From: Sphingomonas sp. PAMC 26605
Lineage (GTDB): Bacteria > Pseudomonadota > Alphaproteobacteria > Sphingomonadales > Sphingomonadaceae
Direction of reading: 5' to 3'
NCBI RefSeq assembly: GCF_000241485.1
Contig: NZ_JH584241.1
Coordinates: 3,154,210 to 3,218,209, forward strand
DNA length: 64,000 nt
In this document: one piece after another, positions 1 to 64,000 of the stretch
Position numbering within the stretch: the stretch's first letter is position 1
Layout: the number at the start of each line of letters is the position of its first letter
Program-made: the position numbers and the translations under genes
Notes under the pieces: model-generated
Database searches by the model: none
Seen by the model: the letters and a program-made list of their open reading frames with translations, nothing else
What the model was told of the DNA's origin: nothing

Positions 1-8
1 CCCCCCAG

Positions 9-29
9 CCCCTCCCTTTCAGGGAGGGG
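9..29. terminator. Perfect 9-bp inverted repeat, terminator-like hairpin
   Basis: The arms at 9-17 and 21-29 are exact reverse complements around a TTC loop. The stem is entirely C/T on one arm and A/G on the other, and no T-run follows it. It sits just upstream of the M28 peptidase gene, so it probably ends transcription of a gene beyond the left edge, or it is one copy of a dispersed intergenic hairpin. Seen in sequence; the role is inferred. Confidence 0.5.
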
Positions 30-71
30 AGGCAACTTGCGTCGCGCCTTGTATCGCGCCACGATGCCGCG

Positions 72-1391
72 ATGCGCACTCTCCCCACCGTCGCCGCGAT
101 GCTCGCGATCCTTGCCACCCCCGCTATCGCCAAGGACGCCGCCCAGCCCGCGCCCGATCCGGCCCGCCTCAAGGCAACCGTCGAGAAGCTTGTCAGCTTC
201 GGCACGCGCCACACGCTATCCTCGCCTGACGACCCCGTCCGCGGAATCGGCGCCGCGCGCTCCTGGGTCGGCGGCGAGATGACGCGGATCGCCGATGCGT
301 GCGACGGCTGCATCACCGTCGCCAATATCGCGCGCACCTTCACCAACGCGCGCGCGCCGGACGGAGTGAATGTGGTCGACGTGCTCGGCTTCCAGCAGGG
401 GCTCGACCCCAAGCGTGTGATCATCGTCGGCGCGCATATCGACAGCCGGATCAGCAATGAGATGGATGCGACGCACGACGCCCCCGGCGCGAACGACGAC
501 GGATCGGGCGTCGCGCTGGTGCTCGAGACGGCACGGATCCTGTCGAAGCAGAAATTCCGCGCGACGATCGTTTACGCGGTCTTTTCGGGCGAGGAGCAGG
601 GGCTGTTCGGCGGAACGCTGCTCGCCGACACCGCCAAGGCGCGCGGCTGGACGGTCTCGGCGATGCTCAACAACGACATCGTCGGCAATACCATGGGCCA
701 GAACGGCGTGCGAGTCGCTAACCGGGTGCGGGTCTTTTCCGAAGGAATCCGCGCGATCGAGGACGGCCCCGCACAGCTGGCGCGGCGCGGCAATGGCGGC
801 GAGGATGACGGCCCGTCGCGCAGCCTCGCCAAGGCGATCGACGGCGTCGCGGCCACGATCCCCGGCGGGCTCGACGTGTTCGTCGATCGCCGGCCCGATC
901 GCTTCGGACGCGGCGGCGATCACGAGCCGTTCCTCAAGCTCGGCTATCCCGCGGTGCGCTTCTCGGTCGGCGCGGAGAATTGGACGCAGCAGCATCAGGA
1001 TGTGCGCGTCGAGAACGGAATCCCGTATGGCGACACGATCGACAAGATGGACTTCCCCTATCTCGCCAAGGTCACCGCGATCAACGTGGCGACGATCCGC
1101 CGCCTCGCCGCCGCTCCCGCCGCACCCGACGGCGTGACGGTCGCCGGCGCGCTGAGCTTCGACACGACGGTCAAGTGGGAGCCGGTTGCCGGCGCGACCG
1201 CCTATCGCATCCACTGGCGCCGCAACGACACGCAGGACTGGCAGAAATCGCTCGATGTCTCCGCCGCCGCGACGAGCACGGTGCTCAAGGACATCAGCGT
1301 CGACGATCATTTCGTCGGTGTCAGCGCGGTCGGTGCGGACGGGTCGGAAAGCCTGGTGAGCTTCGCCGGACCCGAGCCGCGCCGCAAGTGA
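72..1391 (+). CDS. Secreted M28-family zinc metallopeptidase
   Basis: This 439-residue protein is a probable exported aminopeptidase of family M28. A signal peptide of about 20 residues ends in the Ala-rich ATPAIA stretch. The metal-binding pattern is visible in order: GAHIDSR (His ligand), PGANDDGSG (bridging Asp), SGEEQGLFG (catalytic and ligand Glu), NNDIVGN (Asp ligand) and GGDHEPFLKLG (last His ligand). After the peptidase domain the last 85 or so residues resemble a fibronectin type III module (VKWEPVAGATAYRIHWRR region). The substrate cannot be read from sequence. The gene is convergent with the RcnB-like gene, with only 7 bases between them. Family call is firm; the fibronectin call is tentative. 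Confidence 0.9.
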   Translation: MRTLPTVAAMLAILATPAIAKDAAQPAPDPARLKATVEKLVSFGTRHTLSSPDDPVRGIGAARSWVGGEMTRIADACDGCITVANIARTFTNARAPDGVNVVDVLGFQQGLDPKRVIIVGAHIDSRISNEMDATHDAPGANDDGSGVALVLETARILSKQKFRATIVYAVFSGEEQGLFGGTLLADTAKARGWTVSAMLNNDIVGNTMGQNGVRVANRVRVFSEGIRAIEDGPAQLARRGNGGEDDGPSRSLAKAIDGVAATIPGGLDVFVDRRPDRFGRGGDHEPFLKLGYPAVRFSVGAENWTQQHQDVRVENGIPYGDTIDKMDFPYLAKVTAINVATIRRLAAAPAAPDGVTVAGALSFDTTVKWEPVAGATAYRIHWRRNDTQDWQKSLDVSAAATSTVLKDISVDDHFVGVSAVGADGSESLVSFAGPEPRRK

Positions 1392-1398
1392 AACGCGC

Positions 1399-2244
1399 TT
1401 AGCTTCCGAGGACCGGCTGCTCGACCGGACGGCAGATCGGCTTGCGCCGGACCGGACGGTAATACCGCTTGCGCGCCGCATGATAGACCTGCCGCTCGCG
1501 CACCGTCTCGACATATTCGGTCGTCGTCGTGGTCACGACCGGCGCCGACTGGATCGTCACGACCGTGGTGGTCGCGCCGGGATAAGCGTAGCCATAGCCG
1601 CCGGCGTAACCCGACGTGGTCGAATAGGTCGTCACATTGCCGTTCTGCACGACCGGCGGCAGCGGCGCGGGATAGGGCTGCGGGGGATAGGGGCGTCCAT
1701 AGCCGCCAGCCTGATCATAACCCCCAGAACCGTAGCCACGATCGTCATAGCCGCCGTTCCAATCGAGCCCGTCGATCGAATCGTACACGCGACCGCGCGA
1801 ATCCAGCAGCACGGCATCGTCATAATAGCGATACCAGCCATAGCCCGCCGGCGGCGCGGACAGGCCGTAGCCGGCATAGTCGCCGATGAAGAAGTTGGGC
1901 GAGAACCAATAGCCGGGCATGCGATAGCCGCGCGACGGCCGGTGATAGGCGTTCCAGCCGCCCGGCGCGTTGAGACCGCCCTGCCAGCGACCGCCGATCG
2001 AGCCGCCCCAGCGATGGCGATCGGGCTGACTGACGGGGCGCTGGCCCGGATAGGGACGGCCGGGGGCGGGCATCGGCGGGCGCTGCATTTGCCCCTGCGG
2101 AGGCGGAGGTGCGGGCATGGTGTTGCCCGGGACGGGATAGGACGCGCCGGGGGCCGAGCCACCGCCGCGATACCGCTGCGCATCGGCCTGCCCCGCACCG
2201 AACGCAGTGACCAGCGTGAGAGTGGCCAAGATCAAGGGTCGCAT
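1399..2244 (-). CDS. RcnB-like periplasmic protein
   Basis: I place the start at the ATG ending at 2244 because a GGAGG lies 7 bases upstream and the following residues form a signal peptide (MRPLILATLTLVTAFGAGQA). The mature protein is rich in Gly, Tyr, Pro and Arg. Its middle, with PNFFIGDYAGYGLSAPPAGYGWYRYYDDAVLLD split over two segments, matches the RcnB (nickel/cobalt homeostasis) domain common in alphaproteobacteria, where it is usually a small periplasmic protein. The C-terminal 90 residues are a low-complexity Tyr/Gly/Thr/Val stretch ending in a basic tail. Nothing here shows metal binding, so a nickel role is only a family-name inference. Confidence 0.75.
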   Translation of the reverse strand: MRPLILATLTLVTAFGAGQADAQRYRGGGSAPGASYPVPGNTMPAPPPPQGQMQRPPMPAPGRPYPGQRPVSQPDRHRWGGSIGGRWQGGLNAPGGWNAYHRPSRGYRMPGYWFSPNFFIGDYAGYGLSAPPAGYGWYRYYDDAVLLDSRGRVYDSIDGLDWNGGYDDRGYGSGGYDQAGGYGRPYPPQPYPAPLPPVVQNGNVTTYSTTSGYAGGYGYAYPGATTTVVTIQSAPVVTTTTTEYVETVRERQVYHAARKRYYRPVRRKPICRPVEQPVLGS

Positions 2245-2353
2245 CGTCAAGCCTCCGCAAACGGCACCGTACACAAAGGGTGTACGCCGCGTTAACCCGT
2301 CAGCTACCATTTCGATCGATGCGATTCTAGATTAACGGCTGTCCCGTTTCGGA

Positions 2354-2839
2354 TCAGCCCGCGATGCGTGGCGCGAGCACCGCGACCAGCGCTTCGCAGC
2401 CCGCGGCATCGGCGGCATCGAAACGCGCCGGGCTCGGGCTGTCGAGGTCGAGCACGGCGATCAGCCGACCGGCATGGACGATCGGCACGACCAGCTCCGA
2501 CCGACTCGCTGCATCGCAGGCGATATGGCCGGGAAAGGCGTGGACGTCCTCGACCAGCTGCGTGGTGCGCGTCCGCGCCGCCGCACCGCATACCCCGTCA
2601 CCGATCGCAATCCGGATGCACGCCGGCTTGCCCAGAAAAGGCCCGACGACGAGCGTTTCGTCGATCAGCCGGTAGAACCCCGCCCAGTTGAGATCGGGGA
2701 GATATTGCCAGATCAACGCAGCGGCGTTCGCCATATTGGCAATCGCGTCGTGCTCGCCGTCGGTGAGCGCGTCGAGCGCGGCATGAAGGTCGCGATAGAG
2801 CTCGGTCTTCGAGCTTTGGTCGATCGTAAAGTCGTACAT
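2354..2839 (-). CDS. msrC: Free methionine-(R)-sulfoxide reductase (GAF domain)
   Basis: This 161-residue single-GAF protein carries the fRMsr signature. Cys74 lies in GKPACIRI, Cys84 in GDGVCGAAA and Cys108 in FPGHIACDA. These three cysteines correspond, with a constant offset of ten, to Cys84/94/118 of the E. coli enzyme. The enzyme reduces free methionine-R-sulfoxide in the cytoplasm with thioredoxin as electron donor. Length is normal for the family. It is transcribed alone; the next gene on this strand (the RcnB-like gene) begins 109 bases downstream. Confidence 0.9.
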   Translation of the reverse strand: MYDFTIDQSSKTELYRDLHAALDALTDGEHDAIANMANAAALIWQYLPDLNWAGFYRLIDETLVVGPFLGKPACIRIAIGDGVCGAAARTRTTQLVEDVHAFPGHIACDAASRSELVVPIVHAGRLIAVLDLDSPSPARFDAADAAGCEALVAVLAPRIAG

Positions 2840-2925
2840 GCCCCGCCCCTACCCCGTTCGGCAGCGCGACGAAAGCGCCCGCCTGCGTGATCGACCGCGG
2901 CGCGCTAATCTTTTAGGGAAATCCG

Positions 2926-3348
2926 ATGGCCGCCATCCCGATCACCCGCTCGATCAGCATCGACAGCGACGAACTGCAGGAATCGTTCACCCGCGCCGGC
3001 GGTCCGGGTGGGCAGCATGTCAACACGACCGACAGCGCCGTATTGCTGCGCTTCGACGTCGCGAACTCGCCGTCTTTGCCCGACGCGGTCAAAAACCGGC
3101 TCGCCGTCCTGGCAGGATCGCGGCTGACGCGCGAGGGTGTGCTCGTGCTGCGCAGCGAAGGCGCGCGCTCGCAACTGCTCAACCGGCAGGAGGTGCGGGA
3201 GCGCCTGATCGCGTTGCTCCGCGAGGCGACGATCGTTCCCAAGCGGCGTCGACCGACCAAACCCTCCAAGGCCGCCAAGGCCAAACGGCTCGACGGCAAG
3301 ACCAAGCGCTCGACGGTCAAGTCGCTGCGCGGCAAGGTAACCGACTAA
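2926..3348 (+). CDS. arfB: Alternative ribosome-rescue peptidyl-tRNA hydrolase ArfB
   Basis: The 140-residue protein begins with a release-factor-like catalytic domain containing the GGQ motif (AGGPGGQHVNT, Gln30). It ends in a long Lys/Arg-rich tail (KAAKAKRLDGKTKRSTVKSLRGK), which in ArfB/YaeJ inserts into the empty mRNA channel of stalled ribosomes. The hydrolase releases peptides from non-stop complexes without a stop codon. Length matches ArfB and is too short for RF1 or RF2. Its 3' end overlaps the convergent ABC permease gene by 4 bases. Confidence 0.92.
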   Translation: MAAIPITRSISIDSDELQESFTRAGGPGGQHVNTTDSAVLLRFDVANSPSLPDAVKNRLAVLAGSRLTREGVLVLRSEGARSQLLNRQEVRERLIALLREATIVPKRRRPTKPSKAAKAKRLDGKTKRSTVKSLRGKVTD

Positions 3349-5834
3349 AGATCGCGCAAGGCGCTGGCGGGGCGCGCGCGGAGCGCCGGCAGGCTCCCGG
3401 CCAGCCCGGTTCCGAGCGTCAGCGCGACGCCCGCGCCGAGCGTCGCACCGACCACATCCCAGCGCGGCGCCCAGCCGATCTTGAAGATCTGCGTGACGAC
3501 GTACCAGCCCGCCGCGGACCCCATCGCCAACGCCACCGCGACGAGCACCAGCGACAGGATCGCGTATTCGAGCGCCTGCGCGCCGAGCACCTGACGGCGG
3601 CTCCCGCCGAGCAGCTTGAGGATCACCGCGTCGTAGCGCCGGCTCGATCCCGAGGCCGCGACTGCGCCGATCAGCACCGCGACGCCCGCCGCGACCGTCA
3701 CCGCCGCCGCCGCCCGGATCGCGAGCGCGACTTGCTGGAGCACGGCGCTGATCTGGCCGATGACGTCGCCGACACGGATCAGCGTGACCGACGGCAGGGC
3801 CGCCGCGACTTGCCGCGCGATCGCGCCGTCACTTGCGGGCGCGGCATAGACGCTGGCGAGCAGGCCATGCGGCGCTTCCTCGATATAGCCGGGCGAGAAG
3901 ACGATCGCGAAATTGAGCCCGAGCCCGCCCCAGTCGATCTTGCGCAGCGCCGCGATCCGCGCCGGGACGTCGACGCCGAGCACCGACACCGTGATCATGT
4001 CGCCGACGTGCAGTCCGAGCGCCACCGCAGCCTTGTCCTCGAGCGAGACGAGCGGGGGCCCGTGATAGTTGGCCGGCCACCATCGCCCGGCGACGACGGC
4101 ATTGCGTGGCGGCAAACGCGCAGCCCAAGTGATCGTCCGGTCGCCGCGCAGCACCCAGGCGTCGGCCGGCAGCGTCTTGATCGCGCTTACCGGCACACCG
4201 CGCAGTGCGACGATCGATCCGCGCAACGACGGCAGCGCCTCGATCGTCGCCATCGGCGCGGCGCTGCGCACGGCGCGGGCGAAGGTCACGGCGTCATCAG
4301 GCTGCAGGTCGATCGCGAAGAAGCGCGGCGCCTTCGCGGGCGCGGCGCCGTTGAGCTCTGCGCCCAGGCTCGAGTCGATCACCGCCAGCGCGACGAAGAG
4401 CGAGAAACCGAGCCCCAATGCGACGACGAGCCGATCGGTCTGCGCCCCGGGCCGGTGAAGATTGGCGACCGCAAGCCGCAGCAACGGACGGCGTGAACGC
4501 GGCAGCCGCGCCGCGATCGCCCGGATCGCGATGCCACATCCCCATAGGACGGCGATCAGCGCGAGGATCGCGCCGACAAAACCCAGCGCCAGCAGTCGGT
4601 CGGACGCGGTCCCGACGGCGAGGGCAATCAGCGCGCCGATCAACGCCACCATCCCGCCAAGCACGCCGGCTTGCGGCGGTCGTCGCGGCGCCAGCGTGTC
4701 GCGCAGCAGCGTCGCCGCCGGGACCGCGCGGGCGCGTGCAAGCGCAGGCAGAGCGAACAGCAGGGCGACGAGTACCGCAAGCCCCGCTGCGGTCGCCAGC
4801 GGTGCGGGATACAGCGCCAGCCGCGGCGGAACCGGCAAGGCCGCACCCGCGACTTCGGTGACGACCCATGGGAACGCCGCGCCGACGATGAGCCCGGCGC
4901 CGATGCCACCCACCGCAACGACGCCCAACTGGGCAAGGAAGATCGCGGCGATCGTTCCCGAGCGCGCACCAAGCACCTTCAATGTCGCGATGATCTTCGC
5001 TTTGCCAGCGAGATAGGCGGCGACTCCGCTGCCGACCCCTACCCCGGCTATCGCCAGCGCGGCGAGCCCGACCAGCAACAGGAACTGGCCAAGCTGCGCA
5101 ATGCCGCGCCGCGCGCCACCCGCGGCCTCGCCGCGCATCTTGGCCGACCAACCCGCGCCGCGGAATGTGCGCAGCACGCCGTCACGCGCCGCGGCCGCGG
5201 CTTCGGGATGCGCGAGGAGCAGGCGGTAATGGCTTTCATACAGGCTGCCCGGCTGCACCAGAGCGGTGGCGTCGAGCCCGGCAAGATCGACCAGCACCGG
5301 CGGACCCAGCGCGAATCCGGCCCCAAGGCGGTCGGGCTCGTTGGCGATCACACCAATGATGCGCAGCCGTGCCTGCCCGAGGGTCAGCGTGTCGCCCGGC
5401 TTGACGCCAAGCCGATCGGCCAACGCTGGCGCGATCGCGATCTCACGCCCCGTCGGCCGTGTCGCCAGCGCGCCGGGCGCGAGGCGGAAGCGCCCGACCA
5501 ACGGCCAGGCCGGATCGGTCGCGCGCAGGTCGACCAACGCCGGTGCGCCGCCCGCGCTTGCCATGCCGCGCAGCGAGACCGTTTCCGACACGCGCCCGAG
5601 CCGCGCGAAGGCGGCGAGCTCGTCGACCGTCGCGCGCCGCTGCGAGACGCTGAACTCGAGATCGCCGCCGAGGATTTGCCGGGCATCGCCATCGAGTGAC
5701 GCGATCATGCTCGCCGCGAGACTGCCGATCCCGGCGAGCCCCGCCGTGCCGAGAAACAGGCAGATCGCGAGCAGCACCAGCCCCCGCCCGCCCCGCCGCA
5801 GATCGCGCAGCGCCAGCCGCCACACGATCGTCAT
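3345..5834 (-). CDS. ABC transporter permease, FtsX/YbbP type
   Basis: This 829-residue integral membrane protein has the layout of YbbP-type permeases: one N-terminal helix, a periplasmic MacB-like domain, several central helices (about 245-470), a second periplasmic region, and three C-terminal helices with the FtsX fold (about 690-829). The start overlaps the end of the upstream ATPase gene by 4 bases (ATGA), so the two are translationally coupled. These permeases are thought to act in lipoprotein or membrane-stress processes rather than classical uptake; the substrate is unknown. The neighbouring tesA homolog repeats the arrangement known from E. coli. Confidence 0.88.
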   Translation of the reverse strand: MTIVWRLALRDLRRGGRGLVLLAICLFLGTAGLAGIGSLAASMIASLDGDARQILGGDLEFSVSQRRATVDELAAFARLGRVSETVSLRGMASAGGAPALVDLRATDPAWPLVGRFRLAPGALATRPTGREIAIAPALADRLGVKPGDTLTLGQARLRIIGVIANEPDRLGAGFALGPPVLVDLAGLDATALVQPGSLYESHYRLLLAHPEAAAAARDGVLRTFRGAGWSAKMRGEAAGGARRGIAQLGQFLLLVGLAALAIAGVGVGSGVAAYLAGKAKIIATLKVLGARSGTIAAIFLAQLGVVAVGGIGAGLIVGAAFPWVVTEVAGAALPVPPRLALYPAPLATAAGLAVLVALLFALPALARARAVPAATLLRDTLAPRRPPQAGVLGGMVALIGALIALAVGTASDRLLALGFVGAILALIAVLWGCGIAIRAIAARLPRSRRPLLRLAVANLHRPGAQTDRLVVALGLGFSLFVALAVIDSSLGAELNGAAPAKAPRFFAIDLQPDDAVTFARAVRSAAPMATIEALPSLRGSIVALRGVPVSAIKTLPADAWVLRGDRTITWAARLPPRNAVVAGRWWPANYHGPPLVSLEDKAAVALGLHVGDMITVSVLGVDVPARIAALRKIDWGGLGLNFAIVFSPGYIEEAPHGLLASVYAAPASDGAIARQVAAALPSVTLIRVGDVIGQISAVLQQVALAIRAAAAVTVAAGVAVLIGAVAASGSSRRYDAVILKLLGGSRRQVLGAQALEYAILSLVLVAVALAMGSAAGWYVVTQIFKIGWAPRWDVVGATLGAGVALTLGTGLAGSLPALRARPASALRDL

Positions 5835-6532
5835 GCGCCGCGGCGCTCCGCGACGATCCGCCCGTCGCCGAGCTCGATGACGCGCGCGCAGCGGGCCGCC
5901 AGCGCAGGATCATGGGTGATGATGAACAGCGTCGTCATGCGCGCACGATGCCGCGCGAAAAGCAGGTCCATGATCGCGGCGCCGGTCGTCGTGTCGAGAT
6001 TGCCGGTCGGTTCGTCGGCGAAGATCAGCGCCGGGCGCCCGACCAGCGCGCGCGCGATCGCGACGCGCTGTTGTTCACCGCCCGACAGCTGCGCGGGATA
6101 GTGGCCAATCCGGTGCCCCAGCCCGACGGCGTCCAGTTCCGCCGCGGCGCGCGCGAAGGCGTCGCCGTCTCCTGCGAGCTCCAGCGGCACCGCGACATTT
6201 TCGAGCGCCGTCATCGTCGGGAGCAAGTGAAACGCCTGGAGCACGATCCCGATCCGGCCGCGTCGCGCCACCGCGAGCGCATCCTCGTCAAGCGCGGTGA
6301 AATCGAGCCCGGCGACGCGCACGCTGCCCCCGCTCGGGCGTTCCAGTCCGGCGAGCACAGCCATCAACGACGATTTTCCCGATCCTGATGGCCCGAGGAG
6401 CGCGACGCTGTCGCCCACAGCCACGGCGAGATCGATCCCGCGCAGGATCTCGACCCGCGCGGGCACGCGGCCGAGGGCCAGCGAAACATTGCGCGCGACG
6501 ATCAGCGCGCTATCGACGGAGGATGGCATCAT
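5831..6532 (-). CDS. ABC transporter ATP-binding protein, YbbA/LolD type
   Basis: A 233-residue ATPase with Walker A GPSGSGKSS, Q-loop VLQAFHLLPTMT, signature LSGGEQQR, Walker B ALIFADEPT and switch His in IITHDP. It belongs to the LolD/MacB-like subfamily that pairs with FtsX-fold permeases, and it overlaps the permease gene by 4 bases. The start is either of two consecutive ATG codons (ending at 6532 or 6529). In both cases it overlaps the start of the divergent tesA gene, so each promoter must lie inside the other coding region. Confidence 0.9.
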   Translation of the reverse strand: MMPSSVDSALIVARNVSLALGRVPARVEILRGIDLAVAVGDSVALLGPSGSGKSSLMAVLAGLERPSGGSVRVAGLDFTALDEDALAVARRGRIGIVLQAFHLLPTMTALENVAVPLELAGDGDAFARAAAELDAVGLGHRIGHYPAQLSGGEQQRVAIARALVGRPALIFADEPTGNLDTTTGAAIMDLLFARHRARMTTLFIITHDPALAARCARVIELGDGRIVAERRGA

Positions 6533-7203
6533 CTTTCTTCCTTGGGCGATATCGCTGGCGACGGCAAATCGCCGCGGCCGGGCTCGCCGTGTTCTGTGCT
6601 GTCGCGCCGGCCGGTCTGGCCGCCTCTCCCGAGGCGCCGCTGATCTGGGCGTTCGGCGACAGTCTCAGCGCGGGGTACGGCCTGCCCCCGGAGGCGGGCT
6701 TCACCACCAAGCTGGAGACCGCGCTGCGCCGCGCGGGGATCGCGGCGACGGTGCGCAACGGCGGGGTCGCCGGTGACACCGCGGCGCAGGCACGCGCGCG
6801 ACTGCGCTGGGGGCTGCGCGGGCTCGGCGCGACGCCCGATCTGGTGATCGTCGAACTCGGCGCGAACGACATGCTGCGCGGCCTTCCCGTCGCGCAGGCC
6901 CAGGCGAACCTCGACGCGATCCTCACCGAATTGCGGGCGCGGCGCATTCCCGTGCTGCTCGCCGGGATGCGCGCCGCGCCCAATCTCGGCCCCGACTATG
7001 GCCGCGCCTTCGACGCGCTGTACCCCGCGCTCGCGAAAGCCCATGGCGTCCCGCGCTATCCCTTTTTCCTCGAGGGCGTCGCGGGCAACCGCGCCTTGCT
7101 CCAGGCCGACGGGATGCACCCCAATGCGCGCGGGGTCGATATCGTTGTCGGGCGGATCCTGCCAAGCGTGCGCAGCGCGCTCGCCCGGAGGCCAAGCCAT
7201 TGA
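6523..7203 (+). CDS. tesA: GDSL arylesterase / lysophospholipase L1 (TesA)
   Basis: This SGNH hydrolase shows all four blocks: GDSLSAGYG with nucleophile Ser47, a block II glycine in NGGVAGDT, GANDM (block III Asn) and DGMHPNARG (Asp/His pair). An N-terminal basic stretch and hydrophobic segment (residues about 11-34) form a signal peptide, which agrees with the periplasmic location of TesA. Family enzymes hydrolyse thioesters, aryl esters and lysophospholipids. The ATG at 6523 directly follows GGAGG with almost no spacing, so this start is uncertain, but no better in-frame start precedes the signal peptide. Divergent from the ybbA-like gene with overlapping 5' ends. Confidence 0.9.
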   Translation: MASSFFLGRYRWRRQIAAAGLAVFCAVAPAGLAASPEAPLIWAFGDSLSAGYGLPPEAGFTTKLETALRRAGIAATVRNGGVAGDTAAQARARLRWGLRGLGATPDLVIVELGANDMLRGLPVAQAQANLDAILTELRARRIPVLLAGMRAAPNLGPDYGRAFDALYPALAKAHGVPRYPFFLEGVAGNRALLQADGMHPNARGVDIVVGRILPSVRSALARRPSH

Positions 7204-7457
7204 AGCTCGAAGACCAGTTCCTTCGCTATTTCGGCAGCAGTGATCTCGCCGCGGTCACTCTGGCAGCGCTCGAGGCCGGGATCGACCATATGCGCGTCGA
7301 TTTCGGCCTTGAGCGTGACCACGACAGACGCTTCGGCCTGTGGACGCTGCTCCACATGCTCGGCGCTGCGCCCGACCTCGACATTGCTTTCGCGAGCGAT
7401 ACCGACCGAACCGCGGCACGGCGCTTCATCGAAATGACCGAACGCCACGAGGCGTGA
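7200..7457 (+). CDS. Small protein of unknown function coupled to tesA
   Basis: An 85-residue soluble, acidic protein that I do not recognise. The start is a TTG at 7200 that overlaps the tesA stop codon by 4 bases. A GGAGG lies 8 bases upstream, which supports this start and translational coupling. No signal peptide, membrane segment or cysteine motif is visible. The sequence is mostly helical in character, with an alternating hydrophobic pattern (LWTLLHMLGAAPDLDIAF). Codon use is like its neighbours, so I consider it a real gene. Confidence 0.6.
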   Translation: MKLEDQFLRYFGSSDLAAVTLAALEAGIDHMRVDFGLERDHDRRFGLWTLLHMLGAAPDLDIAFASDTDRTAARRFIEMTERHEA

Positions 7458-7475
7458 AGCGCCGCGTCGCGGGGA

Positions 7476-7775
7476 TCAGTCCGCCACGTCGATCGCACGG
7501 GTCACGATGATCTCGGGCCGCGCAGTCGCGGTCTCACGCGCGGCGACGCCGAGCGCCTTGAAATGGTCGGACGCCATGTGCTGCGCGACGGCTGCATCAT
7601 CGGTATAGAGTTCGTTGAACACGAAGCGCTGCGCGCCTTCGGTCTCGCGCCACAATTCGTAGTGCAGCACGCCCGGCTCGGCGCGCGACGCGGCGACGCA
7701 GGTGCGCGCGGCAGCGATGAAGGCATCCTCCGCGCCCGGCTTGACGGTGACGAACGCGACGATCTTGACGGCCAT
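7476..7775 (-). CDS. Antibiotic biosynthesis monooxygenase (YgiN-like) domain protein
   Basis: A 99-residue ABM-fold protein. The start at the ATG ending at 7775 is supported by an AGGAG 7 bases upstream and by alignment to the family start (MAVKIVAFVTVKPG). Typical positions are present: EPGVLHYELWRE, the FVFNELYTDDAAVAQHMAS stretch and a final strand. Members such as YgiN act as small dimeric quinol monooxygenases or on reactive cytoplasmic intermediates; the substrate here is unknown. Convergent with the small gene after tesA. Confidence 0.85.
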   Translation of the reverse strand: MAVKIVAFVTVKPGAEDAFIAAARTCVAASRAEPGVLHYELWRETEGAQRFVFNELYTDDAAVAQHMASDHFKALGVAARETATARPEIIVTRAIDVAD

Positions 7776-7923
7776 GACTGCACTCCTGTGTCGAACCCGC
7801 GAGGTGGGGGCTCGCAGCGGGCAAAGCAAGCGCGCTCTAGTGCCGGAGCGGATCGCCGGCGGAACCTGCGGCGGCCCGGTTCATTGGACAGCAACCCGCT
7901 GCTCGCCAGGCCAGGAATTCCCC

Positions 7924-8949
7924 ATGCGCCGTATTACCTCGCTCCTTGCGCTGCTCGCCGTGTCCGCATCGCCCGCCCTCGCGCGGCCGGCCGCGTCGCC
8001 AGAGCAGACCACCGCGCCGCTCGGCGCCGATCTCGAGCGCTTCGCCTATCCTTTCCCGGTGCATTGGTACGAAACCGAATCGCAGGGCATGCCGGTACGG
8101 ATGGCCTATCTCGACGTCGCACCGACCGGCCCGGCAAAAAATCGGACGGTCGTCTTGCTTCACGGCAAGAACTTCTGCTCGGCGACCTGGCAGGACACGA
8201 TCACCGCCCTCGCGGCGCAAGGGTATCGCGTCATCGCGCCCGACCAGATCGGTTTCTGCAAATCGTCGAAGCCTGCGGGCTATCAGTACAGCGTTGCCGC
8301 GCTCGCGACGTTGACGCGCGGCCTGCTCGATCGGGTCGGGGCGCATAAGGTGCTGCTGGTCGGGCATTCGACCGGCGGGGTGATCGCGCTGCGGTTCGCG
8401 CTGCTCTACCCGAAGAGCATCGATCGGCTCGTGCTGGTCAATCCGCTGGGGCTCAACGACACGCTCGCGCAAGGCGTGCCCTATACCGAGCTAGGCGCGC
8501 TGCGGGCGGAAGAGGCCAAGACCGATGCCGCATCGATCAAGGCCTATCAGCTCCGCAATTATTATCACGGAGAATGGCGTCCCGCTTATGATCGCTGGGT
8601 GGCGATGCTCGCCGGGCAATATGCCGGCCCCGATGGCGATCGCGTGCGCGACGCGCAGGCGCGCCTGTCGGACATGCTCGAGACACAACCCGTCGCCGCC
8701 GAGCTCGATCGGGTCAGCACGCCGGTGTCGCTGCTGATCGGTCAGCGCGACCGCACCGCGTTTCGTGCGAATAGCGCGCCCGAGTCGGTGCGCGGGCTGG
8801 TCCAGACCGTGCCGCAGGCGGCCGAGGCTGCGGTCCATCGCTTCCGCGAAGCCCGGCTCGTTCGCATCCCCGATGCGGGCCACGCGCCGCAAGTCGAGGA
8901 TCCTGAAGCATTTGCGGCCCTGTTGCTGACCGAGCTTGCCCGGCCATGA
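7924..8949 (+). CDS. Secreted alpha/beta hydrolase
   Basis: A 341-residue alpha/beta hydrolase with a signal peptide (MRRITSLLALLAVSASPALA). The oxyanion-hole loop is LLHGKNFCSATW and the nucleophile elbow is GHSTGG. A likely acid residue lies in LLIGQRDRTAF and the catalytic His in IPDAGHAPQVEDP. The start at 7924 is the only one that puts the signal peptide at the N-terminus. It most resembles periplasmic proline-iminopeptidase or haloalkane-dehalogenase-like hydrolases, but the substrate is not predictable. It stands alone; 99 bases separate it from the next gene. Confidence 0.88.
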   Translation: MRRITSLLALLAVSASPALARPAASPEQTTAPLGADLERFAYPFPVHWYETESQGMPVRMAYLDVAPTGPAKNRTVVLLHGKNFCSATWQDTITALAAQGYRVIAPDQIGFCKSSKPAGYQYSVAALATLTRGLLDRVGAHKVLLVGHSTGGVIALRFALLYPKSIDRLVLVNPLGLNDTLAQGVPYTELGALRAEEAKTDAASIKAYQLRNYYHGEWRPAYDRWVAMLAGQYAGPDGDRVRDAQARLSDMLETQPVAAELDRVSTPVSLLIGQRDRTAFRANSAPESVRGLVQTVPQAAEAAVHRFREARLVRIPDAGHAPQVEDPEAFAALLLTELARP

Positions 8950-9048
8950 CCCCGAATAGGTCCAAAGCGTGACGATAATTTCACGCGACACCCCGTGCGC
9001 CGCACGGCAGAACGATCGATCCCAGTTCCGCTGTAAGGACCTTATCGC

Positions 9049-9270
9049 ATGCGTATCATCTCCCTCCTCGCCGTCTCCGCCGCGCTCGCGTCGGCCTCGC
9101 CGGTTCTCGCCACGGGCTGCATCCGCGGCGCTGCGGCGGGCGGTGTCGCCGGGCATTTCGTCGGCAAGGGCCATGCCGTGATGGGCGCCGTCGCCGGCTG
9201 CGCGATCGCGCATCATCACTATGCCAAGCAGGCGCGCGCGCAAAAGGCCGCCGCGCGCGCGCAGCACTGA
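9049..9270 (+). CDS. Small glycine-zipper-like exported protein
   Basis: A 73-residue protein with a signal peptide (MRIISLLAVSAALASASPVLA) followed by a Gly/Ala-rich helix (GCIRGAAAGGVAGHFVGKGHAVMGAVAG) of the glycine-zipper type, then a basic tail with an HHH cluster. AAGGAC upstream serves as ribosome binding site. Similar small proteins are frequent in sphingomonads and are usually annotated as hypothetical or glycine-zipper proteins. Function unknown; a membrane-associated envelope role is inferred. Confidence 0.65.
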   Translation: MRIISLLAVSAALASASPVLATGCIRGAAAGGVAGHFVGKGHAVMGAVAGCAIAHHHYAKQARAQKAAARAQH

Positions 9271-9584
9271 ACGACCATCCCACCACCCCCGACGGGCGCT
9301 ATTTCGTGGTGCGCGGGCGGCTGTGGCGACGGAGCAATCCGGCGCTCGACGCAGCGACGCGCACCACGCTCGTCGGCGCTTTGATGGATGCGCGTCGGGC
9401 GGTCGGCGTGGCGCTCCGCCTCAAGGACGAAGCCGCCGAGGAAAGCGCGCGGGCGTCGGTCGATGCCGCCAAGCGGGCGCTCGGCGAACGCGGCCCGGTG
9501 TGGTGGGACGACGGCGCGCCCGATTACACGCGGCATATGGCGCGCAACACGCCATATGCCGCGTGGTTCGAGGCGATCAGCTAG
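9267..9584 (+). CDS. Conserved hypothetical protein, probable CTG start
   Basis: An approximately 105-residue protein containing DGRYFVVRGRLWRRSNP near the N-terminus and RGPVWWDDGAPDYTRHMARNTPYAAW near the C-terminus. I recall this pattern from a small alphaproteobacterial family of unknown function. The first GTG codons (9303 and 9306) lie inside the conserved DGRYFVVRGR stretch. The true start is therefore probably upstream, and the only in-frame candidate is a CTG at 9267 that overlaps the preceding stop codon. If CTG is not used, the protein starts at 9303 or 9306. The 3' end overlaps the convergent exonuclease gene by 8 bases. Confidence 0.65.
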   Translation: MNDHPTTPDGRYFVVRGRLWRRSNPALDAATRTTLVGALMDARRAVGVALRLKDEAAEESARASVDAAKRALGERGPVWWDDGAPDYTRHMARNTPYAAWFEAIS

Positions 9585-10377
9585 CGCGCGGCTTGGCTTT
9601 GGGCATGTCGGCAAGCTCGATCCACACCGGCGCGTGATCGCTCGTCTTGTCCCAGCCACGCACAGCGCGATCGACCTGCGCATCGACCAATCGCGCGGCA
9701 AGCGCCGGACTGAGCAGCAGATGGTCGATCCGCAGTCCGGCATCGCGCGCATAGGCGTTCCGGAAATAATCCCAGAAGGTATACATCGTCGCGTCGGGAT
9801 GGAGCGAGCGCAGCGCATCGGTCCACCCTTGCCCGGTCAGCCGCGCGAACGCCGCGCGGATCTCGGGTGCGAAGAGTGCGTCATCGACCCAGCGTTCGGG
9901 TTTATAGACGTCGCGTTCGGTCGGCATGACGTTGAAATCGCCGGCGAGCAGGACCGGCAGGCCCGACTCGAGCAGGTCCGCGGCATGCGCGATGAGCGCG
10001 TCGAACCAGCGCAGCTTATAGTCGAACTTGGGCCCGGGCCGCGGATTGCCGTTGGGGAGGTACAGCCCGCCGATCAGCACGCCGTTGACCGCCGCTTCGA
10101 TATACCGGCTCTGCCCGGGGTCGGGATCGTTCGGCAGGCCGCGGCGTGTTTCGTGGATTTCCCCGACCCGGCTGAGCAGAGCGACGCCGTTCCAGCTCTT
10201 CTGTCCGTGCCAGATCGCGTCATAGCCAAGTGCGCGGATCGCTGCTTTGGGGAATTTGTCCTGCGGCGCCTTGAGTTCCTGCAGCACGACGACGTCGGGC
10301 GTGCTTTCCTCGAGCCAGCGCAGCAGCACCGGCAAGCGCCCATTGACCCCGTTGACGTTGTAGGTCGCGATTTTCAC
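9577..10377 (-). CDS. xthA: Exodeoxyribonuclease III
   Basis: This 266-residue member of the exonuclease/endonuclease/phosphatase fold has the ExoIII signature: NVNGVNGRLP, LQELKAPQDKFP with catalytic Glu, GDFNVMPTERDVY, RIDHLLLS and TSDHAPVWIEL with the catalytic His. It cleaves AP sites and degrades 3' ends in base-excision repair. Length is standard. It is the last gene of a tight minus-strand operon; its start overlaps the ABC1 kinase stop by 4 bases. Confidence 0.95.
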   Translation of the reverse strand: MKIATYNVNGVNGRLPVLLRWLEESTPDVVVLQELKAPQDKFPKAAIRALGYDAIWHGQKSWNGVALLSRVGEIHETRRGLPNDPDPGQSRYIEAAVNGVLIGGLYLPNGNPRPGPKFDYKLRWFDALIAHAADLLESGLPVLLAGDFNVMPTERDVYKPERWVDDALFAPEIRAAFARLTGQGWTDALRSLHPDATMYTFWDYFRNAYARDAGLRIDHLLLSPALAARLVDAQVDRAVRGWDKTSDHAPVWIELADMPKAKPRAS

Positions 10378-11741
10378 GCCGCCTCGCTCGATGGGCGGTG
10401 CGCCCCGCCCTGCACCGCTCCCGCCAGGGCGCGGACGACCATGGCGTGGACATCGACCCGCGCCTTCAGTCGCGCGGCGAGCAAGGCGGTGCCGCTGATC
10501 TTGCGCTGGACGAACAGCGTATCGACCGGCGGCACGTGCCAGGTGTCGCGGTCCGCCGCCATCGCCATCCCCTGCTCGCGCAAGACCCCGACAAAGGCGC
10601 GATCGCCGAAATCGAACGGCCCCGTCCGGTTGAGTTCGACCAGGATCACGTCGATCATACGATCGACCAGCGCGCCATGCCGCGCCACCGCCGCCGCGCC
10701 GAGAAACCCCGCGGCGACGGCAGCTTCGCGCACCGCAGCACGGTCGCCCGCGAGCCCCGCTTCGAGCAATCGCCGGTACCCTTGCGCCGTCTCGCGTGCG
10801 ACCGCGCGCGTCGCCCCGAAATCGAGCAGCACGAGCTTTCCCGACGCCGGCTGATAGCGATAATTCGCGAAGTTCGGGTCGGTCTGCATCAGCCCGAACG
10901 CGAACAATTCGCGCAATACCAGCGCGATCAGCGATTCCACCGCCGCGTCGCGGATCGCCTGATCGGACTCGACGAGCGACTCGATCGCCACCCCTTCCTC
11001 GAAGCTCATCGCCAGCACGTCGGACCCGCTGAATTCGCGGTCGAGCACCGGCACGACATAGGCAGGGCTATCCGCGAGCAGCGCGCCGAACCGCGCGAGC
11101 TGCTCGCCTTCGCGGATATAGTCCGCCTCTTCGTGGAGCTGCCGCTTCGCCTCGGCGAGCAACGGCGCGATATCGATCGTCTTGGGAAGCGCGCCCGAGA
11201 CCCGCAGCAACGTCGCGACATTGTCGACATCTGCATCGATGCTGTCGCGGACACCGGGATATTGCACCTTGACCGCGAGATCGCGCCCGTCGGGAGTGCG
11301 CGCACGGTGCACCTGTCCGATCGACGCGGCGGCGAGCGGCCCCGCGTCGAACCGCGCGAAGCGGCGGCGCCAGTCCTTGCCCCAATGGCGCGCGAGCACT
11401 TGCTGGAGTTGGGCGGGGGGCATGTGGTGCGCATTGTTGCGCAAGCGCGCGAGGATCTGCGCCAGTTCGGGCGGAAGGAAATCGCCCGAATCCATCGATA
11501 TCATCTGCCCGAGCTTCATCGCCGCGCCGCGCAGATGCGACAATTGATCGGCGACGCGCCCGATATTGGCGGGGGTGAGCAGCAAATCGCTCATCCGTGG
11601 TCGCTGCCCGTCGGCGATCCGCCGCGCGCCCTCGGCGATCACCCCGCCCGCGACCCCGCCGGCCAGACGCCCGAACACGCCGAGGCGCGCGATCCGCCCG
11701 CTCGGTACCGCTTTCCCGCGGGACGCTCGATCGTCGCTCAT
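10374..11741 (-). CDS. ABC1/AarF (UbiB-like) atypical kinase
   Basis: A 455-residue protein of the ABC1 family. Visible hallmarks are KLGQ (RGAAMKLGQMIS), the Ala-rich loop AAASIGQVHRA, the ATP-binding Lys in LAVKVQYPG, and a DFG-like metal site in LVLLDFGATR. The usual DPHPGN element reads DPNFANYRY. UbiB-type proteins act as ATPases in coenzyme Q biosynthesis or lipid transport; this subgroup is often linked to unknown quinone or isoprenoid roles. Start chosen at the ATG ending at 11741, where an AAGGGCAG precedes it and the family N-terminus begins. It overlaps xthA by 4 bases. Confidence 0.88.
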   Translation of the reverse strand: MSDDRASRGKAVPSGRIARLGVFGRLAGGVAGGVIAEGARRIADGQRPRMSDLLLTPANIGRVADQLSHLRGAAMKLGQMISMDSGDFLPPELAQILARLRNNAHHMPPAQLQQVLARHWGKDWRRRFARFDAGPLAAASIGQVHRARTPDGRDLAVKVQYPGVRDSIDADVDNVATLLRVSGALPKTIDIAPLLAEAKRQLHEEADYIREGEQLARFGALLADSPAYVVPVLDREFSGSDVLAMSFEEGVAIESLVESDQAIRDAAVESLIALVLRELFAFGLMQTDPNFANYRYQPASGKLVLLDFGATRAVARETAQGYRRLLEAGLAGDRAAVREAAVAAGFLGAAAVARHGALVDRMIDVILVELNRTGPFDFGDRAFVGVLREQGMAMAADRDTWHVPPVDTLFVQRKISGTALLAARLKARVDVHAMVVRALAGAVQGGAHRPSSEAA

Positions 11742-11751
11742 GCCGCTGCCC

Positions 11752-12246
11752 TTACCAAAATCTGCTGCCCGGCACGCCTTTGAACGGACCGGCGACGGCG
11801 GAGGTGATCCAACCGCCATAAAAGCCGCCCGGCTGCGGAACGACCGTCTCGCCGTCGACGCTGCAGCGGTCGAACGGCGCGGCATAGAAGGCGATATGAT
11901 CGGCGAGCGCGGCGAAGGCGCTGGTCGGGCGCGGATAGCTCCAGCCGACCGCGGGTAGGACGGTGTCGTCGAGCACCACGTCCCAATAGGTCGCATCGCC
12001 CTTCCATTCGCAGAACGAGCTGCCCCGGCCGGGCCGCAGCGCGCTTTCGCGAATATCGCGTCGCGGGATGTAATAGCTCGGCGGATGGCTCGTCTCGAGT
12101 GTCCGGACGCTGGCGCGCGTGTCGGCGAGGATGATGCCGCGATGCGCGATCACGATATGCGCGGCACTCGGTTGCGCGATTGCCGGCCGCGGAAACGCCC
12201 AGACGCTCTCCTGTCCGGGCCGAGGCGGTATCGGATCGGGCTTCAT
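11752..12246 (-). CDS. DUF427 domain protein
   Basis: A 164-residue protein of the DUF427 family, seen from SHPPSYYIPRRDI, the hallmark FCEWKGDATYWDV and the C-terminal GGFYGGWITSAVAGPFKG. It appears to contain two related halves. The family has a compact beta-fold of unknown function. The ATG ending at 12246 was chosen because it overlaps the upstream DCC gene stop by 4 bases. It is followed after 10 bases by the ABC1 kinase gene, so all four genes here are likely co-transcribed. Confidence 0.88.
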   Translation of the reverse strand: MKPDPIPPRPGQESVWAFPRPAIAQPSAAHIVIAHRGIILADTRASVRTLETSHPPSYYIPRRDIRESALRPGRGSSFCEWKGDATYWDVVLDDTVLPAVGWSYPRPTSAFAALADHIAFYAAPFDRCSVDGETVVPQPGGFYGGWITSAVAGPFKGVPGSRFW

Positions 12247-12629
12247 CGACGTTCCCACCGCAAGACGAGACGCTGCAGCCGAGGCCGAATGCGCAGGAAC
12301 AGACGATAGCCCGCTTCGAACCCCGCGAGCACCCCGCGATTGCGAGCGATCAGCCCGAGCGGACGCAGCAACGGGATCGCCCGCCACATCGCCGCGAACG
12401 CGGCTGCGCCCGAGAGCAGGGCACCGTTCTCGCGCGCATGGAAGCGTGCGAGCAGATCGGCCCGGTCGATCGGACAGGATGCAGGGGCACCGGCCGCGAC
12501 ATCGACGAAATCGATCCGGCGCGCGCGGTCAAGCCGGCGCAACCAGGCGATCTCGCGGGCGCACAGCGGGCATCCGCCGTCGTACCAGACGGTGACGCAG
12601 TGGGCGCGCGAGGGAGCGGAGGCGGTCAT
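12243..12629 (-). CDS. DCC-family thiol-disulfide oxidoreductase-like protein (DUF393)
   Basis: This 128-residue protein begins with the defining DGGCPLC motif (Cys20 and Cys23) of the DCC family, followed by a helix-rich domain and a basic C-terminus. The CxxC suggests redox chemistry, but no substrate is known. It is the first gene of the four-gene minus-strand operon with DUF427, ABC1 kinase and exonuclease III. Confidence 0.85.
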   Translation of the reverse strand: MTASAPSRAHCVTVWYDGGCPLCAREIAWLRRLDRARRIDFVDVAAGAPASCPIDRADLLARFHARENGALLSGAAAFAAMWRAIPLLRPLGLIARNRGVLAGFEAGYRLFLRIRPRLQRLVLRWERR

Positions 12630-12777
12630 CTGGAGTGCCTAACGCCGATCCTGCCCGTCCGGGTGCAACGATGCGGCCGGCCGATGCGGGATGCTTGATG
12701 CAAATCTAGAAGAAAAACCTGATCGGCAGTGGCACCTCCATGAATTCCGCGGGTTACAGCCGACAAGGAGACCTGCT

Positions 12778-13761
12778 TTGACCGAGACGACGCGCCGCCA
12801 GATGCTTACCGCCGCAACGCTGGGAACGGCGGCCGTCCTCGGGACGAGCCCGGCGATCGCCGCCGAGGCGCAACCCGCAAAGCCCAAACAGAACCCGCGC
12901 GACAAATACCCCAAGCCGCCGTTCGAGGCGCAGCACCAGCCTTGGCCAGGCCTGGCCAGCCGCATGACCCCGCGCCCCGATCATGGCGAGACGAGTTATG
13001 TCGGCAGCGGCCGGTTGCGCGGTCGCAAGGCGCTGATCACCGGTGGCGACTCCGGCATGGGGCGTGCCGCCGCGATCGCCTTCGCGCGCGAGGGGGCCGA
13101 TGTCGCGATCAACTATCTTCCCGCCGAGGAACCCGATGCGCGCGAAGTGATCGACCTGATCCACCGCGCCGGCCAGAAAGCCGTTCCGCTGCCCGGCGAT
13201 CTCCGTTCCGCGCCTTTCTGTCGGCAGTTGGTCGATCGTGCGGTCAGCGCGCTGGGCGGGCTCGATATTCTCGTGTGCAATGCCGGCCGCCAACAGTCGA
13301 TCGCCTCGATCCTCGACGTCACCGACGAGGAATTCGACGCGACGATGAAGACCAACATCTATGCCCCGTTCTGGACGATCAAGGCCGCCGTCCCGCATAT
13401 GGAGCCGGGCTCGGTGATCATCGGGACCACATCCGAACAAGCCTATGATCCCTCGCCCGATCTTTACGCCTATGCGCAGACCAAGGCGGCGACGATGAAT
13501 TACGTCAAGTCGCTCGCCAAGCAGCTCGGTGCCAAGGGCATTCGCGTGAATGGTGTCGCGCCGGGGCCGATCTGGACGCCGCTCCAGATCTCGGGCGGCG
13601 CATCGCAAGGCAAGGTCGTGACGTTCGGCGCGACCACCCCGCTCGGCCGTCCGGGTCAGCCCGCCGAGCTCGCCGGCATCTACGTTCGGCTGGCCGAAGA
13701 TGACGGCAGCTTCACCACCGGCAACATCTACGGCGCCGGCGGCGGTCAGGGGCAACCATGA
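12778..13761 (+). CDS. Exported SDR-family oxidoreductase (YghA/GSP39-like), TTG start
   Basis: A short-chain dehydrogenase of about 327 residues. I choose the TTG at 12778: a strong AAGGAG lies 7 bases upstream, and it gives an N-terminus with twin arginines (ETTRRQMLTAATLG) and a hydrophobic segment ending AIAA, i.e. a Tat-type signal. The SDR core has the cofactor loop TGGDSGMGRAAA, the NAG motif and the YxxxK pair (YAQTK). The long N-terminal arm with KYPKPPFEAQHQPWPG is typical of the YghA/general-stress-protein-39 subgroup. Substrate unknown. Its stop overlaps the start of the DUF4142 gene. Confidence 0.88.
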   Translation: MTETTRRQMLTAATLGTAAVLGTSPAIAAEAQPAKPKQNPRDKYPKPPFEAQHQPWPGLASRMTPRPDHGETSYVGSGRLRGRKALITGGDSGMGRAAAIAFAREGADVAINYLPAEEPDAREVIDLIHRAGQKAVPLPGDLRSAPFCRQLVDRAVSALGGLDILVCNAGRQQSIASILDVTDEEFDATMKTNIYAPFWTIKAAVPHMEPGSVIIGTTSEQAYDPSPDLYAYAQTKAATMNYVKSLAKQLGAKGIRVNGVAPGPIWTPLQISGGASQGKVVTFGATTPLGRPGQPAELAGIYVRLAEDDGSFTTGNIYGAGGGQGQP

Positions 13762-14300
13762 GGCGCGGTGCGGTGATGAACCGAATCCACCGATATGCCC
13801 TCGCAACCGCGATGCTGAGCGCGGCGACGCTCGGACCGGCGCTGGCGCAGGAGCCTGGCTCGCGGCAGACCCGCGACTTTGTCGACGCCATGGCGCATGC
13901 CGACGCGTTCGAGATCCTCGAGGCGCAGACCGCGCTCGCCCAAAGCGCGGACCCCGACGTCCGGGCATTCGCCACGAAGATGCTCGGCGACCATGTCGCG
14001 CTCGATCGTGCGCTTGCCGACGCGGCGGCCAAGGCGGGGCTGCGCCCGCCCGCCAAGGGTGTCGGTGCCGATCAGGCGCCGCTGCTGAACGGTCTCCAGA
14101 GCCTGACCGGTGCCGCGTTCGACCGGACCTATCTGCAGCACCAGCGGCAGGCGCATCAAGCTGCGCTGACCGAAGCCCAGGCCTATGCCGCATCGGGCGA
14201 CGATCCCGATGTTCGGGCTTTGGCCGCACGCGCGGTTCAGACGATCGCCGCGCACCGCGCCATGGCCGAGCAGATGAGCGGTCAAACCCCCGCCCCCTGA
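13758..14300 (+). CDS. DUF4142 periplasmic protein
   Basis: A 180-residue secreted protein with a signal peptide (about residues 7-31, ending GPALAQ) and a four-helix, ferritin-like DUF4142 domain (FVDAMAHADAFEILEAQTALAQ, then VRAFATKMLGDH). The first ATG overlaps the SDR stop codon by 4 bases; a second ATG at 13776 gives a more usual signal peptide. Coupling to the SDR suggests a joint periplasmic or stress role, but no function is established for the family. Confidence 0.85.
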   Translation: MRRGAVMNRIHRYALATAMLSAATLGPALAQEPGSRQTRDFVDAMAHADAFEILEAQTALAQSADPDVRAFATKMLGDHVALDRALADAAAKAGLRPPAKGVGADQAPLLNGLQSLTGAAFDRTYLQHQRQAHQAALTEAQAYAASGDDPDVRALAARAVQTIAAHRAMAEQMSGQTPAP

Positions 14301-14775
14301 CCCGCGCGAGCGCGGTGAGATGCTTCCGATGCGGGCCGCGCGGACGATTCATTCGCCGCCCGCCCGGATCGCGGCGGAAAGCGCGCTACCTGTTCCATGC
14401 CAGCGGACTCCTTCCTAGTAGAAGTCCTTTTGAGCAAAATCCGGCGTCGCCGCTTATCCCCACAGGTGATTACCGAGCGTAAAAGACCGTTATACTTGCG
14501 CATAATATGCTATGATCGTGCGATGAACAGCGACACTGCTCTGCCGCTACGGCCCCGTCATCTCGCGAGGACTCCGGTAAAACGCGGCAACATCTTGTAT
14601 TATGTCGATTTACTGCGATGTGCCGGATCGTTCGGCGTCGTTCGCGCGGTCGGCGGATCGCAGGTGTCGATAGCGCGAGAGTGTATCCGAGTCGCAGGCC
14701 TTCGCGCGGGTCGGGTGACGGCTCCGTCATTTGCCCCGATCGACCTTCTCCGGAAAGGGTGAGACGGGCAGCATC
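14301..14775. other. 475-bp intergenic region upstream of bacteriophytochrome 1
   Basis: This gap is clearly more AT-rich than its surroundings between about 14400 and 14620. A TATGAT hexamer at 14511-14516 and an overlapping TAATAT make a plausible -10 region for the phytochrome gene; no clear -35 is seen at the usual spacing. An open frame at 14523-14762 exists, but it has low third-position GC and no family resemblance, so I do not call it a gene. No tRNA or known RNA structure recognised. Confidence 0.4.
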
Positions 14776-17355
14776 ATGTCGGACAATCGCAATCTCCAAA
14801 ACGATCTGACGGAGTGCGACCGCGAGCCGATCACGCGGCTCGATCAGATACAAGATTTCGCATTTCTGGTCGCGATGACGAACGACTGGACGATCGTCCG
14901 CGTTTCACAAAACGTGCAATCCTTCCTCCAGGTCGCGCCGGCCCAATTGCTGGGCTCGCGCTTCGACGTGTGGATCAGCAAGGCGGCGCTGCACGCGATA
15001 CGGACGCGTCTGGCGACGCTCGCATCGAGCGGAAGCGAGCGTCTGTTCGATCTCGATCTCGTCGAAGGCGTACCTCCGCTCGATCTCGCCATTCATTTTC
15101 AGAACGATCTGCTGATCATCGAAGGCGAGTTCTCGCAAAAGGCTGGCGGTTTCGACGTCGCGCCGATGACCCGGGCGATGGTGGCACGCCTCGCCAAGGC
15201 GCCGAGTATCGAGCGGCTCCACACCGATGCCGCGCGTCAGGTGCTCGCGGTCACCGGCTTCGACCGGGTGATGATCTATCGCTTCGACGAACGCGGCGAT
15301 GGCGAGGTCATCGCCGAATCGACCCGTGCGGGGGTCGAGAGCTTTCTCGGGCTGCATTATCCGGCGACCGACATCCCGCAACAAGCGCGTGCACTCTATC
15401 TGCTCAACCCCTTCCGCATCATCGCCGACGTGGCCGCCCCGCCGGTCGCGTTGCTTCCCCCGATCGATGCGGTGACGCCGCCGCTCGATCTGACGATGGC
15501 GATCAGCCGCTCGGTGTCGCCGGTACACCTCGAATATCTCGTCAACATGGATGTCGCTGCGTCGCTGTCGATCTCGATCGTCGTCGATGGTCAACTCTGG
15601 GGGCTCATCGCTTGCCACGCCGCCGCGCCGCGCCTGCCGAGCTTTGCAGTCCGGACCGGGGTCGAGCTGTTCGGCGCGATGTATTCGCTGAAGCTCGAGA
15701 GCCGGCTGCGCCGCCGCAACGATGAGGATGAGCAGAAAGGGCGCGGGCTTGCCGACCGCCTGATCACCATGATCGCGGGCGACGAGTCGCTGATGCACAA
15801 TGCGATGTGGCTGCAGGACATGACGCGCGACATCATCGATTGCGACGGCATCGCGATCTATCGCGGCGGAACCGCCTATCTCCACGGTTCGACCCCGCCG
15901 GAGCAGCAGGTCGCGATGCTGGCATTTCATATGAACGCGGCATCACCGAGCCGGGTATTCGTCACCGACTGCCTCGCCGCGATCCACCCGCCGTGCGCGA
16001 CCACTGCGGAGCGCGCGGCCGGGATGATGTCGATCCCGATTTCGCGCATACCCCGCGATTATATCATGCTGTTTCGCCGCGAGCGGCTCGAGCGGATCCG
16101 CTGGGGCGGCAACCCCACGAAAGAGGCGAACGTCGACGCCGGACCGCGCATCTCGCCGCGCAAGAGCTTCGCGGCGTTCGTGCAGGAAATCCGCGGACGC
16201 GCGATCGGCTTCTCGGAGCGCGAAGTGCGCATGGGGGAAGCGATCCGCCAGGCGCTGATCGAGGTGATTCTGCGCTATTCGGACGAAGCCGCCGCCGAGC
16301 GGCGCCGCGCGGCCGAGCGACAGGAATTGCTCATCGCCGAGCTCAACCACCGCGTGCGCAATATCCTCGCGCTGATCCGCAGCCTGATCACCAAGACCGG
16401 AGAGGCGACTCCCGCCGTCGCCAGCTATGTCGAGGCGTTGAGCGGACGCGTGCAGGCGCTTGCGCGCGCGCATGACCGCATCACGCGGCAGGAATGGGGT
16501 CCCGCGCCGCTCGCGGGCGTGTTCGAGGACGAAGTCGCCGCGCATCAGGGGACGCGCGAGCGGCTGCGCTTGATCGGCCCGCAGGTGCAGCTCCAGCCGC
16601 GCGCGATCTCGACGATGGCGCTCGTCGTCCACGAACTCGTCACCAATTCGTGCAAATATGGCGCGCTCTCGACGGCCGGGCGGATCGAGGTGACGACGCG
16701 CGTGGTCGAGGGCGAAGGCGTCTATCTTGAGTGGAAGGAGGTTGGCGGCCCGGCGGTGACGGCACCGACGCGACGCGGCTTTGGCTCGACGATCCTCGAA
16801 CGCACCGTGCCGTTCGATCTGCAGGGAACCGCCGACCTCCATTATCGTCTTGCCGGGCTTGAAGCCGAATTCTTCATCCCCCAGCATAACGTCTATCTGC
16901 CGTCCGAGATTTTCGCGCCGGAGCCGAGCCTGGAACCGCGGTCGGCGCCGATCCACGGTGCTGCTCCTGTCGCTGACAGCGACCAGCCGCTCCGGGGGGC
17001 GCTCGTGCTGCTGCTAGAGGACAATATGCTGATCGCGCTCGAAGCCGAGGACATGCTCCGCGCGCTTGGCGCGAAAGACGTGCTCGTCGCCGCGACACTG
17101 AGCGACGCCGAGCATTTGATCGCGTCGCATACGTTCCAGTTCGCGATGCTCGATATCAATGTCGGGGGCGGCACCAGCTTCGAACTCGCGACCAAGCTCA
17201 CCAGCCGGGGGACCCCGTTCATCTTCGCATCGGGCTATGGCGAGGGGCTCGCGCTCGAGCGGCGCGAGGGGAGCGAGATCGTCCTCCAGAAGCCGTATGA
17301 GCGCCGACATCTGGAGCGTGCGATCGAGCAGGTGCTGCATCCCGCCGGCGTTTGA
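14776..17355 (+). CDS. Bacteriophytochrome HWE histidine kinase with C-terminal receiver domain (BphP1)
   Basis: An 859-residue red/far-red photoreceptor kinase. Order: PAS (about 10-115), GAF (about 130-300), PHY (about 310-495), HWE kinase dimerisation domain with phospho-acceptor His525 (ELNHRVRN), ATPase domain (HELVTNSCKYG, WKE), and receiver domain with Asp793 (LDINVG). Biliverdin-site features kept are Cys14, DIP, SVSPVH with His251, and CH with His281; the PHY tongue PRKSF is present. The normally invariant EPIHIPGxIQPHG after the Cys is diverged here to EPITRLDQIQDF. The start has only a weak upstream purine stretch. No phosphotransfer partner is adjacent. Confidence 0.92.
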   Translation: MSDNRNLQNDLTECDREPITRLDQIQDFAFLVAMTNDWTIVRVSQNVQSFLQVAPAQLLGSRFDVWISKAALHAIRTRLATLASSGSERLFDLDLVEGVPPLDLAIHFQNDLLIIEGEFSQKAGGFDVAPMTRAMVARLAKAPSIERLHTDAARQVLAVTGFDRVMIYRFDERGDGEVIAESTRAGVESFLGLHYPATDIPQQARALYLLNPFRIIADVAAPPVALLPPIDAVTPPLDLTMAISRSVSPVHLEYLVNMDVAASLSISIVVDGQLWGLIACHAAAPRLPSFAVRTGVELFGAMYSLKLESRLRRRNDEDEQKGRGLADRLITMIAGDESLMHNAMWLQDMTRDIIDCDGIAIYRGGTAYLHGSTPPEQQVAMLAFHMNAASPSRVFVTDCLAAIHPPCATTAERAAGMMSIPISRIPRDYIMLFRRERLERIRWGGNPTKEANVDAGPRISPRKSFAAFVQEIRGRAIGFSEREVRMGEAIRQALIEVILRYSDEAAAERRRAAERQELLIAELNHRVRNILALIRSLITKTGEATPAVASYVEALSGRVQALARAHDRITRQEWGPAPLAGVFEDEVAAHQGTRERLRLIGPQVQLQPRAISTMALVVHELVTNSCKYGALSTAGRIEVTTRVVEGEGVYLEWKEVGGPAVTAPTRRGFGSTILERTVPFDLQGTADLHYRLAGLEAEFFIPQHNVYLPSEIFAPEPSLEPRSAPIHGAAPVADSDQPLRGALVLLLEDNMLIALEAEDMLRALGAKDVLVAATLSDAEHLIASHTFQFAMLDINVGGGTSFELATKLTSRGTPFIFASGYGEGLALERREGSEIVLQKPYERRHLERAIEQVLHPAGV

Positions 17356-17429
17356 CCGCGCCGTGCGGCGAGGGATGCGCACACCGGAAGGATTGCGCCC
17401 TTGTTCTCGGCGGCGCGCATCGGCATGGA

Positions 17430-18326
17430 ATGGCGATGACGATCCACCGTACCGCAACCGCCGCTTTGCTCCGCCACTGTGCTGTCGTGCTGGTGTCGCT
17501 CGCCGCGATCCCGAGCGGTGCGACCGCGCAGGAGCCGGCGCAAGGCGATCCGGCCCAAGGCACCGGCCCGCTTCCCGCCAATGTCGCGCCCGCCCCGACC
17601 CCGATCTGCACCGATCGTCCGACCAAGGCGAGCGTCGCCTGCACCGTTCCCGCCGGGGCGTTCCAGCTCGAGACCGACCTGATCGACTGGACGCGGCAGA
17701 CGCTCGACGGCGTCCGGACCGATACCATCCTATATACCAATCCAACGCTGAAATATGGCGTCGGGCGGCACACCGATGTCGAGGTCAACATCGCGCCGTA
17801 TGAAACGGTGCGGATGCGGAACGCCGATGGCAGCGTGACGACCGATGGCGGCGTCGGCGATCTGTTCGTGCGGGTGAAGCAGAAGCTGACGATCGACCGT
17901 TCGAAGACGCAGGTTTCGATCATCGGCTCGGTCAAGGCGCCGACCGCGGGATCGGTGGTCGGCAACGGCGCGTGGGAGGGCAGCCTCGCGCTCCCGGTCA
18001 ACATCCCGCTCCCCGCCAAATTCACGCTGACCACCAGCCCCGAACTCGACATCTCGGCAAACCAGGGCGATGTCGACGGCTACCATCTGGAACTGGTCAA
18101 TCTCATCAATCTGTCGCATCCGCTCGGCAAGGATGCGACGGTCTATGCTGAATTCTGGACCAAGGAGAGTTTCGAGCCGCGTCAGAACGGTCAGCAATAT
18201 TCCGCCGATCTCGCCGCTTCGTACCAGTTGACCAAGACGCTCCAGCTCGACGCCGCCGCCTATTTCGGGCTCAATCGCGAAACGCCGGGGCTGCAGCTCT
18301 ACACCGGCGTATCGGCGCGCTTCTAG
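17430..18326 (+). CDS. Outer-membrane transporter-like protein (phenol MetA-pathway family)
   Basis: A 298-residue exported protein with a signal peptide (residues about 3-33, ending SGATAQ) and a beta-rich body ending in Phe (TGVSARF), consistent with an outer-membrane barrel. The body (TPICTDRPTKASVACTVPAG, then YTNPTLKYGVGRHTDVEVN) matches the family annotated as putative MetA-pathway of phenol degradation or transporter. The name is historical; actual cargo is unknown. Start is either ATG at 17430 or 17436. It follows BphP1 by 74 bases on the same strand and meets the convergent hybrid kinase gene with a 4-base overlap. Confidence 0.75.
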   Translation: MAMTIHRTATAALLRHCAVVLVSLAAIPSGATAQEPAQGDPAQGTGPLPANVAPAPTPICTDRPTKASVACTVPAGAFQLETDLIDWTRQTLDGVRTDTILYTNPTLKYGVGRHTDVEVNIAPYETVRMRNADGSVTTDGGVGDLFVRVKQKLTIDRSKTQVSIIGSVKAPTAGSVVGNGAWEGSLALPVNIPLPAKFTLTTSPELDISANQGDVDGYHLELVNLINLSHPLGKDATVYAEFWTKESFEPRQNGQQYSADLAASYQLTKTLQLDAAAYFGLNRETPGLQLYTGVSARF

Positions 18327-20770
18327 CGCGCGAGCGTCGCCAGGCTGCGGAACAGCTCGTCGCGGCGAAACGGCTTGGTCAGTCGCGGCAGATCGGGTGC
18401 GATCCCTTCGCTTTCGGCATAGCCGGAGATGACGAGAACCGGGAGGCGCGGGTGCTGGCGGTGTACCGCACGGGCGAGATCGGATCCCGTCATGCCCGGC
18501 ATCAGATGGTCGGTCACGACCAGATCGGGCACCAGCCCCGCGCGCACCAGCGCGAGCGCCGCCTCGGCCGACTCGGCCTCGACCACGTCATAGCCGATCT
18601 CCGCGAGCATCGCGGCGGTGCTCAGCCGTACGAACTCTTCGTCATCGACCAGCAAGGCCGTCCCGCGCGCTGCCTCGAGCAGCTCCGGCGTCGCGGCCGG
18701 GAGCGGCGCATGCAGGGCGCGACCCTGCGGCAACCACAGCTCGACCTGCGTGCCCGCCCCCGGCTCGCTGCGCAGCCGCAGCGCACCGCCGAGCTGCGAC
18801 GCAAGGCCATGGACCATCGAGAGCCCGAGCCCGGTCCCCCTCCCCACCCCCTTGGTCGAAAAGAACGGCTCGATCGCGCGCGCCATCGTCTCGGCGCTCA
18901 TTCCGGTTCCGGTATCGCTGACCGACAGGCAGATATAGCCGCCCGCGGCGAGCTCGGGATCCTGCTCGATCGTGGCGGGGGCTGCGTGGATGCGCAACGT
19001 TCCGCCATCGGGCATCGCGTCGCGCGCATTCACGGCCAGGTTGAGCAGCGCCATCTCGAGCTGGTTGGGATCGGCGTTCGCGGTCGGGAGATCCGCCGGC
19101 GTCTCGATCACGACGCGGATCTGCGGGCCGATCGTGCTGGCGACAAGGTCGCCCATTCCGCGCACCAAGGCCGCGACATCGACCGCGACCGCCTGGAGCG
19201 GTTGCCGACGCGCGAAGGCGAGCAGGCGCTGGACCAGCGTCCGCGCGCGTTCCGCCGACAGTGCCGCGCCTTCGATCAGCCGCTGCTCGCGCTCGCCGCC
19301 GATCCCCTTGCGCTGCAAGAGATCGAGCGCGCCGACGATCGGCGTCAGCAGATTGTTGAAATCGTGCGCCACGCCGCCGGTCAGCTGGCCCATCGCCTCC
19401 ATCTTCTGCGCCTGTCGCAACGCTTCCTGCGCCGCGGTAAGGTCGGCTTGCGCGCGCAGCCGCGCGGTGACGTCGCGCGCATGGTGGAACGCGCCGATGA
19501 TCCGCCCCTCGCCGTCGCGCAGCGGTGAATATTGAATTTCCCAACTCGGCGCGTCGATCTCCGGATTGCCGAATTCGGCCTCGACCGTAAAGCGCTCGCC
19601 CTGGAGAGCGCGCGTCATCAGCGCCTTCATCGCGTCACGCTGCTCGGGAACGAACAGCTCATGGAACACGTCTCCCAGCCGGGTGAAGAAGCCGTTCGCG
19701 CGGAAGAAGGCGTCGTTATGCGCCTGGTTGAAGGCGATCAGCCGATAGTCGGTATCGAACGCGCAGATCGCGGTGCTGTCCGATTGGATGATGTTCTCAT
19801 GCAGCAGCAGCGCCTGGGTGCGCTCGACCACGGTGGCCTCGAGCGTCGCGTTGAGCTTGGCCAGCGCATCACGATCGGCACGGCGTTCGGTCACGTCCTG
19901 GACGACGCCCAGCAGCCGTGCGGGCGCGCCGTCCGCGTCATATTCGATTTCGGCGCGCCGCTCGATCCAGCGGATCTGCTGCGTGTCGGCGCGGCGCACG
20001 CGATATTCGATCTGCAAGGCCGCAAGCCGCGCCGCGCGATGGTCGGCGGGAGAGCCGACGGCGGCATCCTCGGGCAGGATCAGCGCCTCGATCCGCGACG
20101 CATCGACCGTGCCTTCGTTCGGAAGTCCGAACAGATGGTAGAATTCCGCCGAGGCGCTCACCGTGTTGGTTGCGAGATCGACCGCGAACACGCCGATATG
20201 CCCCGCTTCCTCGGCGCGGCGCAGGCTTTGCTCGGCTTGCGCCAGCGCGAGATCGACCTGACGCTTCGATTCGGCCTGGACGACGTTGGCGGTGGTCTCG
20301 TTGGTTAGGCACAATACCCCGCTAATCGCGCCGGCATCGTCGAACACGGGGGAGAAAGAGAAGGTCCACCACGTCTGTTCTGGGTCGCCCCAGCGCGCCA
20401 TCGGCACCGGATGATCGACGACGCGATACGCGGTGCCGCCCAACGCGCCGAGAAACATCGGGGCGACCGCGGGATAGGCGTCGGCCCAGAGGGTGGGAAA
20501 ATGCGCGCCCATCGCACCCGCGATCCGCGGGCCGAGGATCGGGGCGTAAGCGTCGTTGAAGAAGAAGGTCTGGCTATCGCCCCATACGAGGTAGACCGAC
20601 TCGGGCGAGGACAGCAGAAAATCCAGCATCGTCGTCAACGCGACCGGCCATTCCGCACGCGGACCGAGCGGGTGCGATGCCCAATCGACCTGCGCCAACA
20701 ACGCCGCAGCCGAAGCCGGTGCGGAGCCGGCGGGGTCGATCGACGAGCTCTCTTCCCTCACGCGTACCAA
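18323..20770 (-). CDS. PAS-domain hybrid sensor histidine kinase/response regulator
   Basis: This 815-residue cytoplasmic hybrid kinase has no membrane segment. Several PAS domains cover about residues 1-430 (PAS folds at about 40-160, 190-300 and 315-430). A HisKA domain follows with the His in GGVAHDFNNLL, then an ATPase domain (LLNLAVNARDAMPDGG, SDTGTGM) and a C-terminal receiver (LLVDDEEFVRLS, acceptor Asp in VVTDHLMPGM). The start is a TTG at 20770, supported by GGAGG a few bases upstream. Ligand and partner unknown. It lies downstream of the Mg-ATPase gene on the same strand, 124 bases away. Confidence 0.88.
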   Translation of the reverse strand: MVRVREESSSIDPAGSAPASAAALLAQVDWASHPLGPRAEWPVALTTMLDFLLSSPESVYLVWGDSQTFFFNDAYAPILGPRIAGAMGAHFPTLWADAYPAVAPMFLGALGGTAYRVVDHPVPMARWGDPEQTWWTFSFSPVFDDAGAISGVLCLTNETTANVVQAESKRQVDLALAQAEQSLRRAEEAGHIGVFAVDLATNTVSASAEFYHLFGLPNEGTVDASRIEALILPEDAAVGSPADHRAARLAALQIEYRVRRADTQQIRWIERRAEIEYDADGAPARLLGVVQDVTERRADRDALAKLNATLEATVVERTQALLLHENIIQSDSTAICAFDTDYRLIAFNQAHNDAFFRANGFFTRLGDVFHELFVPEQRDAMKALMTRALQGERFTVEAEFGNPEIDAPSWEIQYSPLRDGEGRIIGAFHHARDVTARLRAQADLTAAQEALRQAQKMEAMGQLTGGVAHDFNNLLTPIVGALDLLQRKGIGGEREQRLIEGAALSAERARTLVQRLLAFARRQPLQAVAVDVAALVRGMGDLVASTIGPQIRVVIETPADLPTANADPNQLEMALLNLAVNARDAMPDGGTLRIHAAPATIEQDPELAAGGYICLSVSDTGTGMSAETMARAIEPFFSTKGVGRGTGLGLSMVHGLASQLGGALRLRSEPGAGTQVELWLPQGRALHAPLPAATPELLEAARGTALLVDDEEFVRLSTAAMLAEIGYDVVEAESAEAALALVRAGLVPDLVVTDHLMPGMTGSDLARAVHRQHPRLPVLVISGYAESEGIAPDLPRLTKPFRRDELFRSLATLAR

Positions 20771-20894
20771 CCGTGCCTCCGACCTTGCCCTGCACCGGCA
20801 TGCTGTGGGCGACGACGGTTACCGCCGCCGCCGCCCGTCCCGCAACCACTTGTTCGCAAAAGTGAAGCAGAAAGCACCGGATTCCGCGAGTTCG

Positions 20895-23510
20895 TCACCC
20901 CGCCTGCCGCGCAACCGCATCGCGCACAGCGAGCGGCTTGAGCATTTCGGCCACCGCGAGATAGCCCAGGACGAGCGCGGCAAGCGCGCCGCACTCGGCG
21001 GCGCTGGGCGGCGCAAAGCCGAGCGCGGCGGCCCCGACGACAAAGGGCAGCATCACCGCCAGCCCGAGCCCAGCGAGCGCCGTCGCGACAAGCGCAGCCT
21101 GTGGTCGACTGCGCCACGCGGCACGGCGGGTGCGGATGACGAATACGACGAGGATCTGGGTCGCCATCGATTCGAGGAACCATGCCGCGCGAAAGGTCGG
21201 CACATCGACACGATAGACCCATAGCAACAGCGCGAAGGTCGCCACGTCGAAGATCGACGAAAGCGGCCCCATGATCGCGGTGAAGCGCAGCAATCCGGGC
21301 ATGTCCCAGCCGTGCGGCCGCGCGAGATCGACATCGTCGGCGCGGTCGAACGGGATGCCGATCTGCGAACAGTCGTAGATCAGATTGTTGAGCAGGATTT
21401 GCACCGCGGTGAGCGGAAGGAACGGCAGCACGAGCGAGGCGAGCGCCATCGTCAGCATGTTGCCGAAATTCGAGCTCGTCCCCATGCGGATGTATTTGAG
21501 GATATTGGCGTAGGTCCGCCGCCCCTCGGCGACGCCATCGGCGAGCACGTCGAGATCGGGCGCGAGCAGGATCATGTCGGCCGCCTCGCGCGCGACATCG
21601 GTTGCGCCATCGACCGACAGGCCGACATCGGCAGCCCGGATCGCCGGGGCATCGTTGATCCCGTCACCGAGGAAGCCGACGGTATGCCCTGCGGCCTTCA
21701 GCGCGCGGACGATCCGAGTCTTCTGGTCGGGGCTGACGCGGGCGAAGACGTCGACGCTCGCCACCCGCGCGGCAAGCGCGGTATCGGACAGATCGGCGAT
21801 CTCCTCTCCGGTCAGGACCCCAGCGAACGGAACCGCCAGCGCCGCGACGAGATGCTCGACCACGGCGGCCGCATCGCCCGAGATGACCTTGATGCGGATC
21901 CTCGTCGCCTCGAGCCGCGCGATCGCCGCGGCGGCGCTCGCCTTGGGCGGATCGACGAACAGGCAATAGCCGAGGAACACCAGGCCCGCCTCGTCGCGCG
22001 CGGCGATCCGCTCCTGGCCGGGTGCCGGCTTCCATGCCACGCCCAACGCGCGCAGCCCCTGCGTCGCCTGATCGCGCTGCATCGCCGCCAGCCGCGTGCG
22101 CAGCACCGCATCGAGCGGCACCAGCGCCCCGCTGGGATCCTGCGCGTGCGTGCACAGCGCGAGCAGCGTCTCGGGCGCGCCCTTGACGATCTCGATCCGC
22201 GCGCCCGCCTGCTCGGCCAGCACCGAGACGCGGCGGCGCTCGAAATCGAACGGGCATTCGTCGAGCTTGCGCCAACCGGCGATCCGCTCGGGCGTCGCAT
22301 GGCGCAGCAAGGCGGCGTCGAGCGGGCTCTTCAACCCGGTCTCGAACGCTGCATTGACCGCGGCGAGTTCGACCACGCGCTCGTCGTCCGCCCCATCGAT
22401 CCCGGGATGGCCGACCAGCGTGATCGAGGCTTCGGTCAGCGTTCCGGTCTTGTCGGTGCATAGAATGTCCATCTGGCCGAGATCGTGGATTGCCGACAGC
22501 CGCTTCACGATCACCTTGCGCGCCGCCATGCGCTGCGCGCCGCGCGCGAGCGAGACCGTCACGATCATCGGCAGCAATTCCGGCGTCAGGCCAACCGCGA
22601 GCGCGATCGCGAACAGGAACGACTGGAGCGGCGGACGCCCGAGCGCGAGGTGCGCGACCAGCACGAACAGCACGAGGAAGAGCGTCAGCCGCGCGATCAG
22701 CAGGCCGAGCTGGTGGATGCCGCGTTCGAACGCGGTCGGCGGTTCGGCGCCGCCAAGCGACGCCGCGATCGCGCCGAACCGCGTCCGCGCGCCCGTCGCG
22801 ACGACGAGCATCGTCGCGGTGCCGGCGATCAGCGAGGTCCCGTGGAACAGCGCGTTGCTGGCGTCGCCCGGCGCGGTCGCGTCGGGAACGAGCGCGACCT
22901 GCTTTTCGACCGGATAGGGCTCGCCGGTGAGCAACGCCTCGTCGACCTGCGCGGCGTTGACCGCGAGCACCACGCCGTCCGCCGGAACCAGATCGCCCGC
23001 GCTGAGCAGCACCACGTCGCCCGCAACGATCTCGCTCGCCGGCCGCTCCGCCGCGACCCCGTCGCGCAGCACGTTGGCGTGGAGCGCGATCGAGCGTTTC
23101 AGCGCGGCGGCGGTCGCTTCGGCACGGTGTTCCTGCACCATGTCGAGCGCGGTCGAGACGATCACGACCGTGACGATGATCGCAAAGCTCGCCGCATCTC
23201 CCGTCGCGCCGGCAACCGCCGCGGCGACCAGCAGGATCGCGATCAACGGGTTGGCGAGCTTGCGAAGCAGGCCGCGCAGAACGCTGCTCCGCGCGGCGGT
23301 GCCCAGTTCGTTGCGGCCATCGCGCGCGAGCCGGCTGGCGGCGTCGATGCTGCCGAGCCCGGCGCGGCTGCTCCCGAGGCGCGCGAGCACCGCCTCGGGC
23401 GGATCGCGCCAGAAGGGCGGCGCTGCGACGACGGAGGCGATCCCTGGCTTCAGGCCCATTCGCTCGAGTCCTTGCGGTCCGGCCGGCGCGATCGTGCGGT
23501 GCGCGGACAT
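20895..23510 (-). CDS. mgtA: Magnesium-translocating P-type ATPase
   Basis: An 871-residue P3B-type ATPase. Key elements are the actuator-domain loop LLTGEPYPV, the phosphorylation site DKTGTLT with Asp353, the hinge [32 protein letters not shown], and ten predicted helices. The C-terminal membrane part ([18 protein letters not shown]) matches MgtA/MgtB. It imports Mg2+ at the inner membrane. A later ATG (18 codons in) is an alternative start. In this window it is divergent from phosphoketolase, with a palindrome in the shared 174-bp region. No mgtL-like leader is visible. Confidence 0.92.
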
Positions 23511-23546
23511 TCCCGGGGCTATGCGGCGGATCCGGGCGAAGCGCGC

Positions 23547-23562
23547 TACGGGTTAGCCCGTA
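23547..23562. promoter_or_regulatory. 16-bp palindrome TACGGG-N4-CCCGTA between mgtA and xfp
   Basis: Perfect 6-bp arms around TTAG. It lies 37 bases upstream of the mgtA start and about 120 bases upstream of the phosphoketolase start, so it could serve both genes. Arm length and spacing resemble the two-half-site operators of NarL/FixJ-type regulators, and a FixJ-type regulator is encoded at 33255. A related site lies at 32209-32224. Binding is inference. Confidence 0.4.
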
Positions 23563-23684
23563 TAGCGACGCCGGCCGCAAACCGCGACGAGCGCTGGGCC
23601 GGTCGCCGGATCACGCGCGCTTCCGCGCGCCGCCGCCGCCGCACCGGCAATCGGCCCTCCCCCGCGGCCGGCCCGGAGACGCGC

Positions 23685-26045
23685 ATGTCCGATCCCCTTT
23701 CCCTCGAGCACGCCGCAGCGCTCGACGCCTATTGGCGCGCGGCGAACTATCTTTCGGTCGGGCAGATCTACCTGCGCGACAATCCGCTGCTCGAGCGGCC
23801 GCTCACCCGCGCCGACATCAAGCCGCGGCTGCTCGGCCATTGGGGTACGACCCCCGGGCTAAACTTCGTCTACGCCCATCTCAACCGGCTGATCGTCGCG
23901 AACGATCTCGACATGATCTATATCATCGGGCCAGGGCATGGCGGGCCGGGGCTCGTCGCCAACGCCTATCTCGAAGGCTCGTACACCGAACATTATCCCG
24001 CGATCGAGCGCAGCCGCAGCGGGATGGAGCGGCTGTTCCGGCAATTTTCCTGGCCGGGTGGCATCCCGAGCCATGTCTCGCCCGAATGCCCGGGCTCGAT
24101 CCACGAAGGCGGCGAACTCGGCTATTCGCTCGCGCACGCCTATGGTGCGGCGTTCGACAATCCCGATCTGATCGTCGCCTGCGTCGTCGGCGACGGCGAG
24201 GCCGAGACCGGCCCGCTCGCGGCAAGCTGGCACAGCAACAAGTTCCTCAATCCCGCGCGCGATGGCGCGGTCCTGCCGATCCTCCATCTCAACGGCTTCA
24301 AGATCGCCAATCCGACGATCCTCGCGCGGATCGGTCGCGACGAGCTGACCGATCTGCTGCGCGGCTATGGCCACGAGCCGTATTTCGTCGAGGGCGACGA
24401 TCCCGCCTTACTCCACCAGCAAATGGCGAGTACGCTCGACACGGTACTGCAGACCATCGAGGCGATTCAGGCGGAGGCCCGTGCCGCGCCCACTTCGCCG
24501 CCAAAGCGCCCGCGCTGGCCGATGATCGTGCTCAAGACGCCGAAGGGCTGGACGGGCCCGAAGCGCGTCGATGGCCTGCCGGTCGAAGGCACGTGGCGGG
24601 CGCATCAGGTGCCGATCGCCGATTTCGACAAGCCCGAGCATCTCGAACAGCTCGACGCGTGGCTGCGCAGCTACCACCCGGCCGAGCTGTTCGACGCGAC
24701 CGGCAAGGTCCGTGCTGAAATCGCGGACCTCGCCCCGACCGGGCATCGCCGGATGAGCTCGAACCCGCATGCCAATGGCGGTGCGCTGCTCGAACCGCTG
24801 TCGCTCCCCGACTTTCGCGATTTTGCGGTCGGGCTCGACATGCCCGGCGCGGTCGAGGCCGAAGCGACGCGCGTGCTCGGCCACTATCTGCGCGAAGTGA
24901 TGCGGCTCAACCTGGCGACCAAGAACTTCCGCATGTTCGGTCCCGACGAGACCGCCTCGAACCGGCTCGACTCGGTCTATGAGGTATCGGGCAAGGCGTG
25001 GATGGCCGACATCGAACCGGTCGATATCAACCTAAGCCCCGACGGGCGCGTGATGGAAGTGCTGAGCGAGCATCTCTGTCAGGGCTGGCTCGAGGGCTAT
25101 CTGCTGACCGGGCGGCACGGCTTCTTCTCGTGTTACGAGGCTTTCGCGCACATCGTCGATTCGATGCTCAACCAGCACGCCAAATGGCTCAAGGTCAGCC
25201 GCAAGATCGCCTGGCGCCGCCCGATCGCCTCGCTCAACTATCTGCTCACCTCGCATGTCTGGCGTCAGGACCATAATGGCCTGTCGCATCAAGACCCGGG
25301 CTTCATCGATCAGGTCGCCAACAAGACCTCGGACATCGCGCGCATCTATCTCCCGCCCGACGCGAACTGTCTCCTGTCGGTGGCCGATCACTGCCTGCGC
25401 AGCCACGACTACGTCAATCTGATCGTCGCGGGGAAACAGCCCGAATGGCAATGGCTCGCGATCGACGAGGCGGTGCGGCATTGCACCGCCGGCGCCGGGA
25501 TCTGGCATTGGGCGGGAGTCGACGACGCGAATCCCGATGTCGTGATGGCCTGCGCCGGCGACGTCCCTACGCTCGAGGCGCTTGCCGCGGTGATGTTGCT
25601 ACGCGAACAGGTGCCCGACATCCGCATCCGTTTCGTCAACGTCGTCGATCTGATGGTGCTCGAACCGAGCAGCGAACATCCGCACGGGCTCGACGATCAC
25701 GCCTTCGATGCGCTGTTCACCACCGATACGCCGGTGATCTTCGCCTTTCACGGCTTTCCCGCAACGATCCATACGCTGACCTATCGCCGCACCAACCATC
25801 CCAACATCCACGTCCGCGGCTTCAAGCAGGAGGGCACGACGACGACGCCGTTCGACATGGTCGTGCTCAACGATCTCGATCGCTATCGTCTGGCCCTCGA
25901 CGCGATCGAGCGGATCCCGCGCCTCCACGCCGAGGTGCCCGCGGCGCGCGATCGCTATTGGGCCGCAATCGAGCGGCACAAGCTCCACATCGCCGAGCAG
26001 GGCGAGGATCTGCCCGAGATTCGCACCTGGCGCTGGTCGGCATGA
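23685..26045 (+). CDS. xfp: Xylulose-5-phosphate/fructose-6-phosphate phosphoketolase
   Basis: A 786-residue thiamine-diphosphate enzyme that splits xylulose-5-P or fructose-6-P with phosphate to acetyl-P plus glyceraldehyde-3-P or erythrose-4-P. The N-terminal domain shows GPGHGGPG and the phosphoketolase signature [16 protein letters not shown]. The diphosphate/Mg site follows ([13 protein letters not shown]), and later come SWRQDHNG-like [18 protein letters not shown] and the C-terminal [14 protein letters not shown]. Length is typical. The ATG at 23685 follows GGAG. Its stop overlaps the acetate kinase start by 4 bases, so acetyl-P passes to ATP-forming acetate kinase. Confidence 0.95.
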
Positions 26046-27232
26046 GCGCGTCGCGCGTGCCTGCGGGCACGACGATCCTGACCTTCAACGGCGGATCGTC
26101 CTCGCTCAAGTTCGGGCTGTTCGACGTTGCCGGCGCATTGGCGGAACCGCTGCTGACGGGCGAAATCGAAACCGCAGGCGGCGGCGCGGTCCGGCTGCAC
26201 GCGGCCGATCCCGCCGGTCGCGTGCGTGTCGACCATTCGCTGGGCACCGCGGCGCCGGATAGCTGGACGCGCCACGTCGTCGATCTGCTCGATCGCACGG
26301 CGCTACCGGCCCCCGCTGTCATCGGGCATCGCCTCGTCCATGGCGGCCCCGAACTGCTCGCGCCGGTCCGGATCGACGCCGCTGTGCTCGGACAGATCCA
26401 GGCGGCGGCGCGTTTCGCCCCGCTGCATATCCCCACCGCGCTCGCGACGATCCGCGCGACGCAGCAGCATTTCCCGAACTGTCCGCAGGTCGCCTGCTTC
26501 GATACCGGCTTCCACGCGACCATGCCCGCGGTCGCGAGCACGCTGCCGCTCCCCGCGGCGCTGCGCGCCCAGGGTCTAAGGCGCTACGGCTTCCACGGAC
26601 TGTCGTGCGAGTCGATCGTGCGGCAGCTCGGACACGACGTACCGGAACGGCTGATCATCGCGCATCTCGGCAACGGTGCAAGCGTCACCGCGGTGCGCGC
26701 GGGCCGCTCGGTCGATACCAGCATGGGGCTGACCCCGACCGGCGGGTTGATCATGGGGCGCCGCACGGGCGATCTTGACCCCGGCGTCCTGCTTCATCTG
26801 CTGCGGAGCTGCGGCTATACCCCCGAAACGCTGGCGACGCTGGTCGATCGCGAAAGCGGGTTGCTCGGCGTGTCGGGAATCGACAGCGATCTGCGTCGGC
26901 TCAACGCCGCCGCGGCGACCCAGCCCGCCGCCGCGCTGGCGATCGCGATGTTCTGCCACGCGCTGGTCAAGACGATCGCCGCGATGGCGGGGTCGCTCGG
27001 CGGGGTCGACATGATCGTCTTTACCGGCGGGATCGGCGAACACGATCCGGGCGTCAGGGCGACCGCCTGCGCCGCGCTCGGCTGGATGGGCGTCGCGCTC
27101 GATCCGACGCGGAATAGGGCGGGCGCCGCCACGATCAGTGGCGACGCGTCACGTGTCGCGGTACGCGTGCTGCCCGCACGCGAAGATCGGGAGATCGCGC
27201 TCCACAGCGCCGCTGTGGTGGGGGCCGGATAG
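26042..27232 (+). CDS. ackA: Acetate kinase
   Basis: A 396-residue ASKHA-fold kinase: [16 protein letters not shown] (phosphate loop), GHRLVHGG, the central [17 protein letters not shown], the signature [20 protein letters not shown], and TGGIGEHD. It converts acetyl-P and ADP to acetate and ATP. It is fused transcriptionally to phosphoketolase (ATGA overlap), the standard phosphoketolase-acetate arrangement used for extra ATP and redox balance. Convergent with the oxidoreductase gene 12 bases away. Confidence 0.95.
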
Positions 27233-27244
27233 CGCCCGGCCTGC

Positions 27245-27898
27245 TCACTCGTCGGCGAGGACGAGCGGGGTCTTCGCATCGAGCCCCCGGACCATCGCGC
27301 GCGCCTGGCCATGAACCTCGTCGAGGTGACGGCGGGCCCAGGCCGGCTCCATGTCGGCGGTGATGTGCCCGAAATGGACATGCTGCGACGGCAGCATCGC
27401 GAACGCGCGTTCGATATAATGGTCGAACGCCTGCGTCAGCGCGCGCAGCTGGCCCATTTCATCGAGCCAGATCTCCTTCAACCCCGACGTCGTCAGGCTC
27501 AGCATCCGCTTTCCCGCGAGCACGCCCTTGGCGGTCCCGTCATAGACTTGCTGCGGGACAACGCCGCTGCCGAGCACGCGTTCGACATAGCCCTTGAGCA
27601 TCGCCGGCGGCCCGCCGAACCAGATCGGATAGACCAGCACGAACACATCCGCGTCCTGCAGCACGGCGAGTTCGTCGGCGACATCGGCGAACAGACGTTC
27701 ACCGGGTCCAGGCCGCTCGGCCGATTTGAGGACGGGATGGAACCCCATCGCGTAGAGATCGCGGACGATCACCTCATGGCCATGCTCGCGCACCGTCGCG
27801 CTATAGGCGGCAGCGATCGCCGCGTTGAAGCTGTCTTGCTCGGGATGGCACAGGATGACGACGTGACGCGGGGGCTTGGGCTGCGGGGTAGCGGGCAT
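27245..27898 (-). CDS. Flavodoxin-like NAD(P)H oxidoreductase (NQO1/KefF type), copy 1
   Basis: A 217-residue flavodoxin-fold protein: N-terminal strand and phosphate loop (HVVILCHPEQDSFNAAI), the YPIWFGGPPAMLKGYVERVL substrate loop typical of the NQO/MdaB/KefF family, and GKRMLSLTTSG. It should bind FMN or FAD and carry out two-electron reduction of quinones or similar acceptors. AAGGAG lies 7 bases upstream of the ATG. A second, related copy is at 32395-33081. It follows the universal stress gene on the same strand after a strong hairpin. Confidence 0.87.
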   Translation of the reverse strand: MPATPQPKPPRHVVILCHPEQDSFNAAIAAAYSATVREHGHEVIVRDLYAMGFHPVLKSAERPGPGERLFADVADELAVLQDADVFVLVYPIWFGGPPAMLKGYVERVLGSGVVPQQVYDGTAKGVLAGKRMLSLTTSGLKEIWLDEMGQLRALTQAFDHYIERAFAMLPSQHVHFGHITADMEPAWARRHLDEVHGQARAMVRGLDAKTPLVLADE

Positions 27899-27941
27899 GA
27901 GCGATCTCCTTGCGCAAGGCCTACGCTCGCCTAAGGGACTG

Positions 27942-27967
27942 CGCGCTCCGTAATTCTACGGAGCGCG
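27942..27967 (-). terminator. Perfect 11-bp hairpin between usp and oxidoreductase genes
   Basis: Arms at 27942-27952 and 27957-27967 are exact complements around an ATTC loop. On the minus-strand transcript this forms a hairpin beginning 3 bases after the universal stress protein stop. No U-run follows, so it may be a factor-dependent terminator, an mRNA-stabilising hairpin or a protein-binding palindrome (its core is TCCGTA-N4-TACGGA). Seen in sequence; the role is inferred. Confidence 0.45.
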
Positions 27968-27970
27968 GTA

Positions 27971-28765
27971 TCAATGGCTCAGCACCAAGGGGACCGCGCA
28001 GCTCGCGAGCATGCGCTTCGTCACCCCGCCAAAAGCCTCGAGCAAGCGACCGTGGGTATAGCCGCCCATCACGATGTAATCGGCGTTGAAGCGCGCGCAT
28101 TCGGCCTCGATCAGGCGATCGGGCGCGGTCAGCCCGTCGTCGATCGTCCGTACGCTGGCATGAATGCCGTGCCGCGAGAGATATTCGGCTGCCTCGGCGG
28201 CTTCGGTGCGTTCGCCGCCGTCGTGCGCCATGAAGATCTCGACCGCACCGGCCAGCTTGAGCAAGGGCACGCAGGCGCGCAACGCCGCGGCAGCGGATGC
28301 CTGCCCATCCCAGGCGACGAGCACACGGTCGAACGCGAAGCGTTTGAGCGTTTCGGGTACTGCGACGATCGGGGTATGCGCGTGCATCAGGACGCGGCTC
28401 GCCACGTCGCGCATATCGGGGTCGCGATCATCGCTGAGCTTGCGGCTGAGCACGATCAAATCGGCCAGAGCGGCTGCATCGACCACTGAGTCGGCGAGCG
28501 TCCCGGTCGCGTCGGTCCAATCCCAGCGGACGTCCTCACGCGCCAGCCGCGACACCAATTCGGTCTTGTTCTCGGCTTCGCGCGTCCGCTCGTCCTCGAG
28601 CAGCGCGACCGCAGCGATGCCGTAATAATCGCCGTTGATCGTTGCGGGGATCGCCACGTCGAGGCACGACAGATGCCCGTCGAGCGCGCGGGTCAGATCA
28701 AGCGCCGCCTGCAGGCGGGATTCCTGGCCGGTATCGTCATGGACGAGCAAAAGAACGTTTTTCAT
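27971..28765 (-). CDS. Tandem-domain universal stress protein
   Basis: A 264-residue protein with two UspA folds (about 1-140 and 150-264). The second keeps the nucleotide-binding pattern (VMGGYTHGRLLEAFGGVTKRML, Gly-x2-Gly-x9-Gly-like); the first is less conserved. GGAGG lies 5 bases before the ATG ending at 28765, which sets the start. Tandem UspA proteins are often induced by oxygen limitation and energy stress, which fits the neighbours (phosphoketolase, CydDC, FixJ). Confidence 0.88.
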   Translation of the reverse strand: MKNVLLLVHDDTGQESRLQAALDLTRALDGHLSCLDVAIPATINGDYYGIAAVALLEDERTREAENKTELVSRLAREDVRWDWTDATGTLADSVVDAAALADLIVLSRKLSDDRDPDMRDVASRVLMHAHTPIVAVPETLKRFAFDRVLVAWDGQASAAAALRACVPLLKLAGAVEIFMAHDGGERTEAAEAAEYLSRHGIHASVRTIDDGLTAPDRLIEAECARFNADYIVMGGYTHGRLLEAFGGVTKRMLASCAVPLVLSH

Positions 28766-28826
28766 TACGGCCTCCATCGAGCGTGGCTGGACGCTATCGG
28801 AGCGCAATAGCCGGCGGTATCGGGGA

Positions 28827-30518
28827 TCATACGGATAGGGGCAGGCGGTTCGGCCGCTGGCGTGCCGTGGTGGCGTCGGCTGCGTCATCCGCTCCATCGA
28901 AGCGCGACACCAGCCAGGGCGAGGATGCGCCACCCACCGTCAGCTGCGTATCGCACGAGGCAGCGAGTGCCGGGCGATGGCTCACCAGCAACAGCCCCTG
29001 CCCGGTCGCGGCAAGCCGGTCGGCGAGTCGGCTGACGATCACGCGTTCGGTCGCGGCGTCGAGACCCTCGCTCGGCTCATCGAGCAGCAGCCAGGGCGCC
29101 GGACGGAGATAGGCGCGGGCGAGCGCGAGGCGGCGCCGCTCGCCGCCCGACAGGCGCGCGCCATTCTCGCCGATCCAGCAATCGAGCCCGTCCGGAAGCG
29201 CACGCACGCGCACGTCGAGCGCGGCATCGTGGAGCGCGCGCCAGAGCAGCGCCGAGTCGGCCTGCGGGCAGCCGAGCAGCAGATTGTCGCGCACGGTTCC
29301 GGACAGCAACGCGCTATCCTGCGGCGCCCAGGCGAAAAGCGCGCGCCGCCGGCTCGGCGCGATATCCGCAAGGTCATGGCCGTCGAGCCAGATCTGGCCG
29401 ATCTCGGCCACTCGCAGCCCGACCAACGTCTCGAGCAGCCGCGTCTTGCCCGCGCCCGAGCAGCCGCCGATCCGCACCCGCGTGCCGGGAAGCAGCGCTT
29501 CGGCAGGCGCCTGGGCAAAGGTGATCGTCGCGGGCATGAGCGCAGGCGCTGGCGCCTCGATCGTCTGCGTATGGTCGAGCAACGCGTCGAGCCGGGCCGT
29601 CGCCTCGCGCACCGCCCCGCGCTGCGCCAGCCGCCGGACCAATGGGGCGGCGCCATCGAGCGTCATTACCGCCGCAAGCGCCGCAAGCGCCGCAATGGGT
29701 GCGCCCTGCCCCCGTGTAACGCCGAGAACCCCGACGGCGACGATCGCCAATGCGACCGCCTGCGCCAGCTCGAACCAGCCCAGCACGCCCGCCTGTGCCA
29801 TGACTGCGTCCCCCAACGCATCGCTGCGCGCGGCGACGCGTTCCGCCGCCCAGGATTCGAGCCCGTAGCAGCGCAATTCGGCGACCGACGCGCCATGCTC
29901 GGCGATCTCGTCCTTCAGCGCGCCGGCCGCGCGCTGCACCGCCCGACCCGGTGCCTCGAGCGCAGTCGCGAGCCGGTCGGCGACGAGCAGCAGCACGGTC
30001 AGGCATCCAAGCGTCACGAGCGTTGCGGCCACCCCAGCGAATGCGGTCAGGCCCGCTCCGGCAAAAGCGGCAGCGGCGAGGCCCCATCCCGCGGACCGCA
30101 TCGCAAAGCGCGTTTCGACCACCGCGACGTCCTGGACGATTCGCGCGGTCGCATCCCCGGTCGCGCAGGCGAGCGCGCGCGTCACGGGGGCCGCGACGAT
30201 CGCGCGGAACACTGCGGGGCGGACCCGCGCGAGCGCGCCGAACGCGGCTTCATGACTGGCGAGCCGCTCGCCGTACCGCGCGCCGGTCCGCACGATCGCG
30301 AGCAAGCGGATCGTCGCGCCCGGCAGCATGTAATTGAATCCCTGCGCGATGATCGGTCCGGCGAGCCCGGCGGCAGCGGCGGCGGTGATGAACCATCCCG
30401 ACAGACCGAGCAAAGCGACCGAGGCCGCCGCGACCAAGGCGGCATAGCCGGCCGCACGCAGCAACAGCGGCGCCTGGCGTTTGCGCTGCTCGCGCAGCAG
30501 GCGTTCGAGCGCGGTCAC
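28827..30518 (-). CDS. cydC: Thiol reductant ABC exporter subunit CydC
   Basis: A 563-residue ABC half-transporter: six-helix membrane domain (about 15-300), then an ATPase domain with Walker A GGCSGAGKTRLL, signature LSGGERRRLALARA and Walker B PWLLLDEPSEGLD. The start is a GTG at 30518 overlapping the cydD stop by 4 bases. CydDC exports glutathione/cysteine or delivers heme to the periplasm and is needed for cytochrome bd and c assembly. Gene order cydD-cydC is normal. cydAB is not in this window. Confidence 0.92.
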   Translation of the reverse strand: MTALERLLREQRKRQAPLLLRAAGYAALVAAASVALLGLSGWFITAAAAAGLAGPIIAQGFNYMLPGATIRLLAIVRTGARYGERLASHEAAFGALARVRPAVFRAIVAAPVTRALACATGDATARIVQDVAVVETRFAMRSAGWGLAAAAFAGAGLTAFAGVAATLVTLGCLTVLLLVADRLATALEAPGRAVQRAAGALKDEIAEHGASVAELRCYGLESWAAERVAARSDALGDAVMAQAGVLGWFELAQAVALAIVAVGVLGVTRGQGAPIAALAALAAVMTLDGAAPLVRRLAQRGAVREATARLDALLDHTQTIEAPAPALMPATITFAQAPAEALLPGTRVRIGGCSGAGKTRLLETLVGLRVAEIGQIWLDGHDLADIAPSRRRALFAWAPQDSALLSGTVRDNLLLGCPQADSALLWRALHDAALDVRVRALPDGLDCWIGENGARLSGGERRRLALARAYLRPAPWLLLDEPSEGLDAATERVIVSRLADRLAATGQGLLLVSHRPALAASCDTQLTVGGASSPWLVSRFDGADDAADATTARQRPNRLPLSV

Positions 30519-32173
30519 TCCGGCGCCGCCAGCGATACGCGACGGTCGGCGATCGCGGCGAGCGCGGCGCTGTGCGTGGCGATCAACGTGGTGCGTCCGT
30601 TGGCGAGGCGCCGGATCGTCGCGATCAGCGCCGCCTCGGCGTGCGGGTCGAGATGCGCGGTCGGTTCGTCGAGCAACAGGATCGAACTCGGTTTGAGGAT
30701 CGCGCGGGCGAGCGCGATTCGCCGGATTTCGCCGCCCGACAGCCCACCACCGCGCGCATTGATCGGCGCATCGAGGCCGCGCGTCGCGAGCATTGGCCCC
30801 AGTCCGGCACGCTCGGCGGCGGATGCGATGTCGCGATCGGTCGCAGCGGGCCAGGCCAGCGCCAAATTGGCGCGCAGCGTCCCCGCGACCACCAACGGCG
30901 TTTGTCCGATCCAGGCCGCGCTTGCCGCGACCGACCCTTGGTCGCTCGGTTCCAGGCCGTCGACCAGGACCCGCCCGCCGCTGAGCGGCGCAAGCCCCAG
31001 CAACAGGTGCAACAGGCTGCTCTTTCCGCTCCCTGATGGCCCGACCAGCGCCACGATCGCGCCTGGCGCGAGATCGAACGAGAAATGCCGTACCGGCGGG
31101 GCGTCGTCCGTGCTGTAGCGGATCGTGACATCGTCGAACCGGATCCCGGGCGGGCGTTCGAATCTGCGCGCCGGAGCGTGCCCCTGCGGCGGCGCGAAAA
31201 CGGCCTCGGGCAGGCGGTCGACCGCGGTCTGCGCGGCCTGCTTGTCGTGATAGGCCGCGGCGATCCGCCGCATCGGCAGATAGAATTCGGGCGCGAGCGC
31301 CAGAACGAAGAAGCCCCGGGCGAGATCGAGCTTCTCCGGCACGGGAAACGGCAACAGGCCGAGCAGGTTGAAGCCCGCATAGACCGCGACCAGCGCGACC
31401 GAAAGCGCCGCGAAGAATTCGAGCGCGCCCGACGACACGAACGCAATACGCAGCACCCGCATCGTCCGCCGCGCAAGTTCGTCCGAGGCGACGCCCAGAC
31501 GCTCGGCCTCGCGCGCAGCACCGTCGAAGGCGAGCAGGATCGGCAGCGCCCGGATCCGATCCGCGAACAGCCCCGACAGCCGCGACAGCGCGGCGAACTG
31601 GCGGCGCGATTGCTCGGCCGCCGCGCCCCCTGCGAGAATCATCGCGGCGACGAACGGGATCAGCGTACCGATCAGGATGCCCGCCGCGATCGGGCTGGCG
31701 AGCGCCGTCGCGCCGATCACCAGCAGCGGCGCGAGGCTCGCTGCAGCGCGCGCCGGGAGGAAGCGCGCGACATAGCCGTCGAGCGCCTCGATCTCGTCCA
31801 CCGCAGCCGCGAGCAGGGCTCCCGTCGTCGCTTGCCCGGCGGGTGCCCGACGCAGGACATGGTCGATCAGCGACGCGCGCACCGCGCACTTCGTGCGCCG
31901 CGCCGCGGCCGCCCCGATCCGCGCGGCCGACAGCCCGCAAACCCCGCGCGCAATCCCGGCGGCGAACAGCAGCGCCAGCCACGGTACCAGCGCCGCTCCC
32001 CCGGCGGAAAGGTGCACCACCGATCCCGCCAGTCCAGCGGCGAATCCGATTCCGGCGAGCGTATCGCCGAGCAGCAGGCCGCTGGCCGGCCATAGCCGAG
32101 CATCGGGGTCGAGCACGCGCTTCAGGCGGCGTGCCGCGCCATGCGGATCGGGGGCGGCAGAAAGCGTGGCCAT
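30515..32173 (-). CDS. cydD: Thiol reductant ABC exporter subunit CydD
   Basis: A 552-residue partner half-transporter with membrane domain (about 25-320) and ATPase domain: Walker A GPSGSGKSSLL, signature LSGGEIRRIALARA, Walker B SILLLDEPTAHLD. With CydC it forms the inner-membrane heterodimer. The 221-bp region before it is shared with a divergent oxidoreductase gene and holds two small palindromes. Regulation by oxygen is typical for the family elsewhere and likely here. Confidence 0.92.
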   Translation of the reverse strand: MATLSAAPDPHGAARRLKRVLDPDARLWPASGLLLGDTLAGIGFAAGLAGSVVHLSAGGAALVPWLALLFAAGIARGVCGLSAARIGAAAARRTKCAVRASLIDHVLRRAPAGQATTGALLAAAVDEIEALDGYVARFLPARAAASLAPLLVIGATALASPIAAGILIGTLIPFVAAMILAGGAAAEQSRRQFAALSRLSGLFADRIRALPILLAFDGAAREAERLGVASDELARRTMRVLRIAFVSSGALEFFAALSVALVAVYAGFNLLGLLPFPVPEKLDLARGFFVLALAPEFYLPMRRIAAAYHDKQAAQTAVDRLPEAVFAPPQGHAPARRFERPPGIRFDDVTIRYSTDDAPPVRHFSFDLAPGAIVALVGPSGSGKSSLLHLLLGLAPLSGGRVLVDGLEPSDQGSVAASAAWIGQTPLVVAGTLRANLALAWPAATDRDIASAAERAGLGPMLATRGLDAPINARGGGLSGGEIRRIALARAILKPSSILLLDEPTAHLDPHAEAALIATIRRLANGRTTLIATHSAALAAIADRRVSLAAPE

Positions 32174-32208
32174 CGCCGCGGCCTAGGCAGCGGCCGCGCG
32201 ACGACGAA

Positions 32209-32224
32209 TACGCAATTCCCCGTA
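32209..32224. promoter_or_regulatory. Imperfect palindrome TACG-N8-CGTA upstream of cydD
   Basis: The 16-base site has the right half CCCGTA identical to the mgtA/xfp palindrome and a left half TACGCA, with spacer ATTC. It lies about 36 bases from the cydD start and about 170 from the divergent oxidoreductase. A second short inverted repeat (ATCCG-N8-CGGAT) is at 32242-32259. Candidate operator; not proven. Confidence 0.35.
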
Positions 32225-32394
32225 GCACCGCGGGCCGTGGCATCCGTATCAATCCGGATAGCGCCGCCGTTGCCGAGCGCGCATCGCCAAGCCGAAAAGG
32301 ACCATCGCATGGCGTACCCCCCCACCTTCCGGTCACCCGATCCCGCTGCGCGTACGGCGCGCCGCGCCGCCACGGCCTGCGAGCGAGGCGGACG

Positions 32395-33081
32395 ATGACG
32401 ATCGCGGCCCCCAGCGCGGACCCGTCCGCGATCCGCCACATCATCGTCCTCGGAACGCCGAGCGCGACCAGCTTCACGCATGCCGTTGCGGAGACCTATC
32501 GCGATGCGGTGCGCGATTGCGGGCAGCACGCGAGCCTCCGCGATCTCTACGCGATGCGATTCAATCCGCTGCTGGGACCGACCGAACGCCCGACCGTGTC
32601 GGGTCACGCGCTGCTCCCCGATGTCGCTGCCGAGCTCGCCTTGCTCGAGGGGGCCGCCGTGATCGCCTTCGTCTATCCGTTATGGGTCGGCATGCCGCCG
32701 GCGATCATCAAGGGCTATATCCACCGCGTCCTCGGCGCGGGCTTTCGCGAACCCGATCTGCTTTCGGGCACCCAAGTCTCGCTGTTGCATGGCAAGCGGT
32801 TGCTCGGGTTCAGCGCCTCCGCCTCAACCCGGCCGTGGCTCGAAGAACACGGCCAGTGGGCGTCGATCCGCCAAGGGATCGACAGTTATCTCGCGTCGGT
32901 TTTCGGGCTGGTCGACGGCGGCCACGTCCATTTCGATTCGATCGTCGAGGGCGTTCCCGAGCATTATGTGCGCGAATGTCTGGCCGAGGTCCGCGAAACC
33001 GCGCGGCGCACCTGCGCCGCTGTGCTGAGCGAGCGGCACGCGCGTCGCAACGACGCGCGGCGATTGCTGCTCGCCCAATGA
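32395..33081 (+). CDS. Flavodoxin-like NAD(P)H oxidoreductase (NQO1/KefF type), copy 2
   Basis: A 228-residue flavodoxin-fold protein related to the one at 27245-27898. It shares the RDLYAMRFNPLLG, VYPLWVGMPPAIIKGYIHRVLG and GGHVHFDSI elements. It should use FMN/FAD with NAD(P)H to reduce quinone-like substrates. Start ATG at 32395 follows GAGG by 6 bases. Divergent from cydDC and upstream of the FixJ-type regulator gene. Confidence 0.85.
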   Translation: MTIAAPSADPSAIRHIIVLGTPSATSFTHAVAETYRDAVRDCGQHASLRDLYAMRFNPLLGPTERPTVSGHALLPDVAAELALLEGAAVIAFVYPLWVGMPPAIIKGYIHRVLGAGFREPDLLSGTQVSLLHGKRLLGFSASASTRPWLEEHGQWASIRQGIDSYLASVFGLVDGGHVHFDSIVEGVPEHYVRECLAEVRETARRTCAAVLSERHARRNDARRLLLAQ

Positions 33082-33254
33082 CCGACCCGACACGACGCGC
33101 GACCAGCAACGCCGACGAACGCGCCTGTAAGTGCCCGCCATCGGCGGCCCGTCTCGATGATGGTGCGAGCTGTATAAGTCCGCTATTGCAGGCCCGCGAA
33201 GTGGCGGGCGCCGCGCTTCCTCACTCCAGCGTCCGGTATCGCGGAGGCGAATCG

Positions 33255-33878
33255 ATGGCAGAACCGAGACTTGTCCATATCATCGATGATGAGGAGGCGA
33301 TCCGCCGGTCGGCGAGCTTCATGCTCAAGACATCGGGCTTCCGCGTCGAAACCTGGACGTCGGGCGTCGAGTTCCTGAAGGCTGGGCGCCATGCCGAGAT
33401 GGGATGCGTGCTGCTCGATGTGCGCATGCCCGAGATGGATGGGCTGGAAGTTCAGCAGGCGATGGCCGAACGCGGCCTCGCCATGCCGGTCGTGGTGATG
33501 ACCGGGCACGGCGATATCTCGATCGCGGTCCGCGCGATGAAAGCAGGCGCCATCGATTTCATCGAAAAGCCGTTCAGCAAGGCGCTGCTGCTCGAGGCGC
33601 TCGCCAGCGCATTCGAACGGATCGATCGCGCGGAGAGCGATGCTGCCCGGGCGGCGGGGGCCGCGGTCGCGATCGGCGGGCTGACGGTGCGCGAACGTGA
33701 GGTCCTTGCCGGCCTGGCGCAGGGACTGCCCAACAAGACGATCGCCTATGATTTCGGCATTTCGCCGCGCACGGTCGAGGTCCACCGTGCCAACATCATG
33801 ACCAAGCTCCACGCGCGCAGCCTGTCCGAAGCGCTGCGGATCGCATTCGCGGCCGGCATGGGCAAAACGCCCGCCTGA
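33255..33878 (+). CDS. fixJ: FixJ-family two-component response regulator
   Basis: A 207-residue regulator: receiver domain (1-120) with acidic pocket IIDDEE, acceptor Asp55 (LLDVRMPEMDG), switch Thr in VVMTGHGD and Lys in IEKPFSKALL, followed by a LuxR-type HTH (LTVREREVLAGLAQGLPNKTIAYDFGISPRTVEVHRANIMTKL). This is the FixJ/TodT layout. GGAGG precedes the ATG at 33255. No FixL-like heme PAS kinase is adjacent; the hybrid kinase at 18323 or an unlinked kinase could be its partner. It probably controls nearby low-oxygen genes, which is inference. Confidence 0.88.
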   Translation: MAEPRLVHIIDDEEAIRRSASFMLKTSGFRVETWTSGVEFLKAGRHAEMGCVLLDVRMPEMDGLEVQQAMAERGLAMPVVVMTGHGDISIAVRAMKAGAIDFIEKPFSKALLLEALASAFERIDRAESDAARAAGAAVAIGGLTVREREVLAGLAQGLPNKTIAYDFGISPRTVEVHRANIMTKLHARSLSEALRIAFAAGMGKTPA

Positions 33879-33890
33879 TTCGGCGACGCT

Positions 33891-35381
33891 CTAGGAATTC
33901 GGTCGGTCGCGGCGTTTGTAGACCGTGATCAATTCATGCCCCATCGGGCGCACCGCCACCACGCGATACGCGCGCGCCATCGCCGCGCCGACGATGTGCC
34001 GGATATCGGACCGCTCCCCCGAAAACGGCGGTCGCATCACGACGACCGCGGGATGCAGCGCGAGAATGCGGCGAACTTCCCGCGCCTGCTCGACTCCGGT
34101 CGCGCCGTTCTCGCGCGCGCGATTGAGGTGCGCCGGAACGACGTAGCGCGACACGCGGCAGCGCCCCGTGCCGGCATAGAGCATCGTCGTCCCGGAATAG
34201 ACATAAAGGCACCCCGGCCCCCGCCCGACCGCGCGGCTGAGCGCGGCGAACGTCGCGGCATCGCCCCGCGCACGCAGGTTGACCAGCACGACGATCTGTC
34301 CGACCAGCGCGACGAGAATAAGGATCGCCGGGCCGATCCGCCGCCCGAAGCGCGGATTCGCGAAAAAGCCCGCAGCGCAGGCGCAGCCGGGTACGAGCAC
34401 TGGCAGGCCGTAATGGTCGAACCAGGTACCGAACACGATCACGCCCAGTACCGCGACGGCGAACCAGGCGAAGAGGAACCGCCGTGCCGCTCCGTCCCCG
34501 CCAATTCGTACCTCGCGCACTTCGGCAGGTGCGCCGAAGGCCATTGCGACGAGCGGCGACAGCAGCAATACGAGCGTCCCGCCGTTGCGGATCATCTCGG
34601 CGGCCGGGTCGGCATTACGGTGCGCGATCGAGAGGAAATTGGCGAAGACGAAAGCATCCGCCTGTCCGATGGAAGTATAATAGCCAAGCGCCACCGCCGT
34701 CGGCGCCAACGACAGCGCGACCAGCCCCGCGCCATAGCTCAGCAGCGCAAGCGGGCTATGCCGGGCGCGCCACTCCTGCGCGAGAAGCCATAGACCGAAG
34801 AAGATTCCCTCGAACACCGCGCTGTATTTGATTTGCAGCGCGACGCCGACGAGCGCCATCGCGCCACAGCCGAGCGCCCGCCGCCGGCGCCGATCTCCGG
34901 CAGCGACAATCAGCGCAGCAGCGACCGCCATCGGCAGATTGTAGAAGATCGGCGACTGGCCGCCAACGCCGTTCAACAGGTTGGGCCACAGCACATAAGC
35001 CAGCGCCGCTGCCAATGCTCCCGCCCCCCACGCTGCGCGTCGCGCCAGCTGCGCGACGGTGAGCGCGGTGAGGATCAGCGACAGCGTCGCCAGCGCCTGA
35101 TAGGCGAGCACGCCCCAGCGCAGCGGCAGCCAGGCGGCGGGCATATAGAGCAGGAACAAGCCGATCGGTTTGCGATCCCAAATATCGACATAGGGCAAGG
35201 CGCCGCGCCACATCGCGTGCGCGTTCACGTAATAGAATTCCTCGTCGACCTGGATCACCGGATCGCCGAAAGTCACCATCCGCGCGAGCAGCGCGACGAG
35301 CATGACGACGATCACCAGCGCCGGCCCCGCTCGATGCGGGACGAGGCGTCGGGTCGCAGTCGGGATGGACGTAACCGGCAT
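33891..35381 (-). CDS. GT39-like integral membrane glycosyltransferase
   Basis: A 496-residue protein with about ten to twelve membrane helices and a soluble C-terminal region of about 120 residues. The first periplasmic loop holds the acidic pair and aromatic residues typical of ArnT/PMT-like GT-C enzymes (VDEEFYYVNAHAMWRG, then YVDIWDRKPIGLF). Such enzymes move a sugar from a polyprenyl-phosphate donor to lipid or protein acceptors in the periplasm. Start at the ATG ending at 35381. Divergent from the large secreted protein; donor and acceptor unknown. Confidence 0.82.
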   Translation of the reverse strand: MPVTSIPTATRRLVPHRAGPALVIVVMLVALLARMVTFGDPVIQVDEEFYYVNAHAMWRGALPYVDIWDRKPIGLFLLYMPAAWLPLRWGVLAYQALATLSLILTALTVAQLARRAAWGAGALAAALAYVLWPNLLNGVGGQSPIFYNLPMAVAAALIVAAGDRRRRRALGCGAMALVGVALQIKYSAVFEGIFFGLWLLAQEWRARHSPLALLSYGAGLVALSLAPTAVALGYYTSIGQADAFVFANFLSIAHRNADPAAEMIRNGGTLVLLLSPLVAMAFGAPAEVREVRIGGDGAARRFLFAWFAVAVLGVIVFGTWFDHYGLPVLVPGCACAAGFFANPRFGRRIGPAILILVALVGQIVVLVNLRARGDAATFAALSRAVGRGPGCLYVYSGTTMLYAGTGRCRVSRYVVPAHLNRARENGATGVEQAREVRRILALHPAVVVMRPPFSGERSDIRHIVGAAMARAYRVVAVRPMGHELITVYKRRDRPNS

Positions 35382-35528
35382 GGCGCGCCCCGTAGAGCGG
35401 CCGCCGGCCTTTGTCACCGTCACCGACCGCCCGGCGCGTCCGGGGTTGCAGCCGCCCGGCTTCAGCCCCATTGTGGCCACACGCCAAGGGCATAGGCCGC
35501 GGCATCCACAAATCGGGCCTTGCACACC

Positions 35529-37913
35529 GTGTTGCGTTTCATTCCTTTCGCCGGCCTGCTCGCTGCCCTGCTCGCGCCATCCGCCCTCGGAGCGGCGGCG
35601 TCGTCGTTCGACCTGATCGGGCCACGACTCGACGTCACGGTGGTGCGCGACGGCATCACCCTCCCGCTCGAGCGCGTCCCCAATCTGGCGGAAGGCGACC
35701 ATATCGCGATCAAGCTCGCCGCCCTTCCTGGGCACGACGAACATTATCGCCTGATCGCGGTGTTCCTGCGTGGCGCGGTCGATCGCCCTGGCAAGGACTG
35801 GTTCCGCGAGGCCGAAAGCTGGCGGCCCACCGATTCCGCGCTTTCGCTGGTCGTCCCAAAGGACGCGCAGCAGATGGCGCTGTTCATCGTGCCCGAGCGC
35901 GGCGGCGGGGCCGGCGCGGTGGTCAGCGCGGTGCGCAAGCAGCCCGGCGCCTTCGTCCGCGCCGCGCAGGAACTCAACCAGGCCTCGCTCGACCGGGCGC
36001 GGCTCGACACCTTCCTGCTGGAATTGCAGCGCGCCGAGCGTAAGAGCCCGGAAAGCCTCGCTAACGTCTCCCCGATCTTGACGCACAGCCTTGCGGTCAA
36101 GCTCAAGAGCGAATGCCTGCAGCAGCCAACCGAGGTCCAGTCGGCCTGCCTGACCGGCGACCGAGAAACGCTGCTGCTCGCCGACACGCACAGCTCGGCA
36201 CTTGCCGACACGCTGGCGGGCGCACCGACCGATCTTGCCTTCCAGCTCAGTGCTACGCCACAGGCGGGCTATGGCTCGTACAGTTCGTATATCGGCGTCG
36301 TGCGCGATGTGTTCCGCCTGTTCGGGGCGTTCCAATCGACCCAGCTGCAATTCATTCCCGCACTCGGGCAGCAGCGCGACGGCCACGTCACGGTGCTGCT
36401 CAACACACCGGTGTCGTTCGCCAAACCGACCTCGGTGATGGTCGTCGCGCTCCCTGCGATCGAGGCACCCAAGCCCCCACCGCTGCGGCAACCGACCCCC
36501 AATACGATGCTGTGCGCGAGCCCGGGGCTGGTGCTGCCGGTCGAGGGGGCGCCGCTGGTCTATGCCACGGGCTATGCGCACGACATGGTGCTGCGGCTCA
36601 AGCGGCTCGATGGCACCCAGGCCGAGCTGCCGGTACGCGCCGACCCGAGCCTCGGCGGGTTCGTCGCGACCGGCGACATTCCGTTCGGACCATTCGGACC
36701 GGTGATTTCGGCACAATTGCACGGCGCTTGGGGTTTCGCATCGTTCGACGGCCCGAGCTATGTCCTGACCAAGCCTGGCGACGGGACGTGGAAGGCAACC
36801 GATCGAACCGCGCTGGTCGTTGGCCGTTCGAACGAGCTCCAACTGACCGGCGGGAGCGCCGGCTGCATCAGCCAGATCGGTCTCAAGCGCGGCGACGGAC
36901 CGGTCGAGCCGCTCAGCTGGAAACAGGCGGACGCGCACAACGTTGTCACAACCGTCCCGCTCGAGCAGGCCGAACCCGGCACGGTCTCGATCGTGATCGA
37001 GCAGAAGGGCGTCGCGACGCCGACCGAACTGCCGCTGCGCACGCTGCAGCAGGCCGGCAGCGTCGATGATCTGAGCTTCCATGCCGGCGATGACCAGGCG
37101 ACGCTGACCGGAACGCGACTCGATCAGGTGACCGGCGTGACCCTCGGCTCGCTGAGCTTCCAGCCCGGTGCGCTCACGCGAGTCGGCAAGCAGGATCGCG
37201 TCGCGCTTCAGGCGAACAATCCGGCGAGCGCGATGGCACTCGCCGCGGGCACGACCCTACCCGCCGACATCGGCTATCTTGGCGGGCGGCACAAGACGCT
37301 GAGCGTAACGGTCGCGCCACATCGCGTCGGCGCGACGCTGGTGCGCGTGACGGCGCGCGCGCCGGTGCGCGACGGCGTATTGCCGATCACTTTGCCGGAC
37401 CCCGCGGTCTTTGCGCAGGACGCCCGGCTGAGCTTCGCGTTCCATCTCGACGATCCGGCGCCGCTGACGGGGCGCGAGAGCATCGAGGTCAGCACGCTCG
37501 ACGGCCGCTTGAGCACGACGATCGCCGCCGGCAAGGGCTATGACCTGCAGGACGCGAAGACCGGAATCGTCTCGATCAACCCGGCCGAGGCGCTCGGGCC
37601 GACCGCTTATGGCCCGCTGCGCTTCCGCATCGCAAGCGACGGCGCGGGCTCGTCCTGGACGCCGCTCGCAACCGTGGTTCGGCTTCCGGAGATCCACGCG
37701 ATCACCTGCGCCGCGCGCAAGACGTGCAAGCTCACGGGCAATCGCTTCTTCCTGATCGAGGCGGTCGGCGCCAACGCGGAAATGCAACCGAGTCAGGCGA
37801 TCGCGGACGGTTTCGTCGCAACCGAGATTGCCACGCGGGCCGGCGCGGATGGACGGATCTTCCTGCGGCTGCGCGACGCGCCACAGGCGATCGCGACGGT
37901 TTCGGCACCGTAA
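35529..37913 (+). CDS. Large secreted protein of unknown function
   Basis: About 794 residues, beginning (GTG at 35529; TTG codons at 35520 and 35532 are alternatives) with a signal peptide ending SALGAAASS. No membrane segment follows. The sequence is beta-rich, with several segments resembling Ig/beta-sandwich repeats (residues about 400-700). Six cysteines (about 196, 207, 329, 446, 727, 733) would allow three periplasmic disulfides. I do not recognise a family. It is divergent from a GT39-like enzyme and is followed by an efflux operon 178 bases downstream. The region up to residue about 300 contains helical stretches (RAAQELNQASLDRARLDTFL). Confidence 0.75.
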   Translation: MLRFIPFAGLLAALLAPSALGAAASSFDLIGPRLDVTVVRDGITLPLERVPNLAEGDHIAIKLAALPGHDEHYRLIAVFLRGAVDRPGKDWFREAESWRPTDSALSLVVPKDAQQMALFIVPERGGGAGAVVSAVRKQPGAFVRAAQELNQASLDRARLDTFLLELQRAERKSPESLANVSPILTHSLAVKLKSECLQQPTEVQSACLTGDRETLLLADTHSSALADTLAGAPTDLAFQLSATPQAGYGSYSSYIGVVRDVFRLFGAFQSTQLQFIPALGQQRDGHVTVLLNTPVSFAKPTSVMVVALPAIEAPKPPPLRQPTPNTMLCASPGLVLPVEGAPLVYATGYAHDMVLRLKRLDGTQAELPVRADPSLGGFVATGDIPFGPFGPVISAQLHGAWGFASFDGPSYVLTKPGDGTWKATDRTALVVGRSNELQLTGGSAGCISQIGLKRGDGPVEPLSWKQADAHNVVTTVPLEQAEPGTVSIVIEQKGVATPTELPLRTLQQAGSVDDLSFHAGDDQATLTGTRLDQVTGVTLGSLSFQPGALTRVGKQDRVALQANNPASAMALAAGTTLPADIGYLGGRHKTLSVTVAPHRVGATLVRVTARAPVRDGVLPITLPDPAVFAQDARLSFAFHLDDPAPLTGRESIEVSTLDGRLSTTIAAGKGYDLQDAKTGIVSINPAEALGPTAYGPLRFRIASDGAGSSWTPLATVVRLPEIHAITCAARKTCKLTGNRFFLIEAVGANAEMQPSQAIADGFVATEIATRAGADGRIFLRLRDAPQAIATVSAP

Positions 37914-38091
37914 GGGCGCAGCGGGCCTCCGAGTGCGCGTCCTCACGCCTTGCGATGCCCAGATCATAAGCATACACATTATCTGCTTGCATGTTATCGG
38001 CCGAGGCGGCAAAGCGCTCCGGCAGTCGCCTAGGGCGGCGCGCGCCCGACTCCTGTAGTCCGCAAACCCGCCGTTTCGAGAGCAGCGATTT

Positions 38092-39249
38092 ATGAGCTTG
38101 GAAGATTCGCCAGGCCGTCCGGCCGATTACCCGACCCTCGAGGACTCGACGCCGATCGTCGAGCCCGCCCCCAGGGTCGAAGCCGTGGACCGTCAGCCGC
38201 GTGCGCGGCGTCGGCTGCGCACCCCGCTGCTGCTGGTCGCACCGATCATCGCGGTGATCGCGATCCTCTATTTCTACCTTGCCGGCGGTCGCTACGAAGC
38301 GACCGACAATGGCTATATCCAGTCCGGACTCGTCTCGGTCAGCGCCAATGTCAGTGGTCCGGTCGTCGCGATCGCGGTTCACAACAATCAGCGCGTCAAG
38401 GCGGGCGACGTCCTGTTCCGGATCGACCCCGCCCCGTATCAGGCGGCGGTCGATGAAGCGGAGGCCGAGCTTGCCAGCGCACGCACGCAGGTCGCTTCGG
38501 TCCGCGCGAGCTATCGCGAGGGCGAGGCATCGCTTCAGGCCGGCCGCGACAAGCTTGCGTATGCCGTGCGCGAAGCCGCGCGCCAGAAAGCCCTGCTCGC
38601 CGAAGGCATTTCGTCGCAGGCGCAATATGACCAGGCAGTGCTCGCTGCGCAGACCGCGCGCCAGCAGATCCAGACCTCGGTCCAGCAGAATGTCGGCGTC
38701 GCCGCAACCTTGACCGGCAGCGTCAGCGCGCCGACCGAGCGCCAGCCGTCGGTGCAGCGCGCGCAGGCCGCGCTCGAACGCGCGCAACTCAACCTCGGCT
38801 ACACCGTCGTCCGCGCGGCGCAGGAGGGGATCGTCACCAAGGTCGATCAGCTCCAGCTCGGCAGCTACGTCTCGGCGGCCAAGCCGGTCTTCACGCTCGC
38901 GGGCACGCGGCTGTGGGTCGAGGGCAATTTCAAGGAAAACCAGCTCGACCATATGCGCGTCGGCCAGCGCGCGACCTTCAAGATCGATGCCTTTCCCGAT
39001 CTCAAGCTGACCGGACGCGTCGCGAGCTTCAGCCCGGGCACCGGCAACAGCTTCGCCTTGCTCCCGCCTGAGAATGCGACGGGTAACTGGGTCAAGGTCG
39101 TCCAGCGTCTGCCGATCGAGTTCAGCGTCGACCAACTGCCACGCGACATTCCGCTCCATGCCGGGCTGAGCGTCGAGGTCACCGTCGATACCGGGTATCA
39201 GCGCCATCTGTTCGGCCCGGCGACGACGACGGCACCGGCGGCGCAATGA
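38092..39249 (+). CDS. HlyD/EmrA-family membrane fusion protein (efflux operon 1)
   Basis: A 385-residue adaptor: cytoplasmic N-terminus, one membrane helix (about 45-63), biotinyl-lipoyl half (ATDNGYIQSGLVSVSANVSGPV), a helical hairpin (about 115-225) and C-terminal barrel domains (LWVEGNFKENQLDHMRVGQRA). It bridges the MFS pump and the outer-membrane channel across the periplasm. Its stop overlaps the MFS gene by 4 bases. The upstream 178-bp gap contains an AT-rich stretch around 37965-38000 that may hold the promoter. No regulator is adjacent, unlike the second efflux operon. Confidence 0.92.
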   Translation: MSLEDSPGRPADYPTLEDSTPIVEPAPRVEAVDRQPRARRRLRTPLLLVAPIIAVIAILYFYLAGGRYEATDNGYIQSGLVSVSANVSGPVVAIAVHNNQRVKAGDVLFRIDPAPYQAAVDEAEAELASARTQVASVRASYREGEASLQAGRDKLAYAVREAARQKALLAEGISSQAQYDQAVLAAQTARQQIQTSVQQNVGVAATLTGSVSAPTERQPSVQRAQAALERAQLNLGYTVVRAAQEGIVTKVDQLQLGSYVSAAKPVFTLAGTRLWVEGNFKENQLDHMRVGQRATFKIDAFPDLKLTGRVASFSPGTGNSFALLPPENATGNWVKVVQRLPIEFSVDQLPRDIPLHAGLSVEVTVDTGYQRHLFGPATTTAPAAQ

Positions 39250-40763
39250 GCGACGGCTACCCGGCACCGGCCGCCCGAAATTTCATCACCGCGTCGGTGA
39301 TGGCGGCGACGGTGATGAATTCGCTCGACAGCACGATCGCCAACGTCGCGCTGCCGCATATCCAGGGCAGCGTCTCGGCGTCGAGCGAGGAGATAACCTG
39401 GGTCCTCACCTCCTATATCGTTGCCGCTGCCATCATGACCCCGCTCACCGGCTGGCTCGCCGGGCGCTTCGGGCGCAAGACACTGATGCTGTGGTCGATC
39501 GTCGGCTTCACCGTCGTCTCGGGGCTGTGTGGCCTCGCCAACAGCCTCGGCGAACTGGTCGGCTTCCGGTTGCTGCAGGGCGTGTTCGGCGCCGCCCTGG
39601 TGCCGATGAGCCAGGCGATCCTGCTCGACATCAATCCGCCCGAGCGCCACGGGCCCGCCATGGCGGTGTGGGGGATGGGCGCGATCCTTGGCCCGATCAT
39701 CGGGCCTGCTCTGGGCGGCTGGCTGACCGACAATCTCACGTGGCGCTGGGTGTTCTACATCAATCTGCCGATCGGGATCCTCGCGTTCGTCGGCCTTTCC
39801 GGCTTCCTGACCGAGACGAAGGACGCGGCGCGGCCGCGGCTCGACGTATTCGGCTTCGCGATGCTCGCGCTGGCGATCGGCGCATTCCAGCTGATGCTCG
39901 ATCGCGGCCAGACCAAGGATTGGTTCAGTTCGCTCGAGATCTGCATCGAGGCCGGGCTGGCGGCATTCTTCGGTTACCTCTTCGTCGTCCACACGCTGAC
40001 CGCAAAGAAACCGTTCATCGATGTCGGCATGTTCAAGGACCGCAACTTCCTGACGGGCTCGATCTTCGGCTTCTTTCTCGGCACCGTGCTGTTCGGCGTG
40101 CTCGCCTTGCTGCCGACGATGCTCGAAACGCTGTTGGGCTATCCCGTCGTCCTCACCGGGCTCGTCACCGCGCCGCGCGGGGTCGGCACGCTGATCTCGA
40201 TGATCATCGTCGGGCGGATCATCAAGCGCGTCGACGCGCGCCTGTTGATTTTCCTCGGCTTCGGGCTCGCCGCGGTGTCGCTCTACATCATGGCGGGCTT
40301 TTCGCTGCAGATGAGCGAACGGCTGGTGATCGTCTCGGGCTTCGTCCAGGGGCTCGGCACCGGGCTCGTCTTCGTGCCCTTGACGACGATCGCGTTCGCG
40401 ACGCTCGACGTGAAATATCGCAACGAGGGCGCCGCGATGTTCACGCTGACGCGGAACATCGGCTCGGCGGTCGGCATCTCGGTGCTTCAAGCGCTGACGA
40501 TCCGCAACGCGGCAGCCGTGCATGCACGCCTGACCGAGGGGGTCCGCCCCGACAGCGCAGCGTTACCGCAAGGCTTCGACTTCGACCTCCCATCCGCCGT
40601 CGCCGCAATGAACGCGCAGATCACCCGACAGGCGTCGATGGTGTCCTATATCGACGCTTTCTGGCTGCTGTTCGTGCTGACGCTCGCGGTGATCCCGCTG
40701 CTGCTGCTGATGCGCGGCCCGCGCAAGGGCGCGGCCGACGGCCCAACGATCCATATGGACTGA
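39246..40763 (+). CDS. DHA2-family MFS multidrug exporter (EmrB-like, efflux operon 1)
   Basis: A 505-residue 14-helix MFS transporter. Motif A-like GWLAGRFGRKT and the DHA2 hallmark NSLDSTIANVALPHIQG near helix 1 are clear, as is GPALGGWLTDNLTWRWVFYINLPIG in helix 5. It exports drugs or other amphiphiles by proton antiport, in complex with the HlyD and NodT proteins encoded on either side. Start overlaps the HlyD stop by 4 bases. Substrate unknown. Confidence 0.93.
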   Translation: MSDGYPAPAARNFITASVMAATVMNSLDSTIANVALPHIQGSVSASSEEITWVLTSYIVAAAIMTPLTGWLAGRFGRKTLMLWSIVGFTVVSGLCGLANSLGELVGFRLLQGVFGAALVPMSQAILLDINPPERHGPAMAVWGMGAILGPIIGPALGGWLTDNLTWRWVFYINLPIGILAFVGLSGFLTETKDAARPRLDVFGFAMLALAIGAFQLMLDRGQTKDWFSSLEICIEAGLAAFFGYLFVVHTLTAKKPFIDVGMFKDRNFLTGSIFGFFLGTVLFGVLALLPTMLETLLGYPVVLTGLVTAPRGVGTLISMIIVGRIIKRVDARLLIFLGFGLAAVSLYIMAGFSLQMSERLVIVSGFVQGLGTGLVFVPLTTIAFATLDVKYRNEGAAMFTLTRNIGSAVGISVLQALTIRNAAAVHARLTEGVRPDSAALPQGFDFDLPSAVAAMNAQITRQASMVSYIDAFWLLFVLTLAVIPLLLLMRGPRKGAADGPTIHMD

Positions 40764-42235
40764 TGCCAATGCGCTTCCTCCCGCTCCTCCTCGCCGCGAC
40801 CGCGCTCGCCGGGTGCACCGTCGGCCCCGATTTCGTGCGCCCGCAAGCGCCCTCGGCGACCGGCTATTCGCCGCCGAGCGAGCAGCGCGCGCCCGCCCGC
40901 GGCGCACCGTCGGTGACGCTCGGCGCGGGCCCGGCGCAGCGCTGGTGGACCGCGTTCGGCTCGCCCGAGATGGACGCGCTGGTCGATCGCGCGCTCGCTA
41001 ACAATCACAGTCTGGCGGCAAGCAATGCGACGCTCGCCGCGGCGCGCGACGAACTGCGCGCGGTCGCCGGCAAAGCGTTGCCGCAGATCGATGCGAATGC
41101 CCGCCTCGATCAGGAACAGGTCAACCTCGCCGGCTTCGGCTTTTCAGGCAACAATCCGCTCGCGCCCGGGGGCAATCCCGAGTTCCATCTCTATTCGGTC
41201 GGCGGCGGGATCAGCTATGACCTCGACCTTTTCGGCGGGCTGCGCCGCCAGGTCGAGCAGAGCGCCGCGCAAGTCGAATCGCAGCAACGCCAGACCGAGG
41301 CCGCGCATCTCTCGATCGCGGGACAGGTGGTCAACCAGGTGCTGACCGTCGCCGCGATCCGCGCGCAAATCGCGACCGCCAACGCCTTGCTCGCCGACGA
41401 CCTCCGCAACGTCGACCTGACGCAGAAGCGCCGTAAGGGCGGCGAAGGGACGCTGGTCGAGGTGCTCAACGCGCAGAGCCAATATACCGCCGACCGCGGT
41501 GACATCCCGCAGCTCGAACAACAGCTCGCCGAGGCGCGGCATCTGCTCGCGACGCTGGTCGGCATCGCGCCGTCGGAGCTCGGCGCGACCGAATTCGATA
41601 TCGCCCGATTGACGCTGCCCGCAACGATCCCGGTCGCACTGCCATCCGAACTCGTCCATCGCCGCCCCGACATCCTGCAGGCCGAGGCCGATCTCCATGC
41701 GGCTTCCGCCGGCATCGGCGTCGCAACCGCACGGCTCTATCCCGACATCACGCTCGGTGCGACGCTGACGCAAGGCGCGCCGGGGATCGGCGATCTCGTC
41801 AAGAATGCGTTTCGCGGCTACGATATCTTCGCGGGCGTCACCGCGCCGATCTTCCACGGTGGCACGCTCAAGGCGCAGCGCGCCGCGGCGGTCAATCGCG
41901 CCAAGGCAAGCGAGGCGACCTATCAGCAGACGGTGCTGACCGCGTTCAATCAGGTCGCCGATCTGCTCTCCGCGATCCAGAGCGATGCGCGCTCGGTCGT
42001 CAACCAGCGCGAGTCGGTTTCGGTCGCCGAGCGGTCGCGGCATCTGTCGCAGCGGAGCTACCAGGTTGGAAATTCGGGCATTCTACAGGTGCTCGAGACC
42101 GAGCGCCTGTATCAGCGCGCGAGCAACGCCCTCGTTCTCGCGCAGGCACGCCAGTGTCTGAATGTCGCGCGCCTGTATGTCGCCACGGCCGGAGGATGGA
42201 GCGGCTCTGCCGCGGAGTCTCCGCGGGCTTCTTAG
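40763..42235 (+). CDS. NodT-family outer-membrane efflux lipoprotein (efflux operon 1)
   Basis: A 490-residue TolC-like channel. The N-terminus is a lipoprotein signal with lipobox LAGC, followed by GPDFVRP. Two OEP repeats are seen; helix and strand parts include YDLDLFGGLRRQVEQSAAQVE, RRKGGEGTLVEVLNAQSQY and SYQVGNSGILQVLETERLYQRA. Start at 40763 shares a base with the MFS stop (TGATG); an ATG two codons later is an alternative. Completes the tripartite pump. Confidence 0.92.
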   Translation: MPMRFLPLLLAATALAGCTVGPDFVRPQAPSATGYSPPSEQRAPARGAPSVTLGAGPAQRWWTAFGSPEMDALVDRALANNHSLAASNATLAAARDELRAVAGKALPQIDANARLDQEQVNLAGFGFSGNNPLAPGGNPEFHLYSVGGGISYDLDLFGGLRRQVEQSAAQVESQQRQTEAAHLSIAGQVVNQVLTVAAIRAQIATANALLADDLRNVDLTQKRRKGGEGTLVEVLNAQSQYTADRGDIPQLEQQLAEARHLLATLVGIAPSELGATEFDIARLTLPATIPVALPSELVHRRPDILQAEADLHAASAGIGVATARLYPDITLGATLTQGAPGIGDLVKNAFRGYDIFAGVTAPIFHGGTLKAQRAAAVNRAKASEATYQQTVLTAFNQVADLLSAIQSDARSVVNQRESVSVAERSRHLSQRSYQVGNSGILQVLETERLYQRASNALVLAQARQCLNVARLYVATAGGWSGSAAESPRAS

Positions 42236-42300
42236 TCTCCGCCGGCGCGGGTCTGTGCATTGAAAACGGCCAGCACCGGCCTCGGTCGTTCCAGCGTCTC

Positions 42301-42325
42301 GGGACCAGGCTCGCGGCCTGGTCCC
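42301..42325. terminator. 10-bp hairpin between convergent genes
   Basis: Perfect arms at 42301-42310 and 42316-42325 around TCGCG. It lies between the NodT stop and the convergent Gly-rich gene stop (42335), so it probably ends both transcripts. No clear T-run. Confidence 0.5.
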
Positions 42326-42334
42326 TGCCCGAGT

Positions 42335-42865
42335 TCAATCGCAAACGTCCTGATATTGCTGCACTTCGGGGTCCCAGACCGAGCCGCACGCCGCGCCTTC
42401 GTCGACATAGCTATCATCATAGCCATAGCCGCCGTATCCGTAGCCGCCGAACGCATAGCCGAGCGGAACGCCATAATAGCCGCCATAGCCGTAGCCATAA
42501 CCCGGGTAGTACCCGCCGTAACCGCGACCTCCGCGATAGCCGCCGCCATGCGCATATTGCCCACCGCGATAGCCGCCGCGGAAGCCACCATCGCGTCCGC
42601 CGCCATTGTGGAAGCCACCCCCCGCAATCGGACGTCCGCCGAACGATCCACCGCCACGATAGCCGCCGCCATGGCCGCCGAACGCGCCACCACCGCCAAA
42701 GCTTCCGCCGCGGCCACCGCCGCCCCCGATATGCGCGCCACCGCCGCCGCCATGCGACCCGCCGCCACCATGACCGCCGCCGCCGCCGCGCTGGGCAATG
42801 GCGGGGGATGCCGCCAGCAGCGCAACGCCGGCGATCGAGCTAAACACTGTGTTGAGAATCTTCAT
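42335..42865 (-). CDS. Glycine-rich secreted protein
   Basis: A 176-residue protein with a signal peptide (MKILNTVFSSIAGVALLAAS, ending AIAQ). A long Gly-rich low-complexity part with Gly/His, Gly/Arg and Gly/Tyr repeats follows, ending in a short conserved tail with two cysteines (AACGSVWDPEVQQYQDVCD). The start follows GAGGAC. Similar Gly-rich exported proteins are common in sphingomonads; role unknown, perhaps surface-associated. Confidence 0.7.
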   Translation of the reverse strand: MKILNTVFSSIAGVALLAASPAIAQRGGGGGHGGGGSHGGGGGAHIGGGGGRGGSFGGGGAFGGHGGGYRGGGSFGGRPIAGGGFHNGGGRDGGFRGGYRGGQYAHGGGYRGGRGYGGYYPGYGYGYGGYYGVPLGYAFGGYGYGGYGYDDSYVDEGAACGSVWDPEVQQYQDVCD

Positions 42866-42965
42866 CGACTTGTCCTCGGGCTGTGCCCCTTGACTCCCAT
42901 ATAGGGAGCCGGAGGGCCTGTTGTGAGGGGCATAGCCAATTGCGCGGCCTGGGCCGCGCCGTCGC

Positions 42966-44267
42966 TCAGGCCGGATCGTCGAGCGAAAACAGATCGCCAT
43001 CGTCGTCGAATGCGAACAGTTCGGCATAGCGCCCCCATTCGGTGACGGTGCGGAGCGTCGTGGCAGCGAAATCGGGCGACATATGGTCTTCGAGCTCGTC
43101 GCGGAACCGCCGCGCCGGCGCCTGATGGCTGGGGCGCTCGTCGAGCACGACGCGGATGTGGCGGGCAAGCCGGACATGCGCTTCGAGCGTGCGGCGGAAA
43201 TTGGCCTTGCGCTGATCGACATCCTGCTGCGCGAAGGCGGCGCCCTGCTTGGTCAGCACGGCGTCGCCATCATCGATATCGACGAATTGCAGCATCTGCA
43301 ATGTCTCCACGATCGGGAAGAGGTCGTCGATCTCGAGCTGGAGCATATCGGCGAGAGTCGCGAGCGGCGCGCGGCCCTCGAACGGCGCTGCCTCGATCTC
43401 TTCGATCAGGCCGGCGAGGCTGTTGATCGAGACATCGGGCAACGGCCGGTCGAGACCATGCTCGGGCGGTGCGCCCGGAAGTGCTACGGGCACGACCGCA
43501 CGCTGTGTCATACGCGCATAGATCTGCTCGACGAGGTCGCGGAACGCCGGATCGAGCCGGTCGCGCGGCTGCGGCAGATCGACGGTGAACTCGGCCGCGA
43601 TCCGCCCGGGGTTCGACGAAAGGACGAGGATTCGGTCGCACATCAGCACCGCCTCCTCGATATTGTGCGTGACGATCAGCACCGAGGCAATGCCGAGCTT
43701 CCCCTCGCCCCACAGATCGAGCAGGTCGGTGCGCAGCGTCTCGGCGGTGAGCACGTCGAGCGCCGAGAAGGGCTCGTCCATCAGCAGCAGCGACGGCTCG
43801 ACAACGAGCGCGCGCGCGAGCCCGACGCGCTGCCGCATTCCGCCCGACAATTCCTTCGGGAAGGCGTTCTCGAAGCCGTCGAGGCCGATCAGGTCGATCG
43901 CCGCCAGTGCGCGCGTGCGCCGCTCCTCGGCCGGGACGCGCTGTGCCTCGAGCCCCAATTCGACATTCTGCAGCACCGTCAGCCACGGGAACAAAGCGAA
44001 CGACTGGAACACCATCGACACCGAGCGCGGCGCGCCTTCGGCATCGGGAACGAAGCGCAACTCGCCGCGCGTCGGGCGGACGAGGCCCGCGATCGAGCGC
44101 AACAGCGTCGACTTTCCCGACCCCGAGCGGCCGAGCAGCCCGACGATCTCGCCCTCGCGTACTTCCAGTGCGACGTCCTCGAGGATCGGCGGGCCGCCCT
44201 GCTCGCCGCCATAGCTGTGGCTGACATGCTCGAGCGTGACGACGGGGCGGGCAGTGTGCGGGATCAT
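42966..44267 (-). CDS. Nitrate/sulfonate-type ABC transporter ATP-binding protein with AAA-associated C-terminal domain
   Basis: A 433-residue protein. Residues 1-270 form an ABC ATPase of the NitT/TauT type: Walker A GRSGSGKST, signature LSGGMRQRVGLARAL, Walker B LLLMDEPFSALD and IVTHNIEEAV. Residues about 280-430 form the AAA-associated C-terminal domain seen in a subset of these ATPases. It energises the duplicated permease encoded upstream (10-base gap). Substrate is probably an anion such as a sulfonate, nitrate or bicarbonate, but no binding protein is encoded nearby. Confidence 0.88.
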   Translation of the reverse strand: MIPHTARPVVTLEHVSHSYGGEQGGPPILEDVALEVREGEIVGLLGRSGSGKSTLLRSIAGLVRPTRGELRFVPDAEGAPRSVSMVFQSFALFPWLTVLQNVELGLEAQRVPAEERRTRALAAIDLIGLDGFENAFPKELSGGMRQRVGLARALVVEPSLLLMDEPFSALDVLTAETLRTDLLDLWGEGKLGIASVLIVTHNIEEAVLMCDRILVLSSNPGRIAAEFTVDLPQPRDRLDPAFRDLVEQIYARMTQRAVVPVALPGAPPEHGLDRPLPDVSINSLAGLIEEIEAAPFEGRAPLATLADMLQLEIDDLFPIVETLQMLQFVDIDDGDAVLTKQGAAFAQQDVDQRKANFRRTLEAHVRLARHIRVVLDERPSHQAPARRFRDELEDHMSPDFAATTLRTVTEWGRYAELFAFDDDGDLFSLDDPA

Positions 44268-44277
44268 GGCAAGGTCC

Positions 44278-45012
44278 TCAGGACAGACGCAGACGGCGTT
44301 CGGACAGGCGATAGAGCGGGCGGAACAGCAAGCGGTTGATCGCGATGACGAACACCGACATCACCATGATGCCGAGCAGCACGCGCGCGCCGTCGCCGGC
44401 GGTGGTGGCATCGGCGATATAGCTGCCGAGCCCCTGCGCGCGCAGCCGCGTGCTGCCCCACGAGACAGCTTCGGCGACGATGCTCGCATTCCACGATCCG
44501 CCCGAGGCGGTGAGCGCACCGGTGACGTAATAGGGGAAGATCCCCGGCAGGATCAGCCGCCGCCACCATTGCCAGCCGCGCACCCCGAACATCTGCGCGG
44601 CCTCGCGCATATCGCTCGGAATTGCGCTCGCGCCGGCGATGACGTTGAACAGGATGTACCATTGCGTACCGAGCACCATCAGCGGCGACAACCAAACGTC
44701 GGGATCGGCATGGAAATGGACGATCGCGACGACCGCGATCGGGAAGAGCACATTGGCCGGGAACGCCGCGAGGAATTGCGCGACCGGCTGGATGCGCGAG
44801 GTCCAGCGCGGCCGCAGCCCGACCCACACGCCGATCGGCACCCACACGAAGCTCGCTAGGATGATCAATACGATCACCCGCAGTAAAGTAATCAGACCGA
44901 AGCGCAGCGCCGCCCATGCGTCGCCGAGCGTCAGCGTCTGGTGGAGGAAGTCGATTGCATAGCCCGTAGCGCCAAGCGCGGTCAGCGCGACCACCGCCGC
45001 CCACAGCCGCAT
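44278..45012 (-). CDS. ABC permease, C-terminal half of a split duplicated permease
   Basis: 244 residues starting at an ATG ending at 45012 with no good ribosome binding site. It contains a complete BPD_transp_1 domain with the EAA-type loop (REAAQMFGVRGWQWWRRLILPGIFP). In homologous duplicated anion permeases (COG4986 type) this domain is fused behind a first permease domain. Here the first domain is in the other frame and the two overlap by 31 bases. Adding one base in the run at 45047-45051 or 45070-45072 would join them into about 582 residues, the usual family length. Confidence 0.7.
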   Translation of the reverse strand: MRLWAAVVALTALGATGYAIDFLHQTLTLGDAWAALRFGLITLLRVIVLIILASFVWVPIGVWVGLRPRWTSRIQPVAQFLAAFPANVLFPIAVVAIVHFHADPDVWLSPLMVLGTQWYILFNVIAGASAIPSDMREAAQMFGVRGWQWWRRLILPGIFPYYVTGALTASGGSWNASIVAEAVSWGSTRLRAQGLGSYIADATTAGDGARVLLGIMVMSVFVIAINRLLFRPLYRLSERRLRLS

Positions 45013-46025
45013 CCCGCGTGCCGCCGGCGCGGCGGCCTTGGCGGCGCCCCCTGCCGCTGCTGCGCGATCGGGCGGCGGGCGGGTTCGAGCAGATAGACCA
45101 ACCGCCCGAACCCGCGCAGCGGTGCGGTGACCGCCGGGAGCAATCGCGCGCGGCGGAACAGGTCGAACAGCCACGAACGCGGCGGGGCGACGCTCGCGGT
45201 CTGCTCGACGCGGAAGCGGTCGGCCCAGGCGATCACCGGCCGGAAGACGAGCTGGTCGTAGAGCAGGATGACGACCGCCATCGCGCCGACCGCGAGCGCG
45301 ACCGCGGCGAGGTTGCGCTGCTCGATCGCGATCGCTAGCCACGAGCCGATCCCCGGCAGCATGATCTGGGTATGGCCGACGCTGATCGCCTCCGACGCGA
45401 CGACGAAGAACCAGCCGCCCGACATCGACATCATCGCGTTCCACACCAGGCCTGGCGCGGCGAACGGCAGCTCGAGCCGGATCAGCTTGCGCAGCGGCGA
45501 AAGGCCGAACCCGCGCGCGACTTCGTCGAGATCGGCCGGGACCTGGCGCAGCGACTGGTACAGGCTGAACGCCATGTTCCACGCCTGGCTGGTGAAAATC
45601 GCGAAAATCGCGGCGCATTCGACGCCGACGCGGCTGCCCGGGAAGAGCCCCATGAACGCCGTGACGGTAAAGGTCATGAAGCCGAGCACCGGCACCGATT
45701 GGAGAATGTCGAGCGCGGGAATGATCACGAGCTCGGCGCGGCGGCTCTTGGCGGCGGCGGTCGCCGCGATCAGCGTGAAGACGAACGACGCCGCGAGCGC
45801 CGCGAACAAGCGCAACGTCGTGAGCAGGGCATAGCGCGGCAATTGCCACCAATCGAGCACGACCGGCTCGAGCCGAAGCTGCGCGAGCGGCTGGGTCGCG
45901 TCGCTGACCCCCGCGGCGACCGCCACCCCGGCCGCAACGAGGATGGCGAACAACGCCGCGTCGGGCCAGTCGAGCCGCAATTGCAGCCGGCGCGGCGAGA
46001 AGCCGAGAAAACCGGGCGTTTGCAT
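44982..46025 (-). CDS. ABC permease, N-terminal half of a split duplicated permease
   Basis: 347 residues with about six helices and a full permease domain (EAA loop: DEVARGFGLSPLRKLIRLELPFAAPG). The last 35 or so residues become Arg/Pro-rich (PPRPPRRRHAGCGCGRRWSR), which looks like out-of-frame translation of the inter-domain linker. The ATG at 46025 directly follows the porin stop; an earlier ATG at 46040 overlaps the porin. Together with the following ORF this is most simply one frameshifted gene for a duplicated anion permease. Confidence 0.75.
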   Translation of the reverse strand: MQTPGFLGFSPRRLQLRLDWPDAALFAILVAAGVAVAAGVSDATQPLAQLRLEPVVLDWWQLPRYALLTTLRLFAALAASFVFTLIAATAAAKSRRAELVIIPALDILQSVPVLGFMTFTVTAFMGLFPGSRVGVECAAIFAIFTSQAWNMAFSLYQSLRQVPADLDEVARGFGLSPLRKLIRLELPFAAPGLVWNAMMSMSGGWFFVVASEAISVGHTQIMLPGIGSWLAIAIEQRNLAAVALAVGAMAVVILLYDQLVFRPVIAWADRFRVEQTASVAPPRSWLFDLFRRARLLPAVTAPLRGFGRLVYLLEPARRPIAQQRQGAPPRPPRRRHAGCGCGRRWSR

Positions 46026-46026
46026 G

Positions 46027-47403
46027 TCAGAACGCTCCATGCAGCCGCAGCGCGGCGATATTGGCCGGACCGCGGTCGCGATTGTAACCGGGGTTCACGA
46101 TGTGCTGCGCGTCGAGCGTGGCATCGACGCCGCGCAGCACATGCACGTCGTAATAGAGCTCGGCGATCTGCTCGCAGCCCGCGTCGGGCAATCGCCCGTC
46201 GCCGACGAGCACGCCGATCCCGCCCGCCGCGAGATAGCGGCGATGCGCGGCCGAGATGCCGTTGACGACGAGCGCCATCCCGATCCGGTCTGACGGGCGT
46301 CCCCAGCCCTTGCCGGCCAACACCGCACCGACCTGCGCGGTGCGATCGATATCGGTGAAATCGTATGGCTCGATCGCGCCGTCCGACCAGCCGAGGCGAC
46401 CGAACACGCCGAGCGTCGCCGTCACTTCCTGCTCGACATTGGCATAGCCGCCGATCCGCGTACTCCGGCGGCGGACCAGCGCAGTATCAACTGGGTCGCC
46501 GCTTGCCACACCAAGCGCCAGCGCCTGATCGAACCGTCCGAACTGCCCGCGGTTGCGGAACAGCCCGAGCCGGACCGCGCCCGCGCGCGCGCCGATCGTG
46601 TGACGATGCTCGATCTCGGCATCGAGCTGATACTGGCCGAAGCCGCGCTCGAGCGTTTCGCCATTGGGTATGCGCGACAGGTTGAACGCGCCGAAGCGTG
46701 CGGTCCACGCGCCGCGATAGGCCTCGAGCGCGGCGCCGGTCGAATAGCCCCAGGCGTCGGCGGCATAATCGAAGCTGCCAGCATCGACCACCGACCAGTT
46801 GAGGAAATCCGCGCGCGGATCGTGCGCATAGCGGTTCGTATCGAACACATCGCCCACACCGATCTTGCCGACGCTCAGCACCAGCCGATCAATCGGCCGC
46901 GACCCACCGAGCTGGTTCGACGTCGCCACCACCGCCTCGCGCGCGCTGCCGAGCCCGATCGTCTGGCGGAAGAACAGGCGCTGCAGGCGGACATAGGGAT
47001 TGGTCTTGCCTACCTTATACGCCTCGGCGCTGGGAAAGCCCGCCGCGCCGAGCGTATTCGACAGCCCGAAGCCCTGGTCGATCTCGGGATTGGCCCAGAG
47101 CTCGGCGCCCTCCCATGGACGTACGCCGATATAGGCGGTGACGTCGGCGGTCTCCTTCACCTGCCGCGGCGCGAGGCTGTTGGGTCCCGAATAGGGTGCG
47201 GCGAAGCCCCCTACCCCCTGGACGACGAAGGTCGCCTGGCCGTGCAGCGCGAAGGTCTGGGCTTCGGGCGTCTGCGTGTCGCCCGGCTGGGTGTCGCGGG
47301 TCTGCGCGGTCGCGGAGCTGGCGAACAGCAGCGCGAGCCCGCCGATTGCCCACGCTGGCCGAAACGCGGCGCGGCGCGCGGACCGCGTCTCAGCGAAACG
47401 CAC
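46027..47403 (-). CDS. OprB-type carbohydrate-selective-like porin
   Basis: A 458-residue outer-membrane barrel with a signal peptide (ending FASSATAQ) and C-terminal Phe. The C-terminal third (SAAHRRYLAAGGIGVLVGDG, then AQHIVNPGYNRDRGP) matches the OprB porin family. It probably admits the substrate of the ABC transporter encoded immediately downstream. The start is a GTG without a clear ribosome site. A better site (AAGGA then ATG at about 47442) lies upstream but in another frame and stops after 17 codons, so the 5' end is uncertain. Confidence 0.82.
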   Translation of the reverse strand: MRFAETRSARRAAFRPAWAIGGLALLFASSATAQTRDTQPGDTQTPEAQTFALHGQATFVVQGVGGFAAPYSGPNSLAPRQVKETADVTAYIGVRPWEGAELWANPEIDQGFGLSNTLGAAGFPSAEAYKVGKTNPYVRLQRLFFRQTIGLGSAREAVVATSNQLGGSRPIDRLVLSVGKIGVGDVFDTNRYAHDPRADFLNWSVVDAGSFDYAADAWGYSTGAALEAYRGAWTARFGAFNLSRIPNGETLERGFGQYQLDAEIEHRHTIGARAGAVRLGLFRNRGQFGRFDQALALGVASGDPVDTALVRRRSTRIGGYANVEQEVTATLGVFGRLGWSDGAIEPYDFTDIDRTAQVGAVLAGKGWGRPSDRIGMALVVNGISAAHRRYLAAGGIGVLVGDGRLPDAGCEQIAELYYDVHVLRGVDATLDAQHIVNPGYNRDRGPANIAALRLHGAF

Positions 47404-47787
47404 GAGCGAACGGGATGCGCGCGGGAGCGCGAAGCGTGATCATGGGCGAAATCCTTCGGTCTCGTGGTTCGAGCCCGCCGGATATCGCCTCAGGGCAGCG
47501 TCGCGCCGCCTGCGCCGACCCGGTCGGGCCCAGGATACCGGTCATCGACGCAGCAAAAGCCGAGGCTTCTACTGTCGCCGTCTCCGGACAAGGGGCTAGA
47601 TCGGGGCATCGGGTTCCTGTGTTCGAAAAAGCAGTCGAAGCCTGGCAGCCGCGACTCGCGCGACTGCGTCCGCCTTCGCGCGCCGACTAGCAGCTTGTAA
47701 TCCGCGCGCACAGGTCTTGATTTTGCAGGTGCGGTGAGACGGGTACGGCGCCGCCGCTTAGTGTCGCGACAGGCTCCCGCGGACGGA
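47404..47787. other. 384-bp intergenic region upstream of the porin-ABC operon
   Basis: This gap separates the porin start from the stop of bacteriophytochrome 2; both genes are on the minus strand. It holds a moderately AT-rich patch at about 47690-47725 that could carry a promoter, and short G/C-rich inverted segments. I recognise no riboswitch, tRNA or coding frame. It presumably includes the leader of the porin operon and the 3' end of the phytochrome transcript. Confidence 0.35.
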
Positions 47788-50367
47788 TCACGCCAGGATC
47801 GCGGGCCCCAGAATGTCCTCCATCGCGCGCGCGACGTTTTCGATCGTGTAGGGCTTTTGCACGACCGTCCTGTCGCGGTGGCTCTCGGGCAATTTGGCCT
47901 GTTCGCCATAGCCGGTGGCGAACAGGAAGGGGATGCCGAGCTCGAGCAGCCGGTCCGCGATCGCGAAGCTGTTGCGGTCGCCGAGATTTATGTCGAGCAT
48001 CGCGACCGCCGGCCGGCTGTGCGCGATCGCGTCGAGCGCGCCATCGACGGTCGCCGCGGTGGTGACGTTTTCGGCGCCCAGCCGCGTAACGATGTCCTCG
48101 GCGTCGAGCGCGATGATCAGGCTGTCCTCGACCAGCAGCACGTCGTGCCCGTCGAGCATCCGTTCCGGCGCGGCGGCGGGAAGGCCTGCCACGGGCCGCG
48201 CGCTGCGGATCGGTGGCGTGGCGCGGATCGCAGCCGGCGCTTCGGTGACGTGCCGCGCAGGGATGCGGAAGCGCGCCTCGACCCCGTCAGGGCGATAGTC
48301 GACGTCCGCCGTCCCACCGAGATCGTACGGCACCGAGCGATGGATGATCGTCGTGCCGAACCCCTTACGAGTCGGCAAAGCGACGGTCGGGCCGCCGGTC
48401 TCGCGCCAGAAGAACAACAGGTCCTCGGCCGTGTTGCGTTCCCAGCTGATCGCGACGTGCCCGTCGGGCACCGACAGGCTGCCATATTTGGTCGAGTTGG
48501 TGACGAGCTCGTGCAGCACCAGCGCCATCGTCGAATAGGCCTGCGGGTTGAGCAGCACCGGCGCGCCCTCCGACACGATCTTGTCATCGTCGGCGACGAA
48601 GGCTGCGGCCTCGGCATCGATCAGCGCCTGCATCGGCGCAGGCCCCCAATGGTCGTCGGTGATCTGGTTGTGCGCGCGCGCGAGCGCGTGAATCCGGCCA
48701 TCGACGACCTTGACGAAATCCTGGACGACGTCCTCGGCCGGTTGCGACTGGCGGATCAGCCCGCGGATCACGCCGAGCACGTTGCGGACGCGGTGATTGA
48801 GCTCGGCGATCAGCAGCTCCTGCCGGGCATTGGCGTGTTGCCGCTCGGCCGAGGCTTCGTCCGCCAGCCGCAACACGACTTCGATCAGCGTCGCTCGGAG
48901 TGTCTCGGCGACACGGATTTCGGAGGCGGTGAAGGGCTGCGAGCGCCCCTGCACCAACTCCTTCCACTCGGCAAAACTCTCGCGTGGCGACAGGCGGGGG
49001 CCGTTCGCCCCATATTCCACGGGCTTGTGCGGATCGCCCGCCCAGCGCACCGAGCGAACGAGCTCGGAACGGAACAACACGACGTAATCGCGCGGCGCGC
49101 GCGAGATCGGGATCGCCAGCAGCCCTGCCGACTCGGCGGCGAACTCTTCGGCGCCGGGCAGGATCGACGCGATCCGGTCGGTCGCGAACACCTTGCCCGC
49201 GGTCGTGCCGTTGAGCGCGCGAACGATCCGACGGAAGGCATCGGCCGAAGGAGTTACGCCCGAAAAGGCATGGTTGCCGCCGATCCACACGCCGACGCCA
49301 TCGGCCTTGATCGCGCGCGTCAGGATCTCGCCGAGCCAGTCGGGATCCTTGAGCAGCGTATCGTCGGAGGCGATCGCGCCAAGCAACTGGTCGGCGATAT
49401 CGCGCGCGCCGCGCTCGAACTCGACGGTCGCCTGGCGTTCGCGGCTCTCGAGCCGCATCGCGAACATCTGCGCGAACAGTTCGCTGACCGAACGCCGCTC
49501 GAAGGTTGGGCAGCGGGCCGTGTAATGGTGACAGGCGAACAGCCCCCACAGCTTGCCATCGACCAGGATCGAGATCGACAGCGACGCCTGCACGCCCATG
49601 TTCTTGAGATATTCGATATGGATCGGCGAGACCGAGCGGAGCACCGACAGCGACAGATCGAGCGGGCGCCCGCCCGCGTCGCGCGCGGGAACGATCGGCA
49701 CGGCCTGCTGGTCGACGTCGGCGATAAGGCGCAACAGGTTGCGCTTGTAGAGCAGACGTGCCTGGACCGGGATATCGCTGGCGGGATAGCGCAGCCCGAG
49801 AAATTTGCCGATGCCGGGCTTCACCGCCTCGGCGACGACCTCGCCCGAATCGTCGGCGGCGAAGCGATAGACCATCACCCGATCGAAGCCGATCAGCGCG
49901 CGGACCTGCCGTGCGCCTTCGCGGTAGAAGCTCTCCATGTCGGCGCATTGATCGAGCCGCGTGATCATCGAGCGGACCAGGCCGCTCGCATCGCCATATT
50001 CGCCCGACGCCGGTTCGGCCTCGATCACGACCTGGTCGCCCGAGACGTGGAGTGCGATATCGAACGCCGCGCCGCCAGGGAGCAAGACGATGTCGAACAT
50101 GCGCTCGACCGCATCGGCGCCGCGCAACATCGCGGCACGATTGCGCAGATCGTGGATCACCGCGGACGGCAAGATTTCTGCCAGCGGCAGCCCGAGCAAA
50201 TCCTCCGGGCTATGCCCGATGAATTGGGCGACGTTCGCCGATACCCGCGCGACGAGCCAGTCGGCGGTCAACGCCAACAGGAACCCGATCGGCTGGATCG
50301 CGCCCAGGATATGAATCGGTTCGCGATCGCAATTCGTCAGATCGACCGTTCCGAAATCGTCAGCCAA
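47788..50367 (-). CDS. bphP: Bacteriophytochrome HWE histidine kinase with C-terminal receiver domain (BphP2)
   Basis: An 859-residue photoreceptor kinase with the same domain order and length as BphP1. Cys13 begins a near-canonical chromophore motif (CDREPIHILGAIQPIG). GAF features include VMVYRF, PASDIP, SVSPIHIEYL and ACHHY; the PHY tongue has PRESF. The HWE kinase has His525 (ELNHRVRN), HELVTNSTKYG and WRE, and the receiver Asp is about residue 792 (LDINLG). The start is a TTG at 50367 preceded by AAGGA at 7-8 bases. It overlaps the heme oxygenase stop by 8 bases, so bphO and bphP form an operon. Confidence 0.95.
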   Translation of the reverse strand: MADDFGTVDLTNCDREPIHILGAIQPIGFLLALTADWLVARVSANVAQFIGHSPEDLLGLPLAEILPSAVIHDLRNRAAMLRGADAVERMFDIVLLPGGAAFDIALHVSGDQVVIEAEPASGEYGDASGLVRSMITRLDQCADMESFYREGARQVRALIGFDRVMVYRFAADDSGEVVAEAVKPGIGKFLGLRYPASDIPVQARLLYKRNLLRLIADVDQQAVPIVPARDAGGRPLDLSLSVLRSVSPIHIEYLKNMGVQASLSISILVDGKLWGLFACHHYTARCPTFERRSVSELFAQMFAMRLESRERQATVEFERGARDIADQLLGAIASDDTLLKDPDWLGEILTRAIKADGVGVWIGGNHAFSGVTPSADAFRRIVRALNGTTAGKVFATDRIASILPGAEEFAAESAGLLAIPISRAPRDYVVLFRSELVRSVRWAGDPHKPVEYGANGPRLSPRESFAEWKELVQGRSQPFTASEIRVAETLRATLIEVVLRLADEASAERQHANARQELLIAELNHRVRNVLGVIRGLIRQSQPAEDVVQDFVKVVDGRIHALARAHNQITDDHWGPAPMQALIDAEAAAFVADDDKIVSEGAPVLLNPQAYSTMALVLHELVTNSTKYGSLSVPDGHVAISWERNTAEDLLFFWRETGGPTVALPTRKGFGTTIIHRSVPYDLGGTADVDYRPDGVEARFRIPARHVTEAPAAIRATPPIRSARPVAGLPAAAPERMLDGHDVLLVEDSLIIALDAEDIVTRLGAENVTTAATVDGALDAIAHSRPAVAMLDINLGDRNSFAIADRLLELGIPFLFATGYGEQAKLPESHRDRTVVQKPYTIENVARAMEDILGPAILA

Positions 50368-50917
50368 AGGTTCCGGTCCTTACCCATCGGTGTCCGCTGA
50401 TTTCGAACAACGCAAACACGTTACGCGCCGCTTGCACCGCGACGGACCGCTTTAGCGCAGTATCGAGACGCGCGTCGAGCATCTGGAGCAAGTTGCGCCA
50501 CGCGGCCGAATCGCCGCCCCCGAGAAAACGCGTCGGGAAATCGGACGGAACCGATCGCTTGAGCATCGTCCCGCCGAGGCGCGACCCTTCGAGCACGTAG
50601 AGACCGCCGAGCAGCGCCGCCTCGCTTTCGAAACGGATCGCCCCCGCGGGATCAGGTACGGCGAGCCCGAGCGTCGCGAGATCGGCGCGCAGCAGATCGG
50701 CGCGCTGGCGTGTTTCCCAGTCGGGCGCGATGTCGGCGATACCCGCATCGGCCAGCGCGCGCTCGACCGGGATATGCGCCGCCGCCTGTGCCCCGAGAAA
50801 CGCCCCATAGTCCTGCCGGTCATCGAGCCGCACGTGCGAGAACAGGCGATCGACCCGCTCGTGCTGGTCGTGCGTCGCGGCTCGCAATTCCGCGCGCGCG
50901 GTGGTTTGGTCGGTCAT
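50360..50917 (-). CDS. bphO: Biliverdin-producing heme oxygenase
   Basis: A 185-residue alpha-helical heme oxygenase of the BphO type: ATHDQHERVDRLFS with the proximal His, then LGGLYVLEGSRLGGTML, the distal-helix Gly-rich motif. It opens heme to biliverdin, CO and Fe2+, and biliverdin is the bilin used by bacteriophytochromes. The ATG at 50917 was chosen from the family N-terminus; its ribosome site is weak. Immediately upstream of and overlapping bphP, so the pair is co-expressed; it may also supply BphP1. Confidence 0.93.
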   Translation of the reverse strand: MTDQTTARAELRAATHDQHERVDRLFSHVRLDDRQDYGAFLGAQAAAHIPVERALADAGIADIAPDWETRQRADLLRADLATLGLAVPDPAGAIRFESEAALLGGLYVLEGSRLGGTMLKRSVPSDFPTRFLGGGDSAAWRNLLQMLDARLDTALKRSVAVQAARNVFALFEISGHRWVRTGTFG

Positions 50918-50999
50918 CGCGGCAGTGTACTGGATATCGCGACAAATGTAACCGAGCTCGCTCCGCACCGGTTGCGCTCGTTTTGGCGTGCGATCGAGG

Positions 51000-51557
51000 T
51001 CACGCGGGCCTGCTCAAATAGCGCGATCCCGCGAGGCAGAAGCGCCAGGGTGTCGCCGCCGCCTTGCTGATCCCGATCCGCGGGCCTTCGACGATAGGCG
51101 GTGCGATCTCTGGCGCCTTCAACGCGAAGGGCGGCTGGTCGAGCGCCGCGCCGTTCAAGGTCGCATCGACTCCGAGAGCTTGCGCGAGGCGGCCCGGTCC
51201 GCGGCACAACAGCCGCTCGGACACGCCGCCGCGGCGGGCCTGCATGACGTCAAACCCGACCAAGGGTTCGATCGCGCGGATCAGAACCGCGCTGCCTGTC
51301 CGGTCGGCCGAGCAGACCATGTTAAGGCACCAATGCAGCCCGTAGCTGCGATACACATAGGCGCGCCCGACCGGTCCGAACATCGCCGCGTTGCGCGGCG
51401 TGACCCCGCCAAAGCTGTGCGACGCGGGATCGCCGGCATCATAGGCCTCGGTTTCGACGATCCGGCCGCCGACGCCATGGACGAGCAATTCGACGCCAAT
51501 CAAGCCGCGCGCCACGCTCGCCGCGTCGTGCCGGAAGAAATCCTCGCTCAGAAACAC
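51000..51557 (-). CDS. DNA-3-methyladenine glycosylase (AAG/MPG family), GTG start
   Basis: A 185-residue alkyladenine DNA glycosylase. Signature parts are ARGLIGVELLV, GGRIVETEAYDAGDPASHSFGG with the catalytic Glu, RNAAMFGPVGRAYVYRSYGLHWCLN, and CRGPGRLAQALGV. A longer frame to 51680 exists, but the family begins near FLSEDFF. The GTG at 51557 with GGAG 7 bases upstream fits both the length and the homology. It removes alkylated purines in base-excision repair. It lies upstream of bphO on the same strand. Confidence 0.9.
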   Translation of the reverse strand: MFLSEDFFRHDAASVARGLIGVELLVHGVGGRIVETEAYDAGDPASHSFGGVTPRNAAMFGPVGRAYVYRSYGLHWCLNMVCSADRTGSAVLIRAIEPLVGFDVMQARRGGVSERLLCRGPGRLAQALGVDATLNGAALDQPPFALKAPEIAPPIVEGPRIGISKAAATPWRFCLAGSRYLSRPA

Positions 51558-51753
51558 TCGAAATGCTCCGCATTCGCCGGTTCGGTAACGAGTTGGTCGG
51601 GCAGGAAATGCGCTATCGGAAGGCAAGTTTGGAGTGGCATGGCTGGGCATGGCTTGTATGGGAGCCGCAGCGCGGATCAACCCCCAAGCGCGTTACGGAG
51701 AGGCTGCTGAATCGCCCGTCGCGACTATCGGCGACTGATCAAGGAGCCTTGCC

Positions 51754-52956
51754 ATGCCTGCCCCCTCCCTGGCACCCGCGCGTGCAGCGAAATCACCGCA
51801 CGTCGGTCTCGTCCACGCGGCGCTCGCCGTCGGAGGCTTCGCGATCGGCACGACCGAATTCGCGACGATGAGCTTGCTCCCCTATTTCGCGCGCGACCTT
51901 CATATCAGCGAGCCGACCGCCGGGCATGTCATCAGCGCCTACGCGCTCGGCGTCGTCGTCGGCGCACCGATGATCGCGATCCTGTCCGCGAAGCTCCCAC
52001 GGCGCACGCTGCTGATCGGCTTGATGACGGTCTTCGCGATTGCCAACGCGCTCTCGGCGTTGGCGCCATCCTATCGCATGCTGCTCTTCGTCCGCTTCCT
52101 CAGCGGCCTGCCGCATGGCGCCTATTTCGGCGTGGCCTCGCTCGTCGCGGCGTCGCTCGTGCCGCCCGAACGCCGCACGCAAGCGGTCGGCCGGGTTATG
52201 CTTGGTCTGACGGTCGCGACGATCATCGGCGTGCCGGTGGCGACCTGGCTCGGCCAGGCGTTCGGCTGGCGCTTCGGGTTCGCGATCGTCGCCGGTCTCG
52301 CGCTGATCACGGCGGGACTTGCCATCGCGATCGTGCCGCACGATCGCCCGCAGGCCGGAGCAAGCCCGTTGCGCGAACTCGGTGCGCTGCGCCGCGGGCA
52401 AGTATGGCTGACGCTGGCGATCGGCGCGATCGGCTTTGGCGGGCTGTTCGCGGTCTACACCTATCTCACCGTGACGCTGAGCGCGGTGACGCGGGTCCCG
52501 CCCGCGCTGATCCCGATCGTCCTGGCAGTGTTCGGAGTCGGAATGACGGTCGGCAATCTCGTCGTCCCGCGCTTCGCCGACAAGCGCTTGATGCCGACCG
52601 GCGGCGTGTTGCTGCTGTTCATGGCGGTGTCGCTCGCGCTCTATACGCTTGCCGCGCACAGTTTCCTCGCGGTGACGCTCGACGTTTTCGCGATCGGGCT
52701 CGGCGGGGCGCTCGGCACGACCCTCCAGACGCGGCTGATGGACGTTGCGGGCGACGCGCAAACGCTGGCGGCGGCGCTCAACCATTCGGCCTTCAACGTC
52801 GCCAATGCGCTCGGGCCATGGCTCGGCGGAATGGCGATCGCGGGCGGGTTCGGCTGGACCTCGACCGGCTGGGTCGGCTGCGGGCTGGCGCTCGGCGGCT
52901 TCGCGGTGTGGTGCGTCGCGGTTGTCCTCGAGGCGCGCACGCGCCGAACCGGCTGA
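51754..52956 (+). CDS. DHA1-family MFS transporter (AraJ-like)
   Basis: A 400-residue, 12-helix exporter of the sugar-efflux/AraJ-like DHA1 group: FAIGTTEFATMSLLPYFARDL in helix 1, the motif-A loop SAKLPRRTLL and the motif-C-like GLPHGAYFGVASLVAASLVPP. It may export sugars, purines or drugs; substrate unknown. AAGGAG precedes the ATG at 51754. Convergent with the EmrB-like gene 9 bases away. Confidence 0.9.
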   Translation: MPAPSLAPARAAKSPHVGLVHAALAVGGFAIGTTEFATMSLLPYFARDLHISEPTAGHVISAYALGVVVGAPMIAILSAKLPRRTLLIGLMTVFAIANALSALAPSYRMLLFVRFLSGLPHGAYFGVASLVAASLVPPERRTQAVGRVMLGLTVATIIGVPVATWLGQAFGWRFGFAIVAGLALITAGLAIAIVPHDRPQAGASPLRELGALRRGQVWLTLAIGAIGFGGLFAVYTYLTVTLSAVTRVPPALIPIVLAVFGVGMTVGNLVVPRFADKRLMPTGGVLLLFMAVSLALYTLAAHSFLAVTLDVFAIGLGGALGTTLQTRLMDVAGDAQTLAAALNHSAFNVANALGPWLGGMAIAGGFGWTSTGWVGCGLALGGFAVWCVAVVLEARTRRTG

Positions 52957-52965
52957 CGCGGCGGA

Positions 52966-54510
52966 TCAATCCGCCGCGATCGGTCCCTGCGGCGGCGATG
53001 CCTTGCGCGTCGCCCAGACGATCGCGGTCAGGCCGACGCACAACCAGGCCGAGATGCGGAACAGATCGGTCGAGGCGAGCAGGTACGCCTGCCCGACCAT
53101 CTGCCGCGTAATTGCGCCCGCCGCCTGTGTATCGCTCAGGCCAAGCCGCGCGAGGCCGCCGACGGCCGCCTGATAGGCGCCCCCCTGCCCGACCGCTTCG
53201 GACAATCGGCTCTGGTGGAGCGCCTCGCGACGGTCCCACATCGTTGTGATGATCGAGGCGGCGAAACTGCCCGCGGTGATCCGCGCGAAGTTCGATACGC
53301 CCGTCGCCGACGGCAGCTTCTCGGGCGGGATGCGATCGAGTGAAATCGTCAGCATCGACAGGAAGAAGGTCGCCATCGCGACGCCCTGGACGAGTAGCGG
53401 CAGCATCAGATCGTAAAAGCTGGCGTTCGTCGTGTAGCCCGAGCGCAAATAATAGGAATAGCCGAACGCCGCGAACGACACCGTCGCCAGCACGCGCGCA
53501 TCGACCTTGCCCGCGATCCGCGCGACGAACGGGGTGAGGATCACCGCGACCGCGCCCGAGGGCGCCGCGACCAGCCCCGCCCAGGTCGCGGTATAGCCCA
53601 TCTGCGTCTGCAGCCACAGCGGGAGCAGCAGCGTGTTGGCGAAGAACACCGCATAGCCGAGGCAGAAGGCAAGCGTCCCGATCGCGAAGTTGCGGTTCTT
53701 GAACTGGGTGAGGTTGACCGCCGGATTGGCGTCGGTCAGCTCCCAGATCAGCCACACGACGAAGCCGATCGCCGCGACGATCGTGGCGATGACGATCCGG
53801 TCCGACGAGAACCAATCGTCGTTCTTGCCGAGATCGAGCACAATCTGCAATGCGCCGACCCACATCACCAGCAGGATCAGCCCGACCCCGTCGATCGGCA
53901 GTTTGCGCGTCGGCGTGTCGCGCTTGCCGAGCATCCGCCAGCAGATCAGCCCGGTGAACAGCCCGAACGGCACATTGATCAGGAAGATCCAGCTCCAGTG
54001 GTAATTGTCCGAGATATAGCCGCCGAGGATCGGCCCCATGATCGGCGCGACGAGCGTCGTCATCGACCAGATCGCGAGCGCGGTACCGCGCTTGTGCGCC
54101 GGGAAGATCGCGATCAGCAGCGCCTGGCTGCCCGGGATCATCGGCCCCGAGACCGCGCCCTGCAGCACGCGGAACCCGATCAGCGACGGCAGGCTCCACG
54201 CGATCCCGCACAGGAACGAAGCGATCGTGAACAGCATCACCGACATGCAGAAGGTCTTGACCACGCCGAAGCGGCCCATCAGCCAGCCGGTCAGCGGGAC
54301 CGCGACGCCGTTGGCGACCGCGAAGGCGGTGACCACCCAGGTCGAATTGTCGCTCGACACGCCGAGATTGCCCGCGATCGTCGGCAGCGAGACGTTGGCG
54401 ATCGTCGTGTCGAGCACCTGCATGAAGGTGCCCATCGCCAGCGCGAACGCGGTCAGCGCGAGCGGAAGGCCGGTGAGCGGCGCGGGCCCGGCGGCGGCTG
54501 GGGCCGACAT
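52966..54510 (-). CDS. DHA2-family MFS multidrug exporter (EmrB-like, efflux operon 2)
   Basis: A 514-residue, 14-helix MFS pump with the DHA2 hallmark QVLDTTIANVSLPTIAG and the NYHWSWIFLINVPFG segment in helix 5. It is the last gene of the minus-strand operon marR-nodT-hlyD-mfs. The start at 54510 was chosen because it directly precedes helix 1 after a short Ala/Pro-rich leader; the frame remains open upstream, but without family resemblance. Works with the preceding HlyD and NodT proteins; substrate unknown. Confidence 0.92.
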   Translation of the reverse strand: MSAPAAAGPAPLTGLPLALTAFALAMGTFMQVLDTTIANVSLPTIAGNLGVSSDNSTWVVTAFAVANGVAVPLTGWLMGRFGVVKTFCMSVMLFTIASFLCGIAWSLPSLIGFRVLQGAVSGPMIPGSQALLIAIFPAHKRGTALAIWSMTTLVAPIMGPILGGYISDNYHWSWIFLINVPFGLFTGLICWRMLGKRDTPTRKLPIDGVGLILLVMWVGALQIVLDLGKNDDWFSSDRIVIATIVAAIGFVVWLIWELTDANPAVNLTQFKNRNFAIGTLAFCLGYAVFFANTLLLPLWLQTQMGYTATWAGLVAAPSGAVAVILTPFVARIAGKVDARVLATVSFAAFGYSYYLRSGYTTNASFYDLMLPLLVQGVAMATFFLSMLTISLDRIPPEKLPSATGVSNFARITAGSFAASIITTMWDRREALHQSRLSEAVGQGGAYQAAVGGLARLGLSDTQAAGAITRQMVGQAYLLASTDLFRISAWLCVGLTAIVWATRKASPPQGPIAAD

Positions 54511-54553
54511 CAGGCCAGCGCGATCATGGAGGCCAAGGCCATGGTCCGCGCCA

Positions 54554-55783
54554 TCACCGGTTAGCCGCGATGATCTGCTGGATCTTCGCTTCGACCTGCG
54601 ACCCGCCGGCATCGCTCGCGATGCCCTTATAGGCGGCGGTCGCGGGGGCGCCGACCATCGTCCCCGATTGATCAGCAGTATCGACCACGGTCGCGACCGA
54701 CAGCCCGACCCGCAACGGGTTGCGCCGCAATTCGCGAGGGTCGAGCGCGATGCGCACCGGCACGCGCTGCGTGATCTTGATCCAGTTGCCGCTCGCATTC
54801 TGCGGCGGCAGCAGCGCAAAGGCGTTGCCACTCCCCGCGCCGAGCCCGACGACCTTGCCGTGGAACACCAGGCTCTTGCCATACATGTCGGCGGTCACCG
54901 TCGCGGGCTGGCCGACGCGCAGATCGCGCAGCTGGGTCTCGCGGAAATTGGCATCGACCCAGACGCGGTCGAGCGGCACGACCGCCATCAGCGGCATACC
55001 GGCTGCGACCTGCTGGCCGAGCTGGACGGTGCGCTGCGCGACCACGCCGTCGATCGGCGCGATGACATGCATGTGGCTGCGCATGATCGCGGCCTTGCGA
55101 TAGGCGGCGATCGCCGCGAGCACCGCCGGGTTGTTCGACACCGTCGTGCCCGCGACACCGTTGCGCGACTGCGCCTGCTGGCTGCGCGCAAGCGCGAGCG
55201 TCGCGGCGGCGACCTTGACCTGATCGGCCGCGTGGCTGAGCTCCTCGCCCGAGATCGCCCCCTGCGCGGCGGCGCCGCGACGGCGCGCGAGATCGTTCTG
55301 CGCGCGCGCCAGTTCGGCTTGCGCTTGCACCACTGCGGCGCCGGTTTCCCCGAGCTTGGAGAAATCCGATCGCGTCGCGCGAACCGCACGCGCGAGTTCG
55401 GCTTCGGCCGAGGCCAGCCCGACATCGGCGGTCGCGGCGTCGAGATCGATCAGCGGCTGCCCGGTCTTCACCGTCTGGGTATTGTCGGCGTGGATCGCCA
55501 GCACCGTGCCCGCATCGCGCGCGGTGATCGAGACGACGTCGCCCGCGACATAGGCGTCGTCGGTTTCCTGCTCTGGCTTGGCGAGCAGGAAATGCATCAC
55601 CCCCCAGACGATCGCCGCCAGTACCACCAGCACCGCGACGATCGTCAGCCCGCGGCGTCGCGCCTTCGGGTTGCCGGCGGGCGACCGCGCAGGGGTCGGT
55701 GCCGGATCCGGCGCGGGCTGCGGGGCCGCGGCTTCGGGTGTCGCCGCAACCTTTGGCGCGACGGGGGTAAGCGTGTCGGTCAT
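54554..55783 (-). CDS. HlyD/EmrA-family membrane fusion protein (efflux operon 2)
   Basis: A 409-residue adaptor with a Pro/Ala-rich cytoplasmic leader, one membrane helix (about 45-65), lipoyl half-motifs (ETDDAYVAGDVVSITARDAGTV), a long helical hairpin (about 115-245) and barrel domains (VWVDANFRETQLRDLRVGQPA). It overlaps the NodT gene by 4 bases. Bridges the EmrB-like pump and the outer-membrane channel. Confidence 0.92.
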   Translation of the reverse strand: MTDTLTPVAPKVAATPEAAAPQPAPDPAPTPARSPAGNPKARRRGLTIVAVLVVLAAIVWGVMHFLLAKPEQETDDAYVAGDVVSITARDAGTVLAIHADNTQTVKTGQPLIDLDAATADVGLASAEAELARAVRATRSDFSKLGETGAAVVQAQAELARAQNDLARRRGAAAQGAISGEELSHAADQVKVAAATLALARSQQAQSRNGVAGTTVSNNPAVLAAIAAYRKAAIMRSHMHVIAPIDGVVAQRTVQLGQQVAAGMPLMAVVPLDRVWVDANFRETQLRDLRVGQPATVTADMYGKSLVFHGKVVGLGAGSGNAFALLPPQNASGNWIKITQRVPVRIALDPRELRRNPLRVGLSVATVVDTADQSGTMVGAPATAAYKGIASDAGGSQVEAKIQQIIAANR

Positions 55784-57207
55784 TGGGTCGAGCCCTGTAC
55801 AGCAACGGGAGAAGGAGCGGTGAAGCCGCCGCCGAGCGCGAGCACCAGCGCCACGCGCTGGAGCGCAGCGTCGGCGGCGAGATCGGCAGCGGCGGTCTGT
55901 GCGTCGAGCACGCGGATATCGTTGTCGACCAGACCGAGCTTGCTATCGAGCCCGCTCGACACGCGGATCGCGTTGAGCCGCCCCGTCTCGGCAAAGCCGC
56001 GGACGATTTCCCCCTGGCGCGCGCGATCGGCCTGGAGGCTGCCGATCCGAGCGATCGCATCGGCCGCTTCGCGCACCGCGCCGATCACGCGTGCGTTGTA
56101 ATCCGCGGTCGCCAGATCGAGCGCGGCGGTCGCCCCGGCGAGATCAGCCTTGAGCCGGCCATTGTCGAAGATCGGCAGATGCACCGCGGGCCCGACCCCG
56201 GCCGTCCCGGCGTCGAGCGAGAACAGGTTGCCGAGCCCGATCGCCTGGAACCCGCCCAGCGCGGCGAGATTGACGTTGGGGTAGAACGCCTTGCGCGCCA
56301 CCTGCCGCCCCGCCGCCGCCGCGGCGATCCGCGCCTGCGCGGCGGCGATATCGGCGCGCCGCGCGATCAGGTCGGCGGGCACTGCGCGCGGTAATGGCAA
56401 GGCCGCATCAAGCGTCAGCGCGCTCGCGTGAATGCCAGCGGCGTAATCGCCCCCACGACCGGCGAGCGCGGCGAGCGCATTCTTCGCCAGCACCTGCGCC
56501 GCCTCGGCGCGGAGCAGCGCCTGCTGCGCCTGCGCAACGAGCGTTATCGCGCCTTGCGCGTCGAGCGCGCTGGCGAGCTTGTTGCGGATCCGGACGTTGA
56601 CCAGCCGCAGCGAATCCTGCCGCGTCGCGATCGTCCGCCGCGCGATCGCCGCCTGCGTCTCGGCGCGCGACAGGTTGATATAGGTCTGGACGACCGAGCC
56701 TGCCAAAGCGAGCCGCGCCGCGGCGACATCGAGCCCGGCCGCCTGCGTCGATGCGCGCGCGCCGTCGATCGCGGCCTTCTGACGCCCGAACAGATCGAGG
56801 TTCCAGTTCAGGCTGAGCTGCGTCGTCCCGACCGCGCGCACCGTCCCGGCATAAGGCGGGGGGATCGTGTAGATCCCGCTCAACCGCGCGACCTGCTCCT
56901 GCGAGTCGAGGGCGAGGTCGGGACCATTGTTCGCCCGCTGGGTCGATAGCAACGCGTCCGCCTGGCGCACGCGCGCGAGCGCCGCGTCGAGGCTGGGGTT
57001 GCCCGCGACCGCGTCGATGACCAGCCGATCGAGCTGCGGATCGCCGAAGCTGCGCCACCAGTCGGTCGCGATCACCGGCGCCGCGCTATCCGACAGCCCC
57101 AAAGCGGCGACCGGCACCGGCGCTAGCATCGGCTTGGACGCCGGGATCGCGCAGCCGGCCAGCAGCGCCGCCATGCCGACGATCGTCGCGTGACGCGCGC
57201 GTGTCAT
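55780..57207 (-). CDS. NodT-family outer-membrane efflux lipoprotein (efflux operon 2)
   Basis: A 475-residue TolC-like channel with lipobox LLAGC near residue 19 and two OEP repeats (WNLDLFGRQKAAIDGARAST, then DLIARRADIAAAQARIAAA). It overlaps marR upstream and hlyD downstream by 4 bases each, so the operon is translationally coupled. Provides the exit duct of the second tripartite pump. Confidence 0.92.
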   Translation of the reverse strand: MTRARHATIVGMAALLAGCAIPASKPMLAPVPVAALGLSDSAAPVIATDWWRSFGDPQLDRLVIDAVAGNPSLDAALARVRQADALLSTQRANNGPDLALDSQEQVARLSGIYTIPPPYAGTVRAVGTTQLSLNWNLDLFGRQKAAIDGARASTQAAGLDVAAARLALAGSVVQTYINLSRAETQAAIARRTIATRQDSLRLVNVRIRNKLASALDAQGAITLVAQAQQALLRAEAAQVLAKNALAALAGRGGDYAAGIHASALTLDAALPLPRAVPADLIARRADIAAAQARIAAAAAGRQVARKAFYPNVNLAALGGFQAIGLGNLFSLDAGTAGVGPAVHLPIFDNGRLKADLAGATAALDLATADYNARVIGAVREAADAIARIGSLQADRARQGEIVRGFAETGRLNAIRVSSGLDSKLGLVDNDIRVLDAQTAAADLAADAALQRVALVLALGGGFTAPSPVAVQGSTQ

Positions 57208-57686
57208 CGACTTACGCCTTCGCTGGTCTTGGTCAGCAAGGTGTCGCGCAGCTTCTGCATCATCGCGATCATCCTCTCGACTTCACCCTCGTCCCAATCG
57301 GCCAACCAAGCATTCCAGCAATTGATCACGCGCAGGCGCACGCGAAGCTCGAGCGCCGCGCCCTGTTCGGTGAGCGCGAGCTTCACCGCCCGACGATCCT
57401 CGGTGCAGCGTTCCCGCGTGATCCAGCCATTCGCCTCGAGCGAATCGACCAGACGGGTCATCGCGCCCTTGTCGTGCGCCATGTCCCGGGCGAGCTCGGC
57501 GCTGGTCGCCCCGCGACGAAACGAGAGCTGCGCCAGCGCCGACCATTGCGGGCCGGTCAGACCCTCGCTGGCGTAGACCGGCTCTAGCGCAAGCGAGCCG
57601 ATCTGATGCACGCGGCGGGCGAGATAGCCGAGCGAGCAATCCGGCTCGAAATATTGGGGGGTATAGACAACCATAAAGGTTGCCAT
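57204..57686 (-). CDS. MarR-family transcriptional regulator of efflux operon 2
   Basis: A 160-residue MarR protein: helix 1 YLARRVHQIGSLALEPVYA, winged helix LTGPQWSALAQLSFRRGATSAELARDMAHDKGAMTRLVDSLEANGWITRERCTEDRRAVKLALTEQG (shown as one region of residues about 44-110). First gene of the efflux operon, overlapping nodT by 4 bases, so it very likely represses this operon and responds to a pump substrate. The start ATG at 57686 lies inside a palindrome; an ATG four codons later is an alternative. Confidence 0.9.
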   Translation of the reverse strand: MATFMVVYTPQYFEPDCSLGYLARRVHQIGSLALEPVYASEGLTGPQWSALAQLSFRRGATSAELARDMAHDKGAMTRLVDSLEANGWITRERCTEDRRAVKLALTEQGAALELRVRLRVINCWNAWLADWDEGEVERMIAMMQKLRDTLLTKTSEGVSR

Positions 57687-57699
57687 GGCAACAATTGCC
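57680..57699. promoter_or_regulatory. Probable MarR operator: overlapping TTGCC/GGCAA palindromes
   Basis: Two overlapping perfect inverted repeats: TTGCC-AT-GGCAA at 57680-57691 and GGCAA-CAA-TTGCC at 57687-57699. They cover the marR start codon and the region just upstream. Such paired half-sites are typical of MarR operators, and position fits autorepression. Divergent MFS gene 57804 may share it. Inference. Confidence 0.5.
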
Positions 57700-57803
57700 T
57701 CGGCAGTCAATGGATTCGCCCAGGTGACGGAATTTTGAATCGGCCCGGCGGCCGCCGACGTCCATGCCTTCGACAAGCGCCGCAGAGGTGCCTAAGAAGC
57801 GCC

Positions 57804-60264
<2,461 letters not shown>

Positions 60265-60348
60265 AACCGCGCGGAACCTCCGGCAGCGACTTGCGCTTGA
60301 TCAGCCGCGCGGGCACAGCGCCCGTTTCCCCGATTTGGAGCATTCCGC

Positions 60349-60621
60349 ATGGCCGCCGACAAGATGGATATTCTGCACTCGAGCCTGCTCGACAATGACG
60401 ACGAGCGCGTCGTCGAGTTCATGGGCGAAGTCGATGGCGAGGAGTATCAGTTCGCGGTGCAATATGCCGTGCTCGAAGCACTGAGCGGCGACGCCCCCGA
60501 GGACGACGCGATCGAGCAGTTCAACCGCTTCGAGGATTCGATCGCCGAGGCCGGCCTTGTCGCGCTGGCGCGCAACAGCGACCAGGCGATGATCGTGATC
60601 AGCGAGAACGATCTCGAATAG
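60349..60621 (+). CDS. Small acidic DUF1488-like protein
   Basis: A 90-residue, strongly acidic soluble protein. The pattern VVEFMGEVDGEEYQFAVQYAVLEALSG, then IAEAGLVALARNSD and a final VISENDLE, loosely resembles the DUF1488 family; this call is tentative. No signal peptide or cysteines. It may be co-transcribed with mreB, and a strong hairpin follows its stop codon. Confidence 0.7.
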   Translation: MAADKMDILHSSLLDNDDERVVEFMGEVDGEEYQFAVQYAVLEALSGDAPEDDAIEQFNRFEDSIAEAGLVALARNSDQAMIVISENDLE

Positions 60622-60627
60622 GCCGGA

Positions 60628-60657
60628 GCGCCATGCCGGGTTCGTCCGGCATGGCGC
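60628..60657 (+). terminator. 12-bp perfect hairpin after the small acidic gene
   Basis: Arms at 60628-60639 and 60646-60657 match exactly around GTTCGT, 6 bases after the stop codon at 60621. It likely terminates the mreB-small gene transcript. The following bases are only weakly T-rich. Confidence 0.6.
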
Positions 60658-60731
60658 CCGCTATTGTAGCTGGCTTGCAGGAAGTGTCTTAGCTTCGTAA
60701 ACCACGGGCTTCCTCGTGGAGTCACCGTCCG

Positions 60732-63038
60732 ATGCGCGCTCGCCTGCTCTTGTCCACCGCAGCTTGGCTGCTCGCCCTCTCCGCGACGGCACACGCCGAA
60801 ACCCCTATCGCCCCAGACCCGGCGGCGCCCAAGGGCAAGCTCCCCGACACCGCGCGCCCGACCGCCTATCGCCTGTCGTTCATCATCGATCCCGATCAGC
60901 CGCGTTTCAGCGGCCAGGACGAGATCGACATCACGGTCAAGGCGCCGATATCGGTGCTCTATCTCCACGGTCGTGACCTCAACGTCGCGCTCGTTACCGC
61001 CAAGGTCGGCGGCAAGGTCATCGCGGCGCGCTATACCCAGGTCGACAAGACCGGCGTCGTCCGTCTCGATTTCGCCTCGCCCTTGCCCGCCGGGGCCGCG
61101 ACGCTGAGCTTCGTTTATGATGGCGCGTTCGGTGATGGCGCCTCGGGGCTCTACCGCGTCAAGGTCGCCGACAAATGGTATAGCTGGACGCAGTTCGAGT
61201 CGATCGACGCGCGCGCCGCGTTCCCGAGTTTCGACGAGCCCGGTTTCAAGACGCCGTTCACGCTGCGCGTCATCACCAAGGTCGGTGATCGCGTTACAGG
61301 CAATGCCCCCGAGACCGAGGTCCGGCCGCTGAAAGTCGATCCCCAGTCCGGCGCGGCAAAATTCCTGCGTGCGTCGGGCAAGCCCGTCCCGGCGGCGATG
61401 GACGAGCATATCTTCGCCCCTACCCGCCCGCTGCCGACCTATCTTGTCGCGATCCATACCGGTCCGTTCGTCCGCGTCGAGGGCACCGTCGCGCCCGACG
61501 CGGAGCGGAGCACCCCGCTTCCGCTCGGCGCGGTTGCGACGCAGGCGCAGAAGGACAAGATGGGCTATGTCATGGCCGAGAGCCCGCGCATCGTGCAACT
61601 GCTCGAAAAGTATTTCGGCGAGCCCTTCCCCTTCCCCAAGCTCGACCAGATCGGCTCGCCGATCATGCCCGGCGCTATGGAGAATGCCGGCGCCGACACC
61701 TATGGCGATGGCATCATCTACCTTCCGCCCAATGCCTCGACCGGCAACAAGCAGGAATTCGGGATGGTCGTCGCGCACGAGCTCGCGCACCAATGGTTCG
61801 GCGATCTCGTCACGCCCGCCTGGTGGGACGATATCTGGCTCAACGAGAGCTTCGCCAACTGGATGGGCTATCGCATCGGCAACGAATGGCGGCCCGAACT
61901 CAACATCGGCGTCGGCGGGCTCGCCGAGGGCTTCTCGGCGATGAACACCGATGCGCTCGAGGTCGGCCGCCCGATCCACCAGGCGATCGCGACCAATAAC
62001 GACATCGATAGCGCGTTCGATTCGATCACGTACGGCAAGGGCGGCCAGGTGATCGCGATGATCGCGGCCTATCTCGGCGACGAGAAGTTCCGCGACGGCG
62101 TGCGGCTCCATCTCAAGCGCCACGCTTATGGCAATGCCACGTCGGAGCAATTCTTCCAGAGCCTCGCCGACAGCGCGAAGGACCCGCGCGTCCTCGCCGC
62201 GCTGAAGAGCTTCGTCGATCAGCCGGGGGTGCCCGTGGTCGATCTCACGCGCAACGGTACGCAGTTGACCGCGGCACAATCGCGCTATGCGTTTCTCGGA
62301 TCGGCCCCGCGCGCCGAACAATGGACGCTTCCCTTCTGCTACCGCCCGATCGACGGCGCGCGCGTCTGCACGCTGATCGACCGGCCGAGCGTGACCTTCG
62401 CAGCACCGGTCGGCGCGTTCGTGCCCAATGCCGGCGGCACGGGCTATTATCGCTTCAACCTCGCGCCCGCCGACTGGCAGGCGCTGATCGCGCGATCGGC
62501 GGTCCTCACATCGGGCGAAGCACTGGCCGTGCAGGACAGCCTGTGGGCGGCGTTCCGTGCGGGCAAGGTGCCCGCCGGATTGTTGGTGACGGCGGCGAAG
62601 GCGATGGCCGCCAATCCCGATTCGAACGCCGCCGTCAGCGGCGGGGGACGCCTGTCCGGCTTGCACGACCGCGGGCTGATCGGCGATGCGCAGCTCCCCG
62701 CGTATCGCCGGCTGATCGGATCGCTCTACGCGCCGATGCTCGCCAGGATGGGCTTCGATCCAACCGCCGGCGCGCATGCCGGCGACACGCCCGATCGCCA
62801 GAAGCTGCGCCAATCGCTGGTGTCGCTCGTCGCCGAAGAGGCTGCGGACCGGACGATCGATGACCGCCTCGTCGCCGCGGCGACGCGCTATATCGGCGGG
62901 AGCCGCAGGCGCTCGACCCGGCGTATCTCGGTGCGGGCTTTTCCGCCTATGCCAGGCATGGCGGCCTGTCCGCCGCGCGCAAACTGGTCGAACTCGGCTT
63001 GTCGAGCGAGGATTCCGACGTCCGCGCATCGGCGCTAG
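60732..63038 (+). CDS. M1-family metallopeptidase (aminopeptidase N), frameshifted near the C-terminus
   Basis: A secreted zinc aminopeptidase: signal peptide (residues 1-22, ending SATAHA), GAMEN exopeptidase motif (MPGAMENAGAD), zinc site HELAHQW with His349 and His353 and the third ligand Glu in NESFANW. The frame is normal up to RYIGG at about 62900. The last 46 residues then become Arg/Ser-rich and unrelated. In the next frame the true C-terminus continues from 62900 to 63433. One missing G in the GGG at 62898-62900 explains this; the joined protein would be 900 residues, normal for the family. Confidence 0.88.
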   Translation: MRARLLLSTAAWLLALSATAHAETPIAPDPAAPKGKLPDTARPTAYRLSFIIDPDQPRFSGQDEIDITVKAPISVLYLHGRDLNVALVTAKVGGKVIAARYTQVDKTGVVRLDFASPLPAGAATLSFVYDGAFGDGASGLYRVKVADKWYSWTQFESIDARAAFPSFDEPGFKTPFTLRVITKVGDRVTGNAPETEVRPLKVDPQSGAAKFLRASGKPVPAAMDEHIFAPTRPLPTYLVAIHTGPFVRVEGTVAPDAERSTPLPLGAVATQAQKDKMGYVMAESPRIVQLLEKYFGEPFPFPKLDQIGSPIMPGAMENAGADTYGDGIIYLPPNASTGNKQEFGMVVAHELAHQWFGDLVTPAWWDDIWLNESFANWMGYRIGNEWRPELNIGVGGLAEGFSAMNTDALEVGRPIHQAIATNNDIDSAFDSITYGKGGQVIAMIAAYLGDEKFRDGVRLHLKRHAYGNATSEQFFQSLADSAKDPRVLAALKSFVDQPGVPVVDLTRNGTQLTAAQSRYAFLGSAPRAEQWTLPFCYRPIDGARVCTLIDRPSVTFAAPVGAFVPNAGGTGYYRFNLAPADWQALIARSAVLTSGEALAVQDSLWAAFRAGKVPAGLLVTAAKAMAANPDSNAAVSGGGRLSGLHDRGLIGDAQLPAYRRLIGSLYAPMLARMGFDPTAGAHAGDTPDRQKLRQSLVSLVAEEAADRTIDDRLVAAATRYIGGSRRRSTRRISVRAFPPMPGMAACPPRANWSNSACRARIPTSAHRR

Positions 63039-63433
63039 CGGCGGCGGGATCGACCGGGCAGCGCGACGTGCAGGACTATCTGCTGGCGCTCAAAGATCCG
63101 CGGCTGCGCGGCTTCGACCGGTTGATGGTGATCCAGTCGCTCACCGGTACACCGGGAACGGTCGAGAGCGCGGGTGACTGGCTGCTCGCCCATTACGATG
63201 AGCTGCGCGCCGGCGGAAATGGCGTATTCATCACCAGCCGCCTGCCGGGCGCACTCGGCGCGCAATGCGGGGTCGATCGTGCCGCGAAGATCGAGAGCGT
63301 CCTCGGTCCCAAGGTCCGCGCCGCGGGTGCGGGCGTGCTCGATTTCGAGCGCGTGGTCGAATCGATCCGCCACTGCGGCGCCCTCCGAGACGCCAAGGCG
63401 GACGAGATCGCCGCGGCGATCGCGGCCAGCTGA
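62900..63433 (+). pseudogene. Out-of-frame C-terminal part of the M1 aminopeptidase
   Basis: Read from 62900 (GAG) this frame gives EPQALDPAYLGAGFSAYARH and then the helical-repeat C-terminal domain of M1 enzymes (VRASALAAAGST, LKDPRLRGFDRLMVIQSL, VVESIRHC). It has no start of its own in the right place and continues the preceding ORF after a single-base loss. It is either a sequencing or assembly indel or a real recent pseudogene mutation. Confidence 0.8.
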
Positions 63434-63440
63434 TACGAAA

Positions 63441-63470
63441 ACGCTTCCCCGGCATTGGCCGGGGAAGCGT
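63441..63470. terminator. 13-bp bidirectional terminator hairpin
   Basis: Arms at 63441-63453 and 63458-63470 are exact complements around ATTG. On the minus strand the stem is followed by TTTT, a good intrinsic terminator for the MFS gene; on the plus strand it follows the aminopeptidase stop by 7 bases. Serves the convergent pair. Confidence 0.75.
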
Positions 63471-63508
63471 CTCGAGGCTTGTAGAATGTCGATGCCGGAA
63501 CGAGCCGA

Positions 63509-64000
63509 TCAGGTGCGGCTCGCGAGCTCCTTGTTGAGCCACAGCGCCAGCAGCGTGGCCAAGGCACCCGACAGCAGATACGCGCCGCCCGCGACGAGCC
63601 CGAAGTGCGACGACAGATACAGCGCGACGAGCGGCGCGAAGCCCGCGCCGACCAGCCAGGCGATGTCCGACGTCAGCGCCGCGCCGGTATAGCGCGATTC
63701 GCCCGCGAATTCCGAAGCGACCACGCCCGACGACTGGCCGAAAGAAATACCAAGCAACGCGAAGCCGAGCACCATGAAGATGACTTCGCCGAGTTCGCCC
63801 GCGCCGAGCAGCTGCGGCGCGAAGCCCGAGAACACCGCGATCGCCGCGGCCGAAGCGCCCAGCAGCGTACGCCGCCCGACCCGGTCCGCGAGATAGCCCG
63901 AAGCGACAATCGCGACGACGCCGATCGCCGCGCCGACGACTTCGATCGCGAGGAAGCGCTCCGGATTGCTGCGAGTGTAGAGGAACACCCACGACAGCGG
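63509..64000 (-). CDS. MFS transporter (MHS-type), 3' part only
   Basis: The frame stays open to the window edge, so only the C-terminal 163 residues are seen. They contain about four to five membrane helices and the internal motif-A loop GYLADRVGRRTLLG that opens the second half of MHS-family MFS proteins. The end has WLNKELASR. Substrate unknown. No start is visible; it lies beyond 64000. Confidence 0.85.
   Translation of the reverse strand, partial: PLSWVFLYTRSNPERFLAIEVVGAAIGVVAIVASGYLADRVGRRTLLGASAAAIAVFSGFAPQLLGAGELGEVIFMVLGFALLGISFGQSSGVVASEFAGESRYTGAALTSDIAWLVGAGFAPLVALYLSSHFGLVAGGAYLLSGALATLLALWLNKELASRT

Follow-up and report, generated by a model that had tools for sequence, protein, structure and literature searches.

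The bphP1 locus and its product

The stretch of DNA analysed here, called the window, covers 64,000 nucleotides of the Sphingomonas sp. PAMC 26605 genome and carries two bacteriophytochrome genes, bphP1 and bphP2. The features are listed below with their window coordinates, strand and basis; "clade" refers to nine proteins that share an altered segment beside the chromophore Cys, and "others" to 164 listed relatives.

14776..17355, + strand: bphP1, PAS-GAF-PHY-HWE histidine kinase-receiver protein of 859 aa (ORF translation, Pfam)
14815..14817, + strand: Cys14, expected biliverdin attachment site (9/9 clade, 164/164 others)
14824..14862, + strand: altered segment EPITRLDQIQDFA, residues 17-29, with T20-R21-L22-D23 on the knot strand (alignment; AlphaFold strand 20-25)
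15370..15378, + strand: DIP motif of the GAF pocket, D199-I200-P201 (clade-invariant)
16156..16179, + strand: tongue PRKSFAAF, with Phe468 in place of the relatives' Trp (Phe in 9/9 clade, Trp in 163/164 others)
16348..16350, + strand: His525, expected phospho-accepting His of the HWE kinase, in LNHRVRN (His in 9/9 and 164/164)
17152..17154, + strand: Asp793, expected phospho-acceptor of the receiver (Asp in 9/9 clade)
47788..50367, - strand: bphP2, second bacteriophytochrome of the same architecture, reading EPIHILGAIQPIG (ORF scan, Pfam)
50360..50968, - strand: heme oxygenase gene (bphO) at the bphP2 start (PF01126, 27.4 bits, cut-off 23)

In BphP1 the PAS_2, GAF and PHY domains followed each other in this order, all three above their Pfam cut-offs. 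The HWE_HK domain scored 73.4 bits; the receiver matched Response_reg with 24.5 bits, below the cut-off of 30.2, and contained the expected Asp. With HWE_HK, His525 and a receiver carrying Asp793 the protein has the composition of an HWE-kinase hybrid. Cys14 precedes the PAS domain, as is expected of the N-terminal Cys of bacteriophytochromes, and the original prediction was right that Cys14, DIP, His251 and His281 are kept, as all were present in the translation.

The closest solved structure by sequence was 6g1y (342 bits), which is Agp2 (AtBphP2) of Agrobacterium fabrum. The two proteins are homologous over PAS-GAF-PHY, and Agp2, like BphP1, contains an HWE kinase and a receiver according to excerpts of a published study (PMC11021371). 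Agp2 differs from BphP1 in its canonical EPIHIPGYIQPHG, in Trp at 468 and Gln at PASDIP-3, and in being a bathy phytochrome. BphP2 shares the architecture of BphP1 and is 46% identical to it, but it has EPIHILGAIQPIG, Trp at 468 and an adjoining heme oxygenase gene, and it falls on another branch of the tree. The bphP2-heme oxygenase pair (47788-50968, - strand) was also adjacent in genome G433, and the two genes lay within 0.7 kb of each other in G349. Our literature search found no paper on HWE bacteriophytochromes of Sphingomonas and no spectrum of BphP1.

The TRLD segment and its clade

The original prediction held that a segment beside the Cys, invariant in bacteriophytochromes, was altered in BphP1. 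The alteration was confirmed: residues 14-29 are C-DR-EPITRLDQIQDFA and align without a gap to C-DR-EPIHIPGYIQPHG of Agp2, residues 17-29 standing opposite EPIHIPGYIQPHG, and the EPIHIPGxIQPHG pattern was absent. The invariance did not hold for this branch. In the 164 near relatives, which were picked by similarity to the window protein and are no unbiased census, the strict pattern was found in none and a relaxed form in one; the usual reading was EPIHxLGxIQPFG. Excluded from this set were two copies of the window gene (L002 and L003), seven identical sequences and ten rows below 600 bits, five of which (L087, L088, L090, L091, L092) contain IQPHG. Since the strict pattern was absent from 164/164 near relatives it does not define the branch and, judged by these alignments, it was the wrong yardstick. 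What the relatives do keep is His20 (158/164), Gly23 (158/164) and Gly29 (164/164), or 156/162, 156/162 and 162/162 after clustering at 98% identity. His20 was missing in six and Gly23 in six of the 164, and none lacked both, neither in the full set nor among the 162 clustered rows. Both were changed in all nine clade members.

Surveys of family, genus and a broad range of genomes retrieved at least nine proteins with EPITRL[D/E]xIQxF, hereafter TRLD proteins. The survey of close homologs proposed earlier thus showed that the change is not private to BphP1. The carriers were the window protein, L093, L094, L004, L095, L096, L097, L112 from Rhizobium sp. Leaf306 and L113 from the A. vitis plasmid pAvCG78b. 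T20, R21, L22 and D/E23 were common to 9/9, and Ala29 was found in 5/9. The family survey comprised 298 genomes, 269 with some match, many of them to the kinase only, and its loci were 30 returned with the search and 60 further ones fetched, among the matches listed. Of 201 genomes in the genus survey 200 gave some match, and 19 loci besides the window's own were used, among the matches listed. The broad scan covered 84,980 species' genomes, and the best 80 of 587 confirmed places were used.

As a DNA pattern including the Cys, the motif was detected in 6/295 genus genomes and in 1/385 class-sampled genomes, the latter being the window's own. These counts speak against the motif being common among normal bacteriophytochromes, which had been named as an observation that would overturn the prediction. 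Proteins with 99% identity or more to the photosensory module of L113 were found in seven plasmid records, all from A. vitis or A. ampelinum. At two such A. vitis / A. ampelinum loci (L232 and L233) the plasmids carrying the TRLD phytochrome were classed as conjugative, and genes for methyl-accepting chemotaxis proteins lay nearby.

In a quick tree of 54 chosen rows, made without bootstrap and with residues up to 32 omitted, the nine TRLD proteins formed a single branch with 100% SH-aLRT support, and T20-R21-L22-D/E23 was combined with Phe468 in 9/9. The clade is thus marked outside the segment as well, by Phe468, three residues past the Phe of PRxSF (Trp in 163/164 others), and by Gly487 (Ala in 161/164 other listed relatives). 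Both Rhizobiaceae members branched among the sphingomonad ones, and these tree positions suggest that the gene may have been transferred between orders.

The clade proteins were 55-74% identical to window BphP1. Within positions 14-30, 13/17 residues were clade-invariant, compared to 42% for residues 10-499, and by mean majority fraction 20/473 windows of 17 residues scored at least as high (positions 14-30 itself counted). The stretch is among the most conserved ones of the protein, not the single most conserved. Comparison of the whole window gene with its 74% identical orthologue L093 gave a dN of 0.185 and a dS of 0.715 (dN/dS about 0.26); other clade pairs had a dS of at least 0.88, too near saturation for use. 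Because of the clade-wide conservation and this ratio, the altered segment is, as far as sequence comparison can tell, maintained under purifying selection and not decaying. Motif decay as a general explanation was accordingly rejected on the conservation across the clade. Faster evolution of bphP1 than of its neighbourhood was also considered and dropped, the 74% identity lying within the range of about 58-93% of the neighbouring ORFs against the syntenic L192 stretch.

An AraC-family gene was located directly upstream and in the same direction in 6/9 members (L193, L194, L195, L197, L112, L113). Remnants were seen in L196, and the gene was absent beside window bphP1 and in syntenic L192; the neighbour is common and not universal in the clade. 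The AraC genes directly upstream of TRLD phytochromes span 7555-8415 in L194, 7292-8260 in L195 and 3094-3954 in L232, and in strain S4 a gap of 22 bases separates the AraC gene from the TRLD gene. Among the best 80 of 587 loci of the broad scan, some of which were clipped by contig ends, a full-length AraC copy was found near two, both of them TRLD loci, and two further loci gave weak helix-turn-helix matches only. The search for a full copy in the genomes G000, G433 and G395 returned only partial helix-turn-helix matches. The upstream position in 6/9 members suggests that the AraC gene could be a dedicated output partner of TRLD phytochromes, and it provides a concrete candidate for their output. 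A bacteriophytochrome-AraC gene pair was not reported in the titles and abstract starts of the literature matches listed.

Chromophore pocket, heme oxygenase and knot strand

Pocket residues were compared at the positions that we take to form the biliverdin site, labelled by DrBphP numbering. Cys24, E27, I29, M174, Y176, V186, F198, D207, I208 and P209 were invariant in 9/9 clade proteins, as were Y216, R222, R254, S257, H260, Y263, H290, W451 and PRxSF. In window numbering the clade-wide residues include Cys14, DIP, H251, H281, Y168, R214, R245, Y254 and PRxSF. Positions 193, 195, 250 and 468 do not vary within the clade and are unlike DrBphP; position 193 is Leu in 9/9 clade proteins and in 160/164 others, position 195 is Tyr in 9/9 and in 146/164, and position 250 is Val in 9/9 and Ile in 150/164 others. 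Position 282 is Ala in 6/9 clade proteins and His in 156/164 others. The A29 and A282 of the window protein also occur in the A. vitis member, but not throughout the clade. Within the clade D259, in the NMGV stretch, was unique to the window copy (Glu in L112, Gly in the other seven), and M386 was a second private change at a well-conserved site.

The ORF at 50360-50968 passed the Pfam cut-off for heme oxygenase when scanned directly and matched Pa-HO (1sk7) with an E-value of 1.8e-11; its product is the likely biliverdin source. The whole-genome Pfam search for heme oxygenase had returned nothing (0/1), which calls for caution with absence claims, and NCBIfam assigned 0 families to this ORF. 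A biliverdin shortage in this genome was considered and rejected because the ORF passes the Pfam cut-off. With the window heme oxygenase as probe a match was obtained in 8/9 clade genomes (E-values from 1e-119 to 1.3e-5). In the ninth, G031, the ORF that immediately follows the TRLD gene matched PF01126 over its C-terminal half with 42 bits and a solved HemO with an E-value of 6.5e-4. G318 has an ORF related to the window heme oxygenase, 43% identical over 147 aa and without a Pfam match, about 1 kb upstream of the TRLD gene and in divergent orientation. The TRLD protein was the sole PHY-domain protein found in G031 and in G318. Since heme oxygenase relatives occur in 9/9 clade genomes, and beside the TRLD gene in these two, biliverdin is, by the pocket residues and these genes, the likely ligand of TRLD proteins.

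The AlphaFold2 model of BphP1 residues 1-508 had a mean pLDDT of 85.9, with residues 1-15 below 50, so the Cys was not placed. Strands were predicted at 20-25 and 245-247. The model was aligned with solved phytochromes (VIA-align, best Z 38.2, most rows aligned from residue 8-14 on), and the predicted fold of the photosensory module matches theirs. A control model of BphP2, built with the same 66 relatives aligned, gave the same mean pLDDT, residues 1-15 below 50 and strands at 19-24 and 244-246. As the N-terminal patterns of BphP1 and BphP2 were equal, the models do not distinguish an effect of TRLD.

The TRLD change is presumably not among the bilin contacts and lies on knot strand beta1'. 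By motif register R21, L22 and D23 of the window protein fall on R110, G111 and G112 of phyB. In excerpts of Oka et al. 2008 (PMC2494609) these residues correspond to I31, P32 and G33 of DrBphP, in or near knot strand beta1'. The earlier claim that the segment passes through the knot and packs on the bilin is partly wrong. In the same excerpts the phyB G112D mutant took up its chromophore normally, was normal in difference spectrum and dark reversion, and had a weak defect in signalling. PIF3 binding of G112D was affected only marginally, as stated in excerpts of Kikis et al. 2009 (PMC2621353). Since phyB G112D loads and converts normally, an Asp at position 23 is, by analogy with a plant protein that has another attachment site, compatible with bilin binding and photochemistry. 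The phyB G118R exchange cut chromophore incorporation (excerpts of PMC2494609); G118 aligned here with A29 of the window protein, Ala being milder than Arg, and Ala29 occurs in the A. vitis member too. A DrBphP hybrid remained prototypical in its behaviour when the tongue or the N-terminus was exchanged, and its enzymatic activity was seemingly unaffected, according to excerpts of Bohm et al. 2025 (PMC12362586). We infer that a pairing between knot strand and tongue, involving TRLD and F468, may be the mechanism by which the variant acts.

Avp1 and the probable function of BphP1

Avp1 of A. vitis has a normal Pr dark form that is converted to Pfr and to a bleached form, Pbl, according to excerpts of a 2011 Agp1 paper citing Rottwinkel 2010 (PMC3197147). 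The other A. vitis phytochrome is the bathy AvBphP2 from plasmid pETavi3496 (excerpts of PMC11021371), and in UniProt B9JR96, a bathy A. vitis module used in other work, the second residue is Pro (excerpts of PMC12582566). The chromosomal phytochrome of A. vitis CG78 contained an in-frame MPATQTVDLTNCDREPIHIPG; this protein and the plasmid TRLD protein were the two PHY-domain proteins found by search in CG78. On plasmid pAtS4c of S4 the TRLD protein is WP_012650515.1 (AVI_RS23760), annotated as HWE kinase. As the other, bathy phytochrome is thereby accounted for, Avp1 is very probably, by elimination and on these partial sources, the A. vitis member of the TRLD clade; the elimination spans two strains, with the PHY-domain proteins of CG78 and plasmid pAtS4c of S4, and assumes that B9JR96 is avi3496.

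The photosensory module of WP_012650515.1, most likely Avp1 (Agrobacterium vitis / Allorhizobium ampelinum S4), is 70% identical to that of BphP1 and shares T20-R21-L22 and A29 with it, D23 being found in the near-identical CG78 copy L113. Its gene is preceded by an AraC gene, which bphP1 lacks, and the plasmid that carries it is classed as conjugative; L113 reads NMGV (Gly 259) where the window protein reads NMDV.

We consider it probable, from the sequence comparisons and the analogy with Avp1, that BphP1 binds biliverdin, is photoactive and works as a hybrid histidine kinase, within the TRLD (Avp1-type) branch of HWE-kinase bacteriophytochromes. By its sequence BphP1 is a real, rare and conserved knot-strand variant of an otherwise ordinary HWE bacteriophytochrome. 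We infer its binding, Pr ground state, photoconversion and phosphate path as follows. Biliverdin made by the genome's heme oxygenase would attach to Cys14 and sit in the GAF pocket, most of which is kept at the sequence level. Light would isomerise the biliverdin and the PHY tongue would refold; autophosphorylation of the HWE kinase at His525 would then change, with Asp793 receiving the phosphate. TRLD and the Trp to Phe change at 468 probably tune the knot-tongue interface. The ground state would be Pr, and a bleached second photoproduct is possible as in Avp1, with perhaps a branched photochemistry in BphP1. The suggestion in the original prediction that biliverdin is bound in an unusual way receives some support, by analogy, from the two photoproducts, Pfr and bleached, described for Avp1 in the excerpts.

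A bathy phytochrome, with Pfr as the dark state of BphP1, would agree with bathy Agp2 being the closest solved relative by sequence, and also with the HWE kinase and the Arg at PRxSF-3 in 9/9, traits that are enriched in bathy proteins (excerpts of PMC12362586). It is rather unlikely nonetheless, given that PASDIP-3 is Leu and not Gln in 9/9, that PRxSF-8 is Val and not Gly by direct count in the BphP1 sequence, and that the dark form of Avp1 is reported as Pr (excerpts of PMC3197147). The original prediction had also proposed a light-insensitive kinase, in which the altered strand would uncouple or prevent bilin binding and another cue or constitutive signalling would take over. The odd segment, the missing AraC partner and the private substitutions of the window copy fit such a protein, but Cys14 and the majority of pocket positions do not vary among proteins of 55-74% identity, a heme oxygenase gene lies beside the TRLD gene where this encodes the sole PHY-domain protein found, and Avp1, a clade member by elimination, is photoactive (excerpts of PMC3197147). 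We regard this alternative as unlikely.

The clade could also be functional while the window copy, with BphP2 in the same genome, has recently been relaxed and is losing function. The lack of an adjacent AraC gene at bphP1 and in L192, the remnant in L196 and the private changes at conserved sites (D259, M386) would be in line with this. The reading frame is however open as in the orthologue, dN/dS over the whole gene is about 0.26, the 74% identity to the orthologue lies within the range of about 58-93% of the neighbouring ORFs, and the kinase and receiver residues are intact, which makes a relaxed paralogue quite improbable. For a ligand other than biliverdin, likewise raised in the original prediction, nothing speaks beyond the motif itself; against it stand the pocket conservation, the heme oxygenase gene beside the TRLD gene and in the window's genome, and the photoactivity given for Avp1 in the excerpts, and we consider it extremely improbable. 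Thus, with the pocket residues mostly conserved in 9/9 proteins, heme oxygenase relatives in 9/9 genomes and Avp1 photoactive as far as the excerpts state, neither the light-insensitive kinase nor the other ligand found support.

Under the preferred reading of BphP1 as a photoactive, biliverdin-binding kinase, what had been suspected to be a broken motif becomes a test case, a coordinated change of knot strand and tongue in nine natural proteins, one of them very probably with two photoproducts, and bears on the question whether it is the knot strand that makes phytochrome photochemistry branch. A wider and doubtful possibility is that TRLD proteins are a photoreceptor class of their own, their altered knot strand and F468 giving rise to a branched photocycle read out by AraC, in a module moving horizontally in sphingomonads and rhizobia. 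If so, Pr would yield both Pfr and a bleached form that is deprotonated.

The window's genome also has two genes for photosynthetic reaction centres (PF00124), at G000:C1:980540-982217, and the host is probably an aerobic anoxygenic phototroph. A strict link of the TRLD clade to photosynthesis was considered and dropped, reaction-centre genes being present in only 4/7 clade genomes searched, with the two Rhizobiaceae outside that search. Near bphP1, window 18323-20770 (- strand) encodes a multi-PAS hybrid histidine kinase with a C-terminal receiver, named by eye, which had no match in the syntenic L192 stretch. ORFs resembling phosphoketolase and acetate kinase, also named by eye, were located at 22485-27232 (+ strand), and their L192 matches were 89% and 79% identical.
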